64,000 bases of DNA, taken from NCBI RefSeq assembly GCF_900637635.1, contig NZ_LR134383.1, forward strand, positions 1,767,501-1,831,500, in the 5' to 3' direction. Both the position numbers and the translations under genes were made by a program. The stretch's first letter is position 1; each line of letters starts with the position of its first letter. The notes beneath the pieces are model-generated. The model was not told the origin of the DNA, did not search any database, and worked only from the letters and a program-made list of their open reading frames with translations. This document shows, one piece after another, positions 1-64,000 of the stretch. The DNA is from Legionella jordanis. GTDB taxonomy: Bacteria > Pseudomonadota > Gammaproteobacteria > Legionellales > Legionellaceae.

Positions 1-354
1 CATAATTCTGATTAACATCTGCACACATAAGTTTCAAATTGAGTTAACCTAATTCATTAAAAATAACTCCTGGATAACCTTCAAAGTCATTGTGTCGAAT
101 CATGAGTCTGACTCATGAAACTCTTGGGCCTACATCCCACCCACAGTTACTGGACTAACAGGTTAATGGCGCAAGGAGAGTTAAACCGAAATTGCCATCA
201 TCCCAACCGCTGAAATTATTGTGAAAATCGGATATTATTTTGAAAACATTCAAAACCATGGATGAGGTTTTTAGGTATTGGAAAATTATAAGATAATGAT
301 TATGATAATTTTTCGAGTTGCCGTCTATCTTGTCGCTTTATAATAGATACTTTA
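1..354. other. Intergenic region without a recognisable gene
   Basis: No convincing reading frame or RNA gene is visible. The only structure I see is an 8-bp inverted repeat, TCATGAGT and ACTCATGA, at 100-118 with a three-base spacer. This could be an operator half-site pair, but nothing identifies the regulator. The last 40 bases hold a possible promoter for the following gene. Confidence 0.5.
318..344 (+). promoter_or_regulatory. Possible promoter of the membrane protein gene at 355
   Basis: A TATAAT hexamer at 339-344 follows TTGCCG at 318-323 with a 15-base spacer, which is shorter than ideal. The expected transcription start near 351 lies only a few bases before the ATG at 355, and I see no Shine-Dalgarno sequence. 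The message may therefore be nearly leaderless. This is inferred from pattern only. Confidence 0.3.
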
Positions 355-1938
355 ATGAACCCTTCTTCTACAAAGACCGTTTATTTCCTTATCCCCTCAT
401 TGTTACTGCTGACTCTAATTATTTTGGAATTTCAGCTTATTTTATCCATGAACGGAGGCGTGTTTAGCTATAGCCTTGATGATCCTTATATTCATTTATC
501 ACTGGCTAAACACATAGCCAGAGGATGGTATGGACTTAGTTTTCTTGAACATGCCAGCCCCTCTTCAAGCATCCTTTGGCCCTTTTTACTAGCCCCATTG
601 TCCTACTTTCCCTTTTTTGACATAGCCCCCTTCATACTGAATAGTTTTCTTTGTTTTTGTATTTTATGGATTTTAATTGATTTCTATTTATCAATCCAAA
701 AAAGCATTGTCTTCAGTTGGGGCTATTTAATTGTATTCTGCCTACTTATACCGGGTTTTAATTTTATTGGTTTAATCTTTTCGGGCATGGAGCATGCTCT
801 GCAGATGCTCCTGGCTGTGCTTCTTGTTATTGGCCTAATTAATGAAAGTAAATCTCATCGGACTTCAAGATGGTTGATTCTAGCTATTTTTTTAGGTCCT
901 TTAGTGCGCTATGAAAGTCTGGCTTTATCCCTCCCTGCCTTAATTTTTTTATACTACCGCGGCCATCGCAAAACAGCGCTCTATACTTTGGCCATCCTGT
1001 TGCTTGCATTGGGATTGTTTAGTTTGTTTTTATATTCCATGAATCAACCACTTCTGCCCACCTCTACCTTAGTGAAGCTAAGCTATGGCTTTCATTGGGG
1101 TTTTGCTCAAAAATTGATGATGGGCATTCATGTTAATTTCATTCAGCGCCAAGCTTTGATTTTTCTGTTTTTACTGACTTGTTTCCTAGTCCTGATTCTG
1201 TACTCAGATACTTCTACAGTCAAAAAGCAGCTGCTCATGGTTTTAAGCGCAAGTCTGTTGCTGCACTTGCTGTTTGGAAGATTTAATTGGTATTACCGCT
1301 ATGAAATGCATTTATATGCAGCCGCATGGGTATTAATTTTTTATCTTTTCTTCGACAGGGTTCCTGAGGAATCCGCCGGAAAAAGAAAAGGCTTCTTTTT
1401 TTTGTTGGTGCTGGGGTTCGTATTCGCCAGCTTACCGTATTTTACTGTACCGATCACCACCCCAATCGGCGCAAACAACATCTACATTCAACAATATCAA
1501 ATGCGAAAATTCGTGCTGCAAAATTTAAAGGGGCCCGTTGCAGCCAATGACATCGGTTGGCTTTCTTTTGATAACCCCTATTACGTTTTAGATTTATGGG
1601 GGCTCGCAAATTATCGAGCGTATCAAGAGCGAGTTGCGGATATTTATTCAACCAATTGGATGGATCTGGAAACCAGGCAAGCTGGAATTAAGCTCGCGAT
1701 GCTTTATAACAGCTGGTTTTACTCCGCCCCAGAAAATTGGCAGCTACTGGGATGCCTATACTTCAAAGGGCCATTAATTACTGCCGATGATCGTGTAGTG
1801 CATTTTTATGCAACCGACCACAAATATGCTTCGGAGTTATTGGATAAGCTTGGGCAATATCAAAAAGAATTGCCCAATGGGGCTGGTTTTGTATTTGACT
1901 GCTCATCAGTAGAAACTAAAAAAAGAAAGCAGAGCTAA
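355..1938 (+). CDS. Polytopic membrane protein, GT-C glycosyltransferase-like
   Basis: This 527-residue protein has about ten hydrophobic helices in residues 9-370, followed by a soluble C-terminal part of about 150 residues. After the first helix, an exposed segment holds an Asp-Asp pair (D42-D43, in LDDPYIHLSLAKH). That resembles the first-loop acidic motif of GT-C glycosyltransferases, which use polyprenyl-phosphate sugars and act in the inner membrane facing the periplasm. The family call rests on topology and this motif only, and substrate and acceptor are unknown. The gene stands alone and ends directly against the truncated 3' end of an RND transporter gene, so it may mark the edge of an old rearrangement. 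It could also be a lipid or polysaccharide assembly protein of another family. Confidence 0.6.
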   Translation: MNPSSTKTVYFLIPSLLLLTLIILEFQLILSMNGGVFSYSLDDPYIHLSLAKHIARGWYGLSFLEHASPSSSILWPFLLAPLSYFPFFDIAPFILNSFLCFCILWILIDFYLSIQKSIVFSWGYLIVFCLLIPGFNFIGLIFSGMEHALQMLLAVLLVIGLINESKSHRTSRWLILAIFLGPLVRYESLALSLPALIFLYYRGHRKTALYTLAILLLALGLFSLFLYSMNQPLLPTSTLVKLSYGFHWGFAQKLMMGIHVNFIQRQALIFLFLLTCFLVLILYSDTSTVKKQLLMVLSASLLLHLLFGRFNWYYRYEMHLYAAAWVLIFYLFFDRVPEESAGKRKGFFFLLVLGFVFASLPYFTVPITTPIGANNIYIQQYQMRKFVLQNLKGPVAANDIGWLSFDNPYYVLDLWGLANYRAYQERVADIYSTNWMDLETRQAGIKLAMLYNSWFYSAPENWQLLGCLYFKGPLITADDRVVHFYATDHKYASELLDKLGQYQKELPNGAGFVFDCSSVETKKRKQS

Positions 1939-1942
1939 CCGA

Positions 1943-2401
1943 TTTTTTATTTTCGCCATTCTTTCAATCCAATTTGAAAATTTCACTGATCCTTTAAATA
2001 TTATGTTCACCGTTCCTCTGGCAAGTTGTGGCGCATTTTTATTTGCCTATTGTTTTGGCCAGTCCTTCAACATTTATACGCAGATAGGACTTATTACCTT
2101 AGTAGGTCTTGTGAGCAAACACGGGATTCTCATCGTGGAATTTGCCAATCAACTTAAGAAAAATCTAGAGGTACATGAAGCCGTTAAAAAAGCTGCTGTT
2201 TTGCGTCTTAGGCCAATCATAATGACCACAGGCGCTATGATTTTTGGAGTTCTTCCTCTGGTGTTTTCACAAGAAGCGGGGGCAGAGGCGCGTCACGCAA
2301 TCGGATTCATACTATTGGGGGGACTGAGCTTGGGGACTTTATTCACTTTGTTCATTTTACCAACAATATTTTGTTCTTTTAAGATTGGGATGAAACACTA
2401 A
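1943..2401 (+). pseudogene. 3' remnant of an RND efflux pump gene
   Basis: The segment encodes only the last transmembrane part of an AcrB/MexB-type inner-membrane proton antiporter of about 1,030 residues. Recognisable family landmarks are QFENFTDPLNI before the ATG at 2003, then IYTQIGLITLVGLVSKHGILIVEFANQ, and RLRPIIMTTGAMIFG. Homology continues upstream of the ATG to about 1943, in frame, and is then cut off by the stop codon of the preceding gene. There is therefore no start, no periplasmic domain and no membrane fusion partner. The reading frame from 2003 is open for 132 codons, so decay is recent or the fragment is tolerated. Its last 23 bases overlap the convergent kinase gene. A functional pump is very unlikely. 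Confidence 0.85.
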
Positions 2402-2888
2402 TCTGCTGCAAAATGCCTTCAACGCAACGGTCTACCGAAAGCTTTGAAGTGTCAAAAACAAAAACAGGGTATTTCCAAGTTTCATAATCCTTATCCACTA
2501 CCTCTTGCCAGGTCGGTAGCCGGTGATTACAAATATCAGGCAATCTGCTCTCAACTCGTTTTCGATGTTCTCCAATATTTGAGCAAATTAATTCAACTTC
2601 AAAATAAGTTGAATCTGCTTCAAGCGCAACCTTCCGCCAAGCCTTTCTTGTAATCTCAAGCGGGTTTACGCAATCCGCAACAACATTTAAGCCTAATTTG
2701 AGGTTCTCTTTGGCTATAGCATAACTAATCACATAACCTTCTGGCCCAATAAAATCAGAGTTTGTTGTGGATGTTAATGCCTGCTCAATGGTATCAACCC
2801 TCAAGTACACAGCTTTTAATGCCTGCGCCAGCTTTCTTGAAATCGTCGTTTTACCCACGCCAGGAAGACCGCTAAAAATAATTAACAC
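2379..2888 (-). CDS. AAA-type P-loop kinase (predicted small-molecule kinase)
   Basis: This 169-residue protein begins with a perfect Walker A loop, GLPGVGKT (residues 7-14), on the first beta strand. An RVDTIEQAL segment near residue 31 and VVADCVNP near 70 are typical of the Zeta-toxin/gluconate-kinase/chloramphenicol phosphotransferase-like group (AAA_33 kinases). Such proteins phosphorylate small molecules, and the substrate cannot be read from the sequence. The gene is monocistronic and convergent with the RND remnant, overlapping it by 23 bases. No antitoxin-like partner lies beside it, so a toxin role is not supported. Cytosolic. Confidence 0.7.
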   Translation of the reverse strand: MLIIFSGLPGVGKTTISRKLAQALKAVYLRVDTIEQALTSTTNSDFIGPEGYVISYAIAKENLKLGLNVVADCVNPLEITRKAWRKVALEADSTYFEVELICSNIGEHRKRVESRLPDICNHRLPTWQEVVDKDYETWKYPVFVFDTSKLSVDRCVEGILQQISVSSQS

Positions 2889-3051
2889 TGTTCTCTCGCT
2901 GTTTGATTCAGATTTTTTTGGGATGTTGAGATAACATCCACTCTATAATTCACATTCATTCAGCGTTCAACATTGAAAGCAAAATTCATCTCCAGTAAGC
3001 TTGGTGAAATCAAAAATGACGACAAGCTTAATATTATTACTAGGTAGTATA

Positions 3052-3882
3052 ATGGAATTATCTCAACAACAAATGGACTTCTTTCAAACTAACGGCTATT
3101 TAATCCTTGAAGATTTCCTCACCTCAGCTGTTTGTGAAACTTTAATGGCTCAAATCCATTACTTAATCGATAAGCACCGAGATGAAATCCCAAGCACTAT
3201 ATTTTCAACGCAAACCAATGAGCATGCCCGTACGGATTATTTTTTAAATTCAGGGGATAAGATTCATTTCTTTTTTGAACCTGATGCTTTCCATGGAGCT
3301 GGTGGTTTAATTTATCCACTTGAACAGTCATTAAATAAAGTTGGTCATGCTCTACACGAATATGATCCTGTATTTCGCAAGCATTCGCGCGACTTACGCC
3401 TCAAAGAAATGTGCCAACAGTTGGGTTTCAAAAAACCTTGCCCAATACAGTCAATGTACATTTTCAAACAACCCAACATTGGTGCTGAGGTGAGTTGCCA
3501 TCAGGATGCAACCTATTTACATGCCAGGGATGACCATGTATTGGGTTTTTGGTTTGCCCTTGAAGATGCCACGCAGGAAAATGGTTGCCTGGAAGTCATT
3601 CCCGGATCAGTTCTAACCCCTTTAACGAGGCGCATGATCAGGAGAAACAATGACATTTATTTTGAGGAGTATCAACAGCCAAGCTGGGATGAACAGGACG
3701 GCATTCCCCTTGAGGTAAAACAAGGATCCCTGGTTTTATTGAGTGGTCGCCTGCCTCATAAAAGCAATGCTAACCAATCAAAAAAATCGCGTCATGCCTT
3801 TACCCTTCATACCATCGATGCGGCCTATCCTTACCCAGCTACGAATTGGTTGCGATGGCCAAACGGCCTACCCAGTTGGTAA
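3052..3882 (+). CDS. Phytanoyl-CoA dioxygenase (PhyH) family protein
   Basis: A 276-residue Fe(II)/2-oxoglutarate-dependent oxygenase. The iron-binding triad is visible as H150 and D152 in SCHQDATYLH and H236 in GRLPHKSN, and R247 is a likely 2-oxoglutarate ligand. The N-terminus (QQMDFFQTNGYLILEDFL) is the usual PhyH opening. I prefer the ATG at 3052, because 17 extra residues from an ATG at 3001 form a hydrophobic stretch not expected in this cytosolic family, and a weak AGGTAG precedes 3052. Family members hydroxylate lipids, amino acids or secondary metabolites; the substrate here is unknown. The gene is monocistronic. Confidence 0.8.
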   Translation: MELSQQQMDFFQTNGYLILEDFLTSAVCETLMAQIHYLIDKHRDEIPSTIFSTQTNEHARTDYFLNSGDKIHFFFEPDAFHGAGGLIYPLEQSLNKVGHALHEYDPVFRKHSRDLRLKEMCQQLGFKKPCPIQSMYIFKQPNIGAEVSCHQDATYLHARDDHVLGFWFALEDATQENGCLEVIPGSVLTPLTRRMIRRNNDIYFEEYQQPSWDEQDGIPLEVKQGSLVLLSGRLPHKSNANQSKKSRHAFTLHTIDAAYPYPATNWLRWPNGLPSW

Positions 3883-4040
3883 ATCGAGGGTATATTTGAT
3901 GCCGAAGCGAGATAAAACAGGAAGCAAAGACAAACGAAAACAAGTTTTTATTAAAAATTTTACTCTATTTAACAAGAACATACTTGTGAAATTTTATAAT
4001 TTAAGTTGCATTAAATCCCATTTGGTGTAAAATTTGCCCA

Positions 4041-5273
4041 ATGAAAAGAACGCTACTCTACTCATTACTGGCTATTTCTCTGTTAGGCGCGGGCTTTGCC
4101 GTATGGTGGTTTTGGCCAAATCCACCTCGACCCATTGCGCTGAAACAAGCCTCCTTTACAAGCCTTCCAGGCTGGGACAAGGCCAATGTTAGTAAGTCCT
4201 TGCAAACCTTTCAGATCTCTTGCAAGACTTTCTTAAAACAAGATCCCGAAAAACTGGTAGGCAGCCATCATTTGAATTTAAAGGCCAAAGATTGGCATCC
4301 GGCTTGCCAAGCAGCCCTTGCAATCAATTCGGTTACGCCTGAAAATGCAAAAGCATTTTTCCAGAAGTGGTTCACACCTCTTGAATTTTACAACGGCAAG
4401 CCTGTTCAGGGATTGTTTACCGGCTATTACATGCCTCTTCTTTATGGGAGCCGTACCAAAACTGATAAATTCAATGTTCCTATTTACGGACTTCCCTCAG
4501 ATTTACTCACCATTGATCTAAGTCAATTTGATCCTAATTTAAAACATAAGAAATTAATCGGCCGTGTCTCTGGTCATAGAGTTGTGCCCTATTACACGAG
4601 AGCCCAAATCAATAAGGGTGCAATCAAAAAGAAAGCTCCAGTCCTTGTTTGGATTGATAATCCAGTCGACAGAGTCTTTTTAGAAATTCAAGGCTCAGGA
4701 ATTGTTGAGCTGCCCGATGGCCAAAGGATTTATTTAGGCTATGCGGCACAAAATGGCGCCCCTTATACAGCCATCGCGAAAGTGTTAATCGACAAAGGCG
4801 TTATGACCAAACACAATGCGTCCATGCAAGCCATTAAGCGTTATTTAATGTCTCACCCCAAAGAGATGAATCAGGTTTTAAATCAGAATAAATCCTTCGT
4901 CTTTTTTGAAGAATTGAGAATGAATGCCGCCCTAGGAACTCAAGGAGTTGCATTAACACCCGGCTATTCTTTGGCTATCGATTTAAAATGGATTCCAATG
5001 GGGACCCCTCTTTGGCTAAACACCACAAGACCTGACAGACAGAGTGATAATCAAAAGCCATTCCAGCGGCTAATGATCGCTCAGGATACGGGTGGGGCCA
5101 TTCGTGGTTTAGTGCGCGGGGATGTATTTTGGGGTGCTGGGAAAAAAGCAACCTATATTGCCGGTCATATGAAAAACGAAGGTCATTACTGGTTATTACT
5201 TCCTCACCATGCAACAGAGCGATTGCAGCAAGAATTTGCAACGCTGAAAGACAAAATCCCACTGGGTAAATAA
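4041..5273 (+). CDS. mltA: Membrane-bound lytic murein transglycosylase A
   Basis: A 410-residue protein matching MltA, which cleaves the MurNAc-GlcNAc bond of peptidoglycan and leaves 1,6-anhydro ends. The N-terminus has a single hydrophobic helix (residues 5-24) without a lipobox cysteine, so this homologue is probably anchored by an uncleaved helix or cleaved by signal peptidase I, unlike the lipoprotein of E. coli. The MltA domain (about 120-290) includes FTGYYMPLL. The C-terminal 3D domain holds MGTPLWLN and AQDTGGAIRGLVRGDVFWG, with the catalytic aspartate in this motif. The gene is monocistronic and convergent with a polysaccharide deacetylase, with a shared hairpin between them. Confidence 0.93.
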   Translation: MKRTLLYSLLAISLLGAGFAVWWFWPNPPRPIALKQASFTSLPGWDKANVSKSLQTFQISCKTFLKQDPEKLVGSHHLNLKAKDWHPACQAALAINSVTPENAKAFFQKWFTPLEFYNGKPVQGLFTGYYMPLLYGSRTKTDKFNVPIYGLPSDLLTIDLSQFDPNLKHKKLIGRVSGHRVVPYYTRAQINKGAIKKKAPVLVWIDNPVDRVFLEIQGSGIVELPDGQRIYLGYAAQNGAPYTAIAKVLIDKGVMTKHNASMQAIKRYLMSHPKEMNQVLNQNKSFVFFEELRMNAALGTQGVALTPGYSLAIDLKWIPMGTPLWLNTTRPDRQSDNQKPFQRLMIAQDTGGAIRGLVRGDVFWGAGKKATYIAGHMKNEGHYWLLLPHHATERLQQEFATLKDKIPLGK

Positions 5274-5292
5274 TTTAACTCACTTTTCTTAC

Positions 5293-5323
5293 ACTGGTTC
5301 GCCTGGATAAATGGCGAACCAGT
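5293..5323. terminator. Inverted repeat between convergent genes, possible terminator
   Basis: A perfect 11-bp stem (ACTGGTTCGCC and GGCGAACCAGT) with a 9-base loop lies between mltA and the deacetylase gene. There is no clear T-run on either side, so it is either a weak bidirectional terminator or an mRNA 3'-end stabiliser. Confidence 0.5.
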
Positions 5324-5353
5324 TCAACGCATGGCTACTGTGTTTTAAGATGA

Positions 5354-6166
5354 CTAATCAAAAAGCACATCAGATAAATCCTTATCCTCAGTAGGATTAG
5401 ATAATGCTTCATCCAAACTGATAAACCGGTAACCATTTTCTCGATATAAATTAATTACATCCCCTAAAAAATGGCTATTAAGCAAGTTAGCATGGATTAA
5501 AAGAATTTGTTTAACGGGTTTATTGGGATTCAATTTAGCAGCCTTTGCCTCTGCTTTTAGCGTTTGATTCCAAATAAATGCGAGATAACGTTTGCGCAAT
5601 TGTGGAAGGTTTTTCTCGCGTAAACGGTAAGGAATAGCAAATAGTTGCTGGTTAAACATAAAGTCCTTGCTGTCAATCGTTACAGGTGCAATCCGATAGC
5701 CATGAGCTGCAAGATAATCATGGACTTGTTGCTTTTTTTCCCCTGAGCTTTCGGCCAGATAAGGATAACGGAAATATTTGTGTTGTGGGAATAAAGGAGC
5801 CAAGATTTTATCAGCACGCTCAATGTCACCGATGTATTTTTCGGCGGTTTGTCCATTTAAGCTTTTGTGAGAATAGGTATGATTGCCTAAGTCAAATCCT
5901 GCTTTTCGAAATTGTTCCAGCAGTTCCCACTGCCCTTCTTCAATCGATCCAGCGATAACAAAGCCAGTGACGGGTATTTTTTGCTCGTTTAAGGTGCGTA
6001 GCATCTGGGTAAAGCGTTCATTTTCGCGTTGTAACTTGGCGCTGTTGCCATTGCAGGAGCCCACAAATGGCAAATCGTCGATGGTAATTGCAATTTCCTT
6101 CTCCTGGGCATAGGACCAATGATAAAAAAAGCATCCTAATGCTACCCATAGAATGTATTTTTTCAT
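5354..6166 (-). CDS. Secreted polysaccharide deacetylase (NodB domain)
   Basis: A 270-residue protein with a Sec signal peptide (MKKYILWVALGCFFYHWSYA) and a carbohydrate esterase 4 domain. The metal-binding motifs are clear: TIDDLP near residue 28 (Asp-Asp) and GNHTYSHKS near 95 (His-x3-His). FRYPYL further on supplies the conserved Arg-Tyr motif. Such enzymes remove N-acetyl groups from peptidoglycan or other amino sugars in the periplasm. The true substrate is unknown. It is transcribed alone or with the ribosomal oxygenase gene upstream; the gap between them is 80 bases. Confidence 0.85.
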   Translation of the reverse strand: MKKYILWVALGCFFYHWSYAQEKEIAITIDDLPFVGSCNGNSAKLQRENERFTQMLRTLNEQKIPVTGFVIAGSIEEGQWELLEQFRKAGFDLGNHTYSHKSLNGQTAEKYIGDIERADKILAPLFPQHKYFRYPYLAESSGEKKQQVHDYLAAHGYRIAPVTIDSKDFMFNQQLFAIPYRLREKNLPQLRKRYLAFIWNQTLKAEAKAAKLNPNKPVKQILLIHANLLNSHFLGDVINLYRENGYRFISLDEALSNPTEDKDLSDVLFD

Positions 6167-6246
6167 TTACTTAATCCCTTGAATAGAATTTTGCTTCCTT
6201 CGGAACTTGCAATCTTTGTACCACACTTAGGAAAAATTCAAAGGTA

Positions 6247-7410
6247 TTAATCTTGGATCTCAAGCCACTGAAGCTTCCACAACTTAAAGAGAAAAGCTCG
6301 ATCTTGTGTCTTCTCAAGGAAATTGGCCAACGATTCAAGATTGAGTAAACGATGGTTAGCCACACAGCGAATTAATTCCTCTGAGACTCCTTCGGTATGC
6401 CATTGTTCAGCGTTGATGAATAAGTTGAGCCCCTTTTCATCTTCTTCGTAAGCGTAGCGGCAAAGAGGATTGCGAGACAAACCTTTTGATTGCAACAATC
6501 GTTTAAGAAACTGTTCTTCTTTAACTTTTTTAACTGAGGGTGAGGGTAATAAATCTTCCGCGTGCCTATCCAGCCTGGTTACAAAACGGGCAAACCAATT
6601 TTTCATTCTGTTGTCATCTTCGAAAAGCTCTTTGAGGAACTCACGGGCTTTTTGCCAAGCTTCTAAGGGTATCTGTGAGGGGGCCTTTAATTGATTCCAC
6701 TCCGGATCCTTAAATAAAGCAATGTTTTCATGCTCTGCTAAGAAATCGGTGAAATCCTCAAGCATTTCCCTCCCCTGATAGCTGCGATAGCCAAAAGAAT
6801 ACGTCATGCAATCGGAAGACACAGCCACGCCATGATGGCCAATATGGGGAGGCAAATACAGCATATCTCCTTCTTCTAACAGGTATTCTTCTTCAATTTC
6901 AAAATCTTGCATAATCCGCAACTCAACCCCGGCCAAACAATTTTCAGGTTGACAATTTTTGGATGTCAGAGACCAACGTCTAGATCCTAGCGCTTGATAT
7001 AAAAATACATCGTAATGATCAAAATGAGGTCCTACATTACCGCCCCTTGTCGCATAACTGATCATCACATCATCAATTCGCCATTGAGGGAGAAAATTGA
7101 AGTGATCCAACAACAAATGAACCTCGGGAATGAAGCGATCCACTCCCTGCACCAGCAAAGTCCATCGGGTTTCTGGCAGTTCTTTAAAGTCATTCAGTAA
7201 AAAAGGTCCACGCTTGAGGTGCCAATATGGCGCTTGTTGAGTTTCGGTGACTATTCGGCTTTCTATTTCTTCTTCCATGGCCAAACCAGCTAATTCTTCC
7301 GGGCTTAAGGGATTTTGAAAATCAGTAAATGCTTTGCGGATTACCAGTGGTTTTTTCTGCCAATAGGAGCTAAGAAATTCTTCAGTGTTTAAATCTTTAA
7401 AATGAATCAT
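6247..7410 (-). CDS. roxA: JmjC/cupin ribosomal oxygenase (50S L16 arginine hydroxylase type)
   Basis: The product matches the YcfD/RoxA family of JmjC 2-oxoglutarate oxygenases, which hydroxylate an arginine of ribosomal protein L16 in E. coli. The N-terminus reads SSYWQKKPLVIRKAF, the usual family opening. The iron motif HFDHYDVF (H-x-D) and the distal histidine in PHIGHHGVA are present, and a winged-helix C-terminal region follows. I chose the ATG at 7410, giving 387 residues; the 16-residue extension from 7458 is not expected in the family. Cytosolic, acting on the ribosome. Substrate assignment follows from family resemblance. Confidence 0.85.
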   Translation of the reverse strand: MIHFKDLNTEEFLSSYWQKKPLVIRKAFTDFQNPLSPEELAGLAMEEEIESRIVTETQQAPYWHLKRGPFLLNDFKELPETRWTLLVQGVDRFIPEVHLLLDHFNFLPQWRIDDVMISYATRGGNVGPHFDHYDVFLYQALGSRRWSLTSKNCQPENCLAGVELRIMQDFEIEEEYLLEEGDMLYLPPHIGHHGVAVSSDCMTYSFGYRSYQGREMLEDFTDFLAEHENIALFKDPEWNQLKAPSQIPLEAWQKAREFLKELFEDDNRMKNWFARFVTRLDRHAEDLLPSPSVKKVKEEQFLKRLLQSKGLSRNPLCRYAYEEDEKGLNLFINAEQWHTEGVSEELIRCVANHRLLNLESLANFLEKTQDRAFLFKLWKLQWLEIQD

Positions 7411-7511
7411 AGTTTCTATGCACTCCTTAGTGCGAATCGTTTCGAATTCATGCAACACTTTAATTTAATGATTATTAAGGTGAAACAAAGATAATTTTGT
7501 TCTGGATTGGC

Positions 7512-7517
7512 TATAGT
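7512..7517 (+). promoter_or_regulatory. Possible -10 element (CTATAGT) for the LprI-like gene
   Basis: TATAGT preceded by C and followed by TTAA resembles the extended -10 used by stationary-phase sigma factor RpoS. The start would be about 25 bases before the ATG at 7547. No good -35 hexamer is visible. Confidence 0.3.
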
Positions 7518-7546
7518 TTAAGTATCTGGATAAAGGATAAAAAACC

Positions 7547-8428
7547 ATGGATAAAAAGAAAATACTCTGCCTCTCTGCGCTGATTTCAATCTCCACCACC
7601 GCCTTTGCTGAGTTCCCAGTGTGCCAAAGTAATGAGCAAATTCTATTTGCTTGCACCACAAAGAACAACAAAATTATTTCACTATGCGCACCAGCAGAGC
7701 TGTCTTTACATTCTGTGGTTCGCTATCATTTTGGCCAAGCGGGGAAGCCTGAGTTTTCTTATCCGGCGAACGCCCTTCCAGCCAGTAAAGCATTTACTGG
7801 AAGAGCACAAATGTTTAGTGGTGGAGGTGGCATTTATCTGCGTTTTCATAACCGCGGCTATGATTATATTTTATATAATGGAGTCGGCAAGGGATGGAAG
7901 GTCAGCGGTGTAGTTGTGCTCAATCAAGGTCAATTTATGAGCTATCAAGCCTGTACAACTGAACCTACCTCTGAATTATCGCCTGATGTATTAGAAAAAT
8001 TAAGCATCCCTCTGGATTCTGATGAACATGAATTTTTTCCAGGAGACATTCCTGAGCTTGCTCAGGGTAGTGATTCAAAAAGCCAGAATGAACCCAGTTT
8101 AAAAGCTATTAAAACTTGTTACGACAAAGCACTCAGTGTAATGGACATTAAAATTTGTGCTAATCGTGAGTATGGTTTTTATGATGATTTATTGAATAAA
8201 CAATATCAAAAACTTATGAACCTATTACCCGCTGAGAAGCGGGAGCTCCTAATCGACACGCAAAGGGCTTGGCTTACCTACCGTCAAAAACAATGTAATT
8301 TTCTAAGCCTGCAGCATGAAGGAGGAACAATGGAGCCTGTGGATTTAATCCAATGCTACATTAGTCTCGACAAGGATAGAATTGAAGCGTTAAACCATTT
8401 TATGACGAGTTATCAGAAAGGTCTTTAA
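7547..8428 (+). CDS. Secreted protein with LprI-like (DUF1311) C-terminal domain
   Basis: A 293-residue protein with a clear Sec signal peptide ending near AFAEF (residue 22) and an AAGGAT ribosome site upstream. The first half (about 23-150) is unassigned, with Cys residues that could form disulfides. The second half (about 188-285) holds the DUF1311/LprI pattern: CYDKALSVMDIKICA, then DDLLNKQYQKLMNLL and RAWLTYRQKQC. LprI of Mycobacterium inhibits lysozyme; whether this homologue does so is unknown. It is expected in the periplasm or outside the cell. A role against host lysozyme would be plausible for an intracellular bacterium but is inference. Confidence 0.7.
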   Translation: MDKKKILCLSALISISTTAFAEFPVCQSNEQILFACTTKNNKIISLCAPAELSLHSVVRYHFGQAGKPEFSYPANALPASKAFTGRAQMFSGGGGIYLRFHNRGYDYILYNGVGKGWKVSGVVVLNQGQFMSYQACTTEPTSELSPDVLEKLSIPLDSDEHEFFPGDIPELAQGSDSKSQNEPSLKAIKTCYDKALSVMDIKICANREYGFYDDLLNKQYQKLMNLLPAEKRELLIDTQRAWLTYRQKQCNFLSLQHEGGTMEPVDLIQCYISLDKDRIEALNHFMTSYQKGL

Positions 8429-8447
8429 TTCCAAAGGTGAATCATTC

Positions 8448-8690
8448 ATGGACGTCAAGTTACGTATTTACAAAGATAGAACAGCTCTTGCAAAACTGAT
8501 AGCCCAAATGAATCAACAGGATTATCAACTCCTGGAGGCTATGTTGCCGGTGGGCTCCAAGAATATTCAAAAAGCGGAACCATCATGCAAGTCAGCATAT
8601 AACAAGCTTATAGCTATTGTTGCTCCAATGCAGTCCATTCCCCTGCGCTATCAAGCCTTTGGTATTCCTGTAAAGGTTCGATTAAAATAA
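8448..8690 (+). CDS. Small hypothetical protein (80 aa)
   Basis: A basic 80-residue protein beginning 19 bases after the LprI-like gene, so it is probably co-transcribed with it. It has no signal peptide or membrane helix and I recognise no domain. The start is a plain ATG with GGTGA nearby. The composition is normal for a coding region, and the frame is open to a TAA. Confidence 0.5.
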   Translation: MDVKLRIYKDRTALAKLIAQMNQQDYQLLEAMLPVGSKNIQKAEPSCKSAYNKLIAIVAPMQSIPLRYQAFGIPVKVRLK

Positions 8691-8740
8691 GAGTATGTTG
8701 GTTGATTATTAGCCATAACTGTGTAGGCAAGGAGACAGTC

Positions 8741-8896
8741 ATGAAAAAAGAAGGAAAGAAAGATCATCCCGAAGTAAGAACCACCAAAAATATTTGCGAC
8801 ATCACACCTGGGCACAAAAACACGCGCGATGTTTGCGACGTTGTAAATAAACAAACCGGGAAAACGTTGCAGAACAATGACAAACCGAAAAAATAA
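8741..8896 (+). CDS. Small charged hypothetical protein (51 aa)
   Basis: The ATG at 8741 is preceded by AAGGAGA at a good distance, which decides this start over an in-frame ATG at 8702. The product is hydrophilic, rich in Lys, Asp and Asn, with two similar cysteine blocks (NICDITPGHKNT and DVCDVVNKQTGK). These could be an internal duplication or metal-binding half-sites. No known family was recognised. It sits between two other Legionella-type hypothetical genes on the same strand. Confidence 0.55.
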   Translation: MKKEGKKDHPEVRTTKNICDITPGHKNTRDVCDVVNKQTGKTLQNNDKPKK

Positions 8897-8913
8897 CCAG
8901 GATTGCGGATCAA

Positions 8914-9948
8914 ATGATGAAAATTTCCCGCATCACACTAAATAAAGCCGTTGAAGCCGGCATTATTTCTGCTAAACAAGCGGATGACTTAGTTGATTTT
9001 GTTAAGCACCAGCCAGAACAAACGCCCAGTTTTAATATGACCAATGTGTTGTATTATTTGGGAGGTTTGTTAGCCATTGGGGCCATGAGCCTATTCATGA
9101 ATCTGGGCTGGGAAATGTTTGGGGGCTGGGGAATTGTATATTTATCCCTGCTCTATGCGGTTTTAGGCTTATTGCTAGCTCATCAATTTGCCAAAAAATC
9201 CTTGTTTATCCCGGCAGGAATTTGTGCGACTTTCGTCATTGCAATAACCCCTCTAGCCATCTATGGTTTGCAATTGGCTATAGGCTGGTGGCCCAATGAC
9301 AGTCCTTATCGTGAGTACCACAATACAGTGGAGTGGAACTGGATTTTAATGGAATTGGGCACTTTATTAGTTGCTGTTGTTCTGGCCTGGATTTATCGAT
9401 ACCCATTTATGTTAATGCCAATTGCTGTGACCTTATGGTACATGTCTATGGACATAAGCCTTTTATTTGCGGGGCAAGATGCATCTTTTCAATTAAGTGC
9501 CCAAATTTCAATGTATTTCGGACTTATCATGATTTTGTTGGCTTTTTGGGTCGATTTGCGATCAAGAGCCAGTTTGGATTATGCATTTTGGCTGTATTTA
9601 TTTGGCGTTATCACTTTCTGGGGAGGCTTAACTTGCCAATACTCAGACAGTGAGTGGGCGAAATTTTTTTATTGTTGCGTTAATCTCCTCATGATAATAA
9701 TAGGCGTTATTTTGGTGCGTAAGGTATTTGTTATTTTTGGAGCTATCGGGTTTGGGGTATATTTAGGTTATCTCGCCTCGCAAGTTTTTAAGAACAGTAT
9801 TTTGTTTCCTGTAGCACTCGCATTCATCGGATTTTTAATCATTTATTTAGGAACTTTATGGCAAAAACATGAGGCTTTTTTAACCGAAAAGGCTCAATCC
9901 ATACTGCCGAGGCAACTTCGGGAATTGTTGCAGGCAAGGAATGATTAA
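8914..9948 (+). CDS. Multi-pass membrane protein of unknown function
   Basis: A 344-residue protein. Its first 45 residues are cytosolic and helical (KAVEAGIISAKQADDLVDFV), which resembles the N-terminal part of DUF2157 membrane proteins. About ten hydrophobic helices follow to residue 320, and the tail is basic. An AGGATTG precedes the ATG pair at 8914 and 8917. It lies 17 bases after the small charged protein gene and may be translated from the same message. No transport or enzymatic motif was recognised. Confidence 0.6.
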   Translation: MMKISRITLNKAVEAGIISAKQADDLVDFVKHQPEQTPSFNMTNVLYYLGGLLAIGAMSLFMNLGWEMFGGWGIVYLSLLYAVLGLLLAHQFAKKSLFIPAGICATFVIAITPLAIYGLQLAIGWWPNDSPYREYHNTVEWNWILMELGTLLVAVVLAWIYRYPFMLMPIAVTLWYMSMDISLLFAGQDASFQLSAQISMYFGLIMILLAFWVDLRSRASLDYAFWLYLFGVITFWGGLTCQYSDSEWAKFFYCCVNLLMIIIGVILVRKVFVIFGAIGFGVYLGYLASQVFKNSILFPVALAFIGFLIIYLGTLWQKHEAFLTEKAQSILPRQLRELLQARND

Positions 9949-9983
9949 ATCTCAAGCCAATGGTGAATACGTTGGCGAATCAA

Positions 9984-11105
9984 TTATCTTGGCGCATCGT
10001 ATCGTTGTTCCAAGCCTTTTGAAAATACAATCTGCCAAAGTTGAAGCATTCGGCTCTTGAAGCCCCCTGCACAACTCAATAAATAATAATTCCACATACG
10101 AAAGAACGTTTCATCGTATTTATGCTTTAATCGATGCCAGTTCTTGTTAAAATTTTCATGCCAGGATAGAAGAGTTTGATAGTAATCAGGGCCAAAATTT
10201 TGCCAGTCTTCCATAATCAGCAGCTGTTCACTTGCCTGTCCGATTTGGGCTATAGAGGGTATCATTCCATTTGGGAAAATATATTTGGATATCCAGGGTA
10301 TCGTCTGAGTCGTACTTTCATTGCCGCCAATAGTATGAAGCAAAAATAGCCCATCCTCCTTTAGACATCTGGAAACCACCCTCATGTAACGATGATAATT
10401 AAAATATCCCACGTGTTCGAACATCCCTAAGGAGGCCACACGATCAAACTGCCCGGTTACATCACGATAATCTTGAAAATGAATCTTAACCGGCAAACCC
10501 TTACAGCGTTCACGGGCAAGCTCGCACTGCCTCTGAGAAATAGTAATACCCAACACGTTAACTTCATAATGCCTCGCTGCATGTTCGGCCAATCCTCCCC
10601 ATCCACAGCCAATGTCCAATAACGTCAAACCGGGTTTTAAAAACAGTTTTTGACAGGCTAAATCCAATTTAGCCGTTTGCGCTTGTTCCAAACTATGTGC
10701 GTTTTTCCAATAGCCGCAGGTATAAGTCATCTTGCTATCCAGCATCGCTTCAAATAAATCATTCCCCCGATCATAATGTTTGCGACCGACCTGCAAGCCG
10801 CGTTTTTTTGTTTGAAAGTTAAGGATTTTTGACAGCAAGAGCCTAAATGCCAATTTGGGCTGTAACTTAATCTTGCTTGCAATATCAGCTCTGATGATTC
10901 TTTCAAAAAAAAGGTCGAGTCTTTCACAATCCCACCAACCTTCCATGTAGGACTCGCCAAGGCCTAAATCAGCATTCTTTAAAACACGCTCATAAAATTG
11001 CTCATCGTGGACATGAATATCCCAAGGAGATTTGCCATTTACTTGAATATTTGCCATATCCAGTAATTTAAGTACGATTTCTTTCGATTTATTTATCCTA
11101 TGCAT
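9984..11105 (-). CDS. cfa: Cyclopropane-fatty-acyl-phospholipid synthase
   Basis: A 373-residue SAM-dependent enzyme that adds a methylene group to double bonds of membrane phospholipid acyl chains, usually as cells enter stationary phase. The family motif LDIGCGWGGLAEHAARHYEV (SAM site) is intact. So are GKSPWDIHVHDEQFYERVL near the N-terminus and FEHVGYFNYHRYM in the catalytic domain. I chose the ATG at 11105, since GGAAAGG lies upstream and the 10-residue extension from 11135 is not family-like. The length agrees with E. coli Cfa (382). Monocistronic. Confidence 0.93.
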   Translation of the reverse strand: MHRINKSKEIVLKLLDMANIQVNGKSPWDIHVHDEQFYERVLKNADLGLGESYMEGWWDCERLDLFFERIIRADIASKIKLQPKLAFRLLLSKILNFQTKKRGLQVGRKHYDRGNDLFEAMLDSKMTYTCGYWKNAHSLEQAQTAKLDLACQKLFLKPGLTLLDIGCGWGGLAEHAARHYEVNVLGITISQRQCELARERCKGLPVKIHFQDYRDVTGQFDRVASLGMFEHVGYFNYHRYMRVVSRCLKEDGLFLLHTIGGNESTTQTIPWISKYIFPNGMIPSIAQIGQASEQLLIMEDWQNFGPDYYQTLLSWHENFNKNWHRLKHKYDETFFRMWNYYLLSCAGGFKSRMLQLWQIVFSKGLEQRYDAPR

Positions 11106-11182
11106 GAGGACCTTTCCTGCTGAGAACAAAACCATGAAGAGATGGGCTTTTAGTAGCTGGCAGTAGCGTATCTTTGAAAAGG

Positions 11183-11210
11183 GTTAGCATGACCTGGTGG
11201 TCATGCTAAC
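11183..11210 (-). terminator. Intrinsic terminator of the Thr-rich membrane protein gene
   Basis: A perfect 12-bp stem (GTTAGCATGACC and GGTCATGCTAAC) with a four-base loop follows the stop codon on the minus strand. CCTTTTC comes after it in the direction of transcription. Confidence 0.75.
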
Positions 11211-11219
11211 TGTAAGAAA

Positions 11220-11561
11220 TTATGGGTTTGTTTTTGTAGTGGTCGTACTAGAACCGGTATTATCTGTACCAGTAGAGGTGCCAGTCCCAGTTGTATCAGT
11301 ACCAGTGCCTGTTGTAGTGCTTGTAGTACCAGAAGTACTTTCAGTACCTGTAGATGGAGTGATTACATTGGTTGTACTACCTGGAGTAGTGGTGGTTGTG
11401 GCAGGGGTTGTAGCAGGTGTCTCTACATTCACGTTCGTTCCAGCAGGCGTGGTGGTCGTCGTACGCGGAGCTCCAAAGAAATACCATAATGCGATACCGG
11501 CAAGGATTATTATTACAATAATAGCAACAATACCGACACTGTTATCATCTCTATCAGCCAT
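11220..11561 (-). CDS. Single-pass membrane protein with Thr-rich tail
   Basis: A 113-residue protein: a short cytosolic head (MADRDDNS), one strong transmembrane helix (about residues 9-29), and then a low-complexity tail of about 80 residues made almost wholly of Thr, Gly, Ser, Pro and Asn. A strong AAGGAGAAAG ribosome site precedes the ATG. The tail is likely disordered and exposed to the periplasm; it could act as a spacer or interact with the envelope. The run of ACT/ACC/ACA codons makes this stretch repetitive and prone to length variation. No known domain. Confidence 0.65.
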   Translation of the reverse strand: MADRDDNSVGIVAIIVIIILAGIALWYFFGAPRTTTTTPAGTNVNVETPATTPATTTTTPGSTTNVITPSTGTESTSGTTSTTTGTGTDTTGTGTSTGTDNTGSSTTTTKTNP

Positions 11562-11710
11562 GACTTTCTCCTTCTTTCCTTATTTAATAGTATAAGTATA
11601 GTATTTAAAAATAATATGCTTAAATTTTTTTTCTTTTAATAACAAGTTTTTAAAACACCATTAATGATAACCAGCTCAAAACCACAAAGCTAGGGGGTAA
11701 TGCAATTTTC

Positions 11711-12604
11711 TTATTCTTCCTCCTTACATTTATTCACTAAAATAGCTTCTGGGTAAGGTTTTATCGTGCGTCCGTTCCGAGTTGCAAAAGCTTTGGTAAA
11801 TTCAGCACCTATAAATAGAATTTGAGCGGAATAATAAACCCAAACCAATACAATTATTAATGATCCAGCGGCACCAAAACCGTCTTGTACATTTACATTA
11901 ACCAGATAAATACCTAATAAGTATTTACCTAAGGTAAACAATAAACTCGTTACAAAAGCACCTAACCAAACGTCACGCCAAAAAACGTTTACATCGGGCA
12001 ATATCTTAAATATTAAAGCAAAAAGACAAGTAATTCCAAGAAGTGAGATTATGCTATTGATTATCCATGCAATAAACTCTCCGGCGGGCAATAAATGACT
12101 GGTATAACTACTAATCATGGACAACACAACCGATAAAATCAGTGAAACCAATAATAAAAAGCCTATGCCAAGAACCATCGTAAACGAAAAAAACCGATCT
12201 TTAATAATTCCCATGATTCCCCGTCCGGGTTTAGGCTCCACACCCCAAATGGCATTTAAACCAGTCTGTAGCTCACCAAAAACACCTGAAGCGCCAAATA
12301 AAAGGATAATTACAGCAACCGCTTGCGCCAACAGACTGGTTTCCGGATTATAAGCACTGACAATCATGGTTTTAATTTGAATGGCGCTTCCGGCCCCGAA
12401 TATGTCACTGATTTTTGACAAAAGCTGTCCCTGCACAGCATCTCTGCCAAAGATTAGTCCTGCGATAGCGATAGCAATGATTAAAATAGGTCCAACTGAA
12501 AAAATGGTGTAATAAGCCAATGCTGCGGCCAGAGAAGAGACTCTATCTTCACTCCAACCATTCAAGGTCTTTTTAAGAAGAACTAAAAAACTTTGAAAAC
12601 TCAT
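11711..12604 (-). CDS. YihY/BrkB family inner-membrane protein
   Basis: A 297-residue protein with six predicted membrane helices and YihY-family motifs: RVSSLAAALAYYTIFSVGPILI near the N-terminus, GVFGELQTGLNAIWGVEP in the middle, and GAAGSLIIVLVWVYYSAQI near the end. The family was once called ribonuclease BN, but it is an envelope protein of unclear function. I chose the internal ATG at 12604 over the one four codons upstream; either is possible. The C-terminus is charged and cytosolic. Monocistronic. Confidence 0.85.
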   Translation of the reverse strand: MSFQSFLVLLKKTLNGWSEDRVSSLAAALAYYTIFSVGPILIIAIAIAGLIFGRDAVQGQLLSKISDIFGAGSAIQIKTMIVSAYNPETSLLAQAVAVIILLFGASGVFGELQTGLNAIWGVEPKPGRGIMGIIKDRFFSFTMVLGIGFLLLVSLILSVVLSMISSYTSHLLPAGEFIAWIINSIISLLGITCLFALIFKILPDVNVFWRDVWLGAFVTSLLFTLGKYLLGIYLVNVNVQDGFGAAGSLIIVLVWVYYSAQILFIGAEFTKAFATRNGRTIKPYPEAILVNKCKEEE

Positions 12605-12755
12605 GATTCTTTCCATTTAATCACTAAGGCATCCTTTAAAAATATTATAGACAATATGGCTGCTATCAAATCACTCAGATTTAAGAATTCCACACTTGTT
12701 GCACTTGAGTTCTTATTGGTGTGTAATAATTCAAACAATAGTGAAGGAGCACAAA

Positions 12756-13187
12756 ATGGCACTAAGCCCCACGGCTAAACAATTATTTCACAATTTGCTA
12801 GAGGATTATAAGCACTCAAAGGATAAGCATCATCACTCCATATACAACAAACTTTTAATCATTCTTGATGAAATTAAATCCAGACCGGCTCTTTACAGTG
12901 ATCATAAACTGATTAGCCTTCTTTCCACTTCTGCACACGTTCTGGCAGAAAATAATCCTCATTTCTCTTCATGCATTAGCAAATTTATAATCACTTATCA
13001 TCAAAAACATCCCTTGACTTTACTGATAGAGTGCGATGAGTTCCTAGAAAGCAATGATGAGGAATACTCTACTGCAGAGCAATCGTCTTTCAGTCCTTTC
13101 TTTAAAGAATTGCAACAGGCTCTTGAAATTCGGGCGAAGAGAATGGAGAACCCTGATACCAAAGCTAAATTTTCATTATTGCCTTAG
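12756..13187 (+). CDS. Hypothetical protein (143 aa)
   Basis: The ATG at 12756 follows GAAGGAG, which decides the start. The product is soluble, His- and Glu-rich and mostly alpha-helical, with no signal peptide. It has no recognisable motif. It is probably cytosolic. It sits between divergent yihY and a downstream AI-2E-type transporter 85 bases away, and may share a transcript with the latter. Confidence 0.55.
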   Translation: MALSPTAKQLFHNLLEDYKHSKDKHHHSIYNKLLIILDEIKSRPALYSDHKLISLLSTSAHVLAENNPHFSSCISKFIITYHQKHPLTLLIECDEFLESNDEEYSTAEQSSFSPFFKELQQALEIRAKRMENPDTKAKFSLLP

Positions 13188-13272
13188 TTGAAAAGCCTAT
13201 TATCGTCACACTATCTTTCATGGCCTAAACTGTGTTAATTTTCAAATTGTTGGGGAATTTCATCACGCATCA

Positions 13273-14334
13273 ATGGATCAACTCATTATGGAAGAACAAG
13301 AGGTCAAAAACAGTGCTGGCTGGGAATTAAAAATTTTAGGTTTTCTGGCAATTTGCTTCATTTTTTATATTGGCTATCCCCTTTTGTTCCCGCTATTCCT
13401 TTCATTTTTTTTATACTCTTTGCTCAATCCCTTCATGCAATTTTTTTTAGCACTCAAGCTACCCCGCATGTTGGCGGCTGCTATTATTACCGTTCTAATA
13501 GTAGGCTTATTGAGCTTGGCCATCTCAGTTTTAATGGGCCCTGCTTCTGAATGGGTTGATAAGGCCCCGGAAAATTTCGACATCATCGAACATAAATTTT
13601 CTTTTATTAAAAAACCATTGGCTAAACTCAATGAAGCAATAAAAACCGCTGAACATTTTACCGACTCTAAGAAAGTGCAGAAGGTTGAAATCACACAGCC
13701 AACCAATATTGGCTATTCCATTTTTGATTTAACCACAAATGCTATATTCATGATTTTCCTAACGGCGCTTTTCCTATTTTTTCTATTGGTTTATCTTAAA
13801 ACCATCTTCGATAAACTAGCCCAGGTCAGCACCTATCGCCAAACCACAGTGGCAATGAATTTTTTTCATACCGTCCAGACTGACATTTCAACTTATTTGG
13901 GAACCTTTACCCTCATCTGCATTGGCCTTGGAGCTGCCATAGCGGTGGAATTGTATTTTTTAGATTTACCCAATGCGGCCCTTTGGGGGGTTATGGCTGC
14001 TCTTCTTAATTTTATTCCTTACATTGGCCCATCCATCGGCATAGGCGTCGTATTTTTCGTATCTTTATTAACCTTCGACTCTTATATTCAAATACTGCTG
14101 CCCCCACTGCTTTATTTGTTAACAAGCACAATCGAAGGACAAATCATAACTCCTATACTTATCGGCCATCGCATGAACCTTAACCCTCTAGTTGTGTTTT
14201 TTAGCATTGTATTTTGGGTGTGGATTTGGGGTATTGGTGGCGCATTATTGTCTATACCGCTTTTGGCTATGGTCAAAATCATGATGGAACACATGCCCTC
14301 TATATCAAAATACAGCCTGTTGCTAGAAAAATAA
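13273..14334 (+). CDS. AI-2E family transporter (PerM/TqsA-like)
   Basis: A 353-residue integral membrane protein with seven to eight helices. It carries the family pattern: an N-terminal helix pair, a soluble segment of about residues 90-150, then LLNFIPYIGPSIGIG and a closing glycine-rich helix pair. Members export small molecules (TqsA affects autoinducer-2) or act as sodium/proton antiporters. The substrate here is unknown. The first ATG is used because the upstream region lacks any other start; no strong ribosome site is seen. Confidence 0.8.
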   Translation: MDQLIMEEQEVKNSAGWELKILGFLAICFIFYIGYPLLFPLFLSFFLYSLLNPFMQFFLALKLPRMLAAAIITVLIVGLLSLAISVLMGPASEWVDKAPENFDIIEHKFSFIKKPLAKLNEAIKTAEHFTDSKKVQKVEITQPTNIGYSIFDLTTNAIFMIFLTALFLFFLLVYLKTIFDKLAQVSTYRQTTVAMNFFHTVQTDISTYLGTFTLICIGLGAAIAVELYFLDLPNAALWGVMAALLNFIPYIGPSIGIGVVFFVSLLTFDSYIQILLPPLLYLLTSTIEGQIITPILIGHRMNLNPLVVFFSIVFWVWIWGIGGALLSIPLLAMVKIMMEHMPSISKYSLLLEK

Positions 14335-14409
14335 TACAGTTTGATAAAATCATGTTTATCTGATGATTCAATTTATGGATAATACTCATTTTAAACCATC
14401 AGACATAAC

Positions 14410-15171
14410 ATGGACTTCACTGCAGCAGTTTCTTTTATTTCTAGTTTATCTCAAATAAGCCAACCCTCTACAATCCTTATAGTGGTTGCTACGCTGGCTT
14501 TCTTTGCCGTCTCCACTATAGATCTTTTTCGCAGGAGTTTCGGCACAAGTGCACAAAACAATTTAACCTCTGATGAGGTTAAATTCTCGCCTGAACATTT
14601 ACAGATACACACATGTGGACTTATTACGAAGCGTTTAAGTGCTGCACAAATGGAGGAGGCAAAAACCTTAATTTACACTGCTGAACTGCCAGGCTCCTCA
14701 CATAATCAAAAATTACTTGCAAAATTAAAAGTCTCGATGGAGCAGTATGAAAATTTAGATGAACGCCTCAAGAAAATAGAAGAACTTGATGGCAAAAACA
14801 CTTTGGTGGATGGGGATGAATTACTGCCTAGTACGGATATAGCCCATCCTGTCTTGCTATTTAAAGCCTATTATAAAAATGAAGAATTAAGAGCAGTTCC
14901 TGCTTCCACAAAAATTTCTGACGCAGAAAATTTAAAGCTTCTTCTTGAAAGGCACCCCATACATACAATAACCCGGGAAAGTTACGATAACCCCCTGGAG
15001 TACAAAAACAAACCCACTTTTTTTCTTTACCACAATTATACGGGTTACTCGTTTGAATTAGAGACACAGGCTAAGCGCATCAAAAAGAAAATTGAACAAT
15101 TAGGCAAAATGGATGCTGAATCAGAATCTCAAGCAAAAGAATCCTCCACAACCAGTCGATTGGCAATTTAA
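14410..15171 (+). CDS. Hypothetical protein with N-terminal membrane helix
   Basis: A 253-residue protein with one transmembrane helix (about residues 20-38) followed by a soluble domain. The part from about 155 to 205 (from HPVLLF through ERHPIHTITRESYDNP) has spacing that faintly recalls a U-box fold: a Pro-Val strand, a helix and a Thr-Arg loop. I could not confirm this. The last 30 residues are Lys-, Ser- and Thr-rich. The gene stands alone between the transporter and a long non-coding stretch. It could be a candidate effector or an envelope protein. Confidence 0.5.
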   Translation: MDFTAAVSFISSLSQISQPSTILIVVATLAFFAVSTIDLFRRSFGTSAQNNLTSDEVKFSPEHLQIHTCGLITKRLSAAQMEEAKTLIYTAELPGSSHNQKLLAKLKVSMEQYENLDERLKKIEELDGKNTLVDGDELLPSTDIAHPVLLFKAYYKNEELRAVPASTKISDAENLKLLLERHPIHTITRESYDNPLEYKNKPTFFLYHNYTGYSFELETQAKRIKKKIEQLGKMDAESESQAKESSTTSRLAI

Positions 15172-15628
15172 TGAAGATGACCGCCTCTAATGCCTGAGGA
15201 GCTCTAATAATCCAAAATAACCGCGCCATATCTAAATTACCACCACTCTGTTTTGAATTGCTCCAATTCAAATAGCTCAATAGCCATACTCTTGGCTCCA
15301 AGATCACAGATTGGATAGAAGGAAACGACTTGCGACGGAAATTTTTGAAAACCCTAGTCAATGAAGCGACAAGGAAACCCTAATAAACTCTCACGCCAAC
15401 GGATGTACTTAGCAATTTTAGCCTTTGAAGAAAATCTGGGAATTGTTCAATTGGCCATTAATTTTTCGATTTTCAAGCATCTATCGAATATAAAAGTTAA
15501 ACCATCAAAGTTTGTATAACTTTTTGTTTTTTAGATATTATTCCCAAAGAACCAGCAGCAATTCATTGGTTAATTTTTAATCAATAGTCTATACTTAAGT
15601 CGGTCAAACTTAAGTTAAGGACAGGGAT
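15172..15628. other. Intergenic stretch, no confident gene
   Basis: About 460 bases separate two genes. A minus-strand frame of about 90 codons is open across 15080-15361, but it overlaps the neighbouring gene, has no ribosome site and resembles nothing known. The last 60 bases contain the promoter of the Tyr-rich secreted protein. The rest may be eroded coding sequence; I cannot assign it. Confidence 0.4.
15566..15595 (+). promoter_or_regulatory. RpoS-like promoter of the Tyr-rich secreted protein
   Basis: CTATACTTAA with TATACT at 15590-15595 matches the extended -10 preferred by RpoS. TTGGTT at 15566-15571 lies 18 bases upstream. The predicted start near 15602 leaves a leader of about 27 bases with GGACAGGG before the ATG. 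Confidence 0.5.
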
Positions 15629-15970
15629 ATGAATAATTGTTCTATAAAAAAGCTTAGGTTGCTTCCTACTTGTGTTGCTTCTTTTATCTTGGTATTAGCC
15701 ATGTCATTTTCAGCTAGTACTCAGGCAGCAGCCCCAACCTCAACTACAGCAAATCCAACACAATTGGCCTACTATTATGTAGTTGGTTCCCCTGGTTATT
15801 ATGGCTATGGACATAGGCCATACTATTATGGGTATAGGCCATATTACTATGGAACTTACTGGAGTGGCTGGCGACCTTACTATTGGCGCGCGGGCAGCCG
15901 ATGTCAAAAAAGCTGCTTGATAAATCGTCACAACGGAAGAGTTATCCGTTGCAGAACCCGCTGCTTCTAA
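15629..15970 (+). CDS. Small secreted Tyr/Gly-rich protein
   Basis: A 113-residue protein with a Sec signal peptide (cleavage near TQAAA, about residue 35). The mature part contains a Tyr-Gly-Pro-rich stretch with repeated units of the type RPYYYGY and RPYYYGT. A C-terminal basic, four-cysteine end (SRCQKSCLINRHNGRVIRCR...CF) could form two disulfides. It is likely exported to the periplasm, outer membrane or outside. Short Tyr/Gly-rich repeats suggest a structural or surface-associated role, but that is inference. A stationary-phase-type promoter precedes it. Confidence 0.65.
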   Translation: MNNCSIKKLRLLPTCVASFILVLAMSFSASTQAAAPTSTTANPTQLAYYYVVGSPGYYGYGHRPYYYGYRPYYYGTYWSGWRPYYWRAGSRCQKSCLINRHNGRVIRCRTRCF

Positions 15971-15990
15971 TCTTTGAACAGTCCCAGTCT

Positions 15991-16998
15991 TTATAAGCTG
16001 GGGCTGTTATTCAGTTCAAACACTTTTTCCCAGTATTTTTTTTCATTGCATTTACGGCGCCAAAATGAAGGAAGTAAATCTTGATATAATGTTGAAGGTT
16101 TATTTTTTTCCTCAGGCTTTATTTTATTATCCTGGCCTGCAGGACAATTTTTCCCCCTTTTGTTTTGCTTCTGGAAGGCTAGATGCATTTCCTGGAATTT
16201 CTTTTCCAAATAACCAGGCAACCTAGTCTTAACTTTCTGCTCTTTAGCAATTTCTCTAAGAAAAGATTGTTTTTTCCTTAAAGCCTCATAAGCGGGTTCA
16301 TCAGGCTGAACGCTGTCTTCAATATCTTCCAAAACATCATTTAACACAGTAAGGTCTTTGGCGCGTAAAAATACGGGAGTAAACCTGCGCTCTCCACTTG
16401 AGCAGTTTATCTCACGTCTTAATTCTGCGAAATTGCCAAAGGGCGAGATGCTATTGCATTGCTTTTTAAATAACTTCAAACAAGGGTCGGGAAGTTCATT
16501 GCTGAATTTGAGATCACCCTCTAAGGTCCAAAGGGCATTGATTACCAAAAAATAACCTTCATAGCACTCGCGCTGTTTTAACAAATTGGCAACAACAATC
16601 CATCTACGAAAGGCATTAACCTGTGAGTCTCTGTTTTTATGTTGCCCCACATCCTGTTTAATGAAATTTTCCAACACGTGATGCACTTCAAAAAAATGTA
16701 ACAATGCCTTACTCGCCTTTTTAGATTGTGCGAATCCAGAGGGGTTTGCAAAATCACTTAATGACAGATTTGCATAAGCTTCTCTTAACTTGGAATCGAT
16801 TATTCTCGTATGGTCATGAGCAAAATGGCCTTCAATGTAGGCATACAGTTGCCGACCATTACTGCTCATTTTGATGTCTTTTTGAGTTTTTTTATCGCCA
16901 ATTATTTTATCCCACTCTTTTGTGGCCGATGTTTTTAGTAAGTAGTTATTACTTACAATCCAGTCTTGTAAAAATTTAGATTTAGACACGTTGAGCAA
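15991..16998 (-). CDS. RasGEF (CDC25-homology) domain protein, candidate Dot/Icm effector
   Basis: A 335-residue soluble protein. Residues about 75-225 follow the CDC25 catalytic pattern of eukaryotic Ras-family guanine nucleotide exchange factors: FRRWIVVANLLKQRECYEGY (130-149), then LVINALWTLEGDL, then SPFGNFAELRREI (185-197), then FTPVFLRAKDLTVLNDVLED (206-225). In eukaryotes these correspond to the F..W..VA..L helix, the FGNYRELR segment and the IPFL...DL..L segment. Legionella LegG2 is a known secreted RasGEF, and this protein is probably of that type, although it is short and has a Lys-rich tail after 260. Such a protein would act in the host cell on a Ras/Rap/Ran-type GTPase. It lies alone, with no operon partner. 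The family call is from pattern recognition. Confidence 0.7.
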   Translation of the reverse strand: MLNVSKSKFLQDWIVSNNYLLKTSATKEWDKIIGDKKTQKDIKMSSNGRQLYAYIEGHFAHDHTRIIDSKLREAYANLSLSDFANPSGFAQSKKASKALLHFFEVHHVLENFIKQDVGQHKNRDSQVNAFRRWIVVANLLKQRECYEGYFLVINALWTLEGDLKFSNELPDPCLKLFKKQCNSISPFGNFAELRREINCSSGERRFTPVFLRAKDLTVLNDVLEDIEDSVQPDEPAYEALRKKQSFLREIAKEQKVKTRLPGYLEKKFQEMHLAFQKQNKRGKNCPAGQDNKIKPEEKNKPSTLYQDLLPSFWRRKCNEKKYWEKVFELNNSPSL

Positions 16999-17091
16999 TC
17001 CTTGTTTGAACGTAAACTCTTATTGAAAGGAACTTTGCCAATATAGTCAAGAGTTGGACTAAATTAGCAGCTCAAAATTAAGTCCTTGTAT

Positions 17092-18375
17092 TTAAGCAAA
17101 ATAATCAACGATTCCTTTTGCACGAAAGGCAACAACTTCTGTGTCTTTATTGTCTTCGCCAAGCGTCGATTCATATGAAAATTCCTGACGCTCTTGAGAA
17201 TAGAACTGCCCATTCTTATCGTTTGACTCTACATTAACTTGGCTAAGATTAATACCCTGCTCAGTCATCATTTCTTTTAACCGCGGTAATCCCTGCTCAA
17301 TTAGATCTCGGATCATGCCATTATGGGCATTTATATTAAGGGACGTTCCTTCTTTAATTATTTTAATGCTTACCTCAACTGGGCCAAGTTCCTCAGGATT
17401 GATCCTGATGATGGCGGAATTTAATTTTTGCTGACCTATCCAGACAATATGATCGTTGAAATGTTCTGACCACTCTTTCGAACCAACTGGACTCTCAATG
17501 CTCATCAACCTGGCCTGGTTAGTTTCATGACCAGCCGGGGCACTACCGCTGGTTTTAAATTGTTCGATGGCAATCCCTGTGGTAATCAGCTTACTTGCAA
17601 GCTCTTCATTAGCTTCTTGTTGTTTTGGGGCTACGAAATCCAGTTCTTGAGTGAATTCTTGTGAATCCTGTTTTGTGATTAAAGAAAAAGTAAATAAATC
17701 GTCTTCGGTTACAGATGAGTCCAGAGGTGCAATCTTCAAATCAGGGATAGGAAGTTCTTCGCTTACGTTGACAACAGGTGATGTGTTTAACAACAATTCA
17801 CCCGATTGCTCTTCCTGAACAAGCATCGGGTCGGCGGAATGGTCTAATTGTGGAATATTAATCCTGGATTCAGAAAACACATCGATGAGATCAGATTCAT
17901 CCCCTGAAGGCTCTGAATAATGAATCACATCACCTAAAGAAGGTAGGATTGGGAGGCTTTCTTGCTCATTAATTTGAAAATCTGAAGGGATTGGCTTATT
18001 TTCCTCGGGCAATTCCAACTGCTCAGCATCCAAAAATTTTTTTAATTCCAGCTCATTGTGCGCAAAACAAAGCAGAGGATCTAAAACCATGGGGAACTCA
18101 TCCAACTCGTTTGCGTCTGTCTCTTCCAAGGTTAGTTTATTTTCAACAGGAAGGAGAACAACCTTATTTTCTTCACGCACTTCTGGTTCATCAGTGAACT
18201 CTAAATATAATGCATTTGATGCCGGCTTTTCCGCCTTAGGTTGATTTGAATCCAGAGTTAAATATTCAGCGATAAAAGTCATGAAGGATTGCTCAGGACT
18301 GTCTTTCAATTCAGAGGCGCACGTATTTTCTTTTAAATCTTGAGGAACAGCCATAACCTGAGGCAATTTAATCAT
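17092..18375 (-). CDS. FliK-like protein (flagellar hook-length control C-terminal domain)
   Basis: A 427-residue, strongly acidic protein (Glu-, Asp-, Ser- and Leu-rich) without signal peptide. Only the C-terminal part, about residues 310-390, is recognisable. It holds RINPEELGPVEVSIKIIKEGTSL, then RDLIEQGLPRLKEMMTEQGI and VNVES, the hallmark of the Flg_hook domain that switches export specificity in flagellar assembly. The long low-complexity N-terminus is typical of a FliK ruler. No other flagellar gene is nearby, so it could be a stray fliK or a paralogue. The ATG at 18375 is preferred over one 16 codons upstream, since the extension is not FliK-like. Confidence 0.7.
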   Translation of the reverse strand: MIKLPQVMAVPQDLKENTCASELKDSPEQSFMTFIAEYLTLDSNQPKAEKPASNALYLEFTDEPEVREENKVVLLPVENKLTLEETDANELDEFPMVLDPLLCFAHNELELKKFLDAEQLELPEENKPIPSDFQINEQESLPILPSLGDVIHYSEPSGDESDLIDVFSESRINIPQLDHSADPMLVQEEQSGELLLNTSPVVNVSEELPIPDLKIAPLDSSVTEDDLFTFSLITKQDSQEFTQELDFVAPKQQEANEELASKLITTGIAIEQFKTSGSAPAGHETNQARLMSIESPVGSKEWSEHFNDHIVWIGQQKLNSAIIRINPEELGPVEVSIKIIKEGTSLNINAHNGMIRDLIEQGLPRLKEMMTEQGINLSQVNVESNDKNGQFYSQERQEFSYESTLGEDNKDTEVVAFRAKGIVDYFA

Positions 18376-18554
18376 GAACCCACTCCAATTGTTATAGTCT
18401 CCCCTAGCAAGAAATATGCCCACACTTTATTTTACTCCATAAGCACAATCAGATTAACGAATTCGTTAAAATTTATTACTCCCTCGCAAAAGCACTAGCG
18501 CACTCCTCAGCCCATGATAGTCTCCTAAAAAAGCAACAGAAAACAGGGACGGCT

Positions 18555-19160
18555 ATGTTTACCTTTTTTGAAAAACCAAAAATTCAATTGAATGAATCTG
18601 AAATTGGTCAAGTCATGGCAAATGTACGACATCATTTTGCCGCTCATCCCGAGTTAACGAAACTCATTGAATCAAGACAGGATGCTTTTCAACACCAGCT
18701 TAACTTAACCACCAATCCTTCGGAAAGGAAAAAACTTCTACTTAGTTATGCCCTATTTGCAGAGACTCTTTTGCAATGCACTAAAGCCACTGCTGAAGAG
18801 ATTTCCGATTTAGCACAGGATTATTACAGCTCTTCCTATTATCGCCACATTGGGGGTGACCAAGGTTGTTATTCCATGACCTATTATGACGAAGTCAACA
18901 ACCATATTTTTAATGCAAGCCTTGCATTGATGGTTTTCAGCATCCTCCTCTTCCCTTTAAGCATGATCGGGAGTCTATCTTTATTAGCCATTGCAGTGAC
19001 GGTTATACTTCCAAGTGCTTACTATGATTTTGTAGAAACATGGCCTAACCAGCTAAAAATCCAAAAAGAGGAAGAAACTTTATTTACTCAAATTGCCCAC
19101 TCTTTGGTCGGCTCAAATATTCCTTTACTAACAGAAAGCCAAATCCTTTTGCAGCCATGA
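18555..19160 (+). CDS. Hypothetical protein with two adjacent membrane helices
   Basis: A 201-residue protein with a soluble helical N-terminal half (to about residue 115) and then two close hydrophobic helices (about 122-160) separated by a short turn. A short cytosolic tail follows. The segment HIGGDQGCYSMTYYDEVNNH just before the helices is distinctive, but I do not know a function. A helical hairpin near the C-terminus is common in Legionella effectors that attach to host membranes. The evidence here is weak, so the protein could equally reside in the bacterial inner membrane. Confidence 0.55.
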   Translation: MFTFFEKPKIQLNESEIGQVMANVRHHFAAHPELTKLIESRQDAFQHQLNLTTNPSERKKLLLSYALFAETLLQCTKATAEEISDLAQDYYSSSYYRHIGGDQGCYSMTYYDEVNNHIFNASLALMVFSILLFPLSMIGSLSLLAIAVTVILPSAYYDFVETWPNQLKIQKEEETLFTQIAHSLVGSNIPLLTESQILLQP

Positions 19161-19271
19161 CGCCTCCCCTTATGTCTACTGCAAAAAAATTACAGCAGCA
19201 TGGTTTGCAAATCATGAAAACTTGACACATTTCAGCTATGATACCGTTTTAAAAAATTTTGGAGTCGGTAT

Positions 19272-21944
19272 ATGAAAGTGGGTCAAGACAGTCTCTCAAC
19301 TGAATCTCAGTTGTCGGTCGATGGGCAATCTTATAATTACTTCAGCCTTAAAGAAGCAGAGAATAAACATTTCCCAGGAATCAACCGTTTACCATACTCC
19401 TTGAAGGTCCTATTTGAAAACTTATTGCGATTTGAAGACGGCACCACGGTAACAACCCAGGATATTCAAGCACTGGCTGACTGGTTAAAGACCAAAACAT
19501 CACAGCACGAAATCGCTTATCGTCCGGCTCGAGTATTGATGCAGGATTTTACTGGCGTACCAGCTGTCGTTGATTTGGCTGCTATGCGTGACGCCCTTGC
19601 TAAATTAGGAGGCAACCCCGAAAAAATCTCCCCCTTATCTCCGGTTGATTTGGTTATAGATCATTCTGTTATGGTTGATAAATTCGGCAGCCCAGATTCT
19701 CTTGAAATCAATACAGCAATAGAAATTCAAAGAAACAAGGAGCGTTATGAATTTTTGCGATGGGGTCAAAAAGCATTTGCCAATTTTGACGTAGTCCCTC
19801 CCGGAACAGGAATTTGCCACCAAGTCAATTTAGAGTACTTAGGAAGAACAGTATGGACTAGCGAAGATAATGGGGTCCTCTATGCTTATCCGGATACTTT
19901 AGTGGGTACAGACTCTCATACCACCATGATCAATGGCCTGGGTGTTTTAGGTTGGGGCGTTGGAGGAATTGAAGCAGAAGCTGCAATGTTAGGCCAACCC
20001 GTATCCATGCTGATTCCAGAAGTGATTGGCTTTAAATTTACCGGTAAATTAAGAGAAGGCATAACCGCAACGGATTTAGTCTTGACCGTAACGCAAATGC
20101 TTCGCCAGAAGGGAGTTGTGGGTAAATTTGTTGAATTTTATGGCCCTGGCTTGAATGATTTGCCTTTAGCTGATCGAGCCACTATTTCAAATATGGCTCC
20201 TGAATATGGTGCTACTTGTGGCTTCTTCCCAGTAGATAAAGAAACTATTCGCTACTTAGAGCTGACTGGGCGTGATCCCCATCTTATTGCTTTGGTAGAA
20301 AATTATTGCAAGGCTCAAGGATTATGGTATCACCACGACAGTGAAGATCCAGTCTTTACTGACACTTTAACATTGGATTTAGGTACAGTTGAACCTTCAT
20401 TAGCAGGCCCTAAGCGTCCCCAGGATAAAGTGACACTGGAGTCTCTACCCACTGAGTTTGATACATTCCTGGGAGAATTAGGCAAGACCATTGAGAAAGA
20501 AAGGAAATTTCCAGTTAGAGGCCAGGATTATGGCATGCAACATGGCGATGTGGTCATTGCGGCGATAACCAGTTGTACCAATACCTCCAACCCCAGCGTA
20601 TTAATGGCTGCAGGTTTAGTCGCTAAAAAAGCGGTTGAGAAAGGCTTACAACGAAAGCCATGGGTCAAATCCTCTTTAGCCCCTGGCTCAAAAGTGGTTA
20701 CTGACTATCTAAAGCATGCTGGTCTACAGGAGTTCCTGGATCGTTTGGGTTTTAACCTGGTTGGATATGGCTGCACAACCTGCATCGGCAACTCTGGCCC
20801 CTTACCTGACGTCATATCCGAATGCGTTAATGACAATGATTTGGTTGTGTGCTCCGTGTTATCTGGCAATCGTAATTTCGAGGGCCGGGTGCATCCTCAA
20901 GTAAGGGCCAACTGGCTTGCCTCTCCTCCTCTGGTTGTGGCTTTTGCTTTAGCGGGTACAACTTGCATCAATTTGGCCACTGATCCGATTGGACAAGACG
21001 AATACGGCAACAAAATTTATCTTAAAGACATTTGGCCAAGTAATGAAGAAATTGCGGCAAAAGTCGCAGAAGTCAAAGGCAGCATGTTCCGTAAAGAGTA
21101 CGCTGACGTATTTAAGGGTGACGCTCACTGGCAAGCCATTCAGACCGCCAGCAGCTCCACCTATAATTGGAATGCTAATTCAACCTATATTCAGCATCCG
21201 CCCTTCTTTGAAAACCTGTCAGCAAAACCTGAGGCGATTGAGCCTGTGAATAGAGCATACATCCTGGCTCTACTTGGCGATTCAATCACCACAGACCATA
21301 TTTCCCCAGCAGGCTCAATTAAAGCCAACTCCCCAGCAGGATTGTACTTAAAATCCAAAGGTGTTCAGGAGGCTGATTTCAATTCCTATGGTTCAAGGCG
21401 TGGGAATCACGAAGTGATGATGCGAGGGACTTTCGCTAACATTCGAATCCGCAATGAAATGACACCTGGAATTGAAGGAGGTGTTACTCGCCACATTCCT
21501 TCTAATGAAGTCATGTCGATTTACGACGCTTCCATGCTTTATCAGAAAGAAGGCCAGGAACTCGTTGTAATTGCAGGGAAAGAATACGGTACTGGTTCTT
21601 CTCGAGATTGGGCTGCGAAGGGGACCAATCTATTGGGCGTTAAGGCGGTTATTGCTGAAAGCTTTGAGAGAATTCATCGATCCAACTTAATTGGTATGGG
21701 TGTGCTGCCCTTGCAATTCGCTGAAGGGGTCTCGCGTCTGACTTTAGGGTTGGACGGTACGGAGCGTATCAGCATCCAAGTGGATGATTCATTAAAGCCT
21801 GGAGCCAAAATTCCCATGCTCATTGAGCGTTGGGATGGTACTCTCGAAAAAATAGAAGTCATTTGCAGGATTGATACCAATAATGAACTTGAATACTACC
21901 GCCACGGAGGTATTTTGCATTATGTATTACGCAATCTAATGTAA
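19272..21944 (+). CDS. acnA: Aconitate hydratase A
   Basis: An 890-residue aconitase that interconverts citrate and isocitrate through cis-aconitate in the TCA cycle. The iron-sulfur cluster cysteines are visible in [12 protein letters not shown] (near residue 437) and [12 protein letters not shown] (near 503). The N-terminal motif [21 protein letters not shown] and the C-terminal swivel domain motif [17 protein letters not shown] are intact. Its length equals that of E. coli AcnA (891). GGAGT at 19261 precedes the ATG. The gene is monocistronic, and an imperfect hairpin follows it. Cytosolic; AcnA-type proteins can also bind mRNA when the cluster is lost. Confidence 0.97.
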
Positions 21945-21956
21945 TACCCAAGTAAG

Positions 21957-21984
21957 AGGCATTCTGATACATCAGGATGCCTCC
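21957..21984 (+). terminator. Probable terminator after acnA
   Basis: A stem of 12 pairs with one G-T wobble (GAGGCATTCTGA and TCAGGATGCCTC), loop TACA, starts 13 bases after the stop codon. No long T-run follows, so it could instead be a processed 3' end. Confidence 0.5.
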
Positions 21985-22087
21985 AATAAAGAACAGATTG
22001 ATTTTGTAGAGTTAAGCTGCTATTTTCCGCTTGCCTAAATTATTGATCATCACGTCTGCTTTTCCTGATTCCCATAAGGATTTTCGC

Positions 22088-23500
22088 ATGCATTCTTCTA
22101 AGAAAGTATTATCTATTTTTTCTTTGGTTATGATAAACGTCATTGCCGTTGACAGCTTGCGAACCTTGCCTATGAGCGCCAAATTAGGCTATTCGCTGCT
22201 CACTTATTATTTAATTGCCGCCTTTACTTTCTTTATACCCGTGGCATTAGTCGCTGCTGAATTGGCAACCGCCTACCCGAATCGTGGAGGATTATACATC
22301 TGGGTTCGAGAAGCTTTTGGGCGTCGCGCTGGTTTCATCACCATTTGGCTACAGTGGATTTATAATGTGGTGTGGTACCCCACCATTTTAGCCTTTATTG
22401 CCGCTACCATTTCTTATCTTTTTGCACCAGAATTGGCGAATAACAAGTTTTATTTACTAGCGACGGCTCTCGGCCTCTTCTGGGTTTTTACCATTCTAAA
22501 TTGTTTTGGAATGCGGATTTCGAGCATCGTCAGCATCGTAGGAGCCACCATTGGAACGATTCTGCCCATGGTTGGCATTAGCGTACTAGGCGCTATCTGG
22601 TTGTTCCAGGGCCGGCCAATTGCCGCTGATTCAGCCTCAACATGGCTGCCGGATCTGAGTTCCATCGGGAACCTGTCTTTATTTTCTGCCATATTGTTTG
22701 GTTTAATCGGAATGGAAATGTCAGCTGTTCATGCTGACGAGGTCAAAAACCCACAACGAGATTATCCAAAGGCCATTTTGTATTCGGCTTTAATTATTTT
22801 TGCCACCCTTGTTTTTGGTTCACTTGCCATCGTCATTGTGGTACCCAATCAGCAATTGAGTGTGGTATCTGGTCTGATCGATGCCTATGCGGTTTTTTTC
22901 CAGGCTTACCATTATGATTGGATGACCGGATTAATTGCTCTTTTAATCATTTTAGGCGGTTTAAGCGGAGTTTCAGCCTGGATCATAGGGCCAACTAAGG
23001 GTTTAATGGTTTCGGCGCAGGATGGTTCCTTGCCAGAAGTATTCGCCAAGGTAAACCGCTATGGGGCTCCCGTAGCCATTTTAATTGCTCAAGGCATAAT
23101 CTTTACCTTGCTAAGCTCAGTATTTATCCTGTTTGATTCAATCAATGCAGCTTATTGGCTGCTAAGCGATTTAAGCGCACAGATGGCTTTGTTGGTTTAT
23201 GTATTCATGTTTGCCGCGGCCATTAAACTTCGTATTAGCAAACCTCATCATACCGGTTCTTATACAGTTCCAGGTGGAAATGCTGTGATGTTTTTGGTGG
23301 CAGGAATTGGAATTCTATGTTGTCTACTAGCCATGCTCATCGGCTTTGTACCCCCAACACAAATTCCCATTGATAATCTATTCTTTTTTGAAACCTTTCT
23401 CATTGGCGGGCTATTCCTATTTGTGGTTTTACCCTGGTGGTTTGCCAAAAAGCATGAAGAGGAATTCGATAAAACCCACCCTGACCATTACGTTGATTAA
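22088..23500 (+). CDS. APC-superfamily amino acid permease/antiporter
   Basis: A 470-residue transporter with about 12 membrane helices. The opening (residues about 5-70) and the conserved GGLYIWVREAFG segment are typical of the glutamate:GABA-antiporter branch of the APC superfamily (GadC/YjeM-like). The conserved glycine-rich helix 1 motif is less clear than in GadC. It probably moves amino acids across the inner membrane, and the substrate cannot be read off. I chose ATG 22088 because AAGGA precedes it; a TTG at 22031 would add an unlikely 19 residues. It is convergent with putA. Confidence 0.8.
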   Translation: MHSSKKVLSIFSLVMINVIAVDSLRTLPMSAKLGYSLLTYYLIAAFTFFIPVALVAAELATAYPNRGGLYIWVREAFGRRAGFITIWLQWIYNVVWYPTILAFIAATISYLFAPELANNKFYLLATALGLFWVFTILNCFGMRISSIVSIVGATIGTILPMVGISVLGAIWLFQGRPIAADSASTWLPDLSSIGNLSLFSAILFGLIGMEMSAVHADEVKNPQRDYPKAILYSALIIFATLVFGSLAIVIVVPNQQLSVVSGLIDAYAVFFQAYHYDWMTGLIALLIILGGLSGVSAWIIGPTKGLMVSAQDGSLPEVFAKVNRYGAPVAILIAQGIIFTLLSSVFILFDSINAAYWLLSDLSAQMALLVYVFMFAAAIKLRISKPHHTGSYTVPGGNAVMFLVAGIGILCCLLAMLIGFVPPTQIPIDNLFFFETFLIGGLFLFVVLPWWFAKKHEEEFDKTHPDHYVD

Positions 23501-23580
23501 GACAGCGATGCAGCGGAAAGTAGTTGAGCTTTGATGGCTCATCTACTTTTAAGATCTAACAAGAATAAACCACGAATAAA

Positions 23581-23604
23581 TCAGGTCCTTAAATAAGGAC
23601 CTGA
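23581..23604. terminator. Bidirectional terminator between the permease gene and putA
   Basis: A perfect 10-bp stem (TCAGGTCCTT and AAGGACCTGA) with loop AAAT lies between two convergent genes. On the minus strand it is followed by TTTATT, and on the plus strand by ATTCCTT, so it could end both messages. Confidence 0.7.
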
Positions 23605-23609
23605 ATTCC

Positions 23610-26600
23610 TTAATAACCCTCAGGTATAGACATTAAGCTCGCATTACCGCCTGCTGCTGTTGTGTCCACAGTATAGGTACGCTCATGGCACAAGCGCAGC
23701 AAATAGTGTGGCCCTCCTGCTTTTGGACCTGTGCCAGATAGCCCTTCGCCTCCGAAGGGTTGCAAACCGACGACCGCACCAATCATATTGCGATTTACAT
23801 AGCAGTTGCCAGCGTGTGCCCGCTTACGAATATACTCCACAGTCTCATTAATGCGGCTGTGTATACCTAACGTTAAACCATAGCCAGTACTATTGATTTG
23901 TTTAATCACATCATCCAAATCTTTACGCTTGTATTTGATCACATGCAATACAGGACCAAAAACTTCTTTTTTAAGCGCTGACATGTTGTTGATGGCTATA
24001 GCTGTTGGCGGCATAAAATAACCGTTGTTGCATTCTTCGCTTAATTTACACTGATAAATGATCTCATGTTCCTGCTGCATGGTTTGTACATGCGCCCTTA
24101 ATCCAGATAGAGCCTCAGCATCAATAACAGGACCTACATCTGTTGACAACCATTGAGGATCGCCAATTTTTAATTCGGCCATGGCCCCTTTTATCAACTC
24201 AAGCATTCTTGGATAAACTTCTTCTTGCACAAAAAGGACGCGCAATGCAGAGCAACGTTGACCCGCACTACCGAAAGCAGAAGTCATAGCATCGACAGTA
24301 ACTTGTTCTAACAAAGCCGATGAATCCACAATCATTGCATTCTGGCCGCCAGTTTCAGCGATAAGAGGTATAATTTCCCCACCTCGAGTGGCCAGGGTTT
24401 GATTTATAAGGGCAGCAGTCTGAGTAGATCCTGTAAAGATCACTCCTTTCACTCGTTGGTCTGCAACCAAAGCAGCCCCTACCGTTTCACCAGTCCCCGG
24501 CAATAATTGGACGACCTGTGTTGGAATCCCTGCTTTATGCATTAACTGTACAGCAAAAGTTGCTACTATGGAGGTTTGTTCAGCCGGTTTGGCAACAACA
24601 CAATTACCAGTTACCAAAGCCGCAATGACTTGCCCTGTAAATATCGCTAAAGGGAAATTCCAGGGACTGATGCAAGCAATTACACCACGAGGATGTAAAC
24701 TTAATTCATTTAATTCCCCAGTATAGCCATGCAACCGCTTGGGCTTTGCCATTTGATTTTCCGCCAACATGCAATAATAACGGCAAAAATCAATTGCTTC
24801 GCGAATTTCAGCCACTCCATCTGTCCAGGTTTTTCCAGCTTCAAAACAGGTCAAGGCTAATAGCTCTGCCCTATTTTCCTCTAAAAGCTCAGCAAAGCGT
24901 TCAATTAAAGCAGTACGTTCGGAAACGACAGTTTGGGACCATCGGCTAAAGCCAAGTTGGGCTTGATTAAGAGCCCAATCAACGTCCTCAAGGGTCGCCT
25001 GGCTTACCCGACCGATTGGATGGGCAAAATTTTGCGGAGAAGTAACACTTCGATCCACTTCCCCTCCTTCTCGGCCTGCCAATAGAGGTTTGGCCTGCCA
25101 GCGGGAAAGATCCATAGCCATATATTGTTGTTGCAGATCAGCCACCTCTTCCCGATTAGTGAAATCAAAGCCCCTTGAATTTTTCCTTTCAGGTAAAAAA
25201 ATCGAAGCAGGTAAAGGTATATTTTGGTTGATCTTGGATAATAGATGATTTGCTTTAGAGACTGGATCCTCAACTAAGGAGCTGATAGGGGCTTTCTCAT
25301 CCACAATGCGATTTACAAACGATGAATTCGCACCATTTTCCAAAAGTCTTCGCACCAAATAAGGTAATAAATCTTCATGGCTTCCAACAGGAGCGTAAAT
25401 GCGGCAGGGAATACCAAGGCGGTTTGCTGGAACAATTTGCTCGTAAAGCTCATTCCCCATGCCATGCAAACATTGAAATTCAAAATCCCGATAATTACCG
25501 ACCAGATTCAAAATCATAGCGACTGAATAGGCATTGTGAGTAGCAAACTGTGGATAGATTGCATCCGTCATGGTCAGCAATTTCTTGGCACAGGCTTGAA
25601 ACGAAACGTCGGTAAAGGCTTTGCGTGTAAATACAGGGTACTCAGACAAACCTTGCATTTGGGTTTTTTTAATTTCACTATCCCAGTATGCCCCTTTAAT
25701 AAGCCGGACCATTATCCGCCGCTGTTTGCTTCTTGCCAAATCGGCAATCCAGTCTAATAAATAAAAACCTCTTTTTTGGTAGGATTGAACAGCCATTCCA
25801 AAGCCATGCCAGCCATGCAGGCTGTCATCACGAAACACCCGCTCAATGACGTCTAAGGAAAGTTCCAGCCGCTCGGACTCTTCAGCATCAATGGTCATGG
25901 CAATATCGTATTTTTTTGCCAGTTGAGCCAATTGTAATAATTTAGGGGATAATTCCTCCAGCACCCGCGCCCGATGCGCTTCTTGATAACGGGGATGAAG
26001 AGCTGATAATTTGATGGAAATGCCTGGACGCTGATAAACATTAGACTTTGGATCTACACTCCTACCAATGGCTTCAATGGCTTTTTGATAAGCAACAAAA
26101 TAGCGTTCAGCATCCACCGCAGTAAGAGCTGCCTCGCCCAACATGTCGTAGGAGTAGCGGTAACCTTTCGCCTCTTTTTTCTTGGCTCGCGATAATGCTT
26201 CCTGGATAGTCCGGCCAGTAACGAATTGTTTGCTCATGATTCGCATTGCCTTATCCACAGCCTTGCGCACAACGGATTCACCACTGCGGTTTATTAATTT
26301 AAACAGAGCCTTACTTAAGACACCATCTGCTCGTTCTGGAGTTAGAACTTTACCGGTTAGCATCAACGCCCAGGTGGTGGCATTTACAAAAAATGAATCG
26401 CTTTGTCCACGATGAGCTTGCCAATCGGCACTGGTTAATTTGTCCTTGATTAAACTATCTATCGTTTCATTGTCAGGTACTCTAAGCAATGCTTCAGCCA
26501 AACACATCAGCGCAATGCCCTCATCACTTGACAACGAATATTCAGTCAAAAATGAATCAATTCCCGTGCTTTTTTTTCTGCCAGCCCGAACCTGCTCCAC

Positions 26601-26759
26601 CAGAGAGGTGGCTTGATCACGAATTGCAGCAAGTTGTCTATTATCCAACGCTGCCTTGTCCAAAAGCTCCGATATGATCGTTAATTCGTCCATTCTGTAA
26701 GCCTGATTAATGCGTGCGCGCTGATCTTGCGGAGGTTGTATGGAATACCGCTCAAGCAT
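23610..26759 (-). CDS. putA: Bifunctional proline dehydrogenase / P5C dehydrogenase
   Basis: A 1,049-residue PutA converting proline to glutamate through pyrroline-5-carboxylate, with FAD in the N-terminal PRODH barrel and NAD in the C-terminal aldehyde dehydrogenase. The PRODH motif FQCLHGMGNELYE and RIYAPVGSHEDLLPYLVRRL are present (about 425-480). The ALDH part contains ACISPWNFPLAIFTGQ and AETGGQNAMIVDSS, and its catalytic cysteine is in SAGQRCSALRVL. It lacks the N-terminal ribbon-helix-helix DNA-binding domain of E. coli PutA (1,320 residues), so it should not repress its own gene. GGAG precedes the ATG at 26759. Monocistronic. Confidence 0.96.
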   Translation of the reverse strand: MLERYSIQPPQDQRARINQAYRMDELTIISELLDKAALDNRQLAAIRDQATSLVEQVRAGRKKSTGIDSFLTEYSLSSDEGIALMCLAEALLRVPDNETIDSLIKDKLTSADWQAHRGQSDSFFVNATTWALMLTGKVLTPERADGVLSKALFKLINRSGESVVRKAVDKAMRIMSKQFVTGRTIQEALSRAKKKEAKGYRYSYDMLGEAALTAVDAERYFVAYQKAIEAIGRSVDPKSNVYQRPGISIKLSALHPRYQEAHRARVLEELSPKLLQLAQLAKKYDIAMTIDAEESERLELSLDVIERVFRDDSLHGWHGFGMAVQSYQKRGFYLLDWIADLARSKQRRIMVRLIKGAYWDSEIKKTQMQGLSEYPVFTRKAFTDVSFQACAKKLLTMTDAIYPQFATHNAYSVAMILNLVGNYRDFEFQCLHGMGNELYEQIVPANRLGIPCRIYAPVGSHEDLLPYLVRRLLENGANSSFVNRIVDEKAPISSLVEDPVSKANHLLSKINQNIPLPASIFLPERKNSRGFDFTNREEVADLQQQYMAMDLSRWQAKPLLAGREGGEVDRSVTSPQNFAHPIGRVSQATLEDVDWALNQAQLGFSRWSQTVVSERTALIERFAELLEENRAELLALTCFEAGKTWTDGVAEIREAIDFCRYYCMLAENQMAKPKRLHGYTGELNELSLHPRGVIACISPWNFPLAIFTGQVIAALVTGNCVVAKPAEQTSIVATFAVQLMHKAGIPTQVVQLLPGTGETVGAALVADQRVKGVIFTGSTQTAALINQTLATRGGEIIPLIAETGGQNAMIVDSSALLEQVTVDAMTSAFGSAGQRCSALRVLFVQEEVYPRMLELIKGAMAELKIGDPQWLSTDVGPVIDAEALSGLRAHVQTMQQEHEIIYQCKLSEECNNGYFMPPTAIAINNMSALKKEVFGPVLHVIKYKRKDLDDVIKQINSTGYGLTLGIHSRINETVEYIRKRAHAGNCYVNRNMIGAVVGLQPFGGEGLSGTGPKAGGPHYLLRLCHERTYTVDTTAAGGNASLMSIPEGY

Positions 26760-27174
26760 GTTGTTCTCCAATTTGAAACAGGTCAAAAATATTCAGCGAT
26801 GATAATGCAGAATGCCAGGAATTAAAACGTGCAATGCGCAAATTTTACACCTCTAAAAGACTTGTAAGTGTTAAAAACTCGTTCAAAAAACAACCCTCTT
26901 ACAGGTAAAAATAGATCTAATTATGGTTAACTTGATTAGTTTTTGCACTACAAAACCCTTAAATCGCACTTCTTGTTGTTGATTTTTTATACTATATGAG
27001 CGAATACAATTCAATACCTAAGACCGCCATTCCAGTTAAGCCAATGAATTGATTAATATTTTTTCTTAATGGTCGACAAAACGCCCTCTAATTTTACTTT
27101 TGTCTCAGTTGTCAATATAATCACCAGCTTTCAGAAACCTTAATTTCTGCGATTTTACAAGAGAAAGGAGTGTT
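26760..27174. promoter_or_regulatory. Divergent intergenic region between putA and ldt-like gene
   Basis: About 415 bases carry the 5' regions of two divergent genes. On the plus strand TTTACT (27093-27098) and TATAAT (27116-27121), spaced by 17 bases, form a fair sigma-70 promoter for the L,D-transpeptidase. It leaves a leader of about 45 bases with AAAGGAG before the ATG. I see no equally clear putA promoter and no reading frame of note. Confidence 0.5.
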
Positions 27175-27864
27175 ATGAATACAATTATAAGCATACTTTC
27201 AGCGGCTTTTTTATCGACTAGCGCTCATCATGCGCCAGCTCCTGCTAATACGACCTCAGCCAAAACTGGGTTTGATGTGAATCAGGAAGTTCAGCACCTT
27301 AGCCAAAAGGCGCCCCAGCTTAATAAAAAAGTTTTGAAGTTAGCGTTAACAGCTTATAAGAAAGCAGCAGACAAAGGTGCCGTCAAGAAACCCGTACTAA
27401 CGGTAATTGATTATTCTTTACCCTCTAACAAACAGCGTATGTGGGTTTTTGATGTGAGCAAAGAACGTCTTCTTTACAATACCTATGTAGCTCATGGCCG
27501 AAATTCAGGCGGTGATGTCCCCCGTCATTTTTCAAACAAGCCATCAAGTAAAGCAACAAGCCTTGGTACCTATATAACGCGAGATACCTATATGGGGTCA
27601 AAAGGATATTCCTTGAACTTACAAGGTTTGGAGCGCGGTTTTAACGATAACGCTTATAATCGCCGTGTGGTCATTCATGGTGCATGGTATGTAGAGCCTG
27701 ATTTCATCAGAAAGGCAGGACGAGCCGGCCGCAGCTGGGGTTGCCCATCCATTGCCAAAACACTCGCGAAACCAGTAATTAACACCATCAAAAATGGCTC
27801 GGTCGTTTTTGCGTATTATCCCGATAGCTACTACCTGTCGCATTCAGGCTACGCCACTGTATAA
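27175..27864 (+). CDS. Murein L,D-transpeptidase catalytic-domain protein (YkuD_2 type)
   Basis: A 229-residue secreted protein. It has a weak Sec signal (cleavage after about residue 17) and then an L,D-transpeptidase-like catalytic domain with H168 in VVIHGAWYV and the nucleophile C190 in GRSWGCPSI. Enzymes of this fold cross-link meso-diaminopimelate residues in peptidoglycan or attach proteins to it. This subfamily has the Ser-x-Gly-Cys-Pro-Ser motif. It acts in the periplasm. AAAGGAG precedes the ATG. The 3' end is shared with the terminator of an sRNA on the opposite strand. Specificity is unknown. Confidence 0.85.
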   Translation: MNTIISILSAAFLSTSAHHAPAPANTTSAKTGFDVNQEVQHLSQKAPQLNKKVLKLALTAYKKAADKGAVKKPVLTVIDYSLPSNKQRMWVFDVSKERLLYNTYVAHGRNSGGDVPRHFSNKPSSKATSLGTYITRDTYMGSKGYSLNLQGLERGFNDNAYNRRVVIHGAWYVEPDFIRKAGRAGRSWGCPSIAKTLAKPVINTIKNGSVVFAYYPDSYYLSHSGYATV

Positions 27865-27992
27865 AAAGAAAGCCAGGGCAAGCCCTGGCTTCGCAGTCAC
27901 CAATCGAGATATCCTATCTCGATTTCATCCCTGACTTTCACATCCTTATGATTGCAATTCCCTTTGTAAGACCTCAAATCCGTTGAAGTCAT
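27861..27992 (-). ncRNA. Probable CsrA-sequestering small RNA (RsmY/RsmZ type)
   Basis: On the minus strand a short transcript of about 132 bases is bounded by a promoter and a strong terminator and contains five A(N)GGA motifs. They are ACGGA (GGA at 27979-27981), AAGGGA (27959-27964), AAGGA (GGA at 27943-27945), AGGGA (27928-27931) and AGGA (27912-27915). The last sits as a loop on a perfect 9-bp stem (27903-27923). The terminator is a stem AGCCAGGG/CCCTGGCT (27871-27890) followed by TTCTTTTTAT. Repeated GGA, one of them in a hairpin loop, is the signature of RNAs that bind CsrA and free its mRNA targets. In L. pneumophila, RsmY and RsmZ do this under LetA control. No protein is encoded. 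Which of the two it is I cannot tell. Confidence 0.75.
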
Positions 27993-27998
27993 ACTTAG

Positions 27999-28027
27999 AA
28001 TGTAGCAATTTGCATTTAGCTCTGCAA
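27999..28027 (-). promoter_or_regulatory. Promoter of the Rsm-type sRNA
   Basis: On the minus strand TTGCAG (28022-28027) and TACATT (27999-28004) are separated by exactly 17 bases. The -10 is preceded by C, as in RpoS-responsive promoters. The predicted start at about 27992 gives a transcript of about 132 bases to the terminator. Confidence 0.55.
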
Positions 28028-28163
28028 CACTGTGCAATTTGCATACGAGGTGAAATTAATTTTCTACTTTTGCGTCATTTTAATAAATATGTAAAAAGAT
28101 CAATTACTTAGTAAAATGATTGCAAATAAGTGCAGTTATTGCATGCAAATTTCTCGCAAGAGA

Positions 28164-28178
28164 TTGAGAAATTTCTTG
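28164..28178. promoter_or_regulatory. LetA-like response-regulator box
   Basis: TTGAGAAATTTCTTG contains the palindrome AGAAATTTCT and fits the L. pneumophila LetA consensus TNAGAAATTTCTNA in all but one base on either strand. It lies about 180 bases upstream of the predicted sRNA start. Distant upstream GacA/UvrY/LetA-type sites are usual for csrB/rsm genes. Confidence 0.6.
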
Positions 28179-28262
28179 GGCATGCTTGAGCAAATTCCTT
28201 AGAATTCAAAACACTCTATTCTGGAGTAATTAATCAGTAGCTCTAACGGAAAACCCGAACCC

Positions 28263-28268
28263 TATAAT
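28263..28268 (+). promoter_or_regulatory. Possible -10 box before the ProQ-like gene
   Basis: A consensus TATAAT stands 40 bases before the first in-frame ATG (28303) and 110 before the preferred ATG (28378). No convincing -35 hexamer lies 16-18 bases upstream, so strength is uncertain. Confidence 0.3.
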
Positions 28269-28377
28269 GCTAATCCGCAAAATTGACTAAATTTTATATT
28301 AAATGATAAAAACCAGCTTGCTAATCACAATAATTGTGGTAGTTTATTTGAGTTTTAACTTGGGCTTAGAGAACAAG

Positions 28378-28737
28378 ATGAATCAACAGAATGAAACAGC
28401 CAAAAAAGACAAACAGCAAATCATTGATTGGCTTATCGAGCACTTCCCCAATGCCTTTTTTAAAAAAGGTGGTCAGGTTAAACCGCTGCAAATTGGCATT
28501 TTTGATGAAATAATTGATTTTTATGAACGGTTAGATAGCCCCCCTTTTAGTAAAAAAGCTTTACGTGAGGCCCTCAGTTACTACAGCTCTTCACCGGCCT
28601 ACTTAAGTTGCCAAAAGCCAAATGCTGCGCGTGTGGATCTCTTTGGTAATGAAGTGGATGTCGTCACGGAAGATCAAGCGAAGTATGCCTATCAACGTTT
28701 TCAGCAAAGATACGGTGAGAAAAAAGCTCAAAACTAA
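28378..28737 (+). CDS. ProQ/FinO-domain RNA-binding protein
   Basis: A 119-residue protein consisting almost wholly of a ProQ/FinO domain: DWLIEHFPNAFFKKGGQVKP, then IGIFDEIIDFYERL, then SKKALREALSYYSSSPAYLSC and ARVDLFGNEVDVV. Such proteins bind 3' hairpins of sRNAs and mRNAs and act as RNA chaperones; Legionella RocC represses competence with the sRNA RocR. This one is a minimal form without the ProQ C-terminal domain. The ATG at 28378 is preferred because of family length. An ATG at 28303 would add 25 residues that form a hydrophobic helix, a form not known to me. It stands next to the Rsm-type sRNA gene, which may be chance. Confidence 0.85.
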   Translation: MNQQNETAKKDKQQIIDWLIEHFPNAFFKKGGQVKPLQIGIFDEIIDFYERLDSPPFSKKALREALSYYSSSPAYLSCQKPNAARVDLFGNEVDVVTEDQAKYAYQRFQQRYGEKKAQN

Positions 28738-29013
28738 AGTAGAATGACAGCTGCTATTATTTTTTTATTTTTAAAGTCTCAATACTGCAGTACACATTCG
28801 TGCACCAGGTTTGTGCAAGTTACAACGGTTGGGGCTATGGCAACTATTAACTTTAATCTTCAATTGAACCGCTTTGACTACCTGCTTTAACCATCACCCT
28901 CAAACGGACTGCCTTAACTTCATAACCACAATATTGAATAGGCCAGATGTCAGTTAACACATTTGGTCAAAAGGTGAAACAACTGTTCAACACCGAAGTT
29001 GCATGCATTAGAT

Positions 29014-29727
29014 TTAAATGCTGTTGACATCATCGGGTTTGCGGCAGCAAAGTAAATAGTTAACATCAACAGAGACCCGCAAGTCAGCGCTTCGGCTAAA
29101 GGGATTATAACTCATTCCTGAAACCTTAAGCATTTCCAATCCAGCTGCACGAGCCATTTGGGCCAACTCGCTAGGCTTCACAAACTTTTCAAAATCATGT
29201 GTCTGTCTGGGTAAAATGCCCAACAAGTATTCTGCCGCCAAAATGACAGAAGTGTAAGCTTTGAACGTGCGGTTAATCGTTGAAAGAAACAGATATCCTC
29301 CAGGTCTTAATAGCCTTGCGCAATGATTGATGATTACCTCAGGCTGCGGTACATGCTCAAGCATCTCCATACAAGTAATGACATCAAACTGAGCTTCATC
29401 GTAATCTTCAATAGCTGAACAAACGTAGTTGATTGTTAGATGTTTGCTTAAAGCATGTTCTCTGGCTGCTGACAAAGCCTCTTCGGATAAATCAAGCCCG
29501 GTAACTGTTGCATCCTGGCTGGCCATGGCCTCAGTCAAAATGCCTCCCCCACAGCCAACATCCAGCACCTGTTTGTTTGCCAAGGGGCAGGTTTTTAAAA
29601 TAAATGCAATTCTGGCTGGGTTAATGTCATGCAATGTTTTTAATGGGCCGTCTTTATCCCACCACACTTGAGCATACTGGGAAAATTTAGCGATTTCTTC
29701 GGAATCAACGTTTAATTTATGGTTCAT
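29014..29727 (-). CDS. ubiG: Ubiquinone biosynthesis O-methyltransferase
   Basis: A 237-residue SAM-dependent enzyme carrying out both O-methylations of the ubiquinone ring. The SAM motif I reads QVLDVGCGGGILTEAMA (about 53-69). The family region ITCMEMLEHVPQPEVI and LFLSTINRTFKAYTSVILAAEYLLGILPRQTHDFEKF (in part) are diagnostic for UbiG. The length matches E. coli UbiG (240). Its start overlaps the end of the upstream gene by 11 bases, so the two are translationally coupled. Cytosolic, probably working with the Ubi complex at the membrane. Confidence 0.95.
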   Translation of the reverse strand: MNHKLNVDSEEIAKFSQYAQVWWDKDGPLKTLHDINPARIAFILKTCPLANKQVLDVGCGGGILTEAMASQDATVTGLDLSEEALSAAREHALSKHLTINYVCSAIEDYDEAQFDVITCMEMLEHVPQPEVIINHCARLLRPGGYLFLSTINRTFKAYTSVILAAEYLLGILPRQTHDFEKFVKPSELAQMARAAGLEMLKVSGMSYNPFSRSADLRVSVDVNYLLCCRKPDDVNSI

Positions 29728-30442
29728 GACGATTTAGCAAATCCAAGGGTTTAAAGAAGGCCAATACTTGTGGATTATGAATAAAACTTAAATTGTAAGG
29801 ATGTTCGGCAATTAAGCAAGTAAAACCATTGGCCTGAGGTATGTCTTTGGCGATGCGACCAAAAAGAAGTAATTGCAAAGAGGGTTTGCACACAATCAAT
29901 TGATCAAACAAGCTATTCATAAAAGGCTTCCAGTGCCGCGCATGAAAATTTACCTTTCCCTTGCTGAACACAAGAGACGCATTCAGCAATAAAAATCCCT
30001 TTTTCATTAAAGATTGAAAGAATTCTTCGCTGGTTTGACAAAAAGTTGATTTATCAAGTTTAGCAATAGCGGCTTGTGACAAATCCCCTTGTAAATCACC
30101 GCGAGCAACCAATAAAGTTTTTATCCAGTTTCTTAATGAAGTAGCTCGATTCACTTCTTTGCTTAGGCCTGTTTCGCACCACAAGGAATTGACTGCTTTA
30201 TCCCAAAAAGCATAACCATTTGCAGAGTGGGAACGTGGGTAAGGCGACTCGCCAATTAAAATGTATTTGGTTTCACTTAAAGGCAAACTAAATGCTGCAA
30301 ACAGTTTATCAATTCCCGGCAGCCAACTTTTATCTTGCTCCAGTAACAAAAGATAGTCATTATCCACATTTTTTAAGGCATTGGTTAATATCGCATGCCA
30401 CTCAGGATGTGCGTTTTGAACAAGAGAATGCACCAAATTCAT
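29717..30442 (-). CDS. Uracil-DNA glycosylase homologue with altered catalytic motif
   Basis: A 241-residue protein with the overall pattern of family 1 uracil-DNA glycosylases. ILIGESPYPR (residues 61-70) takes the place of the GQDPYH water-activating loop. ANGYAFW matches the AxGLxFS strand, LLLNASLVF the uracil-recognition strand (LLLNTxLTV), and AEHPYNLSF the HPSPLS loop. The catalytic aspartate of GQDPYH is Ser66 here and the following His is Pro, while the other catalytic His and the Asn are kept. It may have lost base-excision activity or changed substrate. The ATG at 30442 is preferred to one 11 codons upstream. It overlaps ubiG by 11 bases. Confidence 0.7.
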   Translation of the reverse strand: MNLVHSLVQNAHPEWHAILTNALKNVDNDYLLLLEQDKSWLPGIDKLFAAFSLPLSETKYILIGESPYPRSHSANGYAFWDKAVNSLWCETGLSKEVNRATSLRNWIKTLLVARGDLQGDLSQAAIAKLDKSTFCQTSEEFFQSLMKKGFLLLNASLVFSKGKVNFHARHWKPFMNSLFDQLIVCKPSLQLLLFGRIAKDIPQANGFTCLIAEHPYNLSFIHNPQVLAFFKPLDLLNRHEP

Positions 30443-30560
30443 TATCCACTTAAACCTATGTTTTACTAAGAACAATTTGTATGTCCATTTGGCTTATATC
30501 ATAATTCGTTAAGGATAGAGTACTACAATTTTAGATATCCAATACAAGAGAGAAGTATAG

Positions 30561-32654
30561 ATGGCTAGCAGCACTGCAGAAATAATAAAAATGACAAGTG
30601 ATAGAGTTCACAATAAAAACTGTTATTCATATCTTAAGCAACTTGCATTAACTCCTTATGTGATGGACACCTTCTCAAAAGAGTTGAAAACCGCGCTCAG
30701 CGCAGTGATGAGCCAAAGTCAATACGATGAAAATTATCCCTATGCCGATTTGTATACCGCCTTCTTTAGCGAAGTAGAAAGTAAAATTGATAAAATTTAT
30801 GACCAACGCCGAAGGAATCTTGAACGAAACAAAGAATTAGTGATTTCTAACCAGCCACTTTCCGACAAAAACGATTTTGTCCGATTATATACTAGGAGTT
30901 TGGGCGATGTGGCTGACATTGAGCAGCAAATTCAGGAACTGGATGACTTTATATTTTCCATTTATGACAATGACAATAACATTTTACCGCAAACCTTTGC
31001 AGCGATAAAATCGATTCCTCTACGCCATGCCCCTGTTGATACCGAAATTGAATCGTCCATCACTAAATCTCTGCAAGATGAAGGCGAAAACGTAAACAAA
31101 CATGCTCAATCGCCTGCGCAGGCAGGTTCCTTATTTGGACGATTATCAGCCACTTTATCGGATGATTTCAAACCTCAACACACGACCAGTTTGGCAACTG
31201 TGCGTAAATATGAGTATCAGGACAATAGCCGCCGTGAATACCGTTTTGGCACTCAAGGCCAGCGTCATCATGGAGAAGAGCGTGTCAGCCCTCTATTTGA
31301 GAGATGGCTTGATGTCGCCTCACGTAGAGAAAACACGGATCGAATTGTTCACATCTATTTTAATAATTTAGGTTACGACAGAAGTGGCATCGAAGGTTCG
31401 AAGGAGCGTGCACTGTCCCTTAAACTGCACGAACTTGAGAAAACGAGAGATTTTCTAAACCCCGATCCGCCAAAAATAGCAGTGATTACCCTTCCTGCAG
31501 ATCAGGGGTATATGAAAAGCCGGGAATATTCAAAAACTCGCGACAGTCACAAATGCAAAGAAGTATTCGAAGAATTTTTCAATATTGCCAATCAGAACTC
31601 GAAAGCCGTCTCTGAAGTGAAGGATTTCTACATCAGCTCAAACATCAGGGCCCGTCTTTTTAAAGATAAAGATTTATACAGTGCTGATGTGGAAAGGGAA
31701 ACACTTCAGAAATTATTGACCAAAAGTTTTCAGGACTTAGGATTTGATCCTGAAAAAGACAGGATGAGTAGCGCGCAAAGGCAAGCCGTCTGGTTTCATT
31801 TTATTAAATTTGCACTAACCAATTTCATCATTGAAGAACTAAACCCTAGAAGTTACAACTTTTCATGTAAGGATGCGATTGACCGAGGTGGTGTTTCTTC
31901 GGCTTATTATAATTTAATGAAATCTTTTACCACTGCCAATCCTATGACTCGCGAAGAATTCGAATGTGCATTACATGCTGCCCCCGCGATGGTTAAAGCA
32001 CGCGGCATGAATCACCATCTAAGACTCATTTGGAACGCTGTTGATAGTTATGTAAACAATAATTATGAAGCGCTTCGCGACAATCCACAAAAAGCCTGGT
32101 TGATTGCCTGGCGAGACTTAAATTGCCCACACTCTCGAGTAAAGGAATTGCTGGACTTAAGAATTAAACAAAGCCTAGAAGAATTGGAAAAGGCCAATAA
32201 AGCGAATCCTAAAGATCCTAAAATCGTTAAAAGTTTGAAGATTTTGCAGGAAATAGAGACCCACAAAAATCTTGGGGTCAGCGGCAAACGGCTTTTACTT
32301 GAGGCAACTGTACGCACTCGCGATCTCGCTTTGACAGAAAAACCCAGTCATGAGCAAATAGAAGCTTATGAGAAATTGGCAAACCGCATCAATATTCGTT
32401 CTCCAAATTTACATATTGTAGCCGGCTTAATGAAAATGCTGGTTGGCATTGTGGCTTATGGTCTGTCTTTTGGCCATGCACAATCCATGTTGCATTCAGG
32501 TATTGCGACATTTAAAACCGGAGTACATGGAAGAGAGGGAATTGTCCAAGACATCAAAGCACAATTGGTGCAGTTAAAACAAGCCAATAATCCTCAAGAG
32601 AATCTTAATGATGAAGAAGGGGAACGCGACGACGAAGGTATCCGGGTAAACTGA
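30561..32654 (+). CDS. Large CX5R phosphatase-like protein, candidate Dot/Icm effector
   Basis: A 697-residue hydrophilic protein without signal peptide. Its centre contains SCKDAIDRGGVSSAYYNL (about 435-452). C436 and R442 make a CX5R loop like that of cysteine-dependent phosphatases, including the Legionella phosphoinositide phosphatases SidF and SidP, whose loops read CKSxKDR. It is preceded by ITLPADQGYMKSREYSKTRD (309-328) and followed by MVKARGMNHHLRLIWNAVDSY (478-498), probably fold elements. The N-terminal 250 residues are helical and unassigned. The C-terminus is acidic (EGERDDEGI), in keeping with the E-block of translocated Dot/Icm substrates. AAGAGAGAAG lies before the ATG. It stands alone between a divergent and a co-directional gene. 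Activity is inferred from the motif only. Confidence 0.6.
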   Translation: MASSTAEIIKMTSDRVHNKNCYSYLKQLALTPYVMDTFSKELKTALSAVMSQSQYDENYPYADLYTAFFSEVESKIDKIYDQRRRNLERNKELVISNQPLSDKNDFVRLYTRSLGDVADIEQQIQELDDFIFSIYDNDNNILPQTFAAIKSIPLRHAPVDTEIESSITKSLQDEGENVNKHAQSPAQAGSLFGRLSATLSDDFKPQHTTSLATVRKYEYQDNSRREYRFGTQGQRHHGEERVSPLFERWLDVASRRENTDRIVHIYFNNLGYDRSGIEGSKERALSLKLHELEKTRDFLNPDPPKIAVITLPADQGYMKSREYSKTRDSHKCKEVFEEFFNIANQNSKAVSEVKDFYISSNIRARLFKDKDLYSADVERETLQKLLTKSFQDLGFDPEKDRMSSAQRQAVWFHFIKFALTNFIIEELNPRSYNFSCKDAIDRGGVSSAYYNLMKSFTTANPMTREEFECALHAAPAMVKARGMNHHLRLIWNAVDSYVNNNYEALRDNPQKAWLIAWRDLNCPHSRVKELLDLRIKQSLEELEKANKANPKDPKIVKSLKILQEIETHKNLGVSGKRLLLEATVRTRDLALTEKPSHEQIEAYEKLANRINIRSPNLHIVAGLMKMLVGIVAYGLSFGHAQSMLHSGIATFKTGVHGREGIVQDIKAQLVQLKQANNPQENLNDEEGERDDEGIRVN

Positions 32655-32671
32655 CCGAAAGCAGCAGTTTT

Positions 32672-32693
32672 GCTGTTGCTTAGCTGTTGCTTA
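32672..32693 (+). repeat. Short tandem repeat (11 bp x 2)
   Basis: GCTGTTGCTTA occurs twice in direct tandem between the CX5R gene and the M20 hydrolase gene. The preceding AGCAGCAG can pair with it imperfectly. It may be a weak terminator or a simple-sequence expansion. Confidence 0.5.
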
Positions 32694-32743
32694 GCTTTTG
32701 ATTTTCCGTTAATGTCATAAGCTTTGCGAATGGGTTTTCGTAC

Positions 32744-33967
32744 ATGGAAACAGTAAGAAAGGATCTGCTGCCCTTCCTTAAGAACAGCAAGTCGCTGATG
32801 ATTGAACAATTGCAGGCATTTTGTGAAATCAACACAGGCAGTGAAAACCTGCAAGGGCTGTCAAATATGCTTGCGGCTTTAAGATCGGTGTTTTCCCCTT
32901 TGGCCGATGAGATTCAAGTTCGCAAATTTTCACCCATCTCTGTCATGGACATGGAAGGGACTACTTTCCAGCAACCCTGTGGGGACGCTCTTTTTATTCG
33001 TAAACGACCGGAACTAGAACGGCGGGTTTTATTAGTCGGCCACATGGATACCGTCTTCGCTGCTGATCACCCCTTTCAAAAGACACGCTATATCAACGAG
33101 CATCAAATCAATGGCCCTGGAGTAACGGATATGAAAGGGGGATTAATCGTTATGTTGCATGCCTTAAAGGCTTTTGAACATATGGAGAGCAAAAACCGAT
33201 TGGGTTGGGATGTGATAATTAATGCCGATGAGGAGCTTGGCTCCCCTGCTTCCCAGGTCCTATACGATGAAGTTGCAGCTCTCTATCAGGTGGGATTGGT
33301 TTATGAACCAGCAATGGATGCTCAAGGAACACTGGCCAAAAATAGAAGCGGTAGTGGCAAATTGACCCTTGTTGCGACAGGAAAAAGTGCACATGCCGGC
33401 CGTTCTTTTAATCAGGGACGCAATGCCATTTGCTATTTAGCCGAAGCCATCACGGCCATCCACAAATTGAATGGCTTAAAAGAGGGGGTCACCATCAATG
33501 TCGGTAAAATAGCCGGCGGTGAAGCCTTAAATGTGGTACCCGATAAAGCTGTGGCCAAATTGGATGTTCGCATTAGCCAACCGGCTGATGAGCTCTGGGT
33601 GAGAGAGCAGATTGGCCAAATTATTCATACACTTAAGCACACTGATTACAGTCTAACGTTACATGGTTCGTTTGAACGCCCAGTAAAACGCATTAATCAG
33701 GCGACCGAACGTTTATTTACCCGCATTCAACAAATTGGAAGTCAATTGGGTTTGCAATTCGATTGGCAAGACAGCGGCGGCTGTTGCGATGGCAACAATC
33801 TTGCCCAACACGGTTTGGCTGTATTAGATACCTTGGGGGTTCGCGGCGGTAATATTCATAGCAGCAATGAATTTATTTTATTAGATAGCCTGGTTGAACG
33901 CTCTGCACTTAGTGCATTATTGCTAGACGACCTATCTCAAGGTGGACTTGAGGAATTAAAACAATGA
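32744..33967 (+). CDS. M20-family metallohydrolase of the AST operon
   Basis: A 407-residue di-zinc hydrolase of the M20 (ArgE/DapE/CPG2-like) family. Visible landmarks are VGHMDTVFA (His and Asp), then NGPGVTDMKGGL (bridging Asp), then NADEELGSP (general base Glu), the lid-domain motif KSAHAGRSF, and the final His in GGNIHSSNEF. M20 enzymes cleave N-acyl or peptide bonds of amino acids. The gene overlaps astA by four bases, so translational coupling is expected. In this operon a desuccinylase function (the AstE step, succinylglutamate to glutamate) is a sensible guess, but AstE itself belongs to another family and the role here is inferred only from context. Confidence 0.8.
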   Translation: METVRKDLLPFLKNSKSLMIEQLQAFCEINTGSENLQGLSNMLAALRSVFSPLADEIQVRKFSPISVMDMEGTTFQQPCGDALFIRKRPELERRVLLVGHMDTVFAADHPFQKTRYINEHQINGPGVTDMKGGLIVMLHALKAFEHMESKNRLGWDVIINADEELGSPASQVLYDEVAALYQVGLVYEPAMDAQGTLAKNRSGSGKLTLVATGKSAHAGRSFNQGRNAICYLAEAITAIHKLNGLKEGVTINVGKIAGGEALNVVPDKAVAKLDVRISQPADELWVREQIGQIIHTLKHTDYSLTLHGSFERPVKRINQATERLFTRIQQIGSQLGLQFDWQDSGGCCDGNNLAQHGLAVLDTLGVRGGNIHSSNEFILLDSLVERSALSALLLDDLSQGGLEELKQ

Positions 33968-35016
33968 TGTTGCTTCGCCCTGTTCGCGAAAACGATGTAG
34001 ATGCCATTTTAGAATTGGCATTACACTCTGGTATTGGAATGACTACCCTACCCAAAGATAAAAGCCTTTTACGAAAGCGTTTAAAATTATCACTCTCCTC
34101 CTTTAAAAAATCCGTTCACCATCCCATCAATGAGTATTATTTATTTGTACTGGAGGATCCTGCTACTGGTAAAGTGGTCGGAACATCAGGAATCGAAGCT
34201 TCAACCGGTTATGAATTACCTTTTTATTCCTACAAAATATCCAAGCGCACGCGAATTTGCCATTCATTGAATATACGCAGCGATTACGAAATACTGAATT
34301 TAGTTAATGACAATCAAGGTCGAAGCGAGATTTGTACCCTTTTTCTCGAACCTGGTTACCGGCACAACAACAACGGCTTGTTATTGTCACGGTCGCGTTT
34401 TTTGTTTATGGCGCAATTTCCCAACCGCTTTGCCCCGATTGTAATTGCTGAAATGCGTGGCATCTCAGACGAGCTGGGACACTCACCCTTTTGGGACAAT
34501 GTCGGTAGGCATTTTTTCCATATGCCCTTTGCAGAGGCAGATAGATTGACCTCCTCCACCAACAAGCAGTTTATTGCGGACTTAATGCCACGAAGTCCCA
34601 TCTATGTAAAACTCTTAGCTCCTGAAGCTCAGGCAGTCATTGGCAGGCCTCACCAATCCACCATTCCTGCTATGAATATTTTAATGCGTGAAGGGTTCCG
34701 CTATAACCATTACATTGATATTTTTGATGCTGGCCCAACCATTGAAGCGCCTACGAATCAGATAAGAACTCTAGCAATGAGCCGTGTATTAAACTTAAAA
34801 AGCATCAGTGATGAAGTCAGCTCAAAACCCTTTCTCTTATCCAACACAAAACTTGATTTTAAGGCCACTCTCAGTCAAGCCATGGTGAATGACCAGCAAG
34901 GCTGCTGCATTATTAGTAAGGATACGGCTGAGCTATTACAGCTTAGGGCTGGAGACTACCTCAGGCTATCCCCTTTACACACGGAAAACTTAAATCTAAG
35001 TGAAATAAAAATATGA
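33964..35016 (+). CDS. astA: Arginine N-succinyltransferase
   Basis: A 350-residue protein matching AstA, which transfers succinate from succinyl-CoA to the alpha-amino group of arginine, the first step of the arginine succinyltransferase (AST) pathway. Characteristic stretches are [16 protein letters not shown] (opening), [47 protein letters not shown] and [12 protein letters not shown]. It begins with ATGA overlapping the hydrolase stop and ends with ATGA overlapping astD, showing a tightly coupled operon. Length agrees with E. coli AstA (344). Cytosolic. Confidence 0.95.
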
Positions 35017-36494
35017 ATACGAACAAACATCATGCTACGCATTATATTAATGGCCACTGGCTATCAGGAGAGGGCGACTCCTTTTATTCCAAAAATCCTG
35101 TGGATTCAAGCGTGGTTTGGCAAGGGCGGGAAGCCACTTCAGAAGAAGTTTTTGCAGCCTGCGAAGCAGCTCATTTGGCTCTTTCCCCATGGTCTTTGCT
35201 GAATGTTTCAGAGCGTTGCTCATACTTAGACAACTTTGCCAAAGAAGTCGAAGCTAAACAGGATGAATTGGCTTATCTAATTTCATTGGAAACTGGCAAA
35301 CCTCTGTGGGAATCAAAGACAGAAGTCAATTCAGTCATTACAAAGATAAGCATATCCGTGCAAGCTTATCAGGAACGAAATGCAGAAAAGAAATTCCAAA
35401 GCGGTGAAGTAAATGCAAATATAAGGTATAAACCTCATGGAGTAGTTGCCGTTTTGGGAGCTTTCAATTTTCCAGCCCATTTAAGCAATGGCCATATTGT
35501 ACCCGCCCTATTGGCTGGTAATACTGTGGTTTATAAACCGAGTGAACTGGCTCCTGCAGTAGCGCAATTCATGATTCAATGCTGGCATGAAAGCGGCATA
35601 CCTTCCGGTGTTATCAACTGTGTCCAAGGTGGGGTAAAAACAGCACAATGTCTCATGAGCACCGACATTCAAGGTCTTTATTTTACTGGCAGCTATCGCG
35701 CTGGCAAGGCAATTCATCAGTACTTTTCCGGTAGGCCAGAAGTTATTCTTGCACTCGAAATGGGTGGCAATAACCCCTTAATTGTGGACGCCATTAAAGA
35801 TATTAAAGCGGCAGTATATCAGACCCTTTTGTCCACCATGCTTACCTCAGGACAACGTTGCAGCTGTGCAAGACGGCTATTTATTATCAATAATTCAACC
35901 GGTGATGAGTTTTTGCAACAATACGTCAAAGCTTGTCAGCAGTTAGCTATCGGTACTTTTAATGATCGCCCAGAACCCTTTATGGGGCCAGTCATTAATC
36001 ATGAACACGCTCTTAAACACCTGGAAGCCCAGGAGAAATTGCTGGCCTTGGGTGGGAAACCCATCTTAAAAATGAGTTTGCTAAAAGAAAACAGTGGTTT
36101 TCTTTCACCAGGAGTCGTGGACATGACTTCGATTCAAACTGCACCGGATGAGGAAATTTTTGCTCCTTTTGTGCAAATTTATCGCCACGAAGAACTAACA
36201 GAAGCAATCCAGATGGCCAATCAAACCCGTTATGGCTTAACAGCAGGTCTTTTAAGCGAAGATAGTGGGCAGTACCAGCAGTTTTATTATGGCATTCGCG
36301 CAGGCCTTATCAATTGGAATAGACCGACCACTGGTGCTCTGAGCAGTCTTCCATTCGGAGGCGTAGGTTGCAGCGGTAATCATAGGCCTAGTGCTTATTT
36401 TGCTGCCGACTATTGCAGTTATCCTATAGCCAGTCTAGAACAAGATAAACTGTCCGTGCCTAAATCATTGCACCCTGGAATTATACTGGATTAA
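35013..36494 (+). CDS. astD: N-succinylglutamate 5-semialdehyde dehydrogenase
   Basis: A 493-residue NAD-dependent aldehyde dehydrogenase that oxidises succinylglutamic semialdehyde to succinylglutamate, the fourth step of the AST pathway. It opens with [14 protein letters not shown], typical of AstD. The cofactor site is [17 protein letters not shown] and the catalytic Glu lies in [11 protein letters not shown]. The catalytic Cys lies in [12 protein letters not shown], where the second Cys of CSC is also seen in AstD. The closing [20 protein letters not shown] (about 20 residues) is family-like. The gene begins in the astA stop codon and ends two bases before astB. Confidence 0.94.
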
Positions 36495-36496
36495 TT

Positions 36497-37840
36497 ATGC
36501 CTGCTTTCGAACTCAATTTGGATGGTTTGGTGGGACCAACTCATAACTACGCGGGTTTGTCTCCAGGAAATGTTGCTTCAATCATGAATGCTCTGAGCTT
36601 GTCTGATCCCAAAAGCGCAGCATTGCAAGGATTGGCAAAGATGCGCTTATTGCATAATTTGGGCTTGAAACAAGGGGTGTTACCCCCTCATCAACGTCCA
36701 AATTTGCACCTACTTCATCAAATGGGTTTTCACGGCAGCCCATCTCAACAGATTGAAAAAGCCCTAAGAACTGCGCCTGAACTCTTAAGTGCCTGTTACT
36801 CAGCCTCCAGCATGTGGGCAGCAAATGCAGCAACTGTTTCAGCAAGCGTGGATAGTGCGGATGGGAAACTGCATTTTACCGCCGCCAATCTGATTAGCAA
36901 CTTACATCGCCACCAGGAAGCGGATTTTTCTCATGATTTATTAAAGCAAATTTTTGCTGATCCAATGCACTTTGAGCATCATCCCGTTCTTCCAAAGACT
37001 GCAATAACCAGCGATGAAGGAGCAGCTAACCATAATCGCATTTGCCGTTCCCATGGCACACCGGGTATTACTCTTTTGGTTTATGGTAAACGTGGGTTTA
37101 GAGATCAATTAAAAGGCCCTAACAATTACCCGGCAAGACAAACACTGGAGGCTTCCCAAGCCATTGCAAGGGCTCATCAATTAATCCCGGAGCAAGTGAT
37201 TTTTGCTCGCCAAAATCCAAAGGCTATTGATGAAGGGGTTTTCCATAATGACGTCATTGCCGTGGCCAATGAAACTGTATTGTTGATTCATGAAGAGGCT
37301 TGGTGTGAGCAAAAGCACATCTTGGCAGAGCTTAAAGCTAAGCTTGAATTTCCGCTTAACCTTCTTGAGATTCGCTCTCAGGAATTAAGTGTCGCAGAAG
37401 CGGTCAATACCTATTTATTTAATTCCCAGCTGGTAAGCCTTCCTAACAGCCGCGGCATGGTTCTCATAGCGCCAGCGGAATGTGAGCAAAATCCAAGAAC
37501 GAAATTCATTATTGAGAGCCTCATCGCCGATCAAAGTAATCCGATTAACCAGGTCTATTACCTGGAACTTAAACAGAGCATGCAAAATGGCGGCGGGCCT
37601 GCTTGTTTGCGCCTTAGAGTCCCCATTCAAGAACTTGAACTGACAAGAATGCATCAGGGCATTTTAATCGATGATGCACTTCTTAATCAGCTGGAGCATT
37701 GGATTAATCGTCACTATCGTTCTGAGCTGCAACTTAAAGATTTAAGTGATCCATTATTCATAGATGAATGTCTAACGGCTCTTGATGAGCTAAGCACTTT
37801 GCTGAATTTGGGCTCAATTTATCCTTTCCAACGTGAGTAA
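36497..37840 (+). CDS. astB: N-succinylarginine dihydrolase
   Basis: A 447-residue enzyme hydrolysing N-succinylarginine to N-succinylornithine, CO2 and ammonia, the second AST step. The opening [21 protein letters not shown] and the sequence [11 protein letters not shown] are diagnostic. The active-site cysteine lies in [15 protein letters not shown]. Length matches E. coli AstB (447). It starts two bases after astD and is followed nine bases later by a methyltransferase gene. astC (transaminase) and astE are not in the window; a general ArgD-type transaminase could replace AstC. Confidence 0.96.
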
Positions 37841-37849
37841 GTAAACCCT

Positions 37850-38581
37850 ATGTGGAAGACTTTTGGGGGCAAATGCATTTATCAATCTCCAACTGGGATA
37901 CAGGTGTATCAAAATGTCCTGTTTCGGTGGCTGAAATTTAACAGCAGGCCTTTGCAAACCCTTATAAACCGCTACATGCCCCACTGCCCAGAACTTTACT
38001 ATGTCAAACCGTTCACTGTTTTTGTTCGTGTTAAACCAGCCTCTTGTTGTATGTTGGGTTTAGGTGGTGGAGGCGTAGCTCATGCACTATGGCCCTATCT
38101 GGGAAAAATTAAAGTTACTGCGGTAGAAAATGATTGCGAAGTGATTGATATTGCCCAGCGTTATTTTATGTTGGATCAACTTTACAATCTAAACGTAATT
38201 CATCAGGATGCGCGCTTATTTGTTGAACAAACGACTGAGCAATTTCAGCATGTTTTGGTGGATTTGTTTGAAGCCGAAAATTTTCCCTTGCAATGTAACA
38301 ATGAAGCCTTTTTTAGTCACTGCAAACGCATTTTGCTGGATTCAGGCATTCTTGCTATCAATTTGGCCAATCGAGAGGAGCAGTGGCCAATAATGCAGCT
38401 GATTAAAAACAACTTTCACAACACCTTAGCAGTAGCTATTAAAAAATCCGCCAACATTGTCGTTTTTGCAGTTAAAAATGAGCCAGTGGATTTTTTACCC
38501 ACTGTCCTAAAACAGTCTAAGAAACTCAATGCACTATTTTGGGACAGCAAGTGGGGCCAGATTGCCGAGATAACAGGCTAA
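37850..38581 (+). CDS. Spermidine-synthase-like methyltransferase-fold protein
   Basis: A 243-residue Rossmann-fold protein of the polyamine synthase/SAM-methyltransferase type. The nucleotide loop is LGLGGGGVAHALWPYLG (about 66-82), followed by VTAVENDCEVIDIAQRYF, the acidic residue for SAM. HQDARLFVE and VLVDLFEAENFPLQ come next. It lacks the full GGGDG motif of authentic spermidine synthases and may be a related methyltransferase. Being nine bases after astB suggests it belongs to the same transcript, although no link to arginine catabolism is known. Decarboxylated SAM/polyamine chemistry is only a possibility. Confidence 0.65.
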   Translation: MWKTFGGKCIYQSPTGIQVYQNVLFRWLKFNSRPLQTLINRYMPHCPELYYVKPFTVFVRVKPASCCMLGLGGGGVAHALWPYLGKIKVTAVENDCEVIDIAQRYFMLDQLYNLNVIHQDARLFVEQTTEQFQHVLVDLFEAENFPLQCNNEAFFSHCKRILLDSGILAINLANREEQWPIMQLIKNNFHNTLAVAIKKSANIVVFAVKNEPVDFLPTVLKQSKKLNALFWDSKWGQIAEITG

Positions 38582-38582
38582 A

Positions 38583-39377
38583 TTAATTGCTAGGGCTTGT
38601 TTTCTCAACATTTGCTTCATTTAATTTAATCTCGCAATCGGCTAGACGAATGATCGTATCGATTGAGCGTTGCACTTCACCTTTGGTTAGCGGGTTGAAT
38701 GAGCCCGTGTTATATGCCGATTTAAGCATGGCTAATGGAAATGCCAGCGAGAAAAGGATCTTGCCTACTGAGTCTAATAATTCAAGGGCGGTATCAAGGA
38801 AGAATTGAGGGCCACCACAATATTCAGAAAAGGATAGGCAATAAGGAATTGCACAAACAAGCCCTGCTAACATTTTAACGGGTGTACACACGAGTCCAAT
38901 GACACCCATGAATAAATCAACCACTAAATTGCCGCCCATCATCCTATCTACTTGCATATGGATTTTGCCTCCCGTTACATCGGTTATATCGGCACAGGAC
39001 TCCTTGATTGCTCGCGCACAGTTGATAATGCTGTTGTAATCAGGATCTTGCTTGCGCAATTCATCTCTTATTTTGCGTGCTTCTTCAAGAAGAGCACTGT
39101 AATAGACATATCTTCCACTGCCATTTAGTAAGGCAAAGGCAGGAACTTCATCATCAAAGGAAGGTTCCAGGGAAAAATGCTCTCTTGCTCTGAAAATCTC
39201 TGGAGTATTGAAGATTTTTTCTAAATCAATTTCTTTTTCTAAATGGTTTTGGTAATGGATCTGTGAAGCAGATTGTGATTTACGAAGATAATAGGTCCAA
39301 CTTCCCTGGCATAGCTCGGCTAAAGTTGCTTCCAGGTGATGTGCTACTCGATTGATTTGGGGCTGTTCAAAAAACAT
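38583..39377 (-). CDS. Hypothetical protein with central membrane helices
   Basis: A protein of about 264 residues from the ATG at 39377. Alternative starts are ATG 39431 and GTG 39458, none with a strong ribosome site. The first half is soluble and helical. A hydrophobic region follows (LVVDLFMGVIGLVCTPVKML and then LVCAIPYCLSF), and a further weakly hydrophobic helix with LAFPLAML. The C-terminus ends in an acidic/polar stretch (NEANVEKTSPSN). This layout recurs in Legionella-specific hypothetical proteins and some effectors. No domain was identified. Its 3' end is one base from the stop of the methyltransferase gene on the other strand. Confidence 0.55.
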   Translation of the reverse strand: MFFEQPQINRVAHHLEATLAELCQGSWTYYLRKSQSASQIHYQNHLEKEIDLEKIFNTPEIFRAREHFSLEPSFDDEVPAFALLNGSGRYVYYSALLEEARKIRDELRKQDPDYNSIINCARAIKESCADITDVTGGKIHMQVDRMMGGNLVVDLFMGVIGLVCTPVKMLAGLVCAIPYCLSFSEYCGGPQFFLDTALELLDSVGKILFSLAFPLAMLKSAYNTGSFNPLTKGEVQRSIDTIIRLADCEIKLNEANVEKTSPSN

Positions 39378-39643
39378 AATGTACCATTCTTGAGGATTAA
39401 ACAAAAAGTGGATGTTATCACAAAGCCACATAAGGGTTCCATTTGCGCAGTTAGCCACCCAAATTGGTAATTGGACATCCTGAGGCTAGAATTTGTAATT
39501 ACAGGAAGGATATGGACGGAATTAATTCCAGTTGATTTTCTTCACTCTATAAAAATAAATGCAGCCTGGTCTACAAGGGACAGATTATAAGCTCAATATT
39601 TATGCACTAATAATGGAGAGCAGCTGGAACGAGGATAGGCTAT

Positions 39644-39687
39644 GCCTCTTCCCAAGGCTTTTCAGAACCGAAAGCTTAAGAAGAGGC
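39644..39687 (-). terminator. Possible terminator after frr
   Basis: An 8-bp inverted repeat (GCCTCTTC and GAAGAGGC) encloses 28 bases just after the frr stop codon. The loop is long and no T-run follows, so this is a weak call. Confidence 0.3.
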
Positions 39688-39694
39688 TAGACGA

Positions 39695-40252
39695 TTAAAT
39701 TTCCATTAAATCTTTTTCTTTTTCTACTAGAACTTCATCGATTTCGGCAATGTATTTATCCGTTAATTTTTGAATCACTTCATTGGCTCGTCGTTCATCA
39801 TCCTCAGAAATTTCCTTGGATTTAACAAGCTCCTTTAAATGATTGTTCGCATCTCTGCGAATATTGCGAATTGCGACGCGCCCTTGTTCCCCTTCCCCAC
39901 GAACAACGCGAATCATTTCCTTGCGGCGTTCTTCAGTTAAGGGTGGCATTGGAACACGTATGGCACTCCCAGCCGTGGCAGGGTTTAAACCAAGATCAGA
40001 AGTTAAAATGGCTTTTTCAACCGCTGCCACCATGGATTTTTCCCAAGGTGTAACCATGATAGTACGTGAATCACTCACAGTAACATTAGCGACCTGATTA
40101 ATGGGAGTTAAATTACCATAATAATCAACTTGCACGTGATCAAGTAAACTGGCATTAGCACGACCGGTTCGAATTTTCGTCAGATCATGTCGCAACGTTT
40201 CAACTGATTTTTTCATTCGCTTTTCAGCGTCCTGCTTGATCTCATTGATCAT
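39695..40252 (-). CDS. frr: Ribosome recycling factor
   Basis: A 185-residue protein, the exact length of E. coli RRF. It splits post-termination ribosomes together with EF-G. It opens [20 protein letters not shown]. The conserved [18 protein letters not shown] and [35 protein letters not shown] stretches (in parts) are intact. It overlaps pyrH by 11 bases. In E. coli, uppS, cdsA and dxr follow; here the operon ends. Essential, cytosolic. Confidence 0.98.
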
Positions 40253-40982
40253 GGTTTGCTCCTACTATGGTTCCGACTCTTTCACCGAGAACAATTTTTT
40301 TCAGCGCATTTGGAGCCGACATATCAAATACCTGGAGAGGCATATTATGATCTTGGCACAGACAAATGGCTGTTAAATCCATCACTTCTAAACCTTCGCT
40401 TAAAACCTGTTTATAAGTCAGAAAATCATAGCGAATGGCTTGAGGGTTCTTGAATGGATCTTCGGAATAAATTCCATCCACTTTAGTTGCCTTTAAGACA
40501 ACATCAGCACCTACTTCAATCGCTCTTAAGCAAGCTGCTGAATCAGTGGTAAAAAATGGGTTCCCAGTACCCGCAGCAAAAATAACCACATGGCCATTTC
40601 TTAAGTGAGTCATGGCTTTTCTGCGATGATAAGGGTCTACAATACCAAGAATAGGTATTGCAGACATAATGCGTGCTGGTAGATCAATTCGCTCCAGCGC
40701 ATCCCTTAATGCCAATGCGTTCATTACAGTGGCAAGCATACCCATGTGATCGCCGGTAACCCGGCCGAGTCCAGCTTCAGACAAAGCTTTACCCCGAAAC
40801 AAATTACCGCCACCAATAACAATGCCCACTTCCACACCCATCTGGATGAGTTCGGCCACATCTTTAGCCATGCGGTCAAGAATAGATGGGTCAATCCCAA
40901 ACTGGACTTTTCCCATTAATGCTTCACCGCTGTACTTTAGAAGAATTCGCTTATATTTTAAATGGGGTTGTTTATCGCTCAT
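40242..40982 (-). CDS. pyrH: Uridylate kinase
   Basis: A 246-residue UMP kinase that makes UDP from UMP with ATP and is allosterically controlled by GTP and UTP. The opening [25 protein letters not shown] and [21 protein letters not shown] are family hallmarks. ATG codons at 40985 and 40982 both follow the tsf stop directly; I use the second (MSDKQPH), the more common beginning. Third gene of rpsB-tsf-pyrH-frr. Cytosolic hexamer. Confidence 0.97.
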
Positions 40983-40984
40983 CA

Positions 40985-41863
40985 TCAATCACGAACCTGG
41001 GCCATTACTTCTTCAACGAAATTATCTTCTTTCTTCTCAATGCCTTCTCCTACTTCGAAACGAGTAAAAAACAACACTTCCGCATTCTTTTCTTTCAATA
41101 ATTGCCCAACTTTCTTATTGGGATCTTTAACATAAGGTTGACCCAACAAGCTCACTTCATCGACAAATTTGTTGATGCGACCTTCAATCATTTTATCGAT
41201 AATTTCTTGTGGTTTTCCGCTTTCTCTCGCTTGAGCAGTAAAAATTTCACGCTCATTTTCGATTGCTTCTGCAGAAACCTGGTCTCGACTTACTACTATT
41301 GGGCGGCTTGCAGCGATATGCATAGCAATGTCTTTGGCAAGTTCTTCATCGCCATTTTTCAAAGCAACTACCACACCAATACGTGTTCCGTGCAAGTAAT
41401 AACCAATAACTCCATCGGTGACCACTCTTTCCATCCGTCTCAACTTGATGTTTTCACCGATCTTTGAAACCAGTTCTTGACGAGTTTGCTCGATAGTAGT
41501 ATTAGACCCAGCTATTGTCTCCTGTGACAGGACTTCAACATCAGCTGCGGATGAAGACAATGCCGTTTCACCGACTTTTTTCGCAAAATTGGTGAAATTT
41601 TCATCCCGGGCAACAAAGTCGGTCTCACTGTTAATTTCAAGAATGACTGCAGAATGTTTATCAGCAGAACGTTCAATAACAATAACTCCTTCTGCAGCAA
41701 CCCGATCAGCTTTTTTATCAGCCTTGGCCTGACCTGCCTTACGCATTTCCATGATCGCTTGCTCAATGTCACCATTGGTCATGGTCAGGAATTTTTTACA
41801 TTCCATCATGCCTGCACCGGTGCGTTCACGCAATTGCATCACTAAGGAAGCACTAATCGCCAT
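40985..41863 (-). CDS. tsf: Elongation factor Ts
   Basis: A 292-residue guanine nucleotide exchange factor for EF-Tu. It opens [24 protein letters not shown], with the conserved RTGAGMMDCKKAL-type motif, and contains [14 protein letters not shown]. The Cys-Lys-Lys segment and the repeat core domains are of normal length (E. coli EF-Ts 283). I chose the ATG at 41863 with GTGGAGG upstream; the seven-residue extension is not conserved. It lies 72 bases after rpsB with a hairpin terminator/attenuator between. Confidence 0.98.
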
Positions 41864-41882
41864 ACTTAATCCTCCACATAGC

Positions 41883-41920
41883 AAAAAGGGACACGCCCAA
41901 CAGATTTTGAGGTGCCCCTT
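41883..41920 (-). terminator. rpsB-tsf intergenic terminator/attenuator
   Basis: On the minus strand AAGGGGCAC pairs with GTGTCCCTT (one G-T wobble) around a loop of 17 bases, followed by TTTTT. It stands between rpsB and tsf, where partial termination would give more rpsB than tsf mRNA. Confidence 0.65.
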
Positions 41921-41935
41921 CTCGTTAAAAGTTAA

Positions 41936-42697
41936 TTATTCACCCGCTTTTTCTACTTCTTTATCATTCACAGGAACTTCAACAAATTCAGCATCTGAAG
42001 ACACACCGCCAACTGTATTGCCTTGCTTCGCATCAAGAATAGCATCAGCAATGCAACGTACGTAAATATCCACGGCGCGCATGGAGTCATCATTGCCTGG
42101 AATGATGTAGTCAATGTTATCAGGATTATTATTGGTATCTACCACACCAATCACTGGAATCTTCAGACGGCGAGCTTCTTCAACAGCGATGTGTTCAAAG
42201 CCCACATCAATGACAAAAAGAGCATCGGGTAATCCACCCATGTCCTCGATACCACCTAAGCTACGCTCTAATTTTTCAAGCTCGCGAGTAAGCATCAAAG
42301 CTTCTTTTTTAATCATTGAAGCAAAATCGCCCCTTTCGCGCATCTCTTTTAATTCTTTCAGGCGAAAAATTGATTGACGAACGGTTTTCCAGTTGGTCAA
42401 CATTCCACCCAGCCAACGATGATCCACGTATGGCATACCACAACGTTTTGCATGTTCACGGATGCTGTCCTGGGCTGCTCTTTTAGTACCCACAAACAGA
42501 ATCTTAGCTTTGTTTGAAGCCAGACGCCCTACGTAATTGACGACGTCACTCAACATTGGTAAGGTTTTTTCAAGGTTGATGATGTGAATTTTGTTTCTTG
42601 AGCCAAAAATGAAAGGAGCCATTTTTGGATTCCAATATCGGGTTCTATGACCGAAATGTGCACCCGCTTCTAGCAGTTCACGCATACTAACATTCAT
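41936..42697 (-). CDS. rpsB: 30S ribosomal protein S2
   Basis: A 253-residue ribosomal protein S2. The opening [24 protein letters not shown] is almost universal. [28 protein letters not shown] and the nucleotide-like [20 protein letters not shown] (in parts) follow. The C-terminus is acidic. It begins the rpsB-tsf-pyrH-frr operon, and a strong promoter plus a structured leader lie upstream. CCTGGAG precedes the ATG. Essential; it binds the small subunit late, with S1. Confidence 0.98.
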
Positions 42698-42729
42698 ATA
42701 AATCTCCAGGGTTAAGCCTCCACGCTTCC

Positions 42730-42763
42730 CATGCGGTACTCATTAATGAGACCCCACCGCATG
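42730..42763 (-). promoter_or_regulatory. Structured rpsB leader (candidate S2 autoregulatory element)
   Basis: Within the 5' leader of rpsB an 8-bp stem (CATGCGGT and ACCGCATG) encloses a G-rich internal loop and a second palindromic hairpin, CTCATTAATGAG (42739-42750). The rpsB leader of other gammaproteobacteria is known to bind S2 and repress rpsB-tsf. This element is at the same place and of similar size. Homology itself is inferred. Confidence 0.55.
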
Positions 42764-42796
42764 TGACGAAACGTGTGTGTCGTTAAAAGCGCCGTA

Positions 42797-42825
42797 TTTA
42801 TACCATAATGAGGCAAATTCGGCAA
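42797..42825 (-). promoter_or_regulatory. rpsB operon promoter
   Basis: On the minus strand TTGCCG (42820-42825) and TATAAA (42797-42802) are spaced by 17 bases, with TG one base before the -10 (extended -10). The start near 42790 gives a leader of about 93 bases. GC-rich bases around the start are in keeping with growth-rate control. Confidence 0.65.
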
Positions 42826-42896
42826 CGTCATTGACTTTAATTTATTTTTTTTTATTATAGTTAAACGATTTTCATATATATTTGAAAATCACGGTC

Positions 42897-42902
42897 TATA
42901 CT
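42897..42902 (+). promoter_or_regulatory. RpoS-like -10 (CTATACT) for the Spy-like gene
   Basis: TATACT preceded by TC lies 40 bases before the ATG at 42942. The match is to the extended -10 favoured by RpoS; no good -35 at normal spacing was found. The leader would be about 33 bases and includes TAAGGAT. Confidence 0.45.
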
Positions 42903-42941
42903 CATTGCTGGAAGTCAATAACTTTAACTAAGGATAGTAAA

Positions 42942-43460
42942 ATGAAGAAAATATCGCTAGCTGCCGTTGTTTTATCTTTTGTGATGGGACAAGTGGCTTT
43001 TGCTACTAGTTCTGATACCACCACATCCTCTAGTACTACTGGCTCAACACCTGATCAAACGATGACCACAAGCACTTCGAGCAATCCATCTGATCAAATG
43101 GGCTCTCATTGTGGTTGCGGTAATCATATGAAGCAAATGTTAAGTGCTTTAAACCTGGATTCTTCTCAACAAACCAAGGTTCAGGCAATCAAAAGTCAAC
43201 TGATGCAAACTCTGCAAGCCAATCGTGAGCAAATGAAATCAATCCGCTCTCAAATTCGTGATTTGGTTACATCTGACACTCTTGATGATGCTAAGTTAAA
43301 CAGTTTAGTTGATCAGAAGAAAGAATTGATTGCGCAAATGATGAAGGCAAAGGTTACTGCTAAACAACAAGTTTATAGCTTGTTAAATGACCAACAAAAA
43401 GCCCAGTTCAAGCAAATGCTTCAACAATGGGAACAAGACCGTGAAAACCACAAATGCTAA
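42942..43460 (+). CDS. Spy/CpxP-like periplasmic protein
   Basis: A 172-residue protein with a Sec signal peptide (cleavage near VAFA, about residue 20). A Ser/Thr-rich linker (about 21-55) follows, then a CGCG motif and a long helical domain (about 65-170) with the heptad-like LTxxQ-family pattern: SALNLDSSQQTKVQAI and later YSLLNDQQKAQFKQML. Spy and CpxP are helical periplasmic proteins that act as chaperones or as stress sensors. The two LTxxQ motifs are degenerate (LNLDSSQ and LLNDQQ). ATG 42942 follows AAGGAT. It is divergent from rpsB and ends in a strong terminator. Confidence 0.8.
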   Translation: MKKISLAAVVLSFVMGQVAFATSSDTTTSSSTTGSTPDQTMTTSTSSNPSDQMGSHCGCGNHMKQMLSALNLDSSQQTKVQAIKSQLMQTLQANREQMKSIRSQIRDLVTSDTLDDAKLNSLVDQKKELIAQMMKAKVTAKQQVYSLLNDQQKAQFKQMLQQWEQDRENHKC

Positions 43461-43467
43461 ACTCTCA

Positions 43468-43496
43468 AACCCCCGCTTGACGGGGGTTACTTTTTT
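43468..43496 (+). terminator. Intrinsic terminator of the Spy-like gene
   Basis: A perfect 8-bp GC-rich stem (AACCCCCG and CGGGGGTT) with loop CTTGA is followed at once by ACTTTTTT. It starts seven bases after the stop codon. Confidence 0.92.
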
Positions 43497-43682
43497 AAAG
43501 AGACGAAACTGCAATTCGATTGATACATACACACATTTAGTATTAAACATCTTATTGTAAGCCCAGGATTTCTAAATCAATTAGAAATTGTTCTTAAAAA
43601 TTTCTTATAATAATAATTATCGTAATTTTATACGATGACTTGCAGGCCTGTGCTAATATTTATATTTTTGCGGATTGATCAG

Positions 43683-44447
43683 ATGGCTGTAACTATAAAA
43701 ACCAATGAAGAAATTGAAAAAATGCGTGTCGCTGGACGACTTGCAGCTGAAGTTTTGGAAATGATTGGTCCTTACGTCAAGGAAGGAATAACCACCGATG
43801 AATTAAACAATATATGCCATAACTATATTGTAAATGAGCAGAAGGCTATCCCTGCCCCTCTAAATTACAATGGCTTTCCTAAATCCATTTGCACTTCAAT
43901 TAATCATGTGGTCTGTCATGGTATACCAGGGAAAAAGGTTTTAAAAAATGGTGACATTATTAACATCGATGTTACCGTTATTAAAGATGGCTTCCATGGG
44001 GATACCAGTAAGATGTTTTTTATTGGAGCCCCCTCAATTCAAGCGAAGCACGTGGTTAACATTGCACATGAATGTTTATTCATCGGAATTGAAATGGTGA
44101 AACCAGGAGTGCGCCTGGGAGATATTGGGCATGCCATTCAAAGGCATGCTGAAAAAAACCGCTGCTCAGTCGTACGTGAATACTGCGGCCATGGAATTGG
44201 CCGAATATTCCATGAAGATCCTCAAGTGTTACACTATGGTACACCTGGCACTGGTGAAGTATTAAAACCAGGCATGACGTTTACCATTGAACCCATGGTA
44301 AATATTGGCAAGCATCATACCCGGTTGTTGCCAGACGGTTGGACTGTGGTAACCAAAGATCATAGCCTTTCTGCGCAATGGGAGCATACCTTATTGGTGA
44401 CTGATGATGGAGTCGAAATACTCACCTTGCGCAATGAAGAGCGATAA
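43683..44447 (+). CDS. map: Type I methionine aminopeptidase
   Basis: A 254-residue dinuclear metal hydrolase that removes the initiator methionine from new proteins. The opening IKTNEEIEKMRVAGRLAAEVL is classic. The five metal ligands can be seen in NIDVTVIKDGFHGDTSKMF (two Asp), GHGIGRIFHEDP (His), MTFTIEP (Glu) and AQWEHTLLV (Glu). The ATG at 43683 agrees with the E. coli length (264). The last 14 bases overlap glnD, so the two are coupled. In E. coli map-glnD also lie beside rpsB. Essential, cytosolic. Confidence 0.97.
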   Translation: MAVTIKTNEEIEKMRVAGRLAAEVLEMIGPYVKEGITTDELNNICHNYIVNEQKAIPAPLNYNGFPKSICTSINHVVCHGIPGKKVLKNGDIINIDVTVIKDGFHGDTSKMFFIGAPSIQAKHVVNIAHECLFIGIEMVKPGVRLGDIGHAIQRHAEKNRCSVVREYCGHGIGRIFHEDPQVLHYGTPGTGEVLKPGMTFTIEPMVNIGKHHTRLLPDGWTVVTKDHSLSAQWEHTLLVTDDGVEILTLRNEER

Positions 44448-47007
44448 TCGCCAATTAAAACAATCCATTAAAGAGTTCAAGGAAGAACTTTGCGCAGAAT
44501 TTTGTCAAAACGCGAATATTGCTGCAATTACAAGCAAATTAGTTCATTTTATAGATGGAATTTTAATCACTCTCTTTCAAAAAAATAACCTGCACCTCGG
44601 AAATAAATTTTGCTTGTTGGCTGTAGGGGGTTATGGACGTAGAGAACTGCAACTTTATTCTGACGTCGATTTATTGCTTTTGCATAACGAAACCATATCA
44701 AAAATTCATACTCAGCGAGCCCAAGCCTTTATTCAAGATGCCTGGGATATAGGTTTGGAAATCAGTCATCAAATTACTACTCTCAGCGCTTGCGCGGATT
44801 TGGCTAGCAAGGATTTGAGCGTAATTTCCAGTTTACTGGACATGCATCTACTGGTTGGCAGTGGCTCTTTAATGGAAGAGTTGATGTACCAAATCCACCC
44901 TCTCCATATGTGGCCTAGTGAAGCCTATTTTTTTGCAAAACTGCAAGAGCAGCAACAACGCTACATTAAATATGGTGAGACCGCCTATAACCTGGAACCG
45001 AATTTAAAAAATGGCCCAGGTGGCTTACGCGATTTGCACATTCTGTTAAACATCAGTAAACGTCATTTTAATATCAGCAAACTGGCTGAAGTCATTCCCA
45101 GCGGATTCATCACCAATAAAGAATACGAAGAATTAATTTTTTGTCAGCACTATCTTTGGCGCATCCGTTTTGCATTGCATATGGTTGCTGAAAAACCGGA
45201 AGAACGCCTGCTTTTCGATTATCAATTGAAATTAGCCCAATTGTTTGGGTTTAAAGATACACCTCATTCCCTTGCAGTTGAGCAGTTCATGAAGAATTAT
45301 TTTCAAGTCATTAAACGCATAAGAGAGCTCAATGAGATGCTGCTGCAATGGTTTTCTGAAGCCATTGTTCATAATCAAAAATTAAAAGTTACCCCTTTGG
45401 ATAATCATTTTCAGCTTGTTAATGACTACATCGAAGTCAAACATCCCTCCATCATCGGTCAAAAACCAATTGCACTTCTTGAACTATTTCTGTGGATAGC
45501 TAAACGACCCAGCATCAAAGGTGTCCGCGCCAGCACCATCCGTCTTATACGTGAGCACTTGTACTTACTCAGTGAAAAATTTCGCAATACCATTGCAGCG
45601 ACCCAATGTTTTTTGAGCATTTTTAAAACCGCTGAAGATCCCTATGAAGCCTTGCATCACATGAACCGCTATGGTGTTTTAGGTCAATATTTAAACTGCT
45701 TTGCGGTGGTAACTGGCCAAATGCAATATGATTTATTTCACGTTTACACCGTTGATCAACATACTTTATTTGTAATACGCAACCTGGCCCGTTTCCTAAA
45801 ACCCGAATACAGCAAACAATTTTCATTGGCGGCCAAACTTATGCCTGCTATCAAAAAACCTGAGGTATTGTATTTGGCCGCCTTGTTTCACGACATTGCC
45901 AAAGGGCGCGGTGGCGATCATTCTGAATTAGGGGCTGAAGAAGCCTATCACTTTTCCCTTCGCCATGGCTTGGATGACCAGGAACGAAATTTACTGGTAT
46001 GGCTTGTGAAAAATCATCTGATCATGTCACAAACAGCACAAAGACAAGATATTTACGACCCCAAAACCATTCAACAATTCTTAAGTCTATTGCCCCAAGC
46101 TGAATATTTGGATTACCTATATCTACTAACTGTGGCAGACATCTGCGCCACCAATATAAAATTGTGGAACAGTTGGCGAGATTCCTTACTAAAAGAGCTT
46201 TATCATGCCGTCCATAGGGCAATTGCAGAAAAAGATCTACTGGATGAGACAGCATTAATCAATTCCCGCAAACAACAGGCAAAACGTATTCTTCTCAGCG
46301 ATGGATTTGCTAAGATCAGCATAGAGAATTTATGGTCAAACTTCAAAGCCAGGTATTTTCTCCATGAGCCAGCTGAAATTATAGCCAAGCACAGTAAATC
46401 CATATTGACTTGTGAGCATTTCCCTTTAGTACTGATTATGCCTCATCACAGCCAGGGAGGTACCGAAGTTTTGATTTATATGCCGCATATGGATGAGCGT
46501 TTTACGATTACGACCACAGTGCTGAGCAATTATCAGACAACCATTCAAGAGGCCACAATTTTAACCTGTGAGAATGACTACGACCTTGATACCTACATTA
46601 TTCTCGACGAACAACATCAAACCTTGTTCGACAACAATCAAATCGAAACCATTCAAAAAGCCCTCCAATCCGCATTGATGACCCCTCAGGAACTGCCGGG
46701 GATCAACCCACGACGCGTTTCACGCACGCAGGCTCATTTTAATTTAAGGCCCCAAATCCATTTTGGGGAAGATTCTCAACATCACAGCAGACTGTTTCTA
46801 ATTACTACAGACAGGCCAGGTCTTTTGGCCACCATAAGCCGTATTTTTTTAACGATGCGCGTTGGTTTACACAATGCTAAAATCGCAACATTCGGAGAGA
46901 GAGTAGAAGACATGTTCTTCATTAGCAATCAAGATGGAAAAGCTCTAAGTACAGCAGAAAAAGATCAATTAAAGGAGCGATTGCTTGGTGAGTTATTAAT
47001 TGATTGA
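44434..47007 (+). CDS. glnD: PII uridylyltransferase / uridylyl-removing enzyme
   Basis: An 857-residue nitrogen sensor that uridylylates PII when glutamine is low and deuridylylates it when glutamine is high. The nucleotidyltransferase motif GGYGRRELQLYSDVDLLLL (about 62-80) has the two Asp residues. The HD domain with FHDIAKGRGGDHSELG gives the uridylyl-removing activity. Two ACT domains close the protein (about 695 onward), including LITTDRPGLLATISRIFL. It begins within the map gene (ATG overlapping its last codons) and follows the order map-glnD found in Gammaproteobacteria. Length fits the family (E. coli 890). Cytosolic. Confidence 0.95.
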   Translation: MKSDNRQLKQSIKEFKEELCAEFCQNANIAAITSKLVHFIDGILITLFQKNNLHLGNKFCLLAVGGYGRRELQLYSDVDLLLLHNETISKIHTQRAQAFIQDAWDIGLEISHQITTLSACADLASKDLSVISSLLDMHLLVGSGSLMEELMYQIHPLHMWPSEAYFFAKLQEQQQRYIKYGETAYNLEPNLKNGPGGLRDLHILLNISKRHFNISKLAEVIPSGFITNKEYEELIFCQHYLWRIRFALHMVAEKPEERLLFDYQLKLAQLFGFKDTPHSLAVEQFMKNYFQVIKRIRELNEMLLQWFSEAIVHNQKLKVTPLDNHFQLVNDYIEVKHPSIIGQKPIALLELFLWIAKRPSIKGVRASTIRLIREHLYLLSEKFRNTIAATQCFLSIFKTAEDPYEALHHMNRYGVLGQYLNCFAVVTGQMQYDLFHVYTVDQHTLFVIRNLARFLKPEYSKQFSLAAKLMPAIKKPEVLYLAALFHDIAKGRGGDHSELGAEEAYHFSLRHGLDDQERNLLVWLVKNHLIMSQTAQRQDIYDPKTIQQFLSLLPQAEYLDYLYLLTVADICATNIKLWNSWRDSLLKELYHAVHRAIAEKDLLDETALINSRKQQAKRILLSDGFAKISIENLWSNFKARYFLHEPAEIIAKHSKSILTCEHFPLVLIMPHHSQGGTEVLIYMPHMDERFTITTTVLSNYQTTIQEATILTCENDYDLDTYIILDEQHQTLFDNNQIETIQKALQSALMTPQELPGINPRRVSRTQAHFNLRPQIHFGEDSQHHSRLFLITTDRPGLLATISRIFLTMRVGLHNAKIATFGERVEDMFFISNQDGKALSTAEKDQLKERLLGELLID

Positions 47008-47049
47008 TGGGAATTTCAGATATATAAATTAAGCCTGAAAATCTAATAA

Positions 47050-47502
47050 TTATCGCCGTTTTTTAAAGAAATCCTCCAACAAAGCAGCACAATCCCTTTG
47101 CATAATACCTTCATCAATTTGTACCTGATGATTTAAAGGATAGCCTTGGAGTAAATTGTATACCGAACCCGCAGCCCCTGCTTTAAAATCACGCGCAGCA
47201 TAGACAACCCTTTTAATTCGCGCATGAACCATAGCTCCTGCGCACATGGAACAAGGCTCCAAGGTAGCGTATAAGGTGGTATTTAGAAGGCGGTAATTTT
47301 TTAAATTTAAAGCCGCCTCCCGCAAGGCAATCAGTTCAGCATGCGCACACGGATCATGCGTTCGCAAGACCTGGTTCCAGCCACACCCTAAAAGATTATT
47401 ATCAGCATCAACAAGAACAGCACCCACCGGGACTTCACCCTGTTCTTTTGCCTTAAGGGCAAGTTCATAAGCTTTGGTCATCCAGAAAGCATCATCATTC
47501 AT
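47050..47502 (-). CDS. tadA: tRNA-specific adenosine deaminase
   Basis: A 150-residue zinc-dependent deaminase converting A34 to inosine in the anticodon of tRNA-Arg(ACG). The active-site motif HAELIALREAA (His and Glu) and the zinc cysteines in PCSMCAGAMVHARI are complete. VPVGAVLVD and YPLNHQVQIDEGI are also family-typical. Downstream of guaA in the same direction, with a 48-base gap, it may be co-transcribed. Essential in most bacteria. Confidence 0.95.
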   Translation of the reverse strand: MNDDAFWMTKAYELALKAKEQGEVPVGAVLVDADNNLLGCGWNQVLRTHDPCAHAELIALREAALNLKNYRLLNTTLYATLEPCSMCAGAMVHARIKRVVYAARDFKAGAAGSVYNLLQGYPLNHQVQIDEGIMQRDCAALLEDFFKKRR

Positions 47503-47550
47503 GATGGTTGCATTGCCTCAAAAAGATTAAACGGTATTTGGCTCGGTTAA

Positions 47551-49124
47551 TTACTCCCATTCAATCGTCGCAGGGGGTTTTCCGGAAATATCATAGGTTA
47601 CTCGAGAAACACCAGACACTTCGTTGATAATACGATTGGATACCTTCGCCAAAAAATCCCAAGGAAGTTGCGCCCAATGTGCGGTCATAAAATCAATCGT
47701 TTCTACAGCCCTTAAACAGATTACATAATCGTAACGACGACCATCTCCCATGACCCCGACACTTTTTACAGGAAGAAACACAGCAAAGGCCTGACTCACT
47801 TTATGATATAGGCCCTCATTTTTTAATTCTTCAATAAAGATGGCATCGGCTTGGCGTAAAATTTCAGCATATTCTTTCTTTACCTCAGCTAAAATGCGAA
47901 CTCCCAAGCCAGGTCCTGGGAAAGGATGTCGATAAACCATGTCGTAGGGCAAACCCAATTCCAGCCCGATTTTTCGGACTTCATCTTTAAACAGTTCCCG
48001 AATTGGCTCTAATAATTTAAGGTTTAGAGTTTCTGGTAATCCACCCACATTGTGATGGGATTTAATGACTACGGAAGTTCCGTTATTCACTCCAGCTGAT
48101 TCGATGACATCAGGATAAATTGTACCTTGGGCTAACCATTTGGCGTTTGGGAATCGCTGAGCCTCTTCGTCAAAAATTTCAATAAAAGTATGGCCAATAA
48201 TCTTCCGCTTCTTTTCCGGGCAAGTAATGCCGGCTAAAGCATTTAAAAATTTTTCTTCGGCATTAACAACGATGATGTTTATTCCCATGTGTTCTCCAAA
48301 CATGGTCATCACTTGCTCTCTTTCGTGCAAGCGAAGCAGACCAGTATCTACAAAAACACAAACCAGTTGGGAACCGATTGCCTCATGCAGCAATGCAGCC
48401 ACCACAGAGGAATCTACCCCTCCTGAAAGACCTAATAAAACCTGTTCTTCACCAACTTGATGACGAATAGTTTGAATGGCTTGTTCAATAATGTTGTCGG
48501 CAGTCCAGCTGTTGTCTGCTTGACAAATATCAATCACAAACCGTTGTAAGATTCTTAAACCTTGCAAGGTGTGGGTTACTTCAGGATGAAACTGCAAACC
48601 ATACCAATGCTTGGCTTCGTAGGCCATCCCGGCAATTGGAGCATTCCTGGTTTCACAAATAACCTCAAACCCAGGAGGCAGACGGGTCACTTTGTCTCCA
48701 TGACTCATCCAGACATCCAATAAAGCGGTGCCATCCTCTGTCGTTCGATCTTCAATGTTTTCAAGTAAAGAACTATGCCCATGCAAACGCAATTCAGCGT
48801 AACCGAATTCACGTATATTGGAAGATTGTACTTCTCCTCCAAGCTGTACAGCCATCGTTTGCATTCCATAGCAAATCCCTAACAGCGGCAAACCCGATTG
48901 AAATAACCACTCCGGTGCTCTCGGGTTTGTCTCGAGAGTTACCGTTGAGGGCCCCCCGATAGAATAATGCCACATGGATTTAATTTTTGTAGAATTTCAA
49001 TAGGGAGGTTATGAGGATGTATTTCACAATATACCCCCATTTCGCGGACTCTTCGTGCTATTAATTGAGTGTATTGAGAACCAAAATCCAGAATAATCAA
49101 GGGTTTTTGTTTAATATTTTTCAT
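47551..49124 (-). pseudogene. guaA: GMP synthase gene with an apparent frameshift (likely intact in the organism)
   Basis: Two reading frames together give a complete GMP synthase, which makes GMP from XMP with glutamine. The first (from 49124) reads to [11 protein letters not shown] and stops soon after. The second continues [16 protein letters not shown] with glutaminase Cys in GICYGMQTM, then ATP-pyrophosphatase [10 protein letters not shown] and the C-terminal dimer domain ending TIEWE. The break is at a run of six C and three G on the plus strand (48949-48957). Adding one base restores 524 residues (E. coli 525). All other positions are normal, so a base-calling error or a very recent mutation is likely. 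It follows guaB directly. Confidence 0.9.
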
Positions 49125-49133
49125 AATTTAAAA

Positions 49134-50624
<1,491 letters not shown>

Positions 50625-50688
50625 TTAACCGAACATTATACAATCATTATAGGAAATCGCAAATTTATTTAATAAAGGTTTTGTACTT

Positions 50689-51276
50689 TTACAAAGACTG
50701 TTTACCACAAGTGGATAAACAACTTGCTTGATCCAACCTGTTTTCTAAGAACTGGCTTGTATTTATTGCATCTTTAGAGTCATCAGAGCACCAATACATA
50801 AGAGTCATTAAAAAAATTGTGGTCAAGACGGTTTCTTCTATCAGGCGTTGAAAACCAGACGTACTTCGCTGTGCAGCTTCACACCACCATTGAACTGTTC
50901 GACTTACACGTAAAATTCCTGAAATTTGACTGTGAAAATGTCCTGGTTCAAGTTGTGCCCAAAGCATCTGTTTTGCTACGCTTCGATGTTGTTGCAACAC
51001 TTCAAACCAGGACATCAACAAAGCGTGCAAACGTTTACTCGTCCTAAGATGCACAATCTCAACTTGTTTTGAGCGAGATAACATGGCGTCGTCAGCACGA
51101 TCAAAAAAAGCCTTCGTTAAATCGTTCTTTTCACGACAATAACGATGTATATCCTGTAATCCAATTTCAAGTTGCTGGGCAATGTCAAACAGCCTTAAAT
51201 TTTCCCAGGAATTTTTACTAGCCAGGGAAAGAGCAGTATCTAGTATTTGGTTTAAGCCTGCACCGTCATTTTTCAT
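50689..51276 (-). CDS. TetR-like / COQ9-like helical protein
   Basis: A 195-residue protein. Residues 8-60 (LDTALSLASKNSWENLRLFDIAQQLEIGLQDIHRYCREKNDLTKAFF) form the three-helix pattern of TetR-family DNA-binding domains, here close to that of COQ9-type proteins, in which the DNA-reading residues are altered. The C-terminal region is helical with two Trp-rich segments. It may be a transcription regulator or a lipid-binding COQ9-like factor. It lies upstream of guaB on the same strand, with 86 bases between, and the target is unknown. Confidence 0.6.
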   Translation of the reverse strand: MKNDGAGLNQILDTALSLASKNSWENLRLFDIAQQLEIGLQDIHRYCREKNDLTKAFFDRADDAMLSRSKQVEIVHLRTSKRLHALLMSWFEVLQQHRSVAKQMLWAQLEPGHFHSQISGILRVSRTVQWWCEAAQRSTSGFQRLIEETVLTTIFLMTLMYWCSDDSKDAINTSQFLENRLDQASCLSTCGKQSL

Positions 51277-51461
51277 ATGAAATTCCTTATATGCCCCTAT
51301 ACTATTTATAGAAAAAAATTTGAAGGATTGCAGACTTACTACGGGCTAACTTGATAAATATGAATTCGGTGACTACGCTCAAAATGAAGCATTATGATTT
51401 TCAACTGGATCTAAATATAACTGTTTGTTTATATTAATAACTCATCTGCAAGGATGCTATC

Positions 51462-51599
51462 ATGAAAAAATTAGTATTTTTGTTAGCACTAGTTGGTTCG
51501 TCAATTGCTCTTGCCGGTTGTGGTTGTTGTGGAGCCTCCTCTTGCAATGGCTGTGGAAGCTATGCCACTGTTTGTTGTGGCTCTAATGGCTGGTATTAA
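51462..51599 (+). CDS. Tiny Cys-rich lipoprotein
   Basis: A 45-residue protein not previously obvious because of its size. An n-region MKK, a hydrophobic core VFLLALVGSSIA and the lipobox LAGC indicate signal peptidase II cleavage and lipidation of Cys20. The mature part of about 26 residues is rich in Cys, Gly and Ser (CGCCGASSCNGCGSYATVCC and so on), with eight cysteines. It could bind metals or form a disulfide-rich knot. CAAGGATG lies upstream of the ATG, and a strong terminator follows. It is similar in style to small Legionella Cys-rich lipoproteins. Function unknown. Confidence 0.7.
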   Translation: MKKLVFLLALVGSSIALAGCGCCGASSCNGCGSYATVCCGSNGWY

Positions 51600-51625
51600 A
51601 ATCATTTTTCAATAAAAAAATCCCC

Positions 51626-51657
51626 GGACTGTGTATTGATTCACAGTCCAATTTTTT
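51626..51657 (+). terminator. Intrinsic terminator of the Cys-rich lipoprotein gene
   Basis: A perfect 8-bp stem (GGACTGTG and CACAGTCC) around TATTGATT is followed by AATTTTTT. It ends the small lipoprotein message 58 bases after its stop codon. Confidence 0.88.
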
Positions 51658-51890
51658 CTTTGACATCAAATTCTTGCCTCTCCTTTTATCTTAAAAAAAC
51701 TTCTAATTTGCTTTGAAATTTATTGCTGGTGGAGCGGCAATGTCGATGAAATTATATCCCTTGGCCAAACTGATAAATTAGAATGGATTTTTACTTAAAT
51801 CTGTCTTTTTAAGCTTGAATAGAATAAACAATAGCGTGTAAACTGAACGAAAATAATTTAACTCCTCAATGAAGAAGGAAGGATTCAGCG

Positions 51891-52721
51891 TTGGCTAAAA
51901 TTATTGTCGTCACATCCGGAAAAGGTGGAGTCGGTAAAACAACCACTTCTGCAGCATTTTCTTCAGGCCTGGCTATGCTTGGTCATAAGACCGTGGTCAT
52001 TGACTTTGACATTGGTCTTCGAAATTTAGATATCATTATGGGCTGCGAGCGACGAGTTGTTTATGATTTTATTCATGTCATTAATGGCGAAGCCAATTTA
52101 AATCAAGCGCTGATTAAAGACAAACGCCTGCCTGATTTATGCATCTTGCCCGCCTCTCAAACCCGTGACAAAGATGCACTTACGGTCGAAGGCGTTGAAA
52201 AAATATTAAATGAGCTGGCTAAAGAGTTTGAATACATAATTTGCGATTCACCCGCAGGCATTGAAACGGGTGCATTGATGGCGATGTATTTTGCAGATCA
52301 TGCTATTGTGGTCACTAACCCTGAAGTTTCCTCCGTACGTGACTCTGACAGGATCCTCGGTATTCTGGCTAGTAAAACAAAGCGGGCCATTGAAAATCAA
52401 CCCCCTGTACAGGAGCATTTACTCCTTACCCGTTATGACCCAGAAAGGGTTGAAAAAGGAGAAATGTTGTCTGTGGACGATGTCAAAGAAATTCTTGCTA
52501 TTCCTCTGATCGGTGTTATTCCTGAGTCTAAGGCGGTACTAAAAGCTTCCAATACAGGAACACCGGTTGTTCTTGATGAAACCAGTGACGCCGGGCTTGC
52601 TTACCAGGATGCCATTGCACGTTTCCTTGGCGAAAGCAGACCCATGCGGTTTATTCAAAGTGAACGCAAAGGACTATTGCGCCGCTTATTCGGTAAAACC
52701 AAGGAGGATGTCCCAGCATGA
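51891..52721 (+). CDS. minD: Septum site-determining ATPase MinD
   Basis: A 276-residue membrane-associated ATPase that oscillates with MinE and positions the division septum. The deviant Walker A motif [10 protein letters not shown] (10-19), the [21 protein letters not shown] block (in part) and the C-terminal amphipathic helix ([14 protein letters not shown]) that binds the membrane are all present. Translation begins with TTG at 51891, after a GAAGGAAGGA ribosome site; no ATG is available before the conserved [12 protein letters not shown]. It overlaps minE by four bases. No minC lies upstream, which is unusual. Confidence 0.97.
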
Positions 52722-52981
52722 GTCTATTCAGCTACCTACGAAAACGAAATAGTACGGCTTCTGTTGCCAAGGAGCGCTTGCAAATCATTATTTCTCATGA
52801 GCGCTCACAACGTAACACGCCAGATTATTTACCCAAGCTGCAGGAAGAGATTTTGGCTGTTATTGCGAAATACATTCGCATCAGCCGAGATCAAGTTAGT
52901 GTGAATCTTGAGCGACTTGGTGACAGTTCTGTTCTTGAATTGAATGTTACCATGCCTGATGGGGTGTTAGAGGAAGTTTAA
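52718..52981 (+). CDS. minE: Cell division topological specificity factor MinE
   Basis: An 87-residue protein that stimulates MinD ATPase and drives its pole-to-pole oscillation. It opens [32 protein letters not shown], the membrane-sensing and anti-MinCD part; the dimer domain follows with [22 protein letters not shown]. It begins at ATGA inside the minD stop and is translationally coupled. Length agrees with E. coli MinE (88). The next gene downstream is convergent. Confidence 0.95.
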
Positions 52982-52993
52982 TCAGCCATCAGG

Positions 52994-54139
52994 CTACAAA
53001 ACATACCTCAAGACGCTAACAATCAGGATGACTACGGCCAAGGCAATTAATGGCCTTTTGAATAGCCCGTACATGGCTTCTTCAACTCCATGACGAGCCA
53101 TGAGTCTTATCATCTTCATTTTTTGTGATCTTTGTCCTTTAATCGGCCTTTGATTCTCATCTAGTAATCTTCCTTGTAAGTTAAATTTAAAAAAATTATC
53201 TTTATCGTAATAGGACAAACCATAATCAAAAAACAACTGCTCTCCTTCAACAATATCTCGTGAGGCGGTAAAGAGAACCAGCTCTATGCCATTTAATAAA
53301 CAACGTTTAGGCGATAGATTGGCTCTAAGAAAATCAGAACAACCGTTTTGCCCAGGCTCTGGATTGGGTGCATGATTAAAAAATCTCGCAGTATTTCCAT
53401 ATTGCTGCGCATCTATCCCCATTAACAAACAATCGCGCTCTGGTCCATAATAATATTTTGAGTGCTCATGTTTTTTTGTCTTTACACCTAAATAAAAAGC
53501 GACAGGTTCATTTTTCTTAATTTTTTCTCGGCTAAACCCGCCAAAACCAATCAATGGGTTAATATAACGTAATTCAAGCCGTTGAAAATTTTCCTGCAGC
53601 TGGAAAAATCCAAGAATCTCAGGTTGAGATATAAACAAATCATCCCCATTCACCTCTTGGGGTAAATCAGCAAAAGATAATTCATCCTGCATCAGCAATG
53701 TATCGCAAAAATGAAAGTCAAAACCGGAATCTTCAGAAATGATTCCATTTAATTGATTTATTGATATGTATCTTTTAGCTCTTTTTGTAGAATCCAGAGA
53801 TAAGGGGATCCGATAGTTTATTTTAAGTGCTGCGCTAGCATCCGTTGAATTGATTTTAAAATGACAATTTTTAGGATCACTTGCCTGTATTAAAGTCGCA
53901 TAAATATATTTTGCAGTATTTAACAAATCCTCTGTCGTCTTACTTTTGTATTCATAGACATGGCCGTTAGAGGAGAGTACTGGATGGGAAAGAAGTGGGT
54001 GGAAAAAAGAATTTTTTTTTAAATCATCTAAACCCATCGATTTGTGATTATTAAGCACAACAGTTCTTAAACTTAAATCCAAAACTGCGGTTTTGTAGGG
54101 AGATTGGCTATTGTGATTGCTAAGACTAATTCTTACCAT
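52994..54139 (-). CDS. SET-domain protein with C-terminal membrane anchor, candidate effector
   Basis: A 381-residue protein. Residues about 188-309 are a SET lysine methyltransferase domain: LIGFGGFSREKIKKNEPVAFYLG (GxG strand and following), then GNTARFFNHAPNP (the NxxRFxNH SAM/substrate motif, N249-H256), then TASRDIVEGEQLFFDYG with the catalytic tyrosine Y306. A single hydrophobic helix (363-381) ends the chain, preceded by basic residues, as in tail-anchored proteins. The first 187 residues are unassigned; HPVLSSNGHVYE near 52-63 faintly recalls a U-box core. In Legionella, LegAS4/RomA is a secreted SET histone methyltransferase; this protein lacks ankyrin repeats. Host or bacterial target unknown. 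Confidence 0.75.
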   Translation of the reverse strand: MVRISLSNHNSQSPYKTAVLDLSLRTVVLNNHKSMGLDDLKKNSFFHPLLSHPVLSSNGHVYEYKSKTTEDLLNTAKYIYATLIQASDPKNCHFKINSTDASAALKINYRIPLSLDSTKRAKRYISINQLNGIISEDSGFDFHFCDTLLMQDELSFADLPQEVNGDDLFISQPEILGFFQLQENFQRLELRYINPLIGFGGFSREKIKKNEPVAFYLGVKTKKHEHSKYYYGPERDCLLMGIDAQQYGNTARFFNHAPNPEPGQNGCSDFLRANLSPKRCLLNGIELVLFTASRDIVEGEQLFFDYGLSYYDKDNFFKFNLQGRLLDENQRPIKGQRSQKMKMIRLMARHGVEEAMYGLFKRPLIALAVVILIVSVLRYVL

Positions 54140-54314
54140 GGCTTTATGGTGCTAGAAGGTTTTGCTTCCTGAAAAGTAGAATTTGAGCTCTTCCAACGGA
54201 AAATTGCAAAATATGACCTTTAAGATTCTTGAAATGCAGGAATATTCTTAAACAAAATAATCCAATTAAGCATTTCAAGAATTCTCCTTAAGACTTTCGA
54301 ATTAAGTACAATAT

Positions 54315-56804
54315 CTAAACGACTTCCGTAGCCAAGTCACCTTCACTTGAGGTAGCCCGCTTTTTTCGCTCACGCCCTTCTCGTTCAACAACAGGCCTTC
54401 GCAACTCATCATCGCTGAAATCGTCTACAGCGATGACTGCTTGTCGAGCCTTTTCAGCCTCACGTAATCGAGAAGCTTCCTCGAGAGTAAAGATTCCGCT
54501 TTTTTCAGCTTCATCAATTTGCTCAAGCATAGTTAAACCCATTACGCTGCCTTCTTTGACAGCACGGCCCAGTTTCTTTTCAAGATCTTCCACAGCACAA
54601 ATTTTTCTAAAAGTTTCTTCCAAACGACCTAAAGGACAATTTTCTAAGGGTTCAGCGAAAACGACTTGAGTCAATCTCGCTCTTGATTGATTTGGCGTAG
54701 TTAGCAAATGAGCAACACGTTTGCCCAATTGATCAGCCGGCTTATAATGGCGTGGACCAAAAGGCTGCAACAGCAAGCGCAAGAACAGTCGTCCCCAAAG
54801 GGCAGGAAAATTGCCTATTAGTCCTTGGATAGCAACTTCACATTCACTAAGCAACTCTCGGCAACACCAACCAACAAGAATTAAATCTTCTGCCGGTTCT
54901 CCCTCATCATGAAAACGTTTCAAAACCGCAGAGGCCAAATACAGATTACTCAGTACATCTCCTAAGCGTGCGGACAACTTCTCTTTTCGTTTTAGTTCAC
55001 CGCCTAAAAAAGCCATGCAGAAATCGGATAAGAACGCTAGATTTGCACTATAGCGATAAACCAGTTGGTAATATCGTTTTGCTTTACTCTTTGGAACCGG
55101 AATCAAATAACCGTTTGTAAATGCAAATAACAGGGATTTGCTAAAGTTAGCAAATACAAAACTTACATGTCCCCAAAAGGCCTTATCGAACAAGGACAAG
55201 TCGTTTGTTCTAACGCTCTCCAGCTCTTGATATACATAGGGATGGCAACGAATTGCACCCTGGCCAAATATGATGAGGCTTCTAGTTAAGATATTCGCTC
55301 CCTCCACTGTGATGCCGATGGGGGTATTTTGAAAGCTTCGTCCAAGATAATTATTTGGCCCTAAGCAAATCCCTTTGCCACCATGGATATCCATGGCATC
55401 AAGGCCTACGCGGCGAGCTCGCTCAGTGCTGTGGTATTTTAAAATTGCTCCGGCCACAGAGGGCTTTGCTCCATGATCAATGGCGGCTGCAGTCATCGTT
55501 AACCCAGCATTAATTAGATAGGCATTTCCAGCAATCCTAGCCAAAGGTTCTTCAATTCCCTCAAAATTTGCGATGGGTTGGTTAAACTGTTTGCGAACTC
55601 TTGCGTATGCCCCACTTGCTAAAGCACCCGCTTGCGCCCCACCGTTTGCACTGGAAGGCAGGGAGATAGCCCGGCCTGCGCTTAGGCACTCCATGAGCAT
55701 ACGCCAGCCAGAACCAGCCATGTCAGCCCCTCCGATTAGAAAATCTATCGGAACAAAAACATCCTTACCCTGTGTAGGTCCATTTAAAAAACCGGTATTG
55801 AGCGGAAAATGCCGGCGGCCTTTTGTGACTCCTGGTGTATCTGCAGGAATTAAGGCGCAACTGATCCCAACATCAACACCTTTCCCTAGTATATTGTCCG
55901 GATCAAAAAGGCGGAACGCCAAACCAATCACCGTTGCAACGGGGCACAGAGTGATATAGCGTTTGTTCCAGTTCAACCGAATACCTAAAACTTCTTGGCC
56001 ATTATATTCACCTCGGCAAACGATTCCCTTGTCCGGAATTGAAGCTGCGTCTGATCCTGCATTAGGGCCTGTTAAAGCAAAGCAAGGGATCTCCCGTCCA
56101 TTTGCTAATCTCGGTAAATAATAGTCCTTCTGTTCCTGAGTACCGTATTTTAACAATAACTCAGCAGGGCCTAAGGAATTAGGAACTGAAATGGTGCTGC
56201 CTACCGTGATTGAACGACCATAAAGCCTTGACAAAATGCTAAACTGCGCTGTTGCGGAGAACTCCAAACCTCCATATTCCTTCGGGATAATCATACCCAA
56301 AAATCCGTTTTCTTTGATAAATTGCCACATTTCAGGAGGCATATCCGTGCGCACATGCGTTATGTCCCAATCATCTATCATGCGGCAAAGCTGGTTGACT
56401 GGACCATCCATGAAGGCTTGCTCTTCATCAGTCAAGCTCACAGTTGGAGCGTTTAGAAGTTTATTAAAATCAGGGGAACCACTGAATAAATCGCCCTCCC
56501 AACTCACCGTACCTGCTTCTAATGCCTCCCTCTCTGTAGCTGACATGGATGGTAGCGCTTTACGAACTTTGTTAAATAGCTGACGAGAAATAAATTGGCT
56601 TCGGAATGGTTTAATTGAGCAAAGCAGGAGAACTGCAAAAGTTAACCATAAAAGAGACTGCAGGATAACACCAGGCTCCCCAAATTTCAGCACAAGCAAT
56701 GCAAATATGGCATAACTGATGGTCCACACCACCAAAGACGCTTGTTTGACCAGCAGTAAGAAAACCCCAGAAATCACCGCCAGTACAATTAGACTTTGCA
56801 ACAC
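54315..56804 (-). CDS. fadE: Long-type acyl-CoA dehydrogenase (FadE family)
   Basis: An 829-residue FAD enzyme for the first step of fatty acid beta-oxidation, close in length to E. coli FadE (814). Two hydrophobic helices open the protein (about 1-60), suggesting membrane attachment. The acyl-CoA dehydrogenase core follows: YGGLEFSATAQFSILSRLYG, then CFALTGPNAGSDAAS, then DAMDIHGGKGICLGPNNYLG. The extra C-terminal domain of about 280 residues is typical of the FadE subfamily. The C-terminal 40 residues are rich in Arg and Glu. Monocistronic. Cofactor reoxidation would be through an electron transfer flavoprotein. Confidence 0.9.
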   Translation of the reverse strand: MLQSLIVLAVISGVFLLLVKQASLVVWTISYAIFALLVLKFGEPGVILQSLLWLTFAVLLLCSIKPFRSQFISRQLFNKVRKALPSMSATEREALEAGTVSWEGDLFSGSPDFNKLLNAPTVSLTDEEQAFMDGPVNQLCRMIDDWDITHVRTDMPPEMWQFIKENGFLGMIIPKEYGGLEFSATAQFSILSRLYGRSITVGSTISVPNSLGPAELLLKYGTQEQKDYYLPRLANGREIPCFALTGPNAGSDAASIPDKGIVCRGEYNGQEVLGIRLNWNKRYITLCPVATVIGLAFRLFDPDNILGKGVDVGISCALIPADTPGVTKGRRHFPLNTGFLNGPTQGKDVFVPIDFLIGGADMAGSGWRMLMECLSAGRAISLPSSANGGAQAGALASGAYARVRKQFNQPIANFEGIEEPLARIAGNAYLINAGLTMTAAAIDHGAKPSVAGAILKYHSTERARRVGLDAMDIHGGKGICLGPNNYLGRSFQNTPIGITVEGANILTRSLIIFGQGAIRCHPYVYQELESVRTNDLSLFDKAFWGHVSFVFANFSKSLLFAFTNGYLIPVPKSKAKRYYQLVYRYSANLAFLSDFCMAFLGGELKRKEKLSARLGDVLSNLYLASAVLKRFHDEGEPAEDLILVGWCCRELLSECEVAIQGLIGNFPALWGRLFLRLLLQPFGPRHYKPADQLGKRVAHLLTTPNQSRARLTQVVFAEPLENCPLGRLEETFRKICAVEDLEKKLGRAVKEGSVMGLTMLEQIDEAEKSGIFTLEEASRLREAEKARQAVIAVDDFSDDELRRPVVEREGRERKKRATSSEGDLATEVV

Positions 56805-56893
56805 TGTTTTCTCCTTTCAGTAATTGATCCTGATAATCATGCGTTAATGGAATGCCAACGGACAAAATTTTGAAGGTATTCCAGAGAGTTACA

Positions 56894-57682
56894 TTAGTTC
56901 AGTATAGCATCCAAGACAGCAAAAATTTGCTCAGCAAGTTGAATAGGTGACTCCATGGGGAGCATATGAGTTCCTTTCATTTTAATGCTTTGAATATTAT
57001 AGTGCTTTTTCATATAACGAATATCCATTCTGTCTACAACCGTGCTTCTGTCGGCATAAATAAGAACGGCAGGAACAGTTAATTTTCCCTCATACTCATG
57101 AAGCGTATGGGGTATGGTGCGAAAAATTAAGTATTCGATGTGGCGATCGAAACGAAGCACATAGCCATCATCCGTCTTCCTTAAACCATAGTCAATATAA
57201 TCCTGCAGACATTCCGGGGCAAAGGTTTTAAATAACTCTCTTGTTTTTAAATAATTGATAATTTGCTCTTTATTTTGCCAATGTTCCCGTCGACTGCGTG
57301 TTCGGAAAGCCGGGGTGACCCGATCAATAATCCCAACGGCTTTAGCGAGTTTGACGACATTTGATTTGAAACGCCCCAGCAAAGGGGAATCAATCATAAT
57401 CACCGTCTTAAATCGACAGGGTTCTTCAATTGCTGCTAATAGACTAAGGACACCACCTAAGGAGTGTCCAATTGCAATAACAGGTTGATTGGCCTGTGCT
57501 TTCACACTATCCAACACTTCATCGACCAGCAAATGCCAATTTTCAGTCACTGGAAATTGGGGATTATGCCCTATTCTGTCGATGTAACAGTAATCGTATC
57601 TATTGCCCAGTTGTTTAAGTAGCTGGGAGTAGCACAATGAAGGGAAACCATTTCCGTGGGCAAAATGAATCAATTCCCTCAC
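56894..57682 (-). CDS. Alpha/beta hydrolase
   Basis: A 262-residue protein with the alpha/beta hydrolase fold: IHFAHGNGFPSLCYSQLL (oxyanion region) and the nucleophile elbow AIGHSLGGVLSLLAA, with Asp and His in later strands (IYADRSTVVD and MKGTHMLPME). It starts at GTG 57682, overlapping the stop of the upstream gene by four bases (GTGA); the longer open frame is an artefact overlapping that gene. It is the last gene of the Ugp-like operon. Substrate unknown: perhaps a lipid or glycerophosphodiester, in view of its company. Confidence 0.8.
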   Translation of the reverse strand: MRELIHFAHGNGFPSLCYSQLLKQLGNRYDYCYIDRIGHNPQFPVTENWHLLVDEVLDSVKAQANQPVIAIGHSLGGVLSLLAAIEEPCRFKTVIMIDSPLLGRFKSNVVKLAKAVGIIDRVTPAFRTRSRREHWQNKEQIINYLKTRELFKTFAPECLQDYIDYGLRKTDDGYVLRFDRHIEYLIFRTIPHTLHEYEGKLTVPAVLIYADRSTVVDRMDIRYMKKHYNIQSIKMKGTHMLPMESPIQLAEQIFAVLDAILN

Positions 57683-58554
57683 AAAAGCACCAATTTTTGA
57701 CTCTCGCGCTTTAGAGAATACATGGCAAACAAGTAATAGCCGATAAAAATAATAATCAGCAAAGCGCCAAAGCCGGGAAAGAGAACATTTGCTGCCAAAG
57801 CAAGAAGCAACAGCAGAAGCTGAGGCGTCGAGCTCACCATGAGCAAACGACAAGCTTGTTTGTAACTGATACTAAAATTCAAGAACAATTTGGACAGGAA
57901 CTGCCCCATTAAGGCAAATACTAAATAAAAGACCAAAAACATAGCAAAAAATAACAATGCCACAGTTGGATATACCATAAGTTGAGATAGGAATTTGATT
58001 CGCTCGATTCCTGATGACTTAATCCAGGTATTGCCATCAAATACCTGATTGATGTTGGGACTGAAGGTTTGTGATAACACCTGGGTTGGATTCTTTTGCA
58101 TATCCTTGGCAAAAAACAACTGCGGGGATGGAATTCTGTAAAAGAATCTGTCTGTGGTAATTAAAGCCGTTAAGTAAGGGTAGCGGTTATCAATGGTATT
58201 CACTTTTCCTGTTGTATCAATAATAGTTACCACTTGCCCTGCCCTATTCTTAATGAGGTAAGGCATTGGCTTGTCAAAAGATACTTTGCCATTCTGGATA
58301 AAAACGGCTGGCATTCGACTTAAGGGTTCAATGATTTGTTCTTCGAAGAAAGCATTGAACTCCAGGGTAATGCGCCAGGCAAATGGAATTGAAAACAAAA
58401 ACACCACCAGAAGCAAGTAAAGAATGCCTAATCCCTTCCATCTTTTTCCTACATCAACATACAGCCGTGAACTGAAGAAGGATAAAATTAGGGCCTGAAA
58501 ATAATTGTAAAAGGGAGCATCAACCTTTCTTAAGGCTACTTTTTCCTTAGTCAT
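57679..58554 (-). CDS. DUF1189-like membrane protein
   Basis: A 291-residue inner-membrane protein with five to six helices: one near residues 44-62, a periplasmic domain of about 120 residues (70-185), then three or four helices to the end. The large extracytoplasmic part with GQVVTIIDTTGKVNTID and the general layout recall DUF1189. Its ATG lies inside the last codons of ugpC and its stop overlaps the start of the hydrolase, so it is a tightly linked member of the operon. No function is known. Confidence 0.65.
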   Translation of the reverse strand: MTKEKVALRKVDAPFYNYFQALILSFFSSRLYVDVGKRWKGLGILYLLLVVFLFSIPFAWRITLEFNAFFEEQIIEPLSRMPAVFIQNGKVSFDKPMPYLIKNRAGQVVTIIDTTGKVNTIDNRYPYLTALITTDRFFYRIPSPQLFFAKDMQKNPTQVLSQTFSPNINQVFDGNTWIKSSGIERIKFLSQLMVYPTVALLFFAMFLVFYLVFALMGQFLSKLFLNFSISYKQACRLLMVSSTPQLLLLLLALAANVLFPGFGALLIIIFIGYYLFAMYSLKRESQKLVLL

Positions 58555-59638
58555 CCCATCCTCCCAGACGTAAACCAGTTTCTTGATGAAATAGATTAGC
58601 TTTATTTACAACAACTTCCAAGAACAGATCAGGGTTACTGAACTGAAAATCAGCCGAAACCCTGACTGAAAATTGTTCCTTCCCACAGGCAGTTATCACC
58701 TTAACCAATTTATCTGAACCCATGTCATCGACAAATTCAATTTTTACCGGGATCGTTCCTGGCTGTTTGTTGTTTAGCAACCTCAAATCCTCCGAACGAA
58801 TCGCTACCACCACATCCATATCACTGAAAACAGCTTCCTTTAAAGAGGGCCATTTCAATTCCAATCCTAAATTGCTTTCGACTTTTCTCGATTCTAAATT
58901 CATTTTAGCTGGTAAAAAATTGATTGGGTAATGGCCGGTGAAGCCCGCTACAAACAATGATTCTGGTTGAGAATAGAGGGTTTGTGGGGAGCCAATTTGT
59001 TCAACTTTTCCTTTGTTCAAGACGAGGATTCTGGAAGCCATGGTCATTGCTTCGGTGTGATCATGAGTAACGTATAAACAGGTTGTTCCGAGCTGCCGGT
59101 GCAATTTTTTGATCTCATAGCGCATTTCTGAGCGTAACTTGGCATCCAGATTCGATAAGGGTTCGTCAAATAAAAAAACAGCAGGAGAGCGAACAATCGC
59201 CCTGCCCATTGCCACCCGTTGGCGTTGTCCACCTGAAAGAGCTTGGGGCTTGCGATCCAAATAGTCAGTCAACTGCAGCAAAGCCGCTGCTTCCCTTACC
59301 TTTTCTTGAATAACAGGTTTCTTTACACCGCGCATTTTTAAACCATAAGCCATGTTATCAAACACGGTCATGTGCGGGTAAAGTGCATAACTTTGAAAAA
59401 CCATTGCCATATCGCGCCTTGCTGGTGAAAGGCTATTCACGCACTGATTTTTAATTAAAATGCTGCCGCTGCTCACATCTTCCAAACCAGCAACCAAGCG
59501 AAGTAAAGTTGATTTACCGCACCCTGAGGGACCTACTACAGCAACAAACTCGCCTTGCTCAATATCTATTGATATTTTGTCAAGAATAAGGTGTTGCGCG
59601 TAAAATTTGCTGACCTCAATTAAATTAACCATACCCAT
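58547..59638 (-). CDS. ugpC: Ugp-type ABC transporter ATP-binding protein
   Basis: A 363-residue MalK/UgpC-family ATPase. Walker A GPSGCGKST (about 36-44), signature LSGGQRQRVAMGRAIVR, Walker B VFLFDEPLSNLDAKLR and the switch His in YVTHDHTEAMTMASR are complete. The C-terminal 120 residues form the OB-like regulatory domain. It would drive uptake of sn-glycerol-3-phosphate or another sugar-phosphate/sugar together with the permeases. Its ATG overlaps the last base of the ugpE stop (TAATG). The family of glycerol-3-phosphate and sugar importers shares this sequence, so substrate is uncertain. Confidence 0.88.
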   Translation of the reverse strand: MGMVNLIEVSKFYAQHLILDKISIDIEQGEFVAVVGPSGCGKSTLLRLVAGLEDVSSGSILIKNQCVNSLSPARRDMAMVFQSYALYPHMTVFDNMAYGLKMRGVKKPVIQEKVREAAALLQLTDYLDRKPQALSGGQRQRVAMGRAIVRSPAVFLFDEPLSNLDAKLRSEMRYEIKKLHRQLGTTCLYVTHDHTEAMTMASRILVLNKGKVEQIGSPQTLYSQPESLFVAGFTGHYPINFLPAKMNLESRKVESNLGLELKWPSLKEAVFSDMDVVVAIRSEDLRLLNNKQPGTIPVKIEFVDDMGSDKLVKVITACGKEQFSVRVSADFQFSNPDLFLEVVVNKANLFHQETGLRLGGWDD

Positions 59639-60468
59639 TAATGCGTCAACCCCCTTTCAAACCATTTTTGCAATGTAAGCACTACCAGACAGGGAGGCAA
59701 CAAAGCAATCAAAGCAATTGTCATAATGTAATGCCATTGCGGAATTTGATCAGCTACGCCGGCCAAATACCTAATACCCATCACTATGGTGGTCATGTTG
59801 CTGTCCGTTGTCGTTATCAATGGCCATAAATACTGATTCCAACCATACACAAACAAAATTATGAACAAAGCGGCAATTTGTGTTTTTGACAAAGGGAGCA
59901 AAATATCTATAAAAAAACGACAAGGCCCTGCGCCATCCAAAGTTGCGGCATCAACTAAATCTTGTGGTACTGTTTTAAAAAATTGGCGAAAAAGAAAAGT
60001 CGCCGTGGCCGAAGCCATAAGAGGTAAACTTAATCCGGCAAAGCTGTTTAACCAGCCAAAAGCAGCGACAACCTGGAAGGTAGGTATAATTCTTACTTCT
60101 ATCGGCAACATCATGGTTGCAAAAATTAGAGCAAAACAAAGGCGCTTTAGAGGAAATCTGAAATAAACCAGGGCAAAAGCTGACAGTAGCGCGAGTGTTA
60201 TTTTACCTCCGGCTATGAATATTGCCATGAAGAAGCTATTGACCAACATTCTCCAGACCGGCTCGCCTCCTGTTGCCGTTAAACCATGCGTCAAAACAGT
60301 CTTTATATTATGAAACAATGCAAATCCTGGCCAAATTGGAAGTGGGGATTGCATCATTGTCAAGCTGTCATGACTTGCTGCCACGAGAGCTAAATAAAGA
60401 GGCAGAAACAGCAAGACAATAAACAAACAAAGACAGCTATGACTAATCACACCTTTGAACTGTCTCAT
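59638..60468 (-). CDS. ugpE: Ugp-type ABC transporter permease
   Basis: A 276-residue inner-membrane permease with six helices. The EAA loop is [24 protein letters not shown], matching the MalG/UgpE pattern, and [12 protein letters not shown] closes the core. It begins within the ugpA stop (ATGA) and ends against ugpC (TAATG). The closest named homologue I recognise is UgpE. Together with ugpA it would form the pore. Confidence 0.88.
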
Positions 60469-61345
60469 TGATAATGAACCTTTTTTTCTAAGTAGCGGAA
60501 TTGAATTAGCGTTAACGCGATAACCATAGCCATCAAAAGAACAGACTGGGCAGATGAGCTCCCAAGATCCATACCTGCGAAACCGTCTTTATACAGCTTA
60601 TAAATCAATGTAGTGGTGCTATTATTAGGCCCCCGCTGGTCATTATATCGATGATGCCAAAGGTATCAAAAAATGAATAAATTAAATTCATGATTAGAAG
60701 AAAAAACGTGGTGGGTGACAGTAAAGGAAAAATGATCTGCCAAAATCTTCTCCAGGCTGAGGCACCATCTAAAATAGCCGCTTCAATGAGAAAATTTGGA
60801 ATTGCTTTAAGTGCTGCCAGGAAGAATAAAAAATTGTAGCTCAACTGTTGCCAACTCGCTGTAGCAACAACAACCCATAGAGCCTGCCAGGGATGGGTCA
60901 GATAATTAAATGAAATGCCAAATATCTGCAAGCCTTGTGCTAACCACCCTAAGGTGGGCTGGCATAAAAATCTCCACAATATAGCCGCAACCGCCGGAGC
61001 GACCGCATAGGGCCAAAGCAGCAGGGTTTTATAAATTTGCTGGCTTTTCCTTCTCCCCTGTACCAATACAGCTAAAAGCAACCCACAGGTCATGGTCAGC
61101 AAAGTGACGAGGAAAGAAAGTAAAACCGTTACTCCTATAGCTTTGCCGTAGTTAGGATCTTTGAGCAAATCTAAAAAATTATGCAAGCCCGCAAAGCGAC
61201 TGTGCAAGCCAAATGCATCGCTGAATAAAAACGATTGCACGAAAGCCCGCAAAGCAGGGCCAATAAAAAAAAGGAGGGTAATTAGCAGTTGAGGAAAAAT
61301 AAAAATCAATGCCAATTTTTTATAGTGTTTGTATTTAGCCATCAA
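60465..61345 (-). pseudogene. ugpA: Ugp-type permease gene ugpA with an apparent frameshift
   Basis: The frame from 61345 encodes a MalF/UgpA permease up to IDIMTSGG, with EAAILDGASAWRRFWQIIFPLLSP as the EAA loop, and then runs out after seven residues. The true C-terminus continues in another frame: [20 protein letters not shown] and so on to the end ...[10 protein letters not shown], stopping at 60465. One extra base at the C5 run (60630-60634 on the plus strand) joins the two and gives 293 residues (E. coli UgpA 295). The stop then overlaps the ugpE ATG, as expected for a coupled operon. Sequencing error is the likeliest cause; a real mutation would leave a permease lacking its last helix. 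Confidence 0.85.
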
Positions 61346-61490
61346 ATGAAAAGGTATACCGCTTGGGGGGCAGTATATAACGAACGCTTTTGTTTTTGCG
61401 AGTCTATTGAGCTTTTGGTTGATAATTTACCGAGGGTATGATTTTTTATTAAATCTTGTATTCTTGTATCTTATAACTATTTATTCTCGG

Positions 61491-62462
61491 ATGATGATGC
61501 GCTGCATATTAATTGAAAACCCAGGCCCTGATAGCAAACTGGTACTCAGTCAGCAAGATAAACCAAAATGCGGTGACGACGAGCTTTTGGTACTTGTAAA
61601 AGCCACAGCTGTAAACCGTGCTGATTTATTGCAACGCCAGGGTAAATATCCCCCACCCGCTGGGGCATCTCTGATCCCAGGCCTTGAAATTGCTGGTGAA
61701 GTCACTGAAATTGGCGCTAATGTAAGCCGTTTTAAACCGGGAGATGCAGTTTATGGATTGGTTGCGGGTGGCGCTTACGCTGAGTACTGTTGTGTAAACC
61801 AAAATTTGGCAGAAGTAATCCCTCCAGCCTGGACGTATTCAGAAGCTGCGGGGCTTCCTGAAGCGCTTATGACGGCTCATGCCACCGTTTTTATGCTTGG
61901 TCAATTAAACTCCGGTCAAACATTGCTGATTCATGGGGCAGGCAGCGGCATCGCTTCTTTAGCTATTCAAATGGCCAAATTGCGATCGGCCTCGGTGATT
62001 AGCACTGCCGGTACGGATGAAAAGATTTCGCGGGCTCAAAGCTGGGGAATCCAGGCGATTAACTATAAGAATGAGGATTTTGAAAACATTTTAGGTCCAC
62101 AATCCGTTGATGTTGTGGTTGATTTTATTGGCGGTGATTATTTTTCCAAGCACTTAAACGTTTTAAAACCACTGGGTCGACTAATTCAAATTGCTTGTAT
62201 GAAAGGCTATATGGCAGAAGCCAATCTGCTCTTTTTGATGCAGAAACGCCTTCAAATAAATGGTTTCGTGTTGCGCTCACAATCACTCGCTGAAAAGAAG
62301 GCTATTTGGAAATCGGCCCAGCAACATTGGCAAACTGCAATTTTGAACAAGCATATTTTACCCATCATTGACTCGGAATTTGATTTATCGGAGATAGAAC
62401 AAGCACACCGACGCATGAAGAGCAGTGAACATATGGGCAAAATTATTGTAAACATTCGCTGA
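61491..62462 (+). CDS. Zinc-free alcohol-dehydrogenase-type quinone oxidoreductase
   Basis: A 323-residue medium-chain dehydrogenase/reductase of the quinone oxidoreductase (PIG3/Qor) type, which uses NADPH. Visible motifs are VNRADLLQRQGKYPPPAGAS (substrate side), GLEIAGEV, and the nucleotide loop HGAGSGIASLAIQMAK. Zinc ligands are absent, as expected. I use the ATG at 61491 (MMMRCILIENPG); the upstream frame from 61407 gives a hydrophobic non-family extension. It is divergent from the Ugp-like operon. Confidence 0.85.
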   Translation: MMMRCILIENPGPDSKLVLSQQDKPKCGDDELLVLVKATAVNRADLLQRQGKYPPPAGASLIPGLEIAGEVTEIGANVSRFKPGDAVYGLVAGGAYAEYCCVNQNLAEVIPPAWTYSEAAGLPEALMTAHATVFMLGQLNSGQTLLIHGAGSGIASLAIQMAKLRSASVISTAGTDEKISRAQSWGIQAINYKNEDFENILGPQSVDVVVDFIGGDYFSKHLNVLKPLGRLIQIACMKGYMAEANLLFLMQKRLQINGFVLRSQSLAEKKAIWKSAQQHWQTAILNKHILPIIDSEFDLSEIEQAHRRMKSSEHMGKIIVNIR

Positions 62463-62511
62463 TTTTGTGAGGACGATTTCACTATCCAGGTATATACAAA
62501 TTTAGTATTCC

Positions 62512-63528
62512 TCAGATAGATAAAGAACAATTAATTTCTTCGGCAAAGCGCTTTATAGCCCCCATTTCCTTAGATTCTTTGAATAAATTATATCCAAAGA
62601 AACCGGCTGTACAAATGCCTGAGCCAATGCCGGTTGAGCCCAGAAAAATGGCAGCTGGACTACCTTTTAAAAAAGCAGAAAGCAAAACGAACGGACTCGT
62701 CCATAACCCTAGTGCTAAACCGCCGGTAAAACCAACCGATACAAGGATAAGGGTAACCACAATTGCTGAGGCAAAGGTTAGCACCGCGTTTATAAAATAA
62801 GGATGACTGCCTTCAAGAATTTTTTGTGAACTTAAAACAAAGTTTTTAATGCATTGTTCTTTATCTGAATTGCGGCCTAACTCTTCATACAAAAAATCCA
62901 ACTCATGTTCGATTTTCTTGCATTTATCGAATGGAAGATGTTTTAAAGCATCAAGAAGGTTTTGCTCGCATATATCCCACATTGTTCTTTTGCAGGACAG
63001 TATGGACTCACAAAGCTCTTCAATCCCTATATCAAATTTCAAAGAGGTAATGATTCTTTTTGTGACTTCCAGGTTAAGATTTAAGAATTGCCTTTCAGCA
63101 TCAGGGAGGCCAAGGTCACATTTCGTTCCGATTAAAATCAGATTGGCGTCAGGATTGATTTGACGAAAGGCATTGATGTCGTTTTGGATGGCGATTTCAT
63201 TCATTTCCTGGGATAAGTCAATGCAATAAAGGACTACTTCTGCCTTTGCATAGAAATCCTTGACTAAGGAGTTTAGCCTTGGCTTTTTTCTACACTCCCA
63301 CATCTCATGACTTAAATCCCAGATGCTCAATTTTATTCGTGAATAATATTTAGTGACCCAGTACACTGGATCCCAGTCTAAAGGTCTTTCACTAAAAGGC
63401 AAACTGCAAAAAAGCCGGTGAATGATTTGGGTTTTGCCTGAATTTTTGGCACCTAAAGTTACAACCTCAACAGTACGTCTCGAATGCACGCTAAACCCTT
63501 GCAGACAAATTGCCGCATTATAATACAT
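62512..63528 (-). CDS. Small GTPase-like protein with C-terminal membrane helices, candidate effector
   Basis: A 338-residue protein. Residues 20-180 follow the Ras-superfamily order. G1 is GAKNSGKT (26-33) and G3 is WDLSHE (70-75). G4 is GTKCDL (134-139; TKxD as in Rho proteins), and G5 is probably TSLK (161-164). The glycine and catalytic Gln of the DxxGQ motif are lost, so intrinsic hydrolysis may be impaired. A helical linker follows (180-240), then three hydrophobic helices (about 246-314) and a short charged end. It has no signal peptide. Bacterial Rab/Rho-like genes of host origin occur in Legionella; the helices could anchor the domain in a host membrane. No partner gene is adjacent. 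Confidence 0.7.
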   Translation of the reverse strand: MYYNAAICLQGFSVHSRRTVEVVTLGAKNSGKTQIIHRLFCSLPFSERPLDWDPVYWVTKYYSRIKLSIWDLSHEMWECRKKPRLNSLVKDFYAKAEVVLYCIDLSQEMNEIAIQNDINAFRQINPDANLILIGTKCDLGLPDAERQFLNLNLEVTKRIITSLKFDIGIEELCESILSCKRTMWDICEQNLLDALKHLPFDKCKKIEHELDFLYEELGRNSDKEQCIKNFVLSSQKILEGSHPYFINAVLTFASAIVVTLILVSVGFTGGLALGLWTSPFVLLSAFLKGSPAAIFLGSTGIGSGICTAGFFGYNLFKESKEMGAIKRFAEEINCSLSI

Positions 63529-63600
63529 AGTAGAAGCAAAATGGCAGTTATGTTAGAGCAATTTGCAAGAGGAGCATGCAAATTGCTTTTCTACCTCGTA

Positions 63601-63735
63601 CTATTTACCCGCTTTATCCTTTTCTAAGGCAGTTGCCCAGGCACGCTCTTCAGATTGTTTTTTATAGATTTCTTTTAAAGATTGCTGCTGTTGATTTGCC
63701 GCTTCCTTGGGTATTTTCAATTCCTTGTCTTTCAT
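63601..63735 (-). CDS. Very small hypothetical protein (44 aa)
   Basis: An ATG at 63735 (or 63744, three codons earlier) opens a 44-residue, Lys-, Glu- and Gln-rich, helical, soluble protein that ends with TAG at 63601. GGATGAG lies upstream of 63735. The composition, with LKEIYKKQSEERAWATALEKDKAGK at the end, looks like a real small protein rather than chance, but it has no recognised family. It lies upstream of the GTPase gene on the same strand. Confidence 0.45.
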   Translation of the reverse strand: MKDKELKIPKEAANQQQQSLKEIYKKQSEERAWATALEKDKAGK

Positions 63736-63744
63736 AATACTCAT

Positions 63745-64000
63745 CCATATTCCATGAACTGATAATTTAATTATAGAACTTTGTCCTTATAAATCTTGGA
63801 AGCTTCAAAGGGCCATGAAAGGCTTAGCCCCTAATGATAGGGATTGAAATCTTTATAAGGTTGAAGCAACAGACATTAACATCGAGCATACTGTAGACGA
63901 TTTTATCAAAGTAACCAACCACAGTTGCGTTTAATGGGTTTGTTGCTCACGCCTTAGAGTTCGATGCAGCAATTGGGTATAGATTGGCTCATTCCCTGCA
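63745..64000. other. Window edge without recognisable gene
   Basis: I see no convincing start, ribosome site or RNA gene in the last 256 bases. A plus-strand run near 63860-63930 (EATDINIEHTVDDFIKVTN) could be a decayed coding remnant, but there is no start codon and it is short. Confidence 0.35.

What the first reader, a model, noticed from the sequence alone, without database searches (positions are those of the whole stretch)
27861..28178. Rsm-type sRNA with LetA-like box on the strand opposite the L,D-transpeptidase end
Promoter, five A(N)GGA motifs (one as a hairpin loop), a perfect terminator and an upstream AGAAATTTCT palindrome are laid out as in L. pneumophila RsmY/RsmZ. The RNA would sequester CsrA and link this locus to the LetA/S switch from replicative to transmissive phase. 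It is invisible to protein-based annotation. Its terminator lies tail to tail with the L,D-transpeptidase gene, so each may end the other's transcription.
Basis: partly seen in the sequence, partly recalled or inferred. Interest (0 to 1): 0.75.

Follow-up and report, generated by a model that had tools for sequence, protein, structure and literature searches.

The report
RsmZ regulatory RNA of a Legionella
This is the gene for RsmZ, a small regulatory RNA already known from Legionella pneumophila that is thought to soak up the protein CsrA when the bacterium switches from growth to spread; it is real and conserved, but of a known kind.

Summary
A ~131-nt RNA gene lies on the minus strand (about 27992 to 27861), tail to tail with an L,D-transpeptidase gene. 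It has a promoter, five A(N)GGA motifs, a strong terminator and a LetA-like palindrome 179 bp upstream. The same RNA follows the related transpeptidase gene in 51 of 68 sequences examined. It folds into five GGA-loop hairpins plus a terminator; 28 of 39 pairs show two-sided changes. The palindrome sits at one of two distances about one helical turn apart, usually with an IHF-like site ~67 bp from it. A paper places rsmZ directly adjacent to lpg1697, the L. pneumophila YkuD_2 gene. So this is the RsmZ orthologue: a CsrA-sequestering RNA under LetA-type control. A probable RsmY lies elsewhere in the genome. Less familiar: the family-wide structure model (no Rfam match), the LetA-IHF spacing, and a frequent divergent neighbour, a minimal ProQ protein like Lpp1663, of unknown function. 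The claim of mutual termination is weak. Expression and CsrA binding were not testable here.

The parts
27861..27992 (-). RsmZ-type small RNA, about 131 nt (start inferred from the -10 element; 3' end inferred from the U-tract)
   Evidence: covariance model R1, built without the window, matches 27992-27869 at 78.6 bits, E 9.9e-22; nhmmer
27970..27990 (-). hairpin 1, GGA in loop (27981-27979)
   Evidence: family structure; GGA in this loop in 51 of 51
27955..27966 (-). hairpin 2 (short), GGA in loop (27961-27959)
   Evidence: family structure; GGA in 50 of 51 (51 if the innermost pair is counted); weakest helix, 83% of cells paired
27938..27951 (-). hairpin 3, GGA in loop (27945-27943)
   Evidence: family structure; GGA in 51 of 51
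27925..27934 (-). hairpin 4 (short), GGA in loop (27930-27928)
   Evidence: family structure; GGA in 50 of 51
27903..27923 (-). hairpin 5, GGA in loop (27914-27912)
   Evidence: family structure; GGA in 35 of 51
27869..27892 (-). intrinsic terminator stem-loop; the following U-tract (27867-27863) overlaps the transpeptidase stop codon on the other strand
27999..28027 (-). promoter: TTGCAG (28027-28022), 17-nt spacer, TACATT (28004-27999) preceded by TGC
   Evidence: sequence; same arrangement in 50 of 51 loci, spacing 17 in 48 and 16 in 2
28098..28110 (+). IHF-like site GATCAATTACTTA, centre 112 bp upstream of the RNA start
   Evidence: 1 mismatch to WATCARNNNNTTR (recalled consensus); 63-71 bp from the LetA box in 39 of 51 loci, shuffles 1.4
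28165..28178 (.). LetA-like box CAAGAAATTTCTCA, centre 179 bp upstream of the RNA start
   Evidence: 1 mismatch to TNAGAAATTTCTNA (recalled consensus); position conserved
27175..27864 (+). L,D-transpeptidase (YkuD_2), counterpart of lpg1697, convergent neighbour
   Evidence: Pfam PF13645, 233.7 bits; same family named for lpg1697 in PMC10117105
28378..28737 (+). minimal ProQ/FinO protein, Lpp1663-like, divergent neighbour (ORF open from 28303; conservation mostly starts near M26 = 28378)
   Evidence: PF04352, 101.8 bits; PDB 6s10 E 5.6e-63; same side and orientation in 43 of 51 loci

Best explanation
The locus encodes the Legionella RsmZ orthologue. LetA-phosphate binds the palindrome at -179, IHF bends the DNA at about -112 so that LetA reaches RNA polymerase, and an extended -10 promoter (possibly read by RpoS) makes a ~131-nt RNA ending at a Rho-independent terminator. 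Its five hairpins present GGA loops that bind and titrate CsrA, releasing CsrA-repressed transmissive-phase messages. Shown here: the gene anatomy, its conservation, the covarying structure, the conserved spacing of the sites, and the linkage to the lpg1697 counterpart. Inferred from L. pneumophila and from general Csr/Rsm biology: transcription, LetA, IHF and RpoS control, CsrA binding and the phenotype.
For: Same RNA beside the transpeptidase in 51 of 68 sequences and in 100 of 140 Legionellaceae genomes searched with the RNA model alone. Model R1, built from 18 other loci, finds the window at E 9.9e-22. Covariation: 28 of 39 pairs with two-sided changes, 0 of 500 shuffles as high, slid controls far lower. 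GGA strictly within loops 1-5 in 51, 50, 51, 50 and 35 of 51. LetA box at -167 to -181 in 48 of 51; LetA-IHF spacing. E. coli csrB has its UvrY palindrome centred at -183/-182 (PMC4682653 passage). IHF cooperates with LetA on rsmY/rsmZ in L. pneumophila (PMC4273665 passages). rsmZ adjoins lpg1697.
Against: No transcript or CsrA-binding data for this species. The L. pneumophila RsmZ sequence itself was not seen; identity rests on the stated adjacency and on related loci. No Csr/Rsm Rfam family matches. The window RNA folded alone does not show hairpins 2-4. Seven loci with 3.4 kb or more held past the transpeptidase (L010, L024, L027, L034, L041, L053, L068) lack the RNA, L043 lacks it within the 357 nt held, and 40 of 140 genomes gave no hit (strict filters). 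One RNA (L115) has no transpeptidase match in the 279 nt held beyond it. Two loci with the RNA (L021, L029) have no recognisable LetA box, and 12 of 51 lack the IHF-like site at the set spacing.
Confidence: 0.94

Rival explanations
1. The RNA mainly acts in cis on the transpeptidase: the two transcripts converge, so read-through of the transpeptidase message would be antisense to the whole RNA, and each could destabilise or terminate the other.
For: Tail-to-tail arrangement with the U-tract overlapping the transpeptidase stop codon; the transpeptidase strand has no good T-run after the shared hairpin (2 here, 0-5 in 51 loci), so read-through is plausible.
Against: Five GGA loops and the covarying structure are not needed for antisense action; deleting lpg1697 leaves rsmZ unchanged in L. 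pneumophila; some copies are separated from the transpeptidase by 126 to 292 nt (L004, L019, L023, L065, L066; coordinates).
Confidence: 0.05
2. It is a third, distinct Rsm paralogue (RsmX-like) and not RsmZ.
For: L. pneumophila has three (RsmX, Y, Z; PMC5338858 passages), and no L. pneumophila RNA sequence was compared.
Against: Published adjacency of rsmZ to lpg1697, one place per genome in all 100 genomes with a hit (one genome lists a second, weak hit on the other strand of the same place), and a different RNA at C1:8815-8980 that fits RsmY.
Confidence: 0.03
3. Chance collection of GGA motifs and an AT-rich palindrome, not transcribed.
For: Taken singly in this window each element is near chance level.
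Against: Conservation across 51 loci, with shuffled controls for the LetA box, the spacing and the covariation.
Confidence: 0.01

Closest known systems
RsmZ of Legionella pneumophila
   Same: Adjacent to the related YkuD_2 gene (lpg1697; PMC10117105 passages); CsrA-sequestering class; LetA, RpoS and IHF control reported there (passages).
   Different: Different species; L. pneumophila sequence not compared here. The window copy lacks the sixth GGA, between hairpin 5 and the terminator, that 45 of 51 copies have.
E. coli/Salmonella CsrB and CsrC
   Same: Decoy for CsrA; UvrY (LetA-type) palindrome centred near -182 for csrB; IHF required for optimal UvrY binding (PMC4682653 passages and section title).
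   Different: CsrB is much longer with many more GGA sites (recalled); no match to Rfam Csr/Rsm families.
Pseudomonas RsmY/RsmZ
   Same: GacA-controlled decoy RNA; IHF binds the rsmZ promoter of P. fluorescens (PMC4682653 passage).
   Different: No Rfam Rsm family is among the hits with E up to 10.
Second Rsm-like RNA of the same genome (C1:8815-8980), probable RsmY
   Same: LetA box, several GGA motifs, terminator-like hairpin; DNA match in 22 of 22 genomes of the genus.
   Different: LetA box only about 65 bp upstream of the likely start (counted by hand); last GGA lies in the final hairpin's loop.

Membership tests
Legionella RsmZ (orthologue) | Adjacent to the lpg1697-type YkuD_2 gene | tested here: met
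   Window arrangement; 51 of 68; paper passages. The 67 loci were chosen by that gene; of 30 loci found with the RNA model alone 29 have it, 9 of the 10 that do not repeat.
Legionella RsmZ (orthologue) | Sequence and structure relationship with the copies in other Legionella | tested here: met
   Model R1, E 9.9e-22; covariation
Legionella RsmZ (orthologue) | Direct alignment with the L. pneumophila RsmZ sequence | not tested
   No locus named L. pneumophila came up; L. norrlandica (L030), a close relative (recalled), carries the RNA
Csr/Rsm decoy RNAs (functional class) | Several A(N)GGA motifs in hairpin loops | tested here: met
   Five in the window; per-loop counts 51, 50, 51, 50, 35 of 51
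Csr/Rsm decoy RNAs (functional class) | Intrinsic terminator and own promoter | tested here: met
   (sequence level only)
Csr/Rsm decoy RNAs (functional class) | GacA/UvrY/LetA-type palindrome far upstream | tested here: met
   Centre -179; 48 of 51 loci at -167 to -181, three of these with 3 mismatches
Csr/Rsm decoy RNAs (functional class) | Binds and titrates CsrA | not testable with these tools
   csrA homologues present, five places over cut-off, one partial
Csr/Rsm decoy RNAs (functional class) | Transcription dependent on the LetA/GacA regulator | not testable with these tools
   LetA-type regulator encoded, 281.3 bits against cut-off 280; RpoS encoded. LetS was not searched.
Rfam Csr/Rsm families | Match above the gathering score | tested here: not met
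   No such family at gathering or among the five hits with E up to 10

The most novel reading that the evidence does not exclude
rsmZ and the divergent Lpp1663-type minimal ProQ gene form one functional unit: the ProQ protein, reported to prefer 3' poly(U) tails, binds the RsmZ terminator and tunes its stability or its delivery to CsrA, joining the CsrA and ProQ networks at one locus and giving Lpp1663, whose function is unknown, a job. For: divergent neighbour in 43 of 51 loci; function unknown and poly(U) preference (PMC9977716 passages). Against: no ProQ match in 8 of 51 loci; in 6 of 43 the two are over 1 kb apart, whereas the LetA-rsmZ distance stays within two narrow classes; two loci (L024, L068) keep transpeptidase and ProQ side by side without the RNA.
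Probability: 0.12. Interest if true: 0.6.

Novelty: new member of a known kind. Interest (0 to 1): 0.33.

Why it matters
RsmZ is one arm of the switch that turns replicating Legionella into transmissible cells, and it escapes protein annotation and, here, Rfam. The structure model built here finds it in 100 of 140 Legionellaceae genomes examined, so the switch can be traced through the family. The LetA-IHF spacing, with steps of about one DNA turn between IHF and the promoter, is a specific prediction of how LetA activates from a distance. The frequent ProQ neighbour makes an open question, what Lpp1663 does, testable.

Tried and rejected
Rfam at gathering and at E up to 10: no Csr/Rsm family; the five hits in the stretch (mir-153, rli22 and others) are far under their gathering scores. 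Generic promoter scan: did not list the promoter. RNAalifold on the 46-row MAFFT alignment A1 (46 of the 51 rows; near-duplicates and one long copy left out) found only hairpins 3, 5 and the terminator, probably because MAFFT misaligns hairpin 1 between clades. The structure was therefore named by hand on an 18-row subset with the clearest hairpins (A2) and carried to 51 rows with the model (A4). A4 is fitted to that structure, so its counts lean towards it; A2 was aligned by MAFFT without it and also beats every shuffle (7 pairs with two-sided change, 0 of 500), but the structure was read off one of its rows. A3 (68 rows) held 17 hits on the opposite strand, where the terminator palindrome matches, and was dropped for that reason. 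The IHF distance window of 63-71 bp was set, so its control is somewhat generous. No tree was built. A shared LetA switch for rsmZ and the divergent ProQ gene was considered and judged unlikely, because the distance to ProQ is not conserved. Fifteen of the 40 LetA-like places of the genome were scanned with the model for further Rsm RNAs; only L086 gave a (weak) hit, so RsmX was not sought thoroughly. A search of viral contigs for the ProQ protein found no relative. The order-level search printed only genomes of the same family, so it adds no outgroup. A text search for the LetA palindrome gave nothing relevant, so that consensus is recalled. Listings on rsmZ with ProQ or IHF showed no title about the neighbourhood or the spacing; the lists were capped and this is no proof that none is in print.

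Full report
What is there. The window lies in a 3.13-Mb genome of Legionella type (G000; relatives). On the minus strand, between a YkuD_2 L,D-transpeptidase gene (27175-27864, +) and a ProQ/FinO gene (conserved from about 28378, +), sits a non-coding gene. Its -35/-10 is TTGCAG-17-TACATT (28027-27999), the first base is most likely 27992, and a ten-pair terminator (27892-27869) followed by a U-tract ends it near 27861. The U-tract overlaps the stop codon of the transpeptidase on the other strand. Five A(N)GGA motifs lie in between, and the palindrome AGAAATTTCT lies at 28167-28176.

Is it more than chance? In this window alone, not clearly: the promoter scan does not list the promoter; LetA-like boxes with at most one mismatch are found twice in the window where 0.5 are expected, and 7 of 100 shuffles do as well; the genome has 40 such places against 29 for the reversed pattern; 2.4% of 132-nt stretches hold five or more GGA. 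The comparison with relatives decides it.

Relatives. A search with the transpeptidase gave 67 loci. Iterated nhmmer finds the RNA downstream of the transpeptidase in 51 of 68 sequences, window included. Of the 17 without it, two end at the gene (L016, L058) and one holds only 357 nt beyond it (L043). Seven are copies of 55-72% identity (L059-L064, L067); six of these come from three species that carry the RNA at another copy (L045, L046, L054). Seven hold 3.4 kb or more downstream but no RNA (L010, L024, L027, L034, L041, L053, L068). A covariance model from 18 loci, without the window, finds the same 51 and the window at E 9.9e-22. In whole genomes it hits 100 of 140 Legionellaceae, one place each; one genome lists a second, weak hit on the other strand of the same place. 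Of the 30 loci returned from these hits, 29 have the transpeptidase adjacent and 25 the ProQ gene within the stretch held; the exception, L115, shows no transpeptidase match in the 279 nt held beyond the RNA.

Structure. The model has five hairpins and the terminator. On the 51-row alignment (50 distinct) 95.4% of cells pair, 28 of 39 pairs show two-sided changes, no shuffle of 500 reaches any of the five measures, and slid versions pair in at most 45.2% of cells. That alignment was fitted to the structure; the 18-row MAFFT alignment also exceeds all shuffles, though the structure was read off one of its rows. GGA lies strictly within loops 1 to 5 in 51, 50, 51, 50 and 35 of 51 and in the linker before the terminator in 45; the window has all five loops but not the linker site. 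Against this, the window RNA folded alone shows only hairpins 1, 5 and the terminator clearly, though it folds better than all 200 shuffles, z -3.5.

Control region. An extended -10 (TGCTA[ACG]A[TG]T) with TTG[CA] 16-17 nt upstream is present in 50 of 51 loci (no shuffled control); its form resembles RpoS promoters (recalled). A LetA-like box is found with 0 mismatches in 10, 1 in 25, 2 in 10, 3 in 4 and none better than 4 in 2 of 51 loci; shuffles average 0.02, 0.44, 4.66, 24.5 and 21. Its centre falls in two classes: -178 to -181 (27 loci, window at -179) and -167 to -170 (21 loci, three of them with 3 mismatches); L018 (3 mismatches) lies at -157, and L021 and L029 have none. An IHF-like site lies 63-71 bp from the box in 39 of 51 loci, 38 of them at 66-68 bp; shuffles average 1.4, at most 8 (the distance window was set). 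So where both sites are found the LetA-IHF distance is constant while the distance to the promoter changes by about one turn of DNA. The change seems to have occurred more than once: the window differs from its nearest relatives by protein identity, and L031 from the loci that resemble it; no tree was built. E. coli csrB has its UvrY palindrome centred at -183/-182 (PMC4682653, passages). IHF acts with LetA on rsmY/rsmZ in L. pneumophila (PMC4273665, passages).

Identity. [quoted passage not shown] pneumophila, and that its deletion leaves rsmZ unchanged. PMC2824747 (passages) states that RsmY and RsmZ are conserved in L. longbeachae, whose locus (L046) carries this RNA. The window RNA is therefore filed as the RsmZ orthologue. 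The same genome has a second Rsm-like RNA at C1:8815-8980, with a perfect LetA box and seven GGA in the stretch; DNA matches occur in 22 of 22 genomes of the genus, with a LetA box of 0-2 mismatches in each and 4-8 GGA: probably RsmY. PMC8828724 (passages) labels L. pneumophila RsmY lppnc0001, which would fit a place near the start of the chromosome numbering; that is inference. csrA homologues (five places, one partial), a LetA-type regulator (just over its cut-off) and RpoS are encoded; LetS was not searched.

How it works. Inferred from L. pneumophila work (PMC5338858, passages): LetA and RpoS switch the RNA on at the end of growth, its GGA loops take CsrA off its target messages, and transmissive traits are expressed. 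I saw nothing in the sequence against this; transcription and CsrA binding were not testable.

Neighbours. Mutual termination is doubtful: on the transpeptidase strand the hairpin is followed by two T here and 0-5 in 51 loci, and the scan lists it only for the RNA strand. The divergent ProQ protein matches PDB 6s10 (E 5.6e-63), which I take from recall to be Lpp1663. It is present in 43 of 51 loci on the same side and strand, 6 of these more than 1 kb from the RNA. PMC9977716 (passages) gives Lpp1663's function as unknown and notes its preference for 3' poly(U). Whether it handles RsmZ is open.

Novelty. The kind is known and the member is an orthologue. The family-wide covariance model, the LetA-IHF spacing and the ProQ neighbourhood did not appear in what I saw: the capped listings and passages of the papers cited. 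Subscription papers on L. pneumophila RsmY/RsmZ were not held and may describe parts of this.

Noticed in passing
window 28378-28737 (+): Minimal ProQ/FinO protein (Lpp1663-like), divergent from rsmZ, in 43 of 51 loci.
   Followed up: yes
G000 C1:8815-8980 (-), locus L086/L141: Second Rsm-like RNA, probable RsmY, with a perfect LetA box about 65 bp upstream of the likely start and a GGA in the loop of the final hairpin.
   Followed up: partly
L024:4009-4137 and L068:187-307: Transpeptidase and ProQ genes adjacent with no RNA gene between them (only about 120 bp): either loss of rsmZ or a state before it arose.
   Followed up: partly
L115 (G079:C207): A strong copy of the RNA (140.7 bits) beside a ProQ gene but with no transpeptidase match in the 279 nt held on the other side.
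   Followed up: partly
window 28179-28195 and the same place in other loci: Beyond the LetA box, away from rsmZ, a short AGCAA/AAGACA-like element recurs at near-constant spacing, perhaps a second half-site (seen by eye, not counted).
   Followed up: no
G000, loci L069-L073: Five places match the CsrA family over the Pfam cut-off, one partially; the RNA may titrate more than one of them.
   Followed up: no
window 42711-42797 (-): t44 RNA, the only Rfam match over gathering in the window (71.5 bits).
   Followed up: no
window 30561-32654 (+) and 29717-30475 (-): Proteins of 697 and 252 aa without a Pfam match at E 0.001.
   Followed up: no
L162 (G019): RsmY-like locus with only 4 GGA and a different 3' hairpin from its relatives.
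   Followed up: no
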